32,780 nucleotides of DNA from positions 1 to 32,780 of the IMG/VR virus record IMGVR_UViG_3300046010_001847, one strand, 5' to 3'. The translations under genes were made by a program, and so were the position numbers. Of this stretch, positions 1-32,780 are shown piece by piece. The notes beneath the pieces were generated by a model. It was not told where the DNA came from and did not search any database. It saw only the letters and a list, made by a program, of their open reading frames with translations. The DNA is from a virus. The first letter of the stretch is position 1; the number at the start of each line of letters is the position of its first letter.

Positions 1-205
1 TAAGTAAGACCACACCCTCCATAAGTAGATCATCACAATCGTAGTTTGGGTACTGCAATAGGAAACCCTGACCAGAACAGAACTCGACAACGGTGAACGC
101 CTTCAGTGCATACGCCCGCAGCCTCTCAATCTCATCTGCGGCTTCCCACCTGTAATCGCTCTGGTTTAGCGATGCTTGTCTCAATACCTCAACGATGTCA
201 GTCAC
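1..205 (-). CDS. Partial small phage protein, N-terminus only
   Basis: Reading leftward, a GTG codon at 205-203 opens a frame that runs off the left edge, so only about 68 residues are visible. The GTG overlaps the TGA stop of the primase-helicase gene (GTGA overlap), which implies translational coupling. The N-terminus reads MTDIVEVLRQASLNQSDYRW and then AADEIERLRAYA. The combination of DIVExLR and AADEIERLR is common at the start of small phage proteins of unknown role, and the second part is probably helical or coiled-coil. No function can be assigned. Confidence 0.6.
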   Translation of the reverse strand, partial: MTDIVEVLRQASLNQSDYRWEAADEIERLRAYALKAFTVVEFCSGQGFLLQYPNYDCDDLLMEGVVLL

Positions 206-1947
206 AGCGTGAACTCCTCCTCTTGCTCGACAGGGCCGTCAATATACAGCGTTGTTGAAGTATCGTAAAGAAGATTTGTTGACCCTTGTTTGCCGACCCA
301 ACTAAACCGGCATTTCCACACATGGATCTGAACAACTTGCGGGGTTTCCTTTTCACGATGGACCGTGATCCCGCAGTCCGCCTTGGCGAACCATGCGGCC
401 GACCCCGAGATGTCGAACCCACCCGGCACGGGGATCTTCCCGTCAGCACCACGCTGCATCTTCGTGGGATGTGCCACGAACCAAATGTGAATGCCGTGGC
501 CCATCGCAAAGGCCTTCACCTTCGTGAGCATGTCTGAGATCCACTCCGTCTCAGACTTGTCACGGCTGTCTCGACTGATAAAATTGTAAGGGTCAATGAC
601 AGCACCGCGAATACCATAACGCAGTATAGCCACACGCAGCCGGTCAAGAATACTGTCAAGGTCAGCAAGGCTGCCATCGTCCTGATGTACAAACGAGAAG
701 TGCTCACCGACCCACTTGATTGCAGCATCATATTCAGTCCTGTTCATGCGGGTATGAAACCCCGAGAAGAAGTGTAAACGCGCCCTCTTGGCCATCAGCT
801 TGGCGATGTGGAACCGGGGCTCGTTCTCGAATGAACATATCCCAAAGTTCCAACCCCGTGCCGCAGCAAGATTGACCATCACTTGGTCAATGAACTCAGA
901 CTTACCAGAACTGGGTATGCCCGTAACAATCGTGACCTGTCCCGGAACGATGGTATATAGATCGTCCACCGTGGCATAACCCGTCGACTCGCCCTTGCCC
1001 AGTCCCTTGTCGTATAGGTCCCATACCGTATCCTTGAAGTGCTCGATATCGTACAGGCCTTGGACGGGCCAAGCTTCCGCTTCGGCTGTTGCCTTCCGCA
1101 GAGCATCCGTGCCTTCTTTAAGAAGCAGGTCGTTTGAATCCTTGATACCGTCGGGGAACTTGACACGCCAGCACTTCTCTTTGCCCACTCGTCGAGCAAT
1201 CTCTTCCGCAAGTGCGTTCCCCGGTCCATCTGCATCCGTCGCAACAACGATCCTCTTAGCTGCATCAATGTACTCCTTCGCATCCCACAGGAACCGGAAC
1301 TTGGTGTCTTCCGCCGGGTCGATCTTGCCTTCGGTGATCTTCAGGTTAGCCCCGTTCGGCACGGAGACGGCGGTCATGCCAGCCTCCGCCATCGCGAGGA
1401 CATCCATCTCCCCCTCGACAATGATCAAGTCATCGCCTTTCTTCAGACGGTGGAGTCCAAAGAATGTGCCGGGTGAACCAGAGCATTTAAACGCCTTGTC
1501 CTTCAGGTTGCGCTTCTTGATGGCGTTGACCATACCCTTGGCGTCAAAATACGGGAATCCGACATACTCGACCCCGCTGACCTCCTGCGACACAAGCTTC
1601 AGGCTCTTCGCAGTCGCAACAGAGATCCCTCGGGATTCCAAAAAATCATAGTGCCTATCGTCCAAGGACGGTAGATCGTCCCACTTGACCGGCACAAAGT
1701 CAGAGCTTGTGTGGGTTGTCATTTTTGCATAGCTCCTTTGCGTTTCTTGCAGGCGAACAACACCTGAAACCCCGCAGTCGCCATGGTAGCACTGATAAAC
1801 AATGCGATCCCACTCCCGCAGGCTAGATAGGCAGGTGTCGTGCTTCTTCTTTCTGTTCGGCGAACACCAAGGACAGGTGTATCTATGCTGTCCATTCTTG
1901 GCGTGATTGATGAGCCATAGCTCTTCGGGGCCACGATTGTCAGCCAC
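202..1947 (-). CDS. Bifunctional DNA primase-helicase (T7 gp4-like)
   Basis: The 581-residue product should unwind duplex DNA at the phage fork and lay down RNA primers. An N-terminal zinc-binding module has C25-x2-C28, C53, H55 and C58. A TOPRIM domain follows, with the VEGE glutamates (178-180) and the DAD acidic pair (238-240). The C-terminal RecA/DnaB-type helicase has Walker A GIPSSGKS (343-350) and a Walker B-like segment ending at D452 in AVIDPYNF. Length is close to T7 gp4 (566 residues). The GTG start at 1947 is chosen for the AAAGGAGGG sequence just upstream. A second in-frame ATG at 1722 (M76), preceded by its own AAAGGAG, would yield a helicase without the zinc module, as T7 gp4B does. 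The gene lies 18 bases after the HNH gene and overlaps the next gene by GTGA. The family call is secure; priming specificity is not visible. Confidence 0.95.
   Translation of the reverse strand: MADNRGPEELWLINHAKNGQHRYTCPWCSPNRKKKHDTCLSSLREWDRIVYQCYHGDCGVSGVVRLQETQRSYAKMTTHTSSDFVPVKWDDLPSLDDRHYDFLESRGISVATAKSLKLVSQEVSGVEYVGFPYFDAKGMVNAIKKRNLKDKAFKCSGSPGTFFGLHRLKKGDDLIIVEGEMDVLAMAEAGMTAVSVPNGANLKITEGKIDPAEDTKFRFLWDAKEYIDAAKRIVVATDADGPGNALAEEIARRVGKEKCWRVKFPDGIKDSNDLLLKEGTDALRKATAEAEAWPVQGLYDIEHFKDTVWDLYDKGLGKGESTGYATVDDLYTIVPGQVTIVTGIPSSGKSEFIDQVMVNLAAARGWNFGICSFENEPRFHIAKLMAKRARLHFFSGFHTRMNRTEYDAAIKWVGEHFSFVHQDDGSLADLDSILDRLRVAILRYGIRGAVIDPYNFISRDSRDKSETEWISDMLTKVKAFAMGHGIHIWFVAHPTKMQRGADGKIPVPGGFDISGSAAWFAKADCGITVHREKETPQVVQIHVWKCRFSWVGKQGSTNLLYDTSTTLYIDGPVEQEEEFTL
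1733..1739 (-). promoter_or_regulatory. Internal ribosome binding site for a short helicase form
   Basis: On the minus strand AAAGGAG lies 10 bases upstream of the in-frame ATG at 1722, which is codon 76 of the primase-helicase. The site falls just after the zinc module, matching the position logic of the T7 gp4A/gp4B pair. Another ATG at 1728, in a different frame and only 4 bases from the AAAGGAG, is followed by a stop two codons later. Whether the short form is made is inference. Confidence 0.45.
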
Positions 1948-1965
1948 TCAATCCCTCCTTTAGGG

Positions 1966-2730
1966 CTATTGGCGTTCAAGTTTTTTGATCAGAAGGTCAA
2001 CCTTCCGGTCGTAGTCGGCCAATATACCTGTTCTCTGTGAGAAAGCAATTGACTTTTTGACAACATCGGGATCTTTGATGAAGTCATTTCTTGCACCGAG
2101 ATCTCCTTTTGCCACGCGCTCTATGGTTTTCTCTAGGTGCCGGACTGGTGGCAATACAGCTTTTGCTCGACGTTTCCATAAGTTTTGGAACTGCTGATAA
2201 CTCAGTTCACGCAAAGCCGATCTTATCTTTTTCTTTTTAGATGTGCCGTTCGTTACGGAAAGCCATATGGATGTCGCGTCCTCGACGGGAAGCTTAAAAC
2301 TTTTCTGAAACAGATGGAGCATCGCGTGACATTCGGAGCACAAGGGAAGGAGATCGCCATCTTCCTCCTGATATATTCTTGCATACGTCCTATGATGCAG
2401 GTGCATTTCTCTTTCGTCTGAGCCGCACGACCTGCATTCTTTGTGATGGGTTTCGTAGAACGAGGCCTTTCTGGCAGCCCATTCCGTGGAGTTTATGTAC
2501 TTGTTGTAATCACCAAACCCAAACTTTTTCTGCTTTACCTTCTTCTTCCTGCGGGGTTCTGACTTTTCCGAGACCCCGAAGGCATCAATGACTGCAATTC
2601 TTTTCTTGAGTTTTCTCTCAGCCCTTTCAATAGCCCTTATTGTTTTTTCTGATTTTGAATTCTTCTTTTTTAGCTTCGCTATGTTTCTCTTTAATTGCTT
2701 CGCAGAGGTCTTTATTGACTGGATATCCAT
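1966..2730 (-). CDS. HNH homing-type endonuclease
   Basis: This 254-residue protein starts with a basic, Lys-rich, coiled-coil-like region (about residues 1-45) followed by a KKKVKQKK stretch. The HNH domain covers roughly residues 75-135: INSTEWAARKASFYETHH, then CRSC, HLHHRTY, and PLCSECHAMLH. The CxxC pairs probably bind zinc, and HLHH with the final His form the beta-beta-alpha metal site. The layout is typical of free-standing or intron-associated phage HNH endonucleases that nick DNA to spread their own gene. I chose ATG 2730, with AGGA about 7 bases upstream, over an earlier start at 2847 because the residues before it look like translated non-coding sequence. The gene is visibly richer in A+T than its neighbours, especially at 2600-2730, which suggests separate acquisition. 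It sits between replication genes, next to a long structured non-coding stretch. Confidence 0.85.
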   Translation of the reverse strand: MDIQSIKTSAKQLKRNIAKLKKKNSKSEKTIRAIERAERKLKKRIAVIDAFGVSEKSEPRRKKKVKQKKFGFGDYNKYINSTEWAARKASFYETHHKECRSCGSDEREMHLHHRTYARIYQEEDGDLLPLCSECHAMLHLFQKSFKLPVEDATSIWLSVTNGTSKKKKIRSALRELSYQQFQNLWKRRAKAVLPPVRHLEKTIERVAKGDLGARNDFIKDPDVVKKSIAFSQRTGILADYDRKVDLLIKKLERQ

Positions 2731-3111
2731 TTCAATTCCTGTCCAATGAGAGCGAGGTCTCGGGCAACAGACACCACTTCCCACGGACAATGGTCCGCAG
2801 GATTGGTGCCTGAATTCTGTCCGAACGAGCCGCTTCGGCACGAACAACAGTCAACCAAAGATAGACTGCAATTCAGGCTGTTCTCCCTTCCGTTCCCGGA
2901 ACCGCAATCAGGCGGCTATGAGGGGAGATTTGCCTCGTTTGCGTAGGGCAGCCGCTCTTCACTAACCGCCCCCGTCATCTATCCGACCCATCCCTTTCCG
3001 GGAAGCTACGGTTTGCCTGTGGACTATGGTTGACAATCAACAGGACCGACCTGCGCGAAGTGGTCAATTCGCAGGATTTGACTTGAACCTACAGCCTAAC
3101 ACACGGGGTCG
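2731..3111. other. Structured non-coding region, no gene seen
   Basis: No convincing protein is encoded in this 381-base gap on either strand. The short plus-strand frame at 2746-2946 has no family resemblance. The stretch is unusual for this tightly packed genome and holds several inverted repeats: 9-base arms at 2808-2816 and 2870-2878, a 5-bp hairpin at 2784-2797, GCCG/CGGC near 2830-2840, GTTGA/TCAAC near 3029-3041 and an imperfect 8-bp stem at about 3050-3076. It may be the untranslated leader of the HNH gene, a structured RNA, an attachment or replication site, or a mixture. Confidence 0.5.
2808..2878. repeat. Inverted repeat with 9-base arms
   Basis: The arms GCCTGAATT (2808-2816) and AATTCAGGC (2870-2878) are perfect reverse complements separated by 53 bases. 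The loop contains a smaller GCCG-CTT-CGGC hairpin. As RNA this could form a two-level stem-loop upstream of the HNH gene; as DNA it could be a protein-binding site. No terminator-like T run follows on either strand. Confidence 0.5.
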
Positions 3112-3462
3112 CTATTTGTCAATAGCGCGGTCCTTGTCTACATCCCCGGTGTGTAACTCTATGAAACTCCTGACAGAAAACCTGAATCTCATTGCGTGAT
3201 GGAACGCACGCTTGCGATTTCTGTCCCGTAAAAGCCTGTGAATCAAAGCACTTATCAAGACATCATCAACACCAGCGGCACCGCAGATGTACTCAAAGTC
3301 CTCGGTGTCTACCCATTCCTTGATCTCTTTTTTGATCTCTCGGCGCTTTGACGCAGCGTCAATTACTGCCTGCGCAAGAACATGTAGCCATAGTACTCTC
3401 TCTGGTTGAAGCACGGGGTCTGGCATGGACAAAAGGAATTGATAGTTGCTCTCTTCTCTCAA
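3112..3462 (-). CDS. Small hypothetical phage protein
   Basis: I do not recognise the family of this 116-residue protein. It is probably cytoplasmic and mostly helical, with a hydrophobic segment LWLHVLAQAVIDAA followed by a strongly charged KRREIKKEIKEW stretch and a basic C-terminal half rich in Arg and His. The likely start is TTG at 3462, overlapping the TGA of the resolvase gene (TTGA) with GAGG a few bases upstream. An ATG at 3426 would shorten it by 12 residues but lacks a clear ribosome binding site. Coupling to the resolvase suggests a role in DNA metabolism, but that is only context. A perfect 6-bp hairpin (3111-3126) spans its stop codon. Confidence 0.6.
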   Translation of the reverse strand: MREESNYQFLLSMPDPVLQPERVLWLHVLAQAVIDAASKRREIKKEIKEWVDTEDFEYICGAAGVDDVLISALIHRLLRDRNRKRAFHHAMRFRFSVRSFIELHTGDVDKDRAIDK

Positions 3463-3815
3463 CGGATGGCCTCCACTGTGATCTCAGCTCGTGGATCGGA
3501 CTTGTCGAGGCCCCAATAAATGTGCTGCTCCTTGAGTTGCCTGTCGTTCAGATAGATGCAGTCCTGCATGAGATCGAAGATGAGGCTTGGGTCGAGGTCC
3601 GGTCTGCGCGATGCGTAGTAAATCCTGACTGTGATCTTGAGGTCACCCAACATGAGCGGATTGAGCACGGGGCATTGCTCCTTGAACGCCTTGCTGTACT
3701 TTAGGGCCTTTTCCGACTTGATGAAGAACTTGCCAGTCCAGCGCCGACTGTTTGCCTTACTTGCAGGCTCTCCGTGTACGGTGAATTTTACTGTTGACTG
3801 TTGCTCTTCGCTCAT
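3459..3815 (-). CDS. RusA-type Holliday junction resolvase
   Basis: The 118-residue product matches the RusA family in length and layout. An N-terminal strand TVKFTVHGEPASKANSRR is followed by a basic segment and then the acidic active-site region RPDLDPSLIFDLMQDCIYLN DRQL. D73, D75 and D91 correspond to the three aspartates known to be essential in RusA. The enzyme acts as a dimer that resolves four-way junctions arising in recombination or replication before packaging. The start chosen is ATG 3815, where homology begins; upstream residues to 3866 look non-native. Its start lies only 14 bases from the divergently transcribed nuclease gene at 3830, and its stop overlaps the next leftward gene. 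Together with the ERF annealing protein and nuclease it completes a recombination set. Confidence 0.88.
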   Translation of the reverse strand: MSEEQQSTVKFTVHGEPASKANSRRWTGKFFIKSEKALKYSKAFKEQCPVLNPLMLGDLKITVRIYYASRRPDLDPSLIFDLMQDCIYLNDRQLKEQHIYWGLDKSDPRAEITVEAIR

Positions 3816-3822
3816 GTATTCC
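3794..3822 (+). promoter_or_regulatory. Possible rightward promoter inside the resolvase gene
   Basis: TTGACT (3794-3799) matches five of six bases of the sigma-70 -35 box and is followed after exactly 17 bases by TATTCC (3817-3822), a weak -10 match (three of six). Transcription would start at or next to the ATG at 3830, giving an almost leaderless message. Only 14 bases separate the divergent start codons, so any rightward promoter must overlap the RusA coding region. Weak, position-driven evidence. Confidence 0.25.
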
Positions 3823-3829
3823 GGGGTCC

Positions 3830-4774
3830 ATGAAAATAACAAACCACTACAACATACCTGAAACAATCGTTAGGGCAGTGCTCGATGACGAGTATGACCG
3901 TGGCGATTCTGTGATGTCTGTTACCCAACTCATATCACCACCGAGAATCGTTCTACTACAAGATGTAAACAAAGACAACTTGGAGTTGGATGTTGTGGAC
4001 AAGGTTCCAGCTCTGCTGGGAACCGCAGTTCACAAGATCATAGAAAAAGGCTCAGCAGGAATTCCGGGCCATATTGTTGAGGAGCGCATGTTCGCCGAGG
4101 TTCTGGGGTGGAAGATCTCCGGGGCTGTGGACTTGCAGATCGACAATGGTGACGGAACTTGGGCAATCAACGACTACAAAGTCACGAGCGTTTACTCGGT
4201 GCTTTCAGACAAACCTGAATGGGAACAACAGCTTAACTGCTACGCATACCTGTCTTACATCACGCATGGCCGTAAGGTGTCGAGCCTCAAGATTGTCGCA
4301 ATACTGCGCGATTGGCAACGCAAACAGGCCGGACTAAAACCTGATTACCCGCAGTCTCAGATTGCTGTTGTTGACATCCCGGTGTGGACCCCGATGCAGC
4401 AGAAGACGTTCGTTGAGGATCGTGTGGCCCTGCATCAGGCGGCACAGAAAGCTGTTGACAATGGCGAGCCTCTCACTTATTGTACAGATCAAGAGCGCTG
4501 GGTTCGTGGCGAATCGTGGGCTCTTATGAAGGAGGGCCGCAAGAGCGCGGTTAAGCTATATGACAACAAAGAAGATGCAGTCTCCGCAGCAAAAGAGCTT
4601 GGAGAAGCAAGAGGACTCAACCCCGGACATTACATCGAACACAGACCCGGCAGCCCTGTTCGCTGCGCCGGTAACTACTGCCTCGTTTCCTCGTGGTGCC
4701 GACAATACCAAGAAGAACTTAGCGGCGGCGCTGGCGGCGGCTCAGGCGGAATGCCAGAACGTCACGATGAATAA
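3830..4774 (+). CDS. PD-(D/E)XK nuclease, RecB/Cas4-like
   Basis: The 314-residue protein has the core of the RecB/Cas4 type exonuclease fold: LLGTAVHKIIEKG (H68), SGAVDLQ (D101), NDYKVTS (D115, K117), and a downstream EQQLNCYAYL motif resembling the family Q-Y motif. Near the C-terminus RCAGNYCLVSSWCRQYQ holds three cysteines in the place where Cas4/AddB-like proteins bind an Fe-S cluster, though a fourth partner cysteine is not obvious. Such enzymes chew one strand from a DNA end to supply single-stranded DNA to an annealing protein. The ATG at 3830 is preferred over a TTG at 3794 because homology starts there; no strong ribosome binding site is seen. The last 215 bases overlap the ERF gene in another frame. 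It heads the rightward operon. Confidence 0.85.
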   Translation: MKITNHYNIPETIVRAVLDDEYDRGDSVMSVTQLISPPRIVLLQDVNKDNLELDVVDKVPALLGTAVHKIIEKGSAGIPGHIVEERMFAEVLGWKISGAVDLQIDNGDGTWAINDYKVTSVYSVLSDKPEWEQQLNCYAYLSYITHGRKVSSLKIVAILRDWQRKQAGLKPDYPQSQIAVVDIPVWTPMQQKTFVEDRVALHQAAQKAVDNGEPLTYCTDQERWVRGESWALMKEGRKSAVKLYDNKEDAVSAAKELGEARGLNPGHYIEHRPGSPVRCAGNYCLVSSWCRQYQEELSGGAGGGSGGMPERHDE

Positions 4775-5198
4775 AGTAAATCCGCATTTCCGCAGCAAGT
4801 ATGCAGACCTTTCTGCTGTGCGTGATGCGATCATCCCGGTGTTCAACAAGCACGGGATTTCGGTTATCCAAGCCCCGACAACCGATGGCTTCTCGGGGTT
4901 TTCACTTGAGACACGCCTTATGCACTCGTCGGGTGAATACCTGATATTCAACTTCCCGCTTCCGTCCGATACAAATAAGATGCAAGCCATTGGCTCTGCA
5001 ATCTCATATGCTCGGCGCTATACATTGAGCGCCATTGCTGGTATTGCCTCAGAGGAGGATGATGATGGCAACGCGGCGACGACTACCAATGGTGGGGGAC
5101 GGTCCTTCTCCGGTGCCGGAAAGTCAGGTCAAGGTTCTTCTGGAGCGACCGAATCTAGAGGTTACTCTGGCGGCGAGAACGGAGGTATCACCCTATGA
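4560..5198 (+). CDS. ERF-family single-strand annealing protein
   Basis: The 212-residue product belongs to the ERF recombinases, which coat single-stranded DNA and anneal complementary strands. Family landmarks are NLAAALAAAQAE, NPHFRSKYADLSAVRDAI, KHGISVIQAP and AISYARRYTLSAIAGIA followed by acidic EEDDDGN (about residues 53-175). The C-terminal 40 residues are Gly/Ser-rich and probably flexible. The N-terminal 45 residues are hydrophilic, low in complexity and lie inside the 3' end of the nuclease gene. Homology needs a start upstream of 4700, leaving ATG 4560, ATG 4575 or TTG 4599, none with a good ribosome binding site, so coupling to the nuclease is likely. The stop lies in a CTATGAC context discussed under findings. 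The function call is firm, the start is not. Confidence 0.88.
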   Translation: MTTKKMQSPQQKSLEKQEDSTPDITSNTDPAALFAAPVTTASFPRGADNTKKNLAAALAAAQAECQNVTMNKVNPHFRSKYADLSAVRDAIIPVFNKHGISVIQAPTTDGFSGFSLETRLMHSSGEYLIFNFPLPSDTNKMQAIGSAISYARRYTLSAIAGIASEEDDDGNAATTTNGGGRSFSGAGKSGQGSSGATESRGYSGGENGGITL

Positions 5199-5403
5199 CA
5201 AGGAATTCGATTGGGACGCATGGTCGGGGCTTTTGGTGGCCGCGCTAATCATACCGCGCTCAACGGATCATCTGATGGACTACTGGAAGGCCAACGCTAA
5301 CTTGTTGGACTATGCACAGAAGACCAAGCCAGATGTGTTTACACGGATACGGGCAGCGTTTACTGCCCGCAAACTGGAGCTACAAGGAGGCCAAGATGGC
5401 TGA
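5065..5403 (+). CDS. Small ERF-associated protein, start uncertain or frameshifted
   Basis: The convincing part is the last 69 residues, beginning DKEFDWDAWSGLLVAALIIP and including DYWKANANLLDYAQ and RIRAAFTARKLELQ. This helical segment resembles tails or partners of phage annealing proteins that I recall, but I cannot name a family. The frame opens upstream through the Gly/Ser tail of ERF, where ATG 5065 has AGGAGG six bases before it; however those bases also encode the conserved ERF EEDDDG. Alternatively the native start is ATG 5195, which has GGAGGT eight bases upstream and overlaps the ERF stop as ATGA, but it is now out of frame by one base. A +1 ribosomal shift from ERF is a third option. 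The stop overlaps the next gene by eight bases. Confidence 0.6.
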   Translation: MATRRRLPMVGDGPSPVPESQVKVLLERPNLEVTLAARTEVSPYDKEFDWDAWSGLLVAALIIPRSTDHLMDYWKANANLLDYAQKTKPDVFTRIRAAFTARKLELQGGQDG

Positions 5404-5653
5404 GTACGACAACCGAAATACGTTCACCCTGTTCCGAAACAACCGCAAGGAAAAGGATACCCATGCGGATTTTCAGGGGACATTCACCGACATGGATGGT
5501 CGTGAATACTGGATCAATGCATGGTCCAAGACCCCGAAGAATGGCGGCGAGAAGTTCCTTTCCGGCAGCATCAAGCTGAAGGAGCAGAAGGGCAACGGTA
5601 TTTCACGCGCACCCGCCAAGAGCAACAGCATGTCGGATGAGATGCCGTTCTAA
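5396..5653 (+). CDS. Small SSB-like protein (DUF736-like) with acidic tip
   Basis: This 85-residue protein has the pattern FTLFRNNRKEKDTHADFQG followed by DGREYWINAWSKT and KFLSGSIKLKEQ. That resembles DUF736-type and short OB-fold-like phage proteins. The extreme C-terminus SDEMPF is very close to the acidic-hydrophobic tip (DDIPF) through which single-stranded DNA-binding proteins recruit replication and repair partners. A role as the phage ssDNA-binding protein beside ERF and the nuclease is therefore likely, but inferred. ATG 5396 has a strong AAGGAGG five bases upstream, and an earlier frame extension to 5312 is not needed. It is the last gene of this overlapping group; 180 non-coding bases follow. 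Confidence 0.7.
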   Translation: MAEYDNRNTFTLFRNNRKEKDTHADFQGTFTDMDGREYWINAWSKTPKNGGEKFLSGSIKLKEQKGNGISRAPAKSNSMSDEMPF

Positions 5654-5790
5654 CCAATAGCTGCCGAGAGGTAGAGCCGGTGGGATTTCCTCCTTTCCTC
5701 CGCGACCGGCACCATTACGACTCCAGTGGAAAAACGGAAGAGGCTATAGTGGTAGCTGATTTTGTGTGGAGCCCCGCAATCTGGAGCGCA

Positions 5791-5815
5791 GACCGCCAAT
5801 AACGTGAAGGCGGTC
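5791..5815 (+). promoter_or_regulatory. Perfect 7-bp hairpin just upstream of the methyltransferase gene
   Basis: GACCGCC (5791-5797) and GGCGGTC (5809-5815) form a perfect G+C-rich stem with an 11-base loop, ending eight bases before the GGAGG ribosome binding site of the methyltransferase gene. It could be a weak terminator (only AATTTATC follows, not a T run), a translation-controlling stem, or an operator. A second inverted repeat, GCCGGT/ACCGGC (5676-5681 and 5705-5710), lies in the same 180-base gap. Confidence 0.4.
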
Positions 5816-5833
5816 AATTTATCGGAGGAAAAA

Positions 5834-6580
5834 ATGAACGTGCTTGATCTTTTTTCCGGCATTGGTGGATTCTCCCTTGGGCTCGAAAGGGCGGGGATGA
5901 AGACGGTTGCATTTTGTGAGATTGACAAGAAGGCGCAACTTGTGCTGAAGAAGCACTGGCCTGAAGTTCCGATCTTTGAAGATGTGTCAAGGCTCAAGAA
6001 GGAGGATATCAATGAGCAAGTTGACGTTATTTGTGGAGGATTCCCCTGCCAAGACATCAGTCTTGCAGGAAGAGGGGAGGGACTTGATGGAAAGCGAAGC
6101 GGACTCTGGTTTGAGTTCCACAGGCTCATCAAGGAAATCAGGCCGCGCTACGCGATCATCGAAAACGTCTCAGCCCTTCGCTCTCGCGGATTGGAAGAAG
6201 TGCTCAGGGGGATCTCTGAGATCGGGTACGATGCGGAATGGCATTGTATACCCGCTTCCGCCGTTGGTGCCCCTCACCAAAGGGACAGGATATGGATCGT
6301 TGCCTACATTGGCGGCTCGGGAGGGGAGGGATTGGTCGCAAGCACAGATATTGGCAAGGCTAGACAAGGGTGGGTGCGTTGCGAGAAGAATTTGTTCTAC
6401 ATCTCAAGCTCTCCGTTCCAGTCAGGAGATCGTTGGCCTACACCCCTCATTCGGAGAATGGATGATGGGATTCCCAATAGGGTGGACAGACTTAAACAAC
6501 TCGGAAACGCCGTAGTACCGCAAATACCAGAACTAATCGGCACCGCAATTATGAATGCTGAAAGGTTGAAAAAAGCATGA
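5834..6580 (+). CDS. dcm: DNA cytosine-5 methyltransferase
   Basis: The 248-residue enzyme transfers a methyl group from S-adenosylmethionine to carbon 5 of cytosine in a specific site. All key motifs are present: motif I DLFSGIGGFSLGLERAG (5-21), motif IV GGFPCQDISLAG with catalytic C72, motif VI IENV (109-112), motif VIII QRDRIWIVAY (149-158) and motif X KQLGNAVVPQIPE (221-233). The target-recognition segment between motifs VIII and IX is very short (about 50 residues), so the enzyme is near the family minimum. ATG 5834 has GGAGG five bases upstream; no family homology precedes it. It may protect phage DNA from host restriction. The region 6012-6515 also encodes a second protein in another frame. 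Its stop overlaps the next start (ATGA). The sequence recognised cannot be read from the protein. Confidence 0.93.
   Translation: MNVLDLFSGIGGFSLGLERAGMKTVAFCEIDKKAQLVLKKHWPEVPIFEDVSRLKKEDINEQVDVICGGFPCQDISLAGRGEGLDGKRSGLWFEFHRLIKEIRPRYAIIENVSALRSRGLEEVLRGISEIGYDAEWHCIPASAVGAPHQRDRIWIVAYIGGSGGEGLVASTDIGKARQGWVRCEKNLFYISSSPFQSGDRWPTPLIRRMDDGIPNRVDRLKQLGNAVVPQIPELIGTAIMNAERLKKA
6012..6515 (+). CDS. Nested gene inside dcm, conserved-looking phage protein
   Basis: This 167-residue frame lies wholly within dcm (covering its codons 60-227) in a different frame. ATG 6012 is preceded by AAGGAGG with a six-base spacer, one of the best ribosome binding sites in the window. The product begins MSKLTLFVEDSPAKTSVLQ and contains TSQPFALADWKKCSGG, GTMRNGIVYPLPPLVPLT, SLPTLAAREGRDW and near its end HPSFGEWMMGFPIGWTDL. 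From memory these are hallmarks of a phage protein family often annotated as hypothetical or methyltransferase-associated (LF-x-x-DSPAKTS ... WPRSGxMRNG ... LPT ... EWLMGFPxGWTDL). The pieces fall on dcm motif IV (PCQDIS) and motif IX-X in the other frame. Function is unknown; a role tied to methylation is only context. It is possible that some database relatives are themselves dcm overlaps. Confidence 0.65.
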   Translation: MSKLTLFVEDSPAKTSVLQEEGRDLMESEADSGLSSTGSSRKSGRATRSSKTSQPFALADWKKCSGGSLRSGTMRNGIVYPLPPLVPLTKGTGYGSLPTLAAREGRDWSQAQILARLDKGGCVARRICSTSQALRSSQEIVGLHPSFGEWMMGFPIGWTDLNNSETP

Positions 6581-7149
6581 CTCTCGAACCAAGACTTGAT
6601 CCCGACGAGATAGAATATCTCAAGCAGTTCGTTTCGGAAACCCTAAATGGAAACCCCGAAACGCAGATGACCGAGTGGGGAAGCGGCGGGAGCACACTGA
6701 TGTTCCTGCCATACTTTTCTTCCGGCACATTGATATCAATCGAGCACAACCCCGAGTGGTATGACAAGGTGATGAAGGCGGTGGGCGAAGCGAACTTGCC
6801 GGACAAGGTCGCCGAGAACTTCGTGTATTGTTACCAACCACCATCCGTCGACATCCGCTTCTACGGATACGGGGTTCCATTCGAGGAGAACCCATGCTTT
6901 GCGGCACGGTACATAGACCCCGGCCTGAAGTACAAGAACATCTTTGACTCCGACATATACTTCGTTGATGGAATATGCCGTGGGGCAGTGCTGGCCACGA
7001 TCATTGCAAAAGCAAAGAAGCGCGGGGCAACGGTTTTTATCCACGACTACTACGGCCCCGAGCAAAGAGGGCAATGGTATCAATGGGCGTCCAGCCTATA
7101 CAGCAGCGTTCATCAGGTGGGGTCTACGCTGGCGAGGCTTTACATATGA
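6577..7149 (+). CDS. Class I SAM-dependent methyltransferase-like protein
   Basis: The 190-residue protein shows a Rossmann-type methyltransferase pattern: motif I TEWGSGGSTLMFLP (32-45), then SIEHNPEWYDKV (54-65) with an acidic residue at the end of strand 2 to bind the cofactor ribose, DSDIYFVDG (124-132) and TVFIHDYYGP (152-161). No DNA-adenine motif (DPPY/NPPY) is present, so the acceptor is unknown and could be protein, sugar or a small molecule. The start ATG overlaps the dcm stop (ATGA), and its own stop overlaps the next start in the same way, so the three are translated in series. It may be a nucleotide- or glycan-modifying enzyme, but the sequence does not say. Confidence 0.65.
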   Translation: MTLEPRLDPDEIEYLKQFVSETLNGNPETQMTEWGSGGSTLMFLPYFSSGTLISIEHNPEWYDKVMKAVGEANLPDKVAENFVYCYQPPSVDIRFYGYGVPFEENPCFAARYIDPGLKYKNIFDSDIYFVDGICRGAVLATIIAKAKKRGATVFIHDYYGPEQRGQWYQWASSLYSSVHQVGSTLARLYI

Positions 7150-7391
7150 GCAGATACTTCATCGAGGTTGCGGACATCGTTGACAACGACGATGGTTCCG
7201 CAAAAATATCTATCGACATGAGCCATGATGCAATGAGGGCCTTTGCCGCTGTTGGCATCCACAAGGCGCTCATGGACATGGCAGCAGTTGTTGAAAAGGA
7301 GCCGGATTTATATGGACATATTGACACCCAAGGGGCAAGCGACGGTCGAACAGGAGCAGTTGGCTCTGACTATGTTCCGGGAAAGGTTTAA
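7146..7391 (+). CDS. Small hypothetical protein
   Basis: This 81-residue acidic protein (MSRYFIEVADIVDNDDGSAK at the start) has a predicted strand-turn-strand N-terminus and a helical middle (MRAFAAVGIHKALMDMAAVV) resembling small phage proteins annotated as unknown. The last 26 codons overlap the following gene in another frame. The start is fixed by the ATGA overlap with the preceding gene. No function can be proposed. Confidence 0.6.
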   Translation: MSRYFIEVADIVDNDDGSAKISIDMSHDAMRAFAAVGIHKALMDMAAVVEKEPDLYGHIDTQGASDGRTGAVGSDYVPGKV

Positions 7392-7791
7392 GCACGTCGA
7401 GTTTATTGAAACCCCGAAGCATGAGCCAGCCGACATTGACGGCTTCGTTGTCGCCAACGACGTGATCAGTTGCGGCGTTGAGGTCAAGTGCCGGAACATG
7501 ACGGCAAGTGAACTCAAGAATCAGTTTGGCAATAGGTGGCTTATAACCGCTGACAAGCTGGAACGCGGCATGAAGGTGTCTCGCGCTCTGTGTGTGCCGT
7601 TTCGGGGTTTCCTGTATCTAGTGCCTGACAAGATGCTTTTGATTGTTCCGATTTGGGATCCCGCCAAGGGATGGAATCCGAACATAGACCATGAATACAC
7701 AGAGACTCAGGCGACTGTTAACGGCGGCACGGCTCGGCGTTTAAATGCCTATGTGGACGTGAGCGGTGCCACAGTTATTGCGGAACTCTAG
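7312..7791 (+). CDS. Putative PD-(D/E)XK nuclease
   Basis: The 159-residue protein carries the core of the PD-(D/E)XK superfamily: ADIDGFVV (D41/D43) and CGVEVKCRNMT (E57, K59) spaced as in small restriction-like or junction-cleaving nucleases, preceded by a helix with Glu residues (TVEQEQLALTMFRERF). The rest is a mixed strand region ending in VDVSGATVIAEL. It may resolve branched DNA, degrade host DNA or repair ends; the target is not visible. ATG 7312 with AAAAGGAG ten bases upstream is chosen over an earlier non-homologous extension to 7243. It overlaps the preceding small gene by 80 bases and the following gene by 26. Confidence 0.65.
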   Translation: MDILTPKGQATVEQEQLALTMFRERFKHVEFIETPKHEPADIDGFVVANDVISCGVEVKCRNMTASELKNQFGNRWLITADKLERGMKVSRALCVPFRGFLYLVPDKMLLIVPIWDPAKGWNPNIDHEYTETQATVNGGTARRLNAYVDVSGATVIAEL

Positions 7792-8059
7792 GCTACGCAG
7801 CAAGAAGCACCTAGCCAAGGTCCGGTCCTACGGCTGCTGCATTTGCAAGAACCCCGTGGCGGATGCCCACCACCTGAGATCTGAGGGGCATCTCGCTTCG
7901 GCAGCCCTCAAGAACGGAGACGACTTCACCATACCATTGTGCCGGAAACACCACGATGAGCTTCATGCTTTCGGGGATGAAAATTTATACTTGTCAATGC
8001 ACGGTATTGATGCTAAGTTAATTCTCGCCGCGATAAAGGAGGGCAAAGATGAGCTTTAA
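7766..8059 (+). CDS. HNH-like zinc-binding protein (DUF968-like)
   Basis: The 97-residue protein has RSKKHLAKVRSYGCCICKNP, then ADAHHLR and PLCRKHHDELHAFGDE. This Cys-x2-Cys, HH, Cys-x2-HH pattern matches the small phage HNH/DUF968 group often found in recombination regions. Cys24/Cys27 and Cys59/His62 would bind zinc, with His35/His36 at the catalytic position. The frame starts with GTG 7766, inside the previous gene; TTG 7778 is an alternative. The stop overlaps the HD gene by 11 bases. Nuclease activity is likely from family knowledge but not proven. Confidence 0.7.
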   Translation: MPQLLRNSRLRSKKHLAKVRSYGCCICKNPVADAHHLRSEGHLASAALKNGDDFTIPLCRKHHDELHAFGDENLYLSMHGIDAKLILAAIKEGKDEL

Positions 8060-8603
8060 GGTTAAGGTACGCGCACTGGTTGAGTACGACGCCGCTGGCG
8101 CGTTCGCGCTGGAGCGCCACGGTGAACAGGATCACGGGTGCCTCAAGATCGGGGATCACCTTCAGGATGTGGTCCGCAATGTTCGTAAGCACTATGATCC
8201 TCATGTAAACATTCGGAGCCCCGAAGAGGTGCTCGCGGCAGCATGGTTACATGACCTCGTGGAGGATACCAGCACAACCTTGGACGAGATCGCCAGCCGA
8301 TTTGGCGATAGCGTTGGAGAGGTTGTATCGCTGCTGACCGATAAGAAGGGGCGTAACCGTATGGAGCGCCACCTGAGAACCTACCACATGATTCGCCGCG
8401 ACCCCGATGCCACACTCATCAAGCTGTGTGACCGTCGGCACAACCACGAGCGGTCGATCAAGCACGGCGAGCATTGGATGACGATGTACCGGGACGAGTT
8501 CGTGTACTTCAAGTTCGCGCTCTGGACGCCCGGCAAGTTCGAGAATCTGTGGTCTGAACTAGATGATCAACATGAAGAAATGAAAAGGAAACTGTCATGG
8601 TAA
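8049..8603 (+). CDS. HD-domain phosphohydrolase, SpoT/Mesh1-like
   Basis: The 184-residue protein matches the HD hydrolase domain of RelA/SpoT and small Mesh1-type alarmone hydrolases: a helix with DHLQDVV (H37), AAWLHDLVEDTSTTLDEI (H68, D69, E72, D73), FGDSVGEVVSLLTD and KLCDRRHNHERS (D128). These residues would bind the metal ion that drives hydrolysis of a 3'-pyrophosphate, in the known case from (p)ppGpp. The synthetase domain of RelA is absent. ATG 8049 has GGAGGG just upstream and overlaps the previous gene. A phage enzyme of this kind could blunt the host stringent response or repair nucleotide pools. Other nucleotides are possible substrates, since HD families diverge in specificity. 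Confidence 0.78.
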   Translation: MSFKVKVRALVEYDAAGAFALERHGEQDHGCLKIGDHLQDVVRNVRKHYDPHVNIRSPEEVLAAAWLHDLVEDTSTTLDEIASRFGDSVGEVVSLLTDKKGRNRMERHLRTYHMIRRDPDATLIKLCDRRHNHERSIKHGEHWMTMYRDEFVYFKFALWTPGKFENLWSELDDQHEEMKRKLSW

Positions 8604-8836
8604 AGAGAGACCTGAAAAAAGAATACCTTGAGTATCACGCAACCCCGGAACAGAAGAAGCGCCGTGCTCAGCGTAACGCCGCCCGCCGCAAGGCGCTGGC
8701 CGCTGGCAAGGTGAAGAAGGGGGACGGCAAGGAGGTTGATCACATCGCGGCACCTCGCAAGGGAAGCCTTGACGGAATAAGGACGCGGGTGACATCAAAG
8801 GTCCTTAACAGAAAGAAGCAGCCGAAGCGGAGTTAG
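8597..8836 (+). CDS. Small basic protein with degenerate HNH motif
   Basis: This 79-residue protein is extremely basic (KKRRAQRNAARRKALAAGK) and contains DGKEVDHI at residues 43-50 followed by KGSLDGIRTRVTSKVLNRKK. The VDHI and late NRKK recall the ends of an HNH motif, but the middle Asn is not clearly kept and there are no cysteines. Relatives annotated as HNH or hypothetical occur in phage replication regions, as I recall. DNA binding is plausible. The ATG overlaps the HD gene stop by seven bases. Confidence 0.6.
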   Translation: MVKRDLKKEYLEYHATPEQKKRRAQRNAARRKALAAGKVKKGDGKEVDHIAAPRKGSLDGIRTRVTSKVLNRKKQPKRS

Positions 8837-8837
8837 C

Positions 8838-9290
8838 ATGACCGAGTGGGCCAAGAAGAACACCCTGCAATGTGAAGTTGTGAAGATAGCCATGTCGCAG
8901 GACAAGAACGGGCATGTCCTGAAGCTGGCCATCCACCCAAACGACCTTCCAAAGGATCTAGTGTTGGATCCTCTTGGTTCACGGTATGTTATGGTGCTTG
9001 CGCGTCTAAATGATCAAGACGAAATTATGGCCCCGAAGGAGAAGACAGATGGGGAAAGGGCGGTGGCTTCTGCCAGTCTTATGTGCCGTAATGATCGGTT
9101 TGTGGCTTGGCTTGCTGATCGGGGTTACGCTCGTGATGACACTGAAGATTCCGCCCGTGAAGGGGTTCGAGAATTTTGCTCCGTCAAATCCATCTCCGAG
9201 CTGGCCACCAACGAAGACGCGCGTCGTAAGTTTGTAGGATTGAGAGAAGAGTTTGACCGGGCAGTTAAAAAAGGAGAGGCACCAAAATGA
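8838..9290 (+). CDS. Hypothetical phage protein
   Basis: The 150-residue protein has a beta-rich N-terminal half (LQCEVVKIAMSQDKNGHVLK, then LAIHPNDLPKDLVLDPLGSR and VMVLARLND) and a helical, charged C-terminal half (MCRNDRFVAWLADRGYAR, FVGLREEFDRAVKKG). The IHPxDLPxxLxxDPLGSRY signature recurs in alphaproteobacterial phages and prophages as far as I recall, always without a known role. It follows the HNH-like gene after one base and overlaps the integrase start by four bases (ATGA), so it is co-translated with the integrase. Confidence 0.65.
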   Translation: MTEWAKKNTLQCEVVKIAMSQDKNGHVLKLAIHPNDLPKDLVLDPLGSRYVMVLARLNDQDEIMAPKEKTDGERAVASASLMCRNDRFVAWLADRGYARDDTEDSAREGVREFCSVKSISELATNEDARRKFVGLREEFDRAVKKGEAPK

Positions 9291-10105
9291 CGTTCGAGGA
9301 ATTGTTCAGGAAATATGAAAGGTCGCCGGGGTTTGAAAAGCTCTCGGTCAAATCAAAACAGGCATACATCTATTGCGGCAAACGAATAGCTGCACAGCTT
9401 GGAGATATGGATGTGACCTCTGTTCGGAGGTCAACCTTCATCAAGATGCAGGGCGACATGAAGGACACACCCGCTTTGGCGAACCTGTTCACGCGGATCG
9501 CGTCCATTGCTTTCTCATATGGCGTGGATCTGGACATCATCAGCGCCAATCCGGTTGCGGGGCTCAAGTCCCTAAAGACAGGGGGCCACGAAAAATGGAA
9601 CCCCGAAGAGGTCAGGCAGGTGATTGCATTGAATGATAGGAAGATCTCAACCGCAGTTGCGCTTGCGTGGTACACCGGCCAGCGCGAAGGCGACATCTTG
9701 TCGATGCGTTGGTCCGACTACAAGGACGGCTACATCTCTCTGGCACAGCAGAAGACCGGGCAAGAGATGAAGCTGAAGGTGCATCCCGATCTTGAGGCGT
9801 ACCTTGATTCTGTGCGCGGCACGGAGCCTGAGGGGTACTTCATTGTGTCGGGCAAGAATCAGGTGACCGGAGGGTCTTTCCGCGTCACGTTCAGGCGGAA
9901 GATGGATTCTATCGGGATCAAGAAGACATTCCACGGCATCCGCAAGGGCGTGGCGTGTTCTCTTGCCGAGAATGGCAGGTCCGTAAATGAAATAGCCGCC
10001 ATCCTCGGTCACAAGACCATTAGAATGGCGGCGTATTATGCGGATCAGGCCAGTGGAAAAAGGCTGGCTGAGAATGCCGTGAGCAGCATTGTTAGCTGCG
10101 TTTAG
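9287..10105 (+). CDS. int: Tyrosine recombinase (phage integrase)
   Basis: The 272-residue integrase would cut and rejoin phage and host attachment sites. An N-terminal SAM-like DNA-binding domain (about 1-90) precedes the catalytic domain with a full residue set: R133 in TGQREGDIL, K156 in QQKTGQE, H216 and R219 in FHGIRKGVA, H242 in LGHKTI, and the nucleophile Y251 in MAAYYADQ. It is short for the family, lacking a long arm-binding domain. The start is ATG 9287 overlapping the previous stop, with AAAGGAGAG upstream. It is the last gene of the rightward operon and meets the virion operon tail to tail with a three-base overlap of stops, leaving no room for an attachment site or terminator next to it. 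It is the main evidence for a temperate life style. Confidence 0.93.
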   Translation: MTFEELFRKYERSPGFEKLSVKSKQAYIYCGKRIAAQLGDMDVTSVRRSTFIKMQGDMKDTPALANLFTRIASIAFSYGVDLDIISANPVAGLKSLKTGGHEKWNPEEVRQVIALNDRKISTAVALAWYTGQREGDILSMRWSDYKDGYISLAQQKTGQEMKLKVHPDLEAYLDSVRGTEPEGYFIVSGKNQVTGGSFRVTFRRKMDSIGIKKTFHGIRKGVACSLAENGRSVNEIAAILGHKTIRMAAYYADQASGKRLAENAVSSIVSCV

Positions 10106-13100
10106 CGGCCAATCTTCTCGTTGATTTCGGAAACCTTTGAAGCAAGATTGAGGCGGGTCTCGCGGAGCTTCCGCATCGCCTCAAACTTCTCATCTCGTGT
10201 CATCTCCTGATCGGCTGCGATTTGACGCTCTCTTGCGGCAAGCTTGTTTAGACCTTCAACAAGCCTGAACACATACTTCCTGTACGAAAGCACATCACGA
10301 TTCTCGTCGAGGTAGTCTTTTACTGCCTCGGCGTCACCAATCTGCTTCAGCCTGCTGAACGACCTGTTGGCTTCATCTACAACGCGGAACAGTTCGTAGG
10401 CCTGAGAGACGACCTTTGGATTGCGGTCCTCTGTGTCAATGAAGAATCGCCGAACAACGGGCATTTCACTGAGGCTTCTTGGCAATCTTTCGGGGCCGAC
10501 ATCAAAATTTTCCATAGCAAGAGACGCAGCCTGAGATATATAGGTTCCAAAAGGTCCGGCGTAGCCGCCAATCAGATTGTCGATCACAATTGGGCTTGCG
10601 CCCTCGAATCTGCCGGTCGTCATGTCGTAGAAAATCGGCACACCGCTAATCATCATGGCCAATTGAGACGTTCTGGCGTTGTACTGAAGCTCCGGGGCAA
10701 GTCGGGCTTGACCTTCAGATATCAGAGGGAGGCCGGTATAGAAATCGTGGTTGACAATCACCTCAAGTGCCGGAAGCATGAACTGGGGAATCGGGGTTAT
10801 ACCAAATGTTGAAGCGAAAGAAGATGTAAACAGAGCCACGTTCTCTCTTGTAGATGCCTCTCCAGTCATGCTCTTGTAGAACTGCTGCGGGAACGTGCTG
10901 AACAAGAGACCGGCTTCAAACGCCTTCGGGACTGCAATGAACTCCCCCTTGAGGCCGAATCCAGAAAGTGGGATCAACAGGTTGGCGTTCTTTACGTAGT
11001 CTTCAATTTGCTGATAGTCCTCGTCGTCTTCATTGATCATTTCGAGGGCCATTGATATGGCGGCTAGCATACCGCCACGAATCAAGAACTTCTTTCCGAG
11101 GTTTGCCTCACTTTCACTGCGAGCCTTGCCAATTGCCACGCGGACACCTGCCTGACCCGCTTGATAAAGGACATCAAGACCCTGAATGCGTGCGTTCAAG
11201 AACGGGACAAGCTTTGTCAGTATGGACAGTGTCTGGCTTGCACCGTGACGGCTGAAGTTCATGATCCTGAGCGCCTGCCAAGATGCCTCCGCCTCAGAAA
11301 GACCTTTAGCCCGCGCAGCATCAAACACAGCTATGCGTGTTGCCGCATCTGACATTTCTGATAGGGCACCGAGCCTATTCCAAATCGTGGATGTTGCGGC
11401 GACAAGAGCCTGAGAGCTAGTTATCATGTGTATATTCTTGGGCATCTTGTCGCGGCGAATACGAGCAGCAAGTTCTCTTGGCCCAATCATGGCACGGTCA
11501 TAGGAGCCAACGATGCCGCGAGACTGGAGGGCTTGGAAGCTTGCGCCATTACTGTACGCATTAGCAAAACCCTTGACTGTCCCGATGAATGGCAGAATGT
11601 CAGCCCCGGATGTGATCCAAGCGGCTACCGTATCTCGCATAAGGTTCGCAACCATGAAGCCCGGATCTCTGGTGATCGACTCACGGAGCCAGCCAGTCGG
11701 CAGGCCCATAACTTCCCAGAACCTTCCAACGTTTACACGGTCGTCCGATCCAAGAGCCGTCACAAGCAATGGATCGCTGACTGCGAACCTTCTTTCGACG
11801 CCCTTGTCACGATAAAACATGACCTGATCTTCTTCGCCGCGAGTCCTGTCGGGGTCCTCGCCCGTGCCGAGAGCCCTAGCAACACCCATGCGCTTGGCAA
11901 GTTCAAATGATTTTCTGGTTGCAATATTTTTGGCAATTGCCGAGACCCAGAAATTCATGTTCGTGAGCATCACGTACATTGGGTCATTAACGAGACCGCC
12001 AAGCTCCGTGCCCTTATACGGACGAAGATTAAATCGGCTCGCTGTCTTTGTCGAAATGTTGGGGCCTTTTACCTCCTCAAACACTTCGTAATAATAGCTG
12101 TAGTAATCCATGCGCTTGGTGAGGTCTGCAAGCTCCTGTTGGCTTATGACCTCAGCCTCGACCGCTGCCTCAAGGAGGCGCTTGTTGAAGCGCTGATACA
12201 TTTTGTATGCTTCAACAATCTCCGGGTAGTTTGTCTCGGTGAACGAGATCGTCTCCCTTACTGCGGCATCTGTCAGCTCCGCCGGTACGCGCTTTCCTTC
12301 AGCCTTTAGGCCGATTGCCCTCTTGGCTGTTGCGTATAGACGCCATATCTTGCGCTTGTCTTCTTGCTGGCCAGTTTCTGGATTGATTTGCCCCGGCTCA
12401 AGCATGACAGAAAAAACATTACCGAGATTGTCTGGGCTTTCCCTCGTCTTAATTGTCGAAGAGAGGATATCCCCGGACTGATCTTTTTCAATGTACATTA
12501 TGCCTTTGTAGGCGAGATCAACGGCCAGATGACTGGCCCTGTCCTTCATTTCAAGTGCGAAGAGGGAGGAGTAGTCAGCAGACTCAAGCTCGAATCCCTT
12601 GCCCTTAATTTCCGACTCCATCTTTTCAAGATGGTCGATTACAGTGTTCTTGTCTACCGCAGCCGCCCGACCAATCAATCCGGCACGGGTCCACTTGCCG
12701 ATTTTCACGTCCCCATACAAAGGACTTTTGAACACGCGATCAGTTGGGGTTTCCGAAAGGAAGAAGTCGAAGACCATATCCTTGAACGATTTCTGTGGTG
12801 CCGGGGCGTAAAGCTTTTCGTTCATCGCCTCCAGATTTGCGGGAAGCGGGGCTGCCGAAACTCTTACATCAGTTTTGATTGTTGGCTCTGCGGCTCCTTC
12901 ATCGACCTGAGTTTCCACCACGGGGGCTGCTTCGCGACTTCCAACCTCTCCCGACTCAATGCGACGGAATACCTGCGTCTGTGCATCAGACTTCAAAACC
13001 CCGAAGATGCGACGGAAGAACTCACGCAGACGATTGAGAAGGCCGGTAGCATTCTGCACAGGCTTGGACTTGCCGCTAACCCAGTCCTTGTACATTTCAG

Positions 13101-15474
13101 CAACGGCCTCTTCGAGTACCGCCTCGGGGTCTGCGTAAACGCCGCCCATTGGCTCATACACAGCCTGCGCCTTGTCAAGATATGTGTAGCTCTTTCCCGG
13201 CACCTTTGTGTTCTTGACGGCCTTGGACAGGATGTTCCATTCGGCAGGACGGAACAAACCCATGCGACGGACAACGTGGATGATCTCGTGGTTCATCACT
13301 TCCGTCAGGGCTTCGATGTTCTGCTCAACCGTCAGCCTCGGGTCGAGAATGCCCTTGGACAATTCCAGAATGATCTTCATGTCATTCGGGGTGCCCTTCG
13401 CGTCCACAAAGCCACGGACCAGATATCCGGGCTTCTTGTCGATCATCTCGCGAAGCACAGGCTCGATGCCCGGCAGGTTCAGAGTTGAGAGGCGGGACTT
13501 CAGGCCTGTGAATACACGCTCATCAAAAGCCTTCTGCTCAGGAGTGTAGTCCCGGGGCGCTGTGACTTCAGCGGTGACCTCTCTGACTGTCTTCGGGGTT
13601 GGCGCAACCTCTGGTAGCGGCCCCGCAGATAGCTGCTCGGGTGGTGCCTCGGGTGGACGGCTAAGGATATCCTGCGCCTCCTCCGGACGCATGTTGAAGA
13701 TCTGCTCCTCGGTGTAACCACGACCCCGGAGATCAGAGCGGATCTTGTTGGTCATCATGAACGGCACGGAGCCGACGGTCGGGGGCGCTTCCGGGGCCTC
13801 AATAACCGCCTCAGGAGCCTCCACAGCGGCTTCTTCCGCCATACCTATCGGAGACACCGGCTCAACAGAAACGGCCTCAGGGACGTCCGTAATGGCTTCT
13901 GGGGGCGTCTCCAAGGTGGGTGCCGGGGTAGCTTCCGGAGCAGTCACCTCTGGCGCTGGAACCTCAGGAGCAGGCTGTGTGATTATGGGAGCAGCCGTTG
14001 TGCCGGTAATGAACTCATCAAGCGGCTTGAGTTGCTTCTCAAGGCCCTCGATCCTCTTGGAGGTCTGTTTGGTGAACTCCTCGGGAGACACCTTGTTTTG
14101 CGTTGCACCAATCTGTGTGAATTCCGGGGTCGATATGTAAAGCTTCGACTTCTCAATCTCGGTCGCAATGCGATCCCGAGACGCCTTGATTTCATCGGCG
14201 CTTTTGTATTGCTGACGGCCAATCTTGACGGGGAATATGCTCGGGGCTTCTGCCGCCTCAATAACGTCAACCTTGGCCCCTGTCTTGGCCTTGTAGATGT
14301 CCAGAGCTTCCGTCACGGCATTCCGGTCGGCGAACTCTCCAATGATGTTACCGGCACGGGTCTTCAGGCTGAAGATGGGGACGTTCTCCACCTCATCCTG
14401 AATGACCTCTACGGGGCCTTCAACATTGTATTGGCGGAGCTGTTCCGCAGCCGTCGAGATGATGCCCCGACGAGCGTCAATCGCATTCTGCTGTTTCTCA
14501 GCCGCCAAGTCCTTCTGGAGTTGACGGTAGGGACGGAGCCTGCGACCAGCGGCAAGCTGAACGAGACCCTCAACGAACGAACCGGCAAATGCGCCAGTGC
14601 CTGCGCTGCTAAGGAGATCCTGCCCGATCTGCACGTCAGGATTGTAGACCCCGTATTCCATGAGATCGTTGGCAATGCCGGATGCGGCTTCCTGTGCGCC
14701 TTCAGCAAGACCGGCCTTCGTGATCTTCGCCAGACGGCTCTTCACGATCTTTTCAACGACAGGTGCCTTGGATGCTGGAACCTTGCTCAGCAACTGTGTG
14801 AGTGGCCCGAAGAAGCGCTCAAGAGGCGCAGCTTCTAAAGAGCCAATCAAGCCGCTGAGCTGCTGGGACGCAAGCTGTGTCTCGGGGCTGATCTCCATGC
14901 CGGACGCAAGCTGTCCGCGAATCGTTTCTGCACGTTGTCCGGCACCAAGGGCAACACCCTGTGCCGCAGCAGTGGCCGTGCCTGCGCGGGTCGCAATCCG
15001 AGCTGCTTTTTCTGCCGCAGCAATCTCGCCAAGAGCGCCAGCCGCACGAGCACCACGACCGGCAAGCGATGCGACCTTCGCCACACCTGTTGCTGGAATC
15101 AGGAACGAACCAACGCTACCAAGAGCCTCCGCCGCCTGCTGTGCTGCGGTTGGATCCTTGGTCGGATCAATTCCGAATGTTTCCTGAAGGTACTTGCGTG
15201 ACTGCTCGGAGATCTGTCCGAGAGAAGATGCCGCAGCCTGTTCGGCTGGCATCACAAGAGCAGCAATGCCGCCCGGGATTTCAGTAATGCCAGTGGCAAA
15301 ACCATAAGCCGCCCGACCCAGAAGGGTGGACTCATCAGGACCTGACGGAGGCGCGGCAGGGGTCGAACCACGGCCATACACCTTGTCAACATATGCAACG
15401 ATTTCAGCGTTAGAGGCTTCGTCGGGAAAGTCAATGACACTGCCCGCCGCTGGAACGTATATAGATTTAGGCAT
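10102..15474 (-). CDS. Large internal virion polyvalent protein with HExxH motif
   Basis: The 1790-residue protein fits the large internal or ejected virion proteins of short-tailed phages. Regions: an N-terminal strand with IDFPDEASNAEIVAYVDKVY (13-33); Ala-rich helices (60-310) including membrane-active looking stretches; a Pro/Glu/Ala-rich spacer (about 495-625); a domain with HEIIH (729-733) and downstream EEAVAE (788-793), a zinc-metallopeptidase pattern; a helical middle; a region near 1270-1480 (ANLMRDTVAAWITSGADILP) resembling the LPD38 domain of phage polyvalent proteins; and a charged coiled-coil C-terminus. These parts could be injected with DNA, act on host targets, or form the trans-envelope channel. 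ATG 15474 follows the previous stop by one base. No lysozyme-like ExxxD domain is evident. It is the last gene of the operon. Confidence 0.8.
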   Translation of the reverse strand: MPKSIYVPAAGSVIDFPDEASNAEIVAYVDKVYGRGSTPAAPPSGPDESTLLGRAAYGFATGITEIPGGIAALVMPAEQAAASSLGQISEQSRKYLQETFGIDPTKDPTAAQQAAEALGSVGSFLIPATGVAKVASLAGRGARAAGALGEIAAAEKAARIATRAGTATAAAQGVALGAGQRAETIRGQLASGMEISPETQLASQQLSGLIGSLEAAPLERFFGPLTQLLSKVPASKAPVVEKIVKSRLAKITKAGLAEGAQEAASGIANDLMEYGVYNPDVQIGQDLLSSAGTGAFAGSFVEGLVQLAAGRRLRPYRQLQKDLAAEKQQNAIDARRGIISTAAEQLRQYNVEGPVEVIQDEVENVPIFSLKTRAGNIIGEFADRNAVTEALDIYKAKTGAKVDVIEAAEAPSIFPVKIGRQQYKSADEIKASRDRIATEIEKSKLYISTPEFTQIGATQNKVSPEEFTKQTSKRIEGLEKQLKPLDEFITGTTAAPIITQPAPEVPAPEVTAPEATPAPTLETPPEAITDVPEAVSVEPVSPIGMAEEAAVEAPEAVIEAPEAPPTVGSVPFMMTNKIRSDLRGRGYTEEQIFNMRPEEAQDILSRPPEAPPEQLSAGPLPEVAPTPKTVREVTAEVTAPRDYTPEQKAFDERVFTGLKSRLSTLNLPGIEPVLREMIDKKPGYLVRGFVDAKGTPNDMKIILELSKGILDPRLTVEQNIEALTEVMNHEIIHVVRRMGLFRPAEWNILSKAVKNTKVPGKSYTYLDKAQAVYEPMGGVYADPEAVLEEAVAEMYKDWVSGKSKPVQNATGLLNRLREFFRRIFGVLKSDAQTQVFRRIESGEVGSREAAPVVETQVDEGAAEPTIKTDVRVSAAPLPANLEAMNEKLYAPAPQKSFKDMVFDFFLSETPTDRVFKSPLYGDVKIGKWTRAGLIGRAAAVDKNTVIDHLEKMESEIKGKGFELESADYSSLFALEMKDRASHLAVDLAYKGIMYIEKDQSGDILSSTIKTRESPDNLGNVFSVMLEPGQINPETGQQEDKRKIWRLYATAKRAIGLKAEGKRVPAELTDAAVRETISFTETNYPEIVEAYKMYQRFNKRLLEAAVEAEVISQQELADLTKRMDYYSYYYEVFEEVKGPNISTKTASRFNLRPYKGTELGGLVNDPMYVMLTNMNFWVSAIAKNIATRKSFELAKRMGVARALGTGEDPDRTRGEEDQVMFYRDKGVERRFAVSDPLLVTALGSDDRVNVGRFWEVMGLPTGWLRESITRDPGFMVANLMRDTVAAWITSGADILPFIGTVKGFANAYSNGASFQALQSRGIVGSYDRAMIGPRELAARIRRDKMPKNIHMITSSQALVAATSTIWNRLGALSEMSDAATRIAVFDAARAKGLSEAEASWQALRIMNFSRHGASQTLSILTKLVPFLNARIQGLDVLYQAGQAGVRVAIGKARSESEANLGKKFLIRGGMLAAISMALEMINEDDEDYQQIEDYVKNANLLIPLSGFGLKGEFIAVPKAFEAGLLFSTFPQQFYKSMTGEASTRENVALFTSSFASTFGITPIPQFMLPALEVIVNHDFYTGLPLISEGQARLAPELQYNARTSQLAMMISGVPIFYDMTTGRFEGASPIVIDNLIGGYAGPFGTYISQAASLAMENFDVGPERLPRSLSEMPVVRRFFIDTEDRNPKVVSQAYELFRVVDEANRSFSRLKQIGDAEAVKDYLDENRDVLSYRKYVFRLVEGLNKLAARERQIAADQEMTRDEKFEAMRKLRETRLNLASKVSEINEKIGR

Positions 15475-15475
15475 A

Positions 15476-16729
15476 TTAATTCCCGGCTAGAGCTTTTCTC
15501 ATTTCCTCAAGGGTAGGTCCCTTGTAGCCATATCCAGAGGCGCTCATAATTGTGGCTATAGATGCGCGAAGCGCCTCTATCTCTCCAGCAATTTCGTTTT
15601 TGCGCTCTTCACTGGTCTCGATGTTGTTGAACTCTTCGCTCAATCCCTTGATTTGCTCTTGATAACCCTTTATTGCCGTGTCGGGTCCAAGGAACCTAAG
15701 CTTTTCCATCTCTCTTGCGTAGTTCGCCTTGCCCCTTGCAATGTCCGCTTCTTCCTTCCGTTGGGCTTCATACTTGCTGATATCCCATTCAAGAAGTGCC
15801 TTCTCCCTTGCAAGTTCGGATTCGCGTTCTGCCGCACTTTCTCCTGCTGCACCACCAGCAAATGCACCAGCGGCTCCAACAAGACTCTGCATCAATGTCT
15901 GGTCTGGCTGGAGAAACTGCTGAGATGCTGCAAACCACTTCTGCGCCTTCTCCCAATCAGACAATCCTGTCTGCCCATATAGCGCCTCAATCCGCTCGCG
16001 GAAATTTTCCTCAGCTCCAGCCGCTGCAATATCTTTGTTTTCAGTTGATGTACCGGCGGTTGAATTCTCCGGATCGCGTGGTATGGGAGGTGGTTTGTTA
16101 AATGCCATTCCGCCAGCAGAACCGGGGGCAATTTCTGGGAAAATCCTTGGGGGTGCCGCAACCTTTTTACGCTGCTCAGCTATGCCCTCAACAGTCGGGG
16201 CTTGAAGTATTGCGCCGGAAGGTTCCGACCCCGCAACATCTGGAAACAAGAAGTTTTTCATGCTCTCAAGAATGCTGACATCATCTCGCGGGACGGGAGG
16301 CGGAGCGCCCGCACCGCGAGGTCCGTAGCGGTTGTATCTCTGAACAAGACCTTGGTCCTGATACCGCTGCACGGGACCACCTGCACGCATAACCTGCTGC
16401 GGCATGACCTGCTGTGCCGCCTGCTGCATGGCCTGCTGCTGCTGGAGGGCCATCACCCCCTGCATCTGCGGGGTCGGAGGAACTGGCGGCGTTGTCATCT
16501 GGCCGCTCTGGATATTCTGCGGCACCTTAGCCATCTGCTTGGTCAGCGTGTCTACGACTGATTCCTTCTGTTCAGTTCCCGCGAACTGCTGGCGGATTGC
16601 CTGACGGCGCTGAGCCTCCGCTGCAACAAGAAAGGGCGGTATGTCCCCTACGGGGTTTTGCAAAAGCATCGCGAGCCTTGCGTCGGGGAGGCCTTTGAGG
16701 AGGTCTTGCTGCTGGATAATGTTTGGCAT
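15476..16729 (-). CDS. Probable internal virion protein, Gln/Ala-rich
   Basis: The 417-residue protein is not a member of a family I can name. Visible parts are an N-terminal LLKGLPDARLAMLLQNP helix, a Gln/Met-rich stretch (about 90-115, MQGVMALQQQQAMQQAAQQV), a RAGGPVQRYQDQGLVQRYN motif, a Pro-rich spacer, an Ala/Gly-rich segment (VGAAGAFAGGAAGESAAERE) that could insert in a membrane, and a long charged coiled coil to the C-terminus. The composition and place between two large virion proteins suggest an ejected or inner-core protein, as with P22 gp7/gp20/gp16 and T7 gp14/gp15; this is inference. Start and stop abut neighbours by one base. Confidence 0.65.
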   Translation of the reverse strand: MPNIIQQQDLLKGLPDARLAMLLQNPVGDIPPFLVAAEAQRRQAIRQQFAGTEQKESVVDTLTKQMAKVPQNIQSGQMTTPPVPPTPQMQGVMALQQQQAMQQAAQQVMPQQVMRAGGPVQRYQDQGLVQRYNRYGPRGAGAPPPVPRDDVSILESMKNFLFPDVAGSEPSGAILQAPTVEGIAEQRKKVAAPPRIFPEIAPGSAGGMAFNKPPPIPRDPENSTAGTSTENKDIAAAGAEENFRERIEALYGQTGLSDWEKAQKWFAASQQFLQPDQTLMQSLVGAAGAFAGGAAGESAAERESELAREKALLEWDISKYEAQRKEEADIARGKANYAREMEKLRFLGPDTAIKGYQEQIKGLSEEFNNIETSEERKNEIAGEIEALRASIATIMSASGYGYKGPTLEEMRKALAGN

Positions 16730-16730
16730 G

Positions 16731-18326
16731 TCAACGCTCGTATGAATCGTAGTATTCGGGTTCTAGATCTGCGAGGCCACCGCCCCGGTAATAGTACTGA
16801 GGATACTGGCCGTAGGGAACAAGGCCACCGGCAGCAAATAGACTTCCGACCGCGCTGCCAATGTTGCCAATCGTGTTGCCAATTCCGCTGGCAATGTTAC
16901 CAATTCCCTGTGCACCACCTAGCCCCTGCGCCAATCCGCCGATGGCCGTAGCGCCAGCCAGAACATTCTGCCATGTGGATGGCTGGTCAGGCTTTGTTGA
17001 TGGAAGCGGGGAGCTTGAGCCGCTCAGAGGTGCCATGATATTAGCACCTGCGGTTGCAACGTCAAGTGGGAACATTGTACGGGACAGTTGATAACCCTGC
17101 TGCTGCTGGCCACCAGCCTGTGCCGCAGCAAGGTTGGCAATCTGCATGTTCTTCCTCTGTTCTGCGAGAACCGCCTGACGAGAAGCCGCGCTCTCCTGCC
17201 CGGCCAGCCCAGCAAACTGAGCTTCCTTTGCAGCCGCTGTCTGAGCAGCTTCCTGCTGGCGTGTACCCATAAGACCGGCCAGCCCTTGAAGTTCAGCCTC
17301 TTTGGCTGCGGCTGTCTGAGCGGCCTCAAGCTCACGGGTGCCGCGAAGCCCCGCAAGACCCTGAAGCTCTGCCTCCTTAGCAGCAGCAGCTTGCGCTGCT
17401 GTAGCCTCACGGGCTCCCATTGCACCGACCAGAGCCTGAAACTCAGCGCCCTTTCCGAACTGACGAGAAGCCTCACCAGCCTGACGGGCCGCAAGAGCAC
17501 TCTCAATTCCCTGCACACCAGCCTGCTGTGCAAACTGGCGGGATTGCTCTTCTGCCTGCTCAGCAGCCATGCGGTCGGCAAACTCCTTGCCATACAGGCC
17601 AACTGCGGACTCATAAGATGACTGAAGGCTCTGGGCCTCAAGATCAGCTAGCCGGTCAAGGTAGTCGCGACGGGCAAGCTCTTCCTGAACCGCAGACCCC
17701 GAACCGCCGAATGTGCCGGAACGAATGGCCTCTAGTTCGCGCTGACCCCGACCTTCCTGATATGCTTTTTCAAGCCGAGCCTTCTGCCGACCGGCCACAA
17801 GCTCCTCATAGGGAGACATTCGCTCTTGAATGTTCCGGGTTGTGTAGTCCGACCTGCTGAACTGAGACGGGTCGAATCCCGCCTTGGCAGCAGCCTGCGC
17901 CTCGATGTCAGCGTATGAGGTCGGGGCATACTGACCTGCGGCACCATATCGGCTCTCAAGGTCGCCAAACTGCGTCTGATCATACAGACCGGCCTGACGA
18001 TACAGGTCTGCGATGTCGCCGTAGGCAGTCTTGTCATAGATGCCTGCTCTGCGATACAGATCGGCAATGTCGCCGTACTGCGTCTTGTCATAGCCTCCGG
18101 CTGCGCCGTAGGCTCCGTAAAGATCGCCCATGCGCTGGAGCGCCTGCATCTGCTCGGGGTCGCCATACATGTAAAGCGACGGGATGCCATAGTAATATGC
18201 TTGGGTGAGAAGAGACTCGTCTGGATATCCAGCCTCAAGAGCAGCCTGCTGAGCCTTTCTGGCCTCGCCAAGCTGTTCCTTGGTGTACTCTTCTATGCTC
18301 TTGCCGATTGATGTTTTTTCAGCCAT
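16731..18326 (-). CDS. Internal virion protein with Tyr- and Ala-rich repeats
   Basis: The 531-residue protein has three sections. After a helical start there is a short tandem repeat built on YGDIADLYRRAGIYDKT (about residues 75-130, four copies with drift). A central part carries longer Ala/Glu repeats of about 27 residues (AAAKEAELQGLAGLRGTREL and variants, about 310-395), predicted long helices. The C-terminus has a glycine-zipper stretch (GIGNIASGIGNTIGNIGSAV) followed by FAAGGLVPYG and a Tyr-rich tail. The zipper suggests membrane insertion, and the whole resembles ejection proteins forming a helical tube. The role is inferred from position and composition. ATG 18326 lacks a strong ribosome binding site and follows the preceding stop by two bases. 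Confidence 0.7.
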   Translation of the reverse strand: MAEKTSIGKSIEEYTKEQLGEARKAQQAALEAGYPDESLLTQAYYYGIPSLYMYGDPEQMQALQRMGDLYGAYGAAGGYDKTQYGDIADLYRRAGIYDKTAYGDIADLYRQAGLYDQTQFGDLESRYGAAGQYAPTSYADIEAQAAAKAGFDPSQFSRSDYTTRNIQERMSPYEELVAGRQKARLEKAYQEGRGQRELEAIRSGTFGGSGSAVQEELARRDYLDRLADLEAQSLQSSYESAVGLYGKEFADRMAAEQAEEQSRQFAQQAGVQGIESALAARQAGEASRQFGKGAEFQALVGAMGAREATAAQAAAAKEAELQGLAGLRGTRELEAAQTAAAKEAELQGLAGLMGTRQQEAAQTAAAKEAQFAGLAGQESAASRQAVLAEQRKNMQIANLAAAQAGGQQQQGYQLSRTMFPLDVATAGANIMAPLSGSSSPLPSTKPDQPSTWQNVLAGATAIGGLAQGLGGAQGIGNIASGIGNTIGNIGSAVGSLFAAGGLVPYGQYPQYYYRGGGLADLEPEYYDSYER

Positions 18327-18328
18327 GA

Positions 18329-19435
18329 TTATGCCGGTATGAATTCACTGGGGTTGATGGGTTCTGACCCTTTGATCAATTCTGATCCGGCCTCACGAAG
18401 GCGGGCAACCATTGCATCAAGGACCTTTGCTCCGGCCTCCGTTGACCCGTCACCAAGTGTGGCAACTGCCCATGCCGGTATTACGTACTCACCGCTTGCA
18501 ATGCGGACATCCTCGCGGCCATCTATCGACCCGGGGACCAAATCTGCAACCCCGCTTCCGGGGCCGCTAACTACACCGCCATCGGCATAGGCCCGCATAA
18601 GCTCTGCGGTGGCCTCTGGGCCGAACATCTTGTCGTAGGCGTCGAGTGCCTTACGTGGCTCTGGATGCTGCCCACGGAGCGCCGCAATGCCTCCTGAGAC
18701 CACACCACCCTTGTCCAACGTCTGCTGGACAACGCCACCCTCGGCATAACCAACCGCCCTACGCCCAAGTGACGCTAGGGAAGCCGCCTTTCCACCGTAG
18801 GAGCTTGCCTGTCCAAGGCCAGCCAGAGCGGCCTCCGCAGGACCTATGGCCAAGTATGGGGCAATATATCCGGCCACGTCCCCAACAAGGGCGGCTGCGG
18901 GGTTTTTCTCTTCGCCTTCCTTGAGGGCGTACTCTTCCTCCGAAAGCTCACGCTGGTAATCGGGAGAGTTTTCGTAGCCCAGCATGTCCATCAGGTAGTC
19001 GTAGGCGTAGTCGCCACCCGCCTTACCATATTTGTACGTGCCGAAGGTAGCCTTGTCCGCCGCATTGCGGAGAGCCGTGTAAAAGTCGTCGGAGTAGCCA
19101 TCGTTTCTGCGAACCCCGCCACCCTCTGCCATTGCCTGCCCGGCACGGATCTTTCCATAGGGCATAAGGGGTGTGATTGTCTTTCCACCAAGGCCAGCGG
19201 TTGAGTTGACGGGGGAAGATCCCGTCTGAGATTGTGTCGAATATGTTCCCTGCTGGGAATACTGGTTTTGCTGATCCGACAGATTGCCTAGCTGGGGTGC
19301 TGGCTGGCTGGGTCCGGATTGGTTTTGTAGGCTTCCAATACCTTGATTATAGCCGAACATGGGCTTGTCCACAAGTTCCTGCGGCTTCTGATATTGGCCA
19401 AGGCCAAAGTTCTGGGGCATGTTGTTGAAATACAT
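18329..19435 (-). CDS. Virion-associated protein with GG-x-V motifs
   Basis: The 368-residue protein begins with an Asn/Gln/Ser-rich disordered region, has MAEGGGVRRNDGYSDDFYTA, a helical Ala/Gly section that could contact membrane, and a C-terminal domain starting YADGGVVSGPGSGVADLVPG and continuing RIASGEYVIPAWAVATLGDG. The C-terminal pattern (GGxVSGPG ... DxIP ... SxGEYVIPAxVVxxLGxGS) is widespread in phage minor virion and tape-measure-like proteins as I recall it, but its role is unknown. Four GGxV motifs occur in this protein alone. ATG 19435 follows the previous stop (TAATATG) by one base. Confidence 0.65.
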   Translation of the reverse strand: MYFNNMPQNFGLGQYQKPQELVDKPMFGYNQGIGSLQNQSGPSQPAPQLGNLSDQQNQYSQQGTYSTQSQTGSSPVNSTAGLGGKTITPLMPYGKIRAGQAMAEGGGVRRNDGYSDDFYTALRNAADKATFGTYKYGKAGGDYAYDYLMDMLGYENSPDYQRELSEEEYALKEGEEKNPAAALVGDVAGYIAPYLAIGPAEAALAGLGQASSYGGKAASLASLGRRAVGYAEGGVVQQTLDKGGVVSGGIAALRGQHPEPRKALDAYDKMFGPEATAELMRAYADGGVVSGPGSGVADLVPGSIDGREDVRIASGEYVIPAWAVATLGDGSTEAGAKVLDAMVARLREAGSELIKGSEPINPSEFIPA

Positions 19436-19436
19436 A

Positions 19437-19697
19437 TTAGCTCACAATCTTTAATACGCCACTGTCCGACCACACGCTTCCAGAAGGAAGGCCGGTAGAG
19501 GATGTTGGGATGTTCTGGATCGTCAGGCCCGATATTGGATAACCGGCCACCTCGCCGGAAAGATCGGAGCCAACCGTTACAGGCCGAATTGTGTTCAGCT
19601 TGTTCACGATAATGTTTAGCTGCCTGATCAGGCGGTTCATATATTCCCGATCATACTCCTTTGGAGGAAGCGGGAGTGCCGAAGTAGTGATTGTCAC
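19437..19697 (-). CDS. Small virion-operon protein
   Basis: This 86-residue protein has a predicted helix with YDREYMNRLIRQLNIIVNKL, suited to forming a trimeric or dimeric coiled coil, and a C-terminal strand region (LTIQNIPTSSTGLPSGSVW). Similar small proteins sit beside tail genes in marine phages, as I recall. It could be a fibre-associated or assembly protein. It starts with GTG 19697, which overlaps the TGA of the preceding gene (GTGA), with AAAGGA nine bases upstream; the start is fixed by that coupling. Confidence 0.6.
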   Translation of the reverse strand: MTITTSALPLPPKEYDREYMNRLIRQLNIIVNKLNTIRPVTVGSDLSGEVAGYPISGLTIQNIPTSSTGLPSGSVWSDSGVLKIVS

Positions 19698-21880
19698 CTG
19701 CGGCCATCCTTTCTCATGTCAAGACGCGGGGTTCCCAAGCGCCAAGCCACGCCGGTTTCATCGCTCTCAACGCGCAGTATAACAGACCTTGCGCGGAGGC
19801 GTGTAAACACCTGATCGGTGAAGCGGTTCACGTTAAGAGTGGCTGCGGAGTTTCTCTGAACATTACGTTCATCACCAGCACCAATTGCAGCGCCCGGGTA
19901 GTCCTGAGGCTTGATAGTGAACTTCACAATTGGCTGATCACCATTGTTCGTTGTCGAGTTTCGGAATGTGATGTCTGGGATGACGCGGTTTATGAAGAGG
20001 AACTCATTGCCCTCCTCAATTTCAACGGGGCTAGATTGCACGTATGCCGTGATAGGTGATGCAGGACTTGTTGACCCGTCATCGAATCCGCTTTCCTGAT
20101 CATACAGGTATCCATCCACGCTTACGGCCCGTGGGTTCGGATGGCTGGTTCTGTCGATCCACGCGGTTCTGGCCATGGTGCCATAATACCATGCCTGCTC
20201 GACGTAGTTGTAGACAACGTATTTGTCCACCTCACGCTGTCCCGGGGTGCCGCCCTGAGACTCCGATGGGTAGAACCAGATGATTTCATTGTTGCCAGAG
20301 TCGGCTGAGCAGTAGACCTTGTCACCGTCCTCAGTGCTGATATCGAGGAACACGTAGTCACGGACGGTGCAAGGGAGTGGCTGGATCTTGCCGTCGTAGT
20401 AATAGAAGTTGTTCGTTCCCATCCAGTACGCGACAGAGCCCGTGACAATCTTTGAGTTCGGGCCGACAATGTCAAAGTTCGAGCCGATAAAGTTGACGCC
20501 GTATCCGCCCGGAGGACCAACATAGGTCATAGAGAACAGCGCCGTATCCGTCCAGACGAGGATTTCTTCGCGGTTTTGAATTGCCGTGATGATGTAGGAG
20601 CCAGTTGACAGCCTTGTCTCACCGGCTGTCTTTGTTGTGTCGGCAATGTCCCAATTGGTTGGGTCATTGGAGTCGGACCAACGGATCACCATCTTGTCTT
20701 GTTTTTGGCCTACGTCGTATGGGTTGCATCCAAAGGCGATTACCTGCCTGTTCTGGTCGGAGACCGTAACCTCGGTCGCAACATATGGAAGGTATGATTT
20801 TGCATACGCCGACCCAAGCTGGCTGATGCTCACCGCCGGGCCATCCTGATCGCTAACGTCCCAATACACAATCGACGACACATAGACAATCGAGTCCGTG
20901 CCGCCAGTGTCAGCGGTTACTCCCGCGCTAGCAGTAGAGACCGTGAATGTGTAGGCATTGGCATTAGCAACAGTGATGGTGTGGGTGCCATTGAGCTGTG
21001 TTGCGGGCACTCCACCAATCGAGGATGTCACGCCGCCAATAATGATTGCGGTGTTGCTGGAGAAGCCGTGGTTTACCTGCGTCACCGTGACTGTGTTGCT
21101 GGTGTTGGCAGTTGAGATCGGGTTGTTGCCAAGGGTGTAGCCATTGGTCAGGTCCCTCGGACAGGCAATCATGTCCTCGCCGTAGTTGTCCACGGTCCAG
21201 AGACCACTGTAATACGTGCTAACGGTTGTGTCTGGGCCGAAGCCCCATCCATACGACCCAGATATACCGCCCCACGGGCCGGAGCCCCAGCCAGCGAAGA
21301 TGACCGTAGAGGAAATTCCCGGATGGAACTCATAATTGACGGACACATTTGATCCGCCGCCAGATCCAGTAGAGGTTGCCGTGCCAGCCGTGATGACGGA
21401 ATAGGCGTTCGAGTTTATGACGTTGGATACAACGAGGTTCTTGTTGATCTGCGTTGCCAGAACACCGTTTACATTTGACGACCCCGAAATCGTGATGTAG
21501 TCGCCAGCCACAGCGCCGTGGTTCACATCCGTGATCGTTATTGTGCTGGATGCGTTGGTGGTCGCTATTGGGTCGGTGCCGAGTGTTACAGACCTGCGGA
21601 TAGGGGTTATATCAATGACTGAAGATGAATTGTCGACATAGAACTTGATGTTCGTCGGGCAGGCAAGATACTTGGTGCCGACAAGGTCAGACCAGTCATA
21701 CAACTTCCGGCACTTTCCAATGAGCGCGGTTTGGTCTTCGTAGATACGAGTCCATCCGCCAATCTTTTCGGGCAGGCCGTTCCTGAAGCGTATGTAATCA
21801 GAATCAAACCAGCCGCCGCTGTTTGTATAAGCGGTGGTATCCCTGTTAATCCCGGGCTGTAGTTTGATTTTACCGAGCAT
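19694..21880 (-). CDS. Tail hub or DNA-stabilisation protein (P22 gp10-like, tentative)
   Basis: The 728-residue protein opens with KIKLQPGINRDTTAYTNSGG and contains WFDSDYIRFRNGLPEKIGGW, typical of large beta-rich neck or tail proteins of podoviruses related to P22 gp10 or T7 gp12. Two related inserts (DPIATTNASSTITITDVNHG and NPISTANTSNTVTVTQVNHG) look like a duplicated Ig-like or beta-sandwich domain at about 105-180 and 255-325. The middle has a beta-propeller-like run of WxxD segments (IRWSDSNDPTNWDIAD). The C-terminus is beta-rich. It is probably part of the tail tube or hub that closes the head. Family assignment is from pattern memory only. Confidence 0.65.
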   Translation of the reverse strand: MLGKIKLQPGINRDTTAYTNSGGWFDSDYIRFRNGLPEKIGGWTRIYEDQTALIGKCRKLYDWSDLVGTKYLACPTNIKFYVDNSSSVIDITPIRRSVTLGTDPIATTNASSTITITDVNHGAVAGDYITISGSSNVNGVLATQINKNLVVSNVINSNAYSVITAGTATSTGSGGGSNVSVNYEFHPGISSTVIFAGWGSGPWGGISGSYGWGFGPDTTVSTYYSGLWTVDNYGEDMIACPRDLTNGYTLGNNPISTANTSNTVTVTQVNHGFSSNTAIIIGGVTSSIGGVPATQLNGTHTITVANANAYTFTVSTASAGVTADTGGTDSIVYVSSIVYWDVSDQDGPAVSISQLGSAYAKSYLPYVATEVTVSDQNRQVIAFGCNPYDVGQKQDKMVIRWSDSNDPTNWDIADTTKTAGETRLSTGSYIITAIQNREEILVWTDTALFSMTYVGPPGGYGVNFIGSNFDIVGPNSKIVTGSVAYWMGTNNFYYYDGKIQPLPCTVRDYVFLDISTEDGDKVYCSADSGNNEIIWFYPSESQGGTPGQREVDKYVVYNYVEQAWYYGTMARTAWIDRTSHPNPRAVSVDGYLYDQESGFDDGSTSPASPITAYVQSSPVEIEEGNEFLFINRVIPDITFRNSTTNNGDQPIVKFTIKPQDYPGAAIGAGDERNVQRNSAATLNVNRFTDQVFTRLRARSVILRVESDETGVAWRLGTPRLDMRKDGRR

Positions 21881-21891
21881 TTAAGGCCCCG

Positions 21892-22248
21892 TTAGGAGAG
21901 GTTCTTCAGCTTGTAGAGGGTCGAGAGATACACGCCAACCAACTCATCAACGATATTCTCAATTGCAGGAACGCCATGAGCCACCTTGGCGCGGTGCTTT
22001 GAAATCCAGTTGGCGTCGTCCGTCAGGCACTTGATGATATCAACGGACTCATCCTTGCAGGCAAGGTTTACGTGTCCGATAATTCCCTTTGAGCCTTGGC
22101 AGGCCTCAACAAGCTTGTCGAGCGTGTCAATCAGATCGTCGTAGAAAGAACCGAGCGCCTGATGTTCTGCATAGGATTTTGTCTTCCAGTGCATGAGGTG
22201 CGCCTGATTGCGCGTCCGAAAGCACATCGCGATAAGTTCTTCGATCAT
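21892..22248 (-). CDS. Dps/ferritin-like small protein (DUF5856-like)
   Basis: The 118-residue protein reads as a four-helix bundle: AHLMHWKTKSYAEHQALGSF, YDDLIDTLDKLVEACQG, ESVDIIKCLTDDANWISKHR and ENIVDELVGVYLSTLYKLK. HWKTKSYAEHxALxxFYD is the signature of a phage group related to Dps-like ferritins. His and Asp/Glu residues at HLMHW, EHQ and YDDLID could bind iron, but full ferroxidase sites cannot be confirmed. It overlaps the stop of the fibre gene as TGATG. It could protect DNA from oxidation or serve as a small virion protein. A GTG-started version four codons longer exists but the ATG is better supported by the overlap. Confidence 0.7.
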   Translation of the reverse strand: MIEELIAMCFRTRNQAHLMHWKTKSYAEHQALGSFYDDLIDTLDKLVEACQGSKGIIGHVNLACKDESVDIIKCLTDDANWISKHRAKVAHGVPAIENIVDELVGVYLSTLYKLKNLS

Positions 22249-24281
22249 CACCACACCCACACTTCAAGTCTTCCATTTGCTCCAGCTCCAGATGGCGAGG
22301 CCGCCCCGCCGCCCCCTCCACCCCCGGGCGCAGTGCCAGCAGCAAAACCATCCCCACCGTTTCCTCCGTATGCGGATATACCCTTTGCGCCCGTGAGGCT
22401 GGAAAACGCCCCACCACCGCCAGCGCCACCATAATCAGCATTACCTCCGTCGCCGGGACCCGAGCCCTCTCCGCCGCCAGCACCTCCTCCGGAGGTTGTT
22501 GCGTATCTGGGTCCACCTGTGCCACCGGTATATCCATCGCCTCCTCCGGGCCCTCCGCCGTTTGCACCGCTTGGCGCAGAAACCTCGCCTCCACCACCTC
22601 CACCGTCAGCGCCAGCACTTGACCCCTGCCTTCCTCCTGCGCCTCCGTAAACAGTGTACGATCCAAAAGTGGTGTCTCCACCATTGTTACCATTTGTTAG
22701 CGTTGCGGTTACAGCGGCTCCACCCGTTCCAACTGAATAGCTGACATTTGATCCTGCCGAACCAAGGCTTGAAAGCTGAACAAGAATTTGTTTAAATGCA
22801 CCACCACCACCGCCGCCGCCATACGCAGAAGATCCGGAGCCGGTGTTTCCCCTTCCTCCACTTCCGCCAGCGCCCCACATCCTTACCAAGGCAAATGTTC
22901 CCTGAGGGATCGTGTAATTGCCAGAGCCAGATGTATATGTAGTAACGGATGGAGTCGGAACATTCGCCCAGCTCGGAGATGCGCCAGTTCCGTTTGATTG
23001 GAGGAACTGGCCGGAGTTACCAACTCCAGATACATTCTGAAGAGGTCCCGTGGAGGTTGTCCCTCCAAGAATAACAGAGTAGGCCGTAAAGCTTGAGGCT
23101 CCTGTGCCGCCGTCTGCGACCACCAAATCAGTGATGCCGGTTACGGAGCCGCCTGTTATTGTGACGTTGTTAGCGTTCTGCGTGGCAATGCTGCCGAGAC
23201 CCAAATTGGTCCTAGCGGTTGCGGCATCAGACGCACCTGTACCACCATCTGCAACTGCGAGGTCCGTGATTCCGGAGATCGAGCCTCCGGTGATAGTCAC
23301 GTTGTTTGAGTTCTGCGTGGCAATCGTTCCAACACCTAAGTTGGTCCTAGCGGTTGCCGCATCAGATGCCCCCGTTCCACCATCTGCCACGGCCAGATCT
23401 GTTATACCGGAAATGGATCCGCCAGTGATTGTAACGGCGTTCGAATTTTGAGTCGCAATGCTGCCTAGCCCGAGGGTTGTCCGCTGTGCCGAAGCATCCG
23501 CGTCATCAATCAGAGCCGCACCTGCCGTAGAAATCGTAACATTTGCAGCCGATATGTCCAGAGTGCGGTTTGAGGAAGCGCCCGTGGTAAGTGTGAGGGT
23601 GGTGTTTGCTGTGAGGTTTGAGCCAACAGCCAGCGTGAGAATGTTCGAGGCGTCGGAATCGCGGATGGACAGGCTCGAAGCATTGGCAATTACGGAGCCG
23701 CCGGTGATCGCTACAGCGTTCGCGTTCTGTGTGGCGATGCTGCCTAAACCAAGATTTGTTCGGGCTGTGGCCGCATCTGAGGCTCCTGTGCCGCCGTCAG
23801 CAACCGCAAGATCTGTGATCCCGGAAATGGAACCGCCGGTAATGCTCACATTGTTGGCATTCTGGGCAGCAATGGTGCCGGTGGCGAGAGCGGCGTCTGT
23901 GCCGTTTACATACAGGATGTACGTGCTGCCATTTGGAATTGAAACCCCGGTCTGGCCGCTCACCTTAAATGTCACCGCATAGCCACCTGTGGTTGCATTC
24001 CGGACGACATAGGTCTTCTCAATGGCGGGGCAGATCACGGTGCGGGCAGCAGATAGCGACCCCGTAAGATTGATCACGGCATTACGGGACTGGTCTGCTG
24101 AGCCATTGTTTGTGGTCAGGGTCGTGTCGGCACCGTCTGTAACCGTAATAGAGACGTAGCCGCCAATTGCCTCCTCAAGGAGCGTGCCGAGGTTGGTATT
24201 GGTCGTTGCGCCCCATGTACCCTGCTGGTCGCCGGTTCCGATGAGTTCAAGACGGAGATTGGGTGAGTATGTAGATGCCAT
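22248..24281 (-). CDS. Tail fibre protein, shorter paralogue
   Basis: The 677-residue protein starts SPNLRLELIGTGDQQGTWGA, a common N-terminal attachment domain of marine phage fibres. Residues about 140-400 are repeats: four copies of ITDLAVADGGTGASDAATAR type units (one LVVADG) and one SIRDSDASNILTLAVGSNL unit, all typical beta-solenoid tail-fibre repeats. After a shared linker (TAYSVILGGTTSTG) comes a Gly-rich domain from about residue 470 to the end (GGGGGG blocks), closing with RLEVWVW. The C-terminal half is paralogous to the longer fibre at 25466-28588, as is the end. The Gly-rich tip likely contacts host receptors. Confidence 0.88.
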   Translation of the reverse strand: MASTYSPNLRLELIGTGDQQGTWGATTNTNLGTLLEEAIGGYVSITVTDGADTTLTTNNGSADQSRNAVINLTGSLSAARTVICPAIEKTYVVRNATTGGYAVTFKVSGQTGVSIPNGSTYILYVNGTDAALATGTIAAQNANNVSITGGSISGITDLAVADGGTGASDAATARTNLGLGSIATQNANAVAITGGSVIANASSLSIRDSDASNILTLAVGSNLTANTTLTLTTGASSNRTLDISAANVTISTAGAALIDDADASAQRTTLGLGSIATQNSNAVTITGGSISGITDLAVADGGTGASDAATARTNLGVGTIATQNSNNVTITGGSISGITDLAVADGGTGASDAATARTNLGLGSIATQNANNVTITGGSVTGITDLVVADGGTGASSFTAYSVILGGTTSTGPLQNVSGVGNSGQFLQSNGTGASPSWANVPTPSVTTYTSGSGNYTIPQGTFALVRMWGAGGSGGRGNTGSGSSAYGGGGGGGAFKQILVQLSSLGSAGSNVSYSVGTGGAAVTATLTNGNNGGDTTFGSYTVYGGAGGRQGSSAGADGGGGGGEVSAPSGANGGGPGGGDGYTGGTGGPRYATTSGGGAGGGEGSGPGDGGNADYGGAGGGGAFSSLTGAKGISAYGGNGGDGFAAGTAPGGGGGGGAASPSGAGANGRLEVWVW
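23101..23860 (-). repeat. Fibre repeat block, shorter fibre
   Basis: Four related units of roughly 40 codons encode the DLAVADGGTG-type fibre repeat, separated at about 23460-23700 by a longer unit containing SLSIRDSDAS. Protein copies are nearly identical while third codon positions differ between copies. Coordinates are approximate. Confidence 0.7.
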
Positions 24282-24284
24282 GGT

Positions 24285-25244
24285 TTATGCCGCTATCTGC
24301 GTCCAAGTGTTTGATTGAGAATCGTTGACCGGGGTCCACCCCGGAGTCTGGGAATCTGTTATGGTTGCCCATGCGGGCGATTGGCTGTCTGCCACAGGTG
24401 TCCAGACCGGTGTCTGGCCGTCAGGGATAGTGCCCCAATTCGGGGTTTGGTTTGTGTCGATGAGGCCCCAGACAAGGGCGGGGCCAACTTCTCCCGTGGC
24501 GCTGACGCCGGTTACCCCGAACCTTTGATCAAGCTTGAAGCTTACATCACCAACGAAGCCGGTGGCGGAGACGCCGACAACGCTCGTGTTCGCGCCTGCC
24601 TTGATTATAACACTGCCGACCCCGGTTGTCCCAGAGACGCCAGTAACGCTAAGCACCTGATCGGTTGAGAAATCTACGGTGCCAACCGCGCCAGAAGCCT
24701 GAAGTCCGGTCGGGCTTACGTTCGCCTTTCCGGACACGGCAACGGTGCCGACAGATCCAGTGGCCGAAACGCCCGTTACCATTACGGCTGTCTGGGCCGT
24801 GACAGAAATGGTGCCGACAGAACCAGTGGCCGAAAGTCCGGTTACGCTGATGACTTGATCGGTTTGGACTTCCGGGGTTCCAACAGCGCCAGAAGCAGAG
24901 AGGCCGGTGGCCGCAAAAATTGAAGCCCCGGAAACATTGACGGTTCCTGCGGCACCAGTTCCAGTAACGCCCGTGACATTAAGAAGCGAGGAGGTGTCAA
25001 CAGTTACGGTGCCTGCGGAGCCTGTAGCCTCTACGCCGTCAACATAGACGTTGTAGGTTACGTTTACGGTTGCATCTCCAACTTGACCGGAGGCGGAAAC
25101 ACCCACGACCTCAAAGGCAATGCCTTGAGCCGTGTCTACGGTTCCGACAAGCCCCGTGGCCTGAAGCCCCGTAACCAGAACGCTGACATTCGCTTGGGTG
25201 TAAAACGCCCCGAAGTAAAATGCACCTGAGTAAAATGCCGCCAT
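24285..25244 (-). CDS. Beta-repeat virion protein with Trp-rich tail
   Basis: The 319-residue protein starts MAAFYSGAFYFGAFY and then carries about eleven copies of a 20-27 residue unit built on VTGVSATGSVGTV (V/S/T-rich, alternating strands), covering residues about 25-260. The last 55 residues are five units of about eleven residues on DSQTPGWTPV, each with a Trp. This is likely a rod or fibre-shaft domain with an aromatic tip; the Trp units recall C-terminal domains of other marine phage proteins. No close family name can be given. It lies between the two fibre genes and starts at ATG 25244. Confidence 0.65.
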   Translation of the reverse strand: MAAFYSGAFYFGAFYTQANVSVLVTGLQATGLVGTVDTAQGIAFEVVGVSASGQVGDATVNVTYNVYVDGVEATGSAGTVTVDTSSLLNVTGVTGTGAAGTVNVSGASIFAATGLSASGAVGTPEVQTDQVISVTGLSATGSVGTISVTAQTAVMVTGVSATGSVGTVAVSGKANVSPTGLQASGAVGTVDFSTDQVLSVTGVSGTTGVGSVIIKAGANTSVVGVSATGFVGDVSFKLDQRFGVTGVSATGEVGPALVWGLIDTNQTPNWGTIPDGQTPVWTPVADSQSPAWATITDSQTPGWTPVNDSQSNTWTQIAA

Positions 25245-25262
25245 TTATTTATAGCTCTTTAG

Positions 25263-25466
25263 TTATTCGGGTGGCGGCGTTGGTTCAATGAACGTGTTTG
25301 TCTCCGAGTCGTATTCCCAGCCAAATCCATAGCGCTCAATGCCGGTTAAGGAAACCATGTAGTTGCCCTCGGCCTGACCGTAATCAAAATATGTCACACC
25401 GTCCCAGAGGACAAAGTTAATGGCCTTGTTATCGGAGCCAACAATCGCGTACTTATCGTCTTCCAT
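25263..25466 (-). CDS. Small fibre-associated protein
   Basis: The 67-residue protein (MEDDKYAIVGSDNKAINFVL, then WDGVTYFDYGQAEGN and YGFGWEYDSETNTFIEPTPP) resembles small acidic proteins next to tail fibres in marine phages, perhaps fibre-assembly factors or capping proteins. Its ATG overlaps the long fibre stop as TGATG. A GTG-started reading four codons longer is possible. Function is inferred from place only. Confidence 0.6.
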   Translation of the reverse strand: MEDDKYAIVGSDNKAINFVLWDGVTYFDYGQAEGNYMVSLTGIERYGFGWEYDSETNTFIEPTPPPE

Positions 25467-28400
25467 CACCACACCCACACTTCAATTCTTCCGTTCCCAC
25501 CGGCCCCAGAATTTCCAGTTGTTCCGTTTCTTCCGCCGCCACCTCCTGACGGGGCGCTTCCGGCAGTGGCGTTTACAGTGTTTGAACCGGCTCCCCCATT
25601 GCCACCAGATCCAACCGTTGTGCCTCCGGGCCCATTATTTCCGTCCCCTCCGCCACCTCCGCCGTTGACCGCTCTTCCGCCTTCACCTCCGGCACTTCCG
25701 CCGCCACCGCCGCCACCACCCCACAAGGATGCACCGCTGCCTCCGGTGCCACTGAAGGATCCAGCACCGCCGCCGAAAGAGCCTCCTGCCGCATTGGATC
25801 CAGTATTGACCCCATTCGATCCAGCAGCGTACTCTCCACCTCCACCACCGCCGCTTGCGTTTCCGCCGTTTCCAAATCCACGGCCACCGCCATATGCGGT
25901 AGCAGATCCGAATGTTGAATTGCCACCGGGGTTTCCAGATCCGCCCGTACCAACCGCAGCACCGCCAGCGCCGACAGAGTAGCTTACCGTGCCTCCGGGC
26001 GAGCCAAGATCTGATATCTGGTAAAGTTCCTCATAATAAGCTCCGCCGCCGCCACCGGCACCCCTGCCGTTGGTGGCACCACCCCTCCCACCAGAACCTC
26101 CACCGGCCCACATCCTCAAGAGGACGAATGTCTTACCCGATGGGATAGTCCAAGTCCCAGACCCAGACGTGTAAACAGTTGCAGCTCCTGAAGATGCTGC
26201 GCTGGCCCATGTTGGCGCTGCACCAGCACCAGCGGACGTTAACACCTGACCAGAGGTTCCGACGCCAGAAACATTTTGCAAGGCACCTGTCGATGTCGTC
26301 CCACCAAGAATTACCGAATAAGCGGTAAAGCTTCCAACGCCAGTTCCACCATCCGCAACTGCTAGATCGGTAATGCCAGTTACGGATCCGCCCGTTATGC
26401 TGACATTGTTCGCGTTCTGAGTGGCGATGGTGCCAAGTCCGAGAGTAGTGCGTTGCGCGGCAGCATCTGCATCGTCAATAAGGTCAGCGCCAGCAACTGA
26501 CACGGTGACATTGGTTGCGGAAATATCAAGGGTTCTGCTTGTTGTAGCGCCGGTTGTGAGGGTCAGCGTGGTGTTTGCAGTGAGATTGGATCCCACGGCG
26601 ATGGTCATTACATTTGAGGCATCTGCGTCCCTGATTGAAATTCCGGAGGCGTTGGCCACTATCGTGCCGCCGGTTATTGACACAGCATTGGAGTTTTGCG
26701 TACCAAGGGTGCCAATTCCTAAATTGGTTCTAGCGGTTCCCGCATCAGATGCTCCGGTGCCACCGTCGGCCACGGCAATATCTGTGATACCCGTTACAGA
26801 GCCGCCTGTGATGCTCACATTGTTTGCGTTTTGGGTTGCGATGGTGCCGAGACCAAGAGTTGTGCGCTGTGCCGCCGCATCTGCGTCATCTATAAGCGCG
26901 GCTCCAGCCGTGGAGATCGTGACGTTGGAAGCAGATATATCCAGAGTTCGATTGGTGGTAGCTCCTGTCGTAAGCGTAAGCGTGGTGTTGGCTGTCAGGT
27001 TGGAGCCCACTGCAATGGTCATCACATTGGATGCGTCTGCGTCCCTGATGGAGATGCCAGAGGCGTTGGCCACAATTGTTCCGCCGGTTATTGCAACCGC
27101 GTTGGCGTTCTGCGCGCCCATCGTGCCAATGCCGAGGTTTGTCCTCGCAGTGGCGGCATCGGACGCCCCTGTACCCCCATCTGCCACGGCAAGGTCGGTG
27201 ATCCCCGTGATGGACCCACCTGTAATAGACACGTTATTCGCATTTTGAGTTGCGATTGTGCCTATGCCAAGGTTGGTTCGAGCGGTCGCAGCATCGGAGG
27301 CACCAGTGCCGCCATCAGCGACGGCGAGGTCGGTGATGCCGGTAATTGAGCCGCCGGTAATGCTAACGTTGTTTGCATTCTGGGTGGCTATGGTTCCAAT
27401 ACCAAGATTGGTCCTAGCCGTAGCCGCATCTGAAGCCCCGGTGCCACCGTCTGCGACAGCCAGATCGGTTATTCCGGTAATGGACCCACCAGTAATACTA
27501 ACATTGTTTGAGTTCTGTGTGGCGATAGTGCCAAGCCCGAGCGTGGTCCTCTGAGCAGCAGCGTCCGCGTCGTCAATCAGTGCGGCACCGGCAACGGACA
27601 CCGTCACGTTCGTGGCGGAGATGTCGAGCGTACGGTTGGTGGTTGCTCCGGTTGTCAGCGTCAAAGTCGTGTTCGCGGTAAGGTTGGACCCAACCGCGAT
27701 GGTCATCACGTTCGAAGCATCGGCGTCCCGAATGGATATACCCGAAGCATTCGCAACAATGGTGCCGCCGGTAATCGCAACGGCATTCGCGTTTTGAGTT
27801 CCGAGAGTACCTATGCCTAAGTTCGTTCGGGCTGTTGCGGCGTCAGAAGCACCTGTGCCGCCGTCAGCCACAGCAAGATCCGTAATGCCGGTGATGGAGC
27901 CGCCTGTAATGGAAACATTGTTGGCGTTCTGTGTGGCAATTGTGCCAAGGCCAAGTGTGGTTCTCTGTGCGGAGGCGTCTGCATCATCTATAAGCGCGGC
28001 CCCGGCTACCGACACTGTGACGTTTGTTGCAGAAATGTCAAGGGTCCTGTTAGAGGATGCGCCGGTAGTCAGGGTGAGAGTGGTATTCGCCGTCAAGTTG
28101 GAGCCGACAGCAATCGTCATCACGTTGGAGGCATCCGCATCCCTTATTGAGATTCCAGACGCATTCGCAACAATCGTGCCCCCAGTTATAGAGACAGCGT
28201 TGGAGTTCTGCGTACCGAGCGTCCCAACACCAAGATTGGTTCTTGCCGTAGCTGCATCTGAAGCCCCTGTGCCGCCGTCAGCAACAGCGAGATCGGTGAT
28301 CCCAGTTATGGAGCCACCTGTTATGCTTACATTGTTAGAGTTCTGTGTGGAAATGGTCCCGAGACCAAGTGTGGTGCGCTGTGCCGAAGCATCAGCATCA

Positions 28401-28588
28401 TCAAGCAGCGCCCGGCCAGCAGACGTGCATGTGACCTCTACGACATTGCCCGCCGTCACGGCACCAAGCAAGCTGTTCGCGTTCGCCGTGAGCGTGTGCT
28501 CGGCGTTCCAGTTAGAAGGCTGAACTAGAGTTGCGTCGGGGCTGTCAGCTACGTTTGATACGAACTGATGCTTGAGAGAGACCGCCAT
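25466..28588 (-). CDS. Long tail fibre protein with repeats and Gly-rich tip
   Basis: The 1040-residue fibre has an N-terminal region (MAVSLKHQFVSNVADSPDAT) followed, from residue about 75 to 750, by two repeat types: seven units of DLAVADGGTGASDAATARTN type and four units with ISIRDADASNVMTIAVGSNL. A linker TAYSVILGGTTSTG leads to RMWAGGGSGGRGG and a Gly-rich domain (about 820-1040, many GGGG blocks), ending RIEVWVW. Fibres of this type extend as beta-helical trimers and the tip carries host contacts. The gene is a paralogue of the shorter fibre downstream. ATG 28588 is 11 bases after the preceding stop. Confidence 0.88.
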   Translation of the reverse strand: MAVSLKHQFVSNVADSPDATLVQPSNWNAEHTLTANANSLLGAVTAGNVVEVTCTSAGRALLDDADASAQRTTLGLGTISTQNSNNVSITGGSITGITDLAVADGGTGASDAATARTNLGVGTLGTQNSNAVSITGGTIVANASGISIRDADASNVMTIAVGSNLTANTTLTLTTGASSNRTLDISATNVTVSVAGAALIDDADASAQRTTLGLGTIATQNANNVSITGGSITGITDLAVADGGTGASDAATARTNLGIGTLGTQNANAVAITGGTIVANASGISIRDADASNVMTIAVGSNLTANTTLTLTTGATTNRTLDISATNVTVSVAGAALIDDADAAAQRTTLGLGTIATQNSNNVSITGGSITGITDLAVADGGTGASDAATARTNLGIGTIATQNANNVSITGGSITGITDLAVADGGTGASDAATARTNLGIGTIATQNANNVSITGGSITGITDLAVADGGTGASDAATARTNLGIGTMGAQNANAVAITGGTIVANASGISIRDADASNVMTIAVGSNLTANTTLTLTTGATTNRTLDISASNVTISTAGAALIDDADAAAQRTTLGLGTIATQNANNVSITGGSVTGITDIAVADGGTGASDAGTARTNLGIGTLGTQNSNAVSITGGTIVANASGISIRDADASNVMTIAVGSNLTANTTLTLTTGATTSRTLDISATNVTVSVAGADLIDDADAAAQRTTLGLGTIATQNANNVSITGGSVTGITDLAVADGGTGVGSFTAYSVILGGTTSTGALQNVSGVGTSGQVLTSAGAGAAPTWASAASSGAATVYTSGSGTWTIPSGKTFVLLRMWAGGGSGGRGGATNGRGAGGGGGAYYEELYQISDLGSPGGTVSYSVGAGGAAVGTGGSGNPGGNSTFGSATAYGGGRGFGNGGNASGGGGGGEYAAGSNGVNTGSNAAGGSFGGGAGSFSGTGGSGASLWGGGGGGGGSAGGEGGRAVNGGGGGGDGNNGPGGTTVGSGGNGGAGSNTVNATAGSAPSGGGGGRNGTTGNSGAGGNGRIEVWVW
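26340..28380 (-). repeat. Fibre repeat block, long fibre
   Basis: Eleven coding repeats of two kinds alternate here: seven DLAVADGGTG-type units and four ISIRDADASN-type units. The encoded residues are almost invariant, but DNA copies differ at many third codon positions, so the block is a strong protein repeat and only a moderate DNA repeat. Boundaries are approximate. Confidence 0.75.
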
Positions 28589-28599
28589 GTGGCCCCCTA

Positions 28600-29031
28600 T
28601 TAAGCGATACGAATGATCGCGTCTGTGGCGTTGGCTGTCGGGAAGATGATGGTGAAGTCACCATTGGACGAAGACTTGTCGGACCCAAAGGCCAGAACAA
28701 CCACGGCTGCATTCGAGGCGTTCGCGTTGTAGATCAGAGCGCCGTTTGCAGTGATTGTGGAGTTGGCCCAAGTCGTGTCGGCGAAGTCAACGTAAGCAGT
28801 TGTGCCGGAAGTGGTAGGCGACACGGATGTCAGAGTGTTGCCACCGGCACTGTAGTTACCCGTGCTCGCAACCTCGTTGGTTGCGCTGTACGCTGTGGTC
28901 GAAGCGCCGAGAGTGGCGGACGACGTGTAAAGCGCAATCTTGAAGGTGTTGCCGCCGGGGTTGTCAAAATCGTGCACGGCGGACATAAGCTCCGACTTGA
29001 ACGAAGTGCACATAGCTGTCGAAATGGCCAT
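28600..29031 (-). CDS. Beta-rich virion-associated protein
   Basis: The 143-residue protein begins MAISTAMCTSFKSELMSAVH and contains NTFKIALYTSSATLGASTTA, then TTAYVDFADTTWANSTITAN, ending with hydrophobic strands. This pattern, with conserved KIALYTSSATL, recurs in uncultured marine phages beside fibres, as I recall, and looks like a minor structural or fibre-base protein. The start overlaps the previous stop by one base (TAATG). No catalytic motif is visible. Confidence 0.65.
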   Translation of the reverse strand: MAISTAMCTSFKSELMSAVHDFDNPGGNTFKIALYTSSATLGASTTAYSATNEVASTGNYSAGGNTLTSVSPTTSGTTAYVDFADTTWANSTITANGALIYNANASNAAVVVLAFGSDKSSSNGDFTIIFPTANATDAIIRIA

Positions 29032-29315
29032 TAGAGCCTCCTGATAATTTCGGCCATATCAAAGTGGCCTTGCTTGCCTAGCTGCGCTGCCAGCGTGGTG
29101 CGATCTGACCGAACAGCCTGTTTCATGTAGTGAATGATTGCGGGGCGGATGCGATCTTTAAACGCAATCGCCTGCTCTCTTATCGCCGGGTGGGCCTCCG
29201 AAGAAATGAACAACAGCTTGTTCAGAAGGTCTTCGGCAATCTCTTCAACGGTGAAGCCGCGCTCTTGCGTGGTTCTGACCTCGAATGCTCCAACGGAGCC
29301 AAATCCATTTGTCAT
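29031..29315 (-). CDS. Small helical protein, unknown
   Basis: This 94-residue protein is mostly helical, with VEEIAEDLLNKLLFISSEAH, IREQAIAFKDRIRPAIIHYM and a C-terminal GKQGHFDMAEIIRRL. The final motif is often seen in small phage proteins of unknown function. Start ATG 29315 overlaps the previous stop as TGATG, so it is coupled to the adaptor-like gene. Perhaps an assembly factor, inferred from place only. Confidence 0.6.
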   Translation of the reverse strand: MTNGFGSVGAFEVRTTQERGFTVEEIAEDLLNKLLFISSEAHPAIREQAIAFKDRIRPAIIHYMKQAVRSDRTTLAAQLGKQGHFDMAEIIRRL

Positions 29316-29959
29316 CAGTTAGGTGTGATTCTGGGTTCTGAATTTCTGTACGTGTCGGACCTATTGCGACCCTCGCCAATGACCTTGAGGGCATCAAGAG
29401 ATTCCTTGTATTTCCCAGCGTACAGGCTCATCAGATCCTGCTCGCCCTTGAGGTATGTATAGGCCTCGAACAGGCAGGCATACAGGAGAGCGTTCTCCGC
29501 GTTCTCGCTGATCCATGTGCCGGTGGGTTGATCAACGATAGATGCGGGTTCGTAGAAATAATGAAGCTCGACCTCGTATGAGGAGTTCGGAGGTGGGGCG
29601 ATCAGAAACGTGTCGTTGTCGAAGATCGCGTAGTAGCGCGGCACGCCCGTCGTAGATGTGGATGGGTACGCCTCGCGCAGGAATGCAACCTCCTTCGGGA
29701 GCAAGTACTCATACGTTCCGTTGTTGTTCACGGCGATTGAATACGTTGCGAGGTAGTCTGTCGGGGTCGTGAGATATCGATTGTTCGCCGTCAGGTTGCC
29801 CGTTACGTTTTTCTTCAGGACAGGTATCTGCACATCATAATAAATGCGCTGCTCCGCCTGCCGGATGATGGTGTTCATATCCGCAGTCGGAATACCATTG
29901 GCATCTGTTTGGAGATACCCGTGGATTGCATCTACAAGTTGTGAGTACGTGAAGGCCAT
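29315..29959 (-). CDS. Phage adaptor-like neck protein (DUF6682-like)
   Basis: The 214-residue protein has a helical start (FTYSQLVDAIHGYLQTDAN, then MNTIIRQAEQRIYYDVQIPV) and a beta region with ATYSIAVNNNGTYEYLLP and RYYAIFDNDTFLIAPPPNSS, ending in helices ENAENALLYACLFEAYTYLK. This arrangement matches phage adaptor or tail-tubular-A-like proteins that ring the portal. A second connector-like protein lies upstream at 31919-32620, so this phage may have two such rings, or one of the two may be a different neck part. Length and features are typical. The start ATG 29959 is one base after the preceding stop. Confidence 0.65.
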   Translation of the reverse strand: MAFTYSQLVDAIHGYLQTDANGIPTADMNTIIRQAEQRIYYDVQIPVLKKNVTGNLTANNRYLTTPTDYLATYSIAVNNNGTYEYLLPKEVAFLREAYPSTSTTGVPRYYAIFDNDTFLIAPPPNSSYEVELHYFYEPASIVDQPTGTWISENAENALLYACLFEAYTYLKGEQDLMSLYAGKYKESLDALKVIGEGRNRSDTYRNSEPRITPN

Positions 29960-29960
29960 G

Positions 29961-30128
29961 TTAGCCCTGCTTCTCCGAGATCCTCAGACCCTTTGTGGCA
30001 GCGCCACCGCCCCGCATCTTGAGGGGCTTCTTGAGGATCTTCATGTTGCCTACGTTTACACCCCGGCGCATACCGCCTTCAACGGTGGCGTCCGAGGGAT
30101 CCTTCAGTCGTGCATTCTGCTTTGCCAT
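29961..30128 (-). CDS. Very small basic protein
   Basis: This 55-residue protein (MAKQNARLKDPSDATVEGGM followed by RRGVNVGNMKILKKPLKMRG and GGAATKGLRISEKQG) is rich in Lys, Arg and Gly. It belongs to a run of four such basic proteins between the zinc-ribbon gene and the adaptor gene. ATG 30128 is one base after the previous stop. Possible nucleic-acid binding, not proven. Confidence 0.55.
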   Translation of the reverse strand: MAKQNARLKDPSDATVEGGMRRGVNVGNMKILKKPLKMRGGGAATKGLRISEKQG

Positions 30129-30129
30129 T

Positions 30130-30786
30130 TTAGCGACCCCGTGCAATCTTGGTTTTCTGGAGACGACCGACACCGCTTCCGGCACCAGCCTTCATATCGC
30201 GGTAGGAGCGTGCAGGACGGCCAACAATGCCGCCTGAGGCATACTTACGCGGGGCTCCAAAGACCCCCGTCCTGTTGTACGTGTTTGCTATTTTGCGGCC
30301 AAGATCAACCATCCCACCTGACTGACCACCCCTAGCTGGGGGAGAGACTCCAGTCGCCTTCCGTCGCGAGAATGAAGAGGGTACGCCAGCGGCCCCAGAC
30401 TTTGAGGACTCTACAGAGCCGCCTGAGGCATACCTCGTGGCACCCTTCGCGGTACCATACGCCCCCTTCGCGGCACCTGCCGCTCCACTTACTCCAGAGT
30501 ATGCCTTGCTCACCGTTCCACCCGGCGCACGTCCACCAAACTTCCCACTGGGGGACGACGGTTGAGTGCGCTGCGATGAGCCGGGGCCGCTAACAAGGCC
30601 ACCGCCCGGCATACGCTTCTTGGACTTCTTGGTGCTTGTCACAGAGCTGCCGCCGGTCACGTCGCCAGCATATGGGTCCGCTAGCTCTTCAATCAGAGAC
30701 TGAAGCCCTTTGCGCTCCTTGGCTGTGTAGCCTTTTTCCTTCTTGACGGAGCCACCGCTCGCCATCTTCTTGTATGTGTACTTCAT
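30130..30786 (-). CDS. Basic Gly/Ser-rich protein with GG-x-V motifs
   Basis: The 218-residue protein starts MKYTYKKMASGGSVKKEKGY, has a helix with ERKGLQSLIEELADPYAGDV, and then a long Ser/Gly/Lys-rich stretch containing GGGLVSGPGSSQ, YASGGSVESS and YASGGIVGRPARSYRDMKA. It is very basic and probably disordered over much of its length. The GGLVSGPG motif is shared with the protein at 18329-19435. The ATG at 30786 has AGGAG seven bases upstream; an earlier start at 30906 is not supported. The role is unknown. Confidence 0.6.
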   Translation of the reverse strand: MKYTYKKMASGGSVKKEKGYTAKERKGLQSLIEELADPYAGDVTGGSSVTSTKKSKKRMPGGGLVSGPGSSQRTQPSSPSGKFGGRAPGGTVSKAYSGVSGAAGAAKGAYGTAKGATRYASGGSVESSKSGAAGVPSSFSRRKATGVSPPARGGQSGGMVDLGRKIANTYNRTGVFGAPRKYASGGIVGRPARSYRDMKAGAGSGVGRLQKTKIARGR

Positions 30787-30797
30787 CTTGTATCTCC

Positions 30798-31280
30798 TCA
30801 AACCATTTTGCCGCGACCGCGACCCTTTTTGGCCTTGCCTGCACCACGAACCAAACCGCCATGCTTGAAGGACGTTGGGAAGTTCTCGCGCATTGTTTCT
30901 GCCCAAGTACCCTTCTTCTTCAGGAGGGCAGCAGATGGGGCTGGGGCGGTGCCGCCAGTTCCACCAGTACCTCCGGTGCCTCCGGTGCCTCCAGTGCCTC
31001 CAGTGCCTCCAGTGCCTCCAGTGCCTCCAGTGGTCGGCGTGGCATTTGAGGTTGGGAAGAACTTCCCGCCAAAAAGGATGCCCTTCCTGCCGTCCCTGTG
31101 GGTTCCATATGTAAATATGCCGCCGATGCTAGCAAACCCGCCAGCCGGGCGATTTCCACGCTTACTGGCACCATAAGCATAGATCATGTCGGCAGCTTTT
31201 TTCATCGCCTCTTCTTTGCTAGGCTTCGGCGCTGTGGTGGTGGATGTTGTGTTGCTGGTTGGCTTCGGTTTGTCTGCCAT
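30798..31280 (-). CDS. Small protein with Gly-Gly-Thr tandem repeats
   Basis: The 160-residue protein starts MADKPKPTSNTTSTTTAPKP, has AMKKAADMIYAYGASKRGNR and a core GGIFTYGTHRDGRKGILFGG, then eight GGT tripeptides in tandem (from the 9-bp repeat), a Lys-rich helix KKKGTWAETMRENFPTSF, and ends KHGGLVRGAGKAKKGRGRGK. The last segment is a basic, Arg/Gly-rich tail like a nucleic-acid-binding tail. ATG 31280 has AAGGAGG five bases upstream and is preferred over the long upstream extension, which looks non-coding. No family name known. Confidence 0.65.
   Translation of the reverse strand: MADKPKPTSNTTSTTTAPKPSKEEAMKKAADMIYAYGASKRGNRPAGGFASIGGIFTYGTHRDGRKGILFGGKFFPTSNATPTTGGTGGTGGTGGTGGTGGTGGTGGTGGTAPAPSAALLKKKGTWAETMRENFPTSFKHGGLVRGAGKAKKGRGRGKMV
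30952..31032 (-). repeat. 9-bp tandem repeat, about nine copies
   Basis: The plus-strand unit CCTCCAGTG or CCTCCGGTG is repeated in tandem with little drift; the last five copies are identical. Each copy encodes Gly-Gly-Thr on the minus strand. Identical tandem copies are prone to slippage, so copy number probably varies. Confidence 0.9.
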
Positions 31281-31290
31281 GTCGGCCTCC

Positions 31291-31563
31291 TTAAATGACC
31301 TTGCCTTTGCCGACACCACGCTTGGCGCAGCCGCCAGCGCGACGAGCAAGGCCACCCTTGGCGAGGGCCATACCCACACCCTTGCGGGCCAAACCGCCGC
31401 CACGCATGGCCCTGCGGGTCGGCATTGGCATGCCTGCGGGTACGCCCGGACGAACCATAGTGCCGGGACGAGCCATTGGACGGCGAGCCGAGGCCGCAGG
31501 GGCGGCAACGCCACCAACCTGCATACGCTTGTGGACCTTGCCACCATGCTTCATCTTCTTCAT
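31291..31563 (-). CDS. Small Arg/Gly-rich basic protein
   Basis: The 90-residue protein (MKKMKHGGKVHKRMQVGGVA at the start) is strongly basic with Pro/Arg stretches (RRPMARPGTMVRPGVPAGMP) and GGGLARKGVGMALAKGGLAR repeats. Its start overlaps the previous stop as TGATG. GGxL/V motifs recur, as in the following genes. It could bind DNA or interact with virion proteins; unknown. Confidence 0.55.
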   Translation of the reverse strand: MKKMKHGGKVHKRMQVGGVAAPAASARRPMARPGTMVRPGVPAGMPMPTRRAMRGGGLARKGVGMALAKGGLARRAGGCAKRGVGKGKVI

Positions 31564-31919
31564 CACATTTCTCCGGAATATGTTATGGGACTCGGGTTCC
31601 CGTTGATAATTAGCTGGATGACGCCAACCTGTCCGGTGCCGTACACAGCATTGTTTCCTACGGGGTTCCAGCCCCAAAGCTCGCGGCTGACGGTCTGTGC
31701 CGTGTCAGGCCGGGGATTGTATAGCGCGATTGGATCATTGATCGGCACGCGGCCCACGAAGTACTGCGGATGATCCTTGTCAAGGCAATACATGCAGTTC
31801 TTGATGTTCGTGGCACGTCCGGCCACAATCTGGATCTTGAGGTCCTTCAGGTCATATCTCTGACCGCAGGTGTCACAGAACCCAAACGCCAGTTTACCTT
31901 TTGCATACGGGACGCTCAT
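31563..31919 (-). CDS. Zinc-ribbon-like protein of unknown role
   Basis: The 118-residue protein has two CxxC pairs, FCDTCGQ (C15, C18) and NCMYCLD (C42, C45), spaced as a zinc ribbon. The C-terminal half is beta-rich with GRVPINDPIALYNPRPDTAQ and YGTGQVGVIQLIINGNPSPI. Its place right after the connector-like gene, overlapping it by one base (TAATG), suggests a neck or structural role. From memory, relatives occur in uncultured marine phages. Function is unknown. Confidence 0.65.
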   Translation of the reverse strand: MSVPYAKGKLAFGFCDTCGQRYDLKDLKIQIVAGRATNIKNCMYCLDKDHPQYFVGRVPINDPIALYNPRPDTAQTVSRELWGWNPVGNNAVYGTGQVGVIQLIINGNPSPITYSGEM

Positions 31920-32620
31920 TAGAAGTCGTACCCCACAAACGGCACAAATCGGTTGCTCGCCCTGTCCCGATCTTCATCGGCGGCAAGCTGGAAGGCCTCA
32001 TCATAGAGATCCTTCAGCATTGAAATACGCTCTGCTGCCTCTGGCTTCTTCAGGGCTATTTGATATGCAAGCCCCGCGACCAGAGCATTGTAGAATCGGA
32101 ACGGCACCTGAATCGTCTGGCTAACCGGATTGGTCGCATCGTCCATGCGCTTCAAGTACCAATACGTGAGCGTGTACGTCGTGCTGGAGTCAGGCACCGG
32201 CCAGAGCGTGATCTTCGGGGCCGCTGTCGCCCGATCCACATAAATCTGGTAAGGACGGCCCGTCTGGTCCTTCGTGGGAATGTTCGCATAGGTTGACACG
32301 GAAATGCGGTTCAGGGAGATGTCGGTGTTTACACCGCCGCTTGCTGTGCGGCACACATGCTCGATGTAGTCAACGGCATCTGCCGGGAGACCATCTGCGG
32401 TTGTGTAGGTCTTTTGACCGGCAACAAGGGTGAGAGTGCCGGTGTTGACAGTCCAAAGGTTAAGGCCCTTGTTGGCCCATTCTGCCAGCAGGAAGTTCAG
32501 GCTGCGGCGGGCGGTCTTTAGGTCATAGCCAGAGCGCAGTTCGAGGCCAGCCCGCTCATAGGCCTCCTCCACCAACTCCCCAATATCGGGGTTCCAAGTT
32601 GTAGTACCGCTTGTAGCCAT
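31919..32620 (-). CDS. Head-tail connector or DNA-stabilisation protein (P22 gp4-like, tentative)
   Basis: The 233-residue protein starts MATSGTTTWNPDIGELVEEA and continues YERAGLELRSGYDLKTARRS, LNFLLAEWANKGLNLWTVNT, typical of the helical first domain of phage gp4-like connectors that stack under the portal. A beta region follows (YQIYVDRATAAPKITLWPVP, TYTLTYWYLKRM), then helices FYNALVAGLAYQIALKKPEA and DEAFQLAADEDRDRASN. ATG 32620 has AGGA nearby and fits the homology; the upstream ten-residue extension does not. It is the first complete gene seen of the virion operon; portal and capsid genes presumably lie beyond the right edge. Confidence 0.7.
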   Translation of the reverse strand: MATSGTTTWNPDIGELVEEAYERAGLELRSGYDLKTARRSLNFLLAEWANKGLNLWTVNTGTLTLVAGQKTYTTADGLPADAVDYIEHVCRTASGGVNTDISLNRISVSTYANIPTKDQTGRPYQIYVDRATAAPKITLWPVPDSSTTYTLTYWYLKRMDDATNPVSQTIQVPFRFYNALVAGLAYQIALKKPEAAERISMLKDLYDEAFQLAADEDRDRASNRFVPFVGYDF

Positions 32621-32780
32621 CTTGAATCCTAAGTGTGAGCCCCGCTCCAAGAGGCATATCGCCGATTACAGGAGCCGCCTGCCCAAATGCTCACTTCCCC
32701 TCTATCTTAGTGCTTGCCCCTGTTCCCCTTGTTTGGGTCTTTCGGGCCGAGCTTTTTGGAGCCCCGTCTGTGAACCGGTC
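32621..32780 (-). other. Upstream end of virion operon, gene assignment unclear
   Basis: All three leftward frames of these 160 bases are short and open at the right edge. One reads KKLGPKDPNKGNRGKH before a stop, a plausible C-terminus of an upstream gene, and another closes with STKIEGK. No choice between them can be made from sequence alone. No promoter or terminator was seen. Confidence 0.35.

Follow-up and report, generated by a model that had tools for sequence, protein, structure and literature searches.

A gene overprinted within a viral C5-cytosine methyltransferase gene as the likely source of a second enzyme subunit

The window, by which we mean the whole 32,780-base stretch of a virus record analysed here, carries a C5-cytosine methyltransferase gene (alpha, 248 aa; 5834-6580, plus strand) which starts with an ATG at 5834, stops at 6578-6580, and has a ribosome-binding site, GGAGG (5824-5828, plus strand), 5 bases upstream of its start codon. 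Lying fully within it, in its +1 frame and on the same strand, is a second open reading frame (beta, 167 aa; 6012-6515) with a ribosome-binding site of its own, AAGGAGG (5999-6005, plus strand), and a six-base spacer to the ATG at 6012; this AAGGAGG site is also present in the relative L009. A sequence-only reading had singled out this 167-codon frame with AAGGAGG six bases 5′ of its ATG, and its particulars hold: the nested peptide DSPAKTS is the shifted reading of main-frame FPCQDIS, nested EWMMGFPIGWTDL is the shifted reading of main-frame RMDDGIPNRVDRL, and the main frame retains PCQDIS, ENV, QRDR and GN. Elsewhere in the window, a 190-aa ORF at 6577-7149 overlaps the alpha stop with its start as ATGA, and an ORF at 9287-10105 was judged by eye to be phage-type integrase-like.

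Alpha has motifs I, IV (PCQ), VI (ENV), VIII (QRDR) and X (GN; 6503-6508, plus strand, invariant in alignment A3), which satisfies membership in PF00145, and its best PDB match is M.HhaI. The Pfam DNA_methylase profile matches it at E 3.5e-50, covering profile positions 1-161 of 324 only. AF2 modeled residues 1-160 mostly at pLDDT 85-98 and residues 231-248 at about 94, linked by a disordered bridge at about residues 169-200 (pLDDT 36-42 for 171-200). A recognition domain and motif IX are absent from the alpha chain, the Pfam match ending at 161/324 and the segment in question being predicted as disordered. The part of alpha lying over the recognition region (6329-6484, plus strand) is open and predicted mostly disordered, an assignment based on low pLDDT and on the nested-frame pattern of evolution described below.

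As a null for stop codons, synonymous codons were shuffled within each gene, with protein and codon usage held fixed, and +1-frame stops were counted. The overlap in the window gene contains none, compared with a mean of 4.25 in the shuffles, of which only 0.2% were stop-free (P 0.002). Among homologues, a set seeded mostly by the main-frame protein with ~15 loci seeded by the nested protein, 27 of 74 have a fully open nested frame (0.7 expected by synonymous shuffle). By region, 68 genes together show 5 +1 stops over motifs IV-VIII where 198 are expected, and 9 between the recognition region and motif IX (TRD-IX) where 135 are expected. There is no deficit outside the overlap (298 versus 217 expected before it, 94 versus 61 after GN), and the +2 frame inside it has a stop count near expectation. 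Frequent nested-frame stops in relatives, one outcome that would have refuted the nested gene according to the sequence-only reading, are thus not seen; TRD-IX is interrupted by a stop in about 6 of the 68 genes. A larger set of 127 genes agrees, being partly seeded by the nested protein and hence biased. In that set the main frame has no stops over the TRD (277 expected), an openness which is largely ascertained, and 38 of the 127 genes have an SD of at least 5 nt before an in-frame nested start, where synonymous shuffling predicts 7.6.

The null itself is calibrated, with 2541 stops observed and 2572 expected in 211 neighbouring ORFs, and with at least one stop in every one of the 351 informative 90-codon windows of these ORFs. 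The stop-avoidance signal is strong in genes of 46-50% GC. Ten control C5-methyltransferases (E. coli Dcm, phi3T, KP27 and restriction-type enzymes) gave no signal, their +1 stops being about as expected, which rules out a generic property of all C5-methyltransferases.

Codon-position divergence was measured in 25 non-overlapping gene pairs. At main-frame positions 1/2/3 it is.210/.135/.546 upstream of the overlap,.16/.10/.31 over motifs IV-VIII,.317/.185/.196 between motif VIII and GN, and.29/.19/.56 after GN. In the motif VIII-GN interval, variation peaks at the main-frame position that is third in the nested frame; position 1 diverges more than position 3 in 21 of the 25 pairs, and the window differs from its nearest relative, L017, by 18, 1 and 2 changes at main-frame positions 1, 2 and 3. 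Divergence at fourfold sites is.55 before the overlap,.33 (motifs IV-VIII) and.36 within it, and.535 past GN, with the lowest value,.21, in the final portion of the TRD. Selection acts on the nested frame at the protein level, and the alpha segment matching TRD-IX is not conserved in frame 0, the nested frame being the one conserved there. The proposal of an overprinted pair with both frames selected is therefore borne out, the nested frame by its stops, codon positions and fourfold sites, and the main frame by its upstream pattern and conserved motifs.

What the nested product might be is best approached from its C-terminal end. Its last conserved element (6438-6494, plus strand; LHPSFGEWMMGFPIGWTDL) has the form LNPxWVEWLMGFPxGWTDL in most relatives. 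In one viral relative, L150, this element stands in the main frame, is followed by motif X, and aligns to M.HhaI LHPRECARVMGYPDSY; the alignment of the L150 chain with M.HhaI reads LHPRECARVMGYPDSYKVHPSTSQAYKQFGNSVV. Taken by itself, the motif IX-X stretch reaches just 6 bits against M.HhaI, with order and position in agreement, and the Pfam DNA_methylase match extends in L150 to profile position 322/324. On the strength of this alignment and of other in-frame copies, the nested C-terminus is methyltransferase motif IX.

Immediately upstream, the putative recognition-region segment of beta (LPTLAAREGRDWSQAQILARLDKGGCVARRICS...; 6300-6437, plus strand) was delimited by the A1 alignment, the codon-position pattern and similarity to Pseudomonas phage LPPA33 (57.7% identity over nested residues 97-167). 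At this place relatives carry variable WPTP cassettes in the A1 alignment. Similar WPTP cassettes occur there, after nested residue ~97, in differing combinations across otherwise diverged loci, and this arrangement suggests, as far as an alignment can, that recognition modules recombine among loci. The N-terminal part of beta (6012-6299, plus strand), overprinted on alpha motifs IV-VIII, has no counterpart among known methyltransferases, and its upstream portion is broken or missing in some relatives.

Searches with the whole nested product gave no Pfam or NCBIfam family match; the sole hit of the PDB profile search, a plant DRM methyltransferase, was weak and motif IX-like (E 1.6). AF2 modeled beta alone poorly (mean pLDDT 58.5), reaching just 75-82 near motif IX. 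Profile comparison with phage proteins did return PHROG 1008 (E 1.7e-20) and PHROG 26627, which hold the nested proteins of class A, the kind seen in the window. PHROG 1008 and 16143 carry the label 'DNA methyltransferase', as clusters without stated overlap, frame or role. The earlier statement that nested-type phage proteins are annotated on their own was right insofar as such families exist (PHROG 1008, 26627 and 16143) and wrong insofar as it implied stand-alone genes: tblastn of phages and plasmids and scans of viral and genome contigs yielded no truly stand-alone homologue, and all closely read loci overlap a methyltransferase gene. The nested gene is nonetheless real because its frame is under selection.

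Natural variants illustrate how the nested gene may be built. Nearest to a stand-alone form is L125, whose main frame ends just past motif VIII, leaving the remainder of a 308-codon nested ORF free to run through several WPTP cassettes to motif IX, so that the overlap is only partial. L150, L217, L238 and L241 have motif IX in the main frame with WPTP cassettes still in the +1 frame, and are apparent frame-transition forms. In L010, L012, L013, L096, L097 and L112, upstream stops break the nested frame, beyond which lies an ORF containing TRD and motif IX. Later beta starts, with their own start codons, are found in L012, L013, L150, L217 and L238; in L013, L150, L217 and L238 a candidate start lies at or beside the upstream stop. 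These variants agree with a gene that has its own start and in which TRD and motif IX form the essential part.

The +1-frame motif IX element also occurs in bacterial loci of Alphaproteobacteria, Planctomycetota, Actinomycetota, Bacteroidota and Bacillota and in an archaeal MAG, and in the records examined such loci are annotated with one CDS only. Some individual loci deserve mention. L251 (Paenibacillus macquariensis; 1691-2623) has motif IX in the main frame but no motif X, and the gene looks disrupted inside the cassette region. L257 (a Paenibacillus polymyxa plasmid; 1444-2934) has two apparent motif IX copies in the nested frame, LNPTWVECLMGFP and LNPAWVECLMGFP, possibly a duplication of the nested-frame end. 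In Mycobacterium phage Dove (L363), a C5-methyltransferase is annotated as two consecutive non-overlapping genes (592-1338 and 1360-1710).

We consider it likely that two overlapping frames at this locus specify the two chains of a heterodimeric C5-cytosine methyltransferase, with translation, assembly and activity being inferred. Alpha, read in frame 0, would be the catalytic large domain, comprising motifs I-VIII, a disordered bridge and motif X. Beta, nested in the +1 frame and started from its own ribosome-binding site and ATG, would add the target-recognition region and motif IX, that is, most of the small domain. The two chains would assemble as one enzyme, a probable use of which is the marking of phage DNA. 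The motif IX identity of the nested element and the segment missing from alpha are observations; the placement of the recognition domain on beta is inferred from the substitution pattern and the disorder in alpha, and it is likewise an inference that beta is translated at all, that it pairs with alpha and carries specificity determinants, and that methylation depends on it. That the second product acts with the methyltransferase, as the sequence-only reading had suggested, is the best reading because both frames are selected and the nested product holds motif IX, and the earlier idea on the nested gene is largely supported. Counting against the two-subunit model are the weak fold prediction for beta, its unmatched N-terminus, the few TRD-IX stops noted above, the prediction of the recognition domain on the large subunit in M.EcoHK31I (a known two-chain enzyme), and a set of relatives which we refer to as class B.

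Class B comprises relatives of a C. difficile enzyme in which TRD, motif IX and motif X are all in frame 0, yet a nested ORF is kept. Its members (L267-L346, L362, L364 and L365) are single-chain C5-methyltransferases of Bacillota phages whose nested +1 ORF is of another kind (PHROG 16143). Over motifs IV-VIII they have 3 +1 stops where 144 are expected, in a set that includes E. coli Dcm, the source of one of the three, and fourfold divergence is.58 before this region,.28 over it,.19 just after and.56 elsewhere. A model in which beta supplies motif IX does not cover class B, and the nested ORF retained there is one reason for entertaining the idea that the nested frame yields an independent protein, acting for example in methyltransferase regulation or counter-defence, whose likeness to motif IX is secondary; the lack of any match of the N-terminal part in known methyltransferases is another. 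We regard this as unlikely. In class B the nested C-terminus, SLSDILEEQVDEKYFLSEERQKKLI, is also a piece of methyltransferase and matches frame 0 of phi3T (63% over 24 aa, E 3e-7), and the end of the class B nested ORF, SLSDILEEEVDEKYFLSEE, corresponds to the segment after motif VIII in the phi3T main frame. Moreover, the class A element is motif IX, which alpha does not have, and some lineages lose the upstream N-terminal part and retain TRD-IX. With motif IX nested in class A and the post-motif VIII segment in class B, pieces of the small domain thus reached the nested frame by more than one route.

Programmed frameshifting, in place of internal initiation, would join motifs I-VIII to TRD-IX in a fusion protein. 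TRD and motif IX do directly follow motif VIII in the +1 frame, and the L125 main frame stops at that very point. A frameshift after motif VIII, however, needs no open frame over motifs IV-VIII, where stop avoidance is strongest; the fusion would also be without motif X, which is back in frame 0, and SD-start pairs are enriched just upstream. Because stops are avoided upstream over motifs IV-VIII, we hold such a fusion to be very improbable. Hardly any credence remains for an open nested frame as a mere by-product of conserved methyltransferase residues and codon usage: long shifted ORFs are frequent in high-GC genes, and the three striking nested peptides do overlie conserved main-frame motifs, so that on this view they would look conserved merely because PCQDIS, QRDR and the surroundings of motif X are, but with the main protein fixed, synonymous shuffling predicts ~333 stops where 14 are observed, the signal persists at moderate GC and is missing from other C5-methyltransferases and from neighbouring genes, and in TRD-IX it is the nested and not the main frame that is conserved. 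Chance or a codon-usage artefact is ruled out by the regional stop and substitution tests, the calibrated null and the controls.

Returning to the two-subunit enzyme, its implications would reach beyond the window. We lean slightly towards the broader view that overprinted partner subunits are a widespread and largely unrecognised design of phage C5-methyltransferases, one large group nesting exchangeable recognition cassettes and motif IX, and another (phages of Clostridioides, Streptococcus and gut Bacillota) nesting the post-motif VIII segment. If so, many single-dcm annotations represent two-gene enzymes, and cassette swaps in the second frame could alter target specificity. Codon optimisation of the main frame would destroy beta, and many annotated phage methyltransferases may thus be inactive or mis-specified if cloned with the main frame alone preserved. 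To our knowledge, DNA phages seldom have long overlapping genes on one strand in which both frames are clearly selected; the overlap in the window is statistically strong, has a recognisable nested function, and is met again both in phages and in the genomes of bacteria from many phyla. L125, L150 and L217 provide natural frame-switch intermediates for studying the origin of overlapping genes.

The closest precedent is M.EcoHK31I (YGGCCR), reported by Lee, Kam and Shaw in 1995, and M.EaeI is a further close known system. In M.EcoHK31I, the large-subunit gene also encodes the small subunit, read in a different frame. The window shares several hallmarks of the M.EcoHK31I type: alpha is a large chain with motifs I-VIII and X and without IX, motif IX lies on a predicted second polypeptide (as judged from the L150/M.HhaI alignment and second-frame selection), and the gene for this polypeptide sits wholly within the alpha gene, out of frame with it. 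No E. coli homologue close to the window gene at the DNA level was found, and no paper in the literature collection searched deals with the nested arrangement in phages. M.HhaI resembles alpha in fold and motifs and beta in motif IX, whereas M.HhaI and phi3T-type single-chain enzymes have all motifs in one frame; the nested ORF is absent from phi3T, KP27, Dcm and the restriction-type enzymes tested. M.AquI (CYCGRG) is split into a subunit with motifs I-VIII and one with part of the variable region and the later motifs. Its small subunit has both IX and X, with the split inside the variable region, whereas here motif X is on alpha and beta is entirely nested in another frame. M.EcoHK31I is described as two polypeptides, the large one with motifs I-VIII and X and a predicted recognition domain, the small one as the sole carrier of motif IX (PMC3404938). 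In the window, by contrast, we place the recognition domain on nested beta, with variable cassettes in relatives. The overprinted gene in the window is real and can be interpreted functionally; enzymes of this kind are known, if little noticed, and here prove to be widespread and variable.
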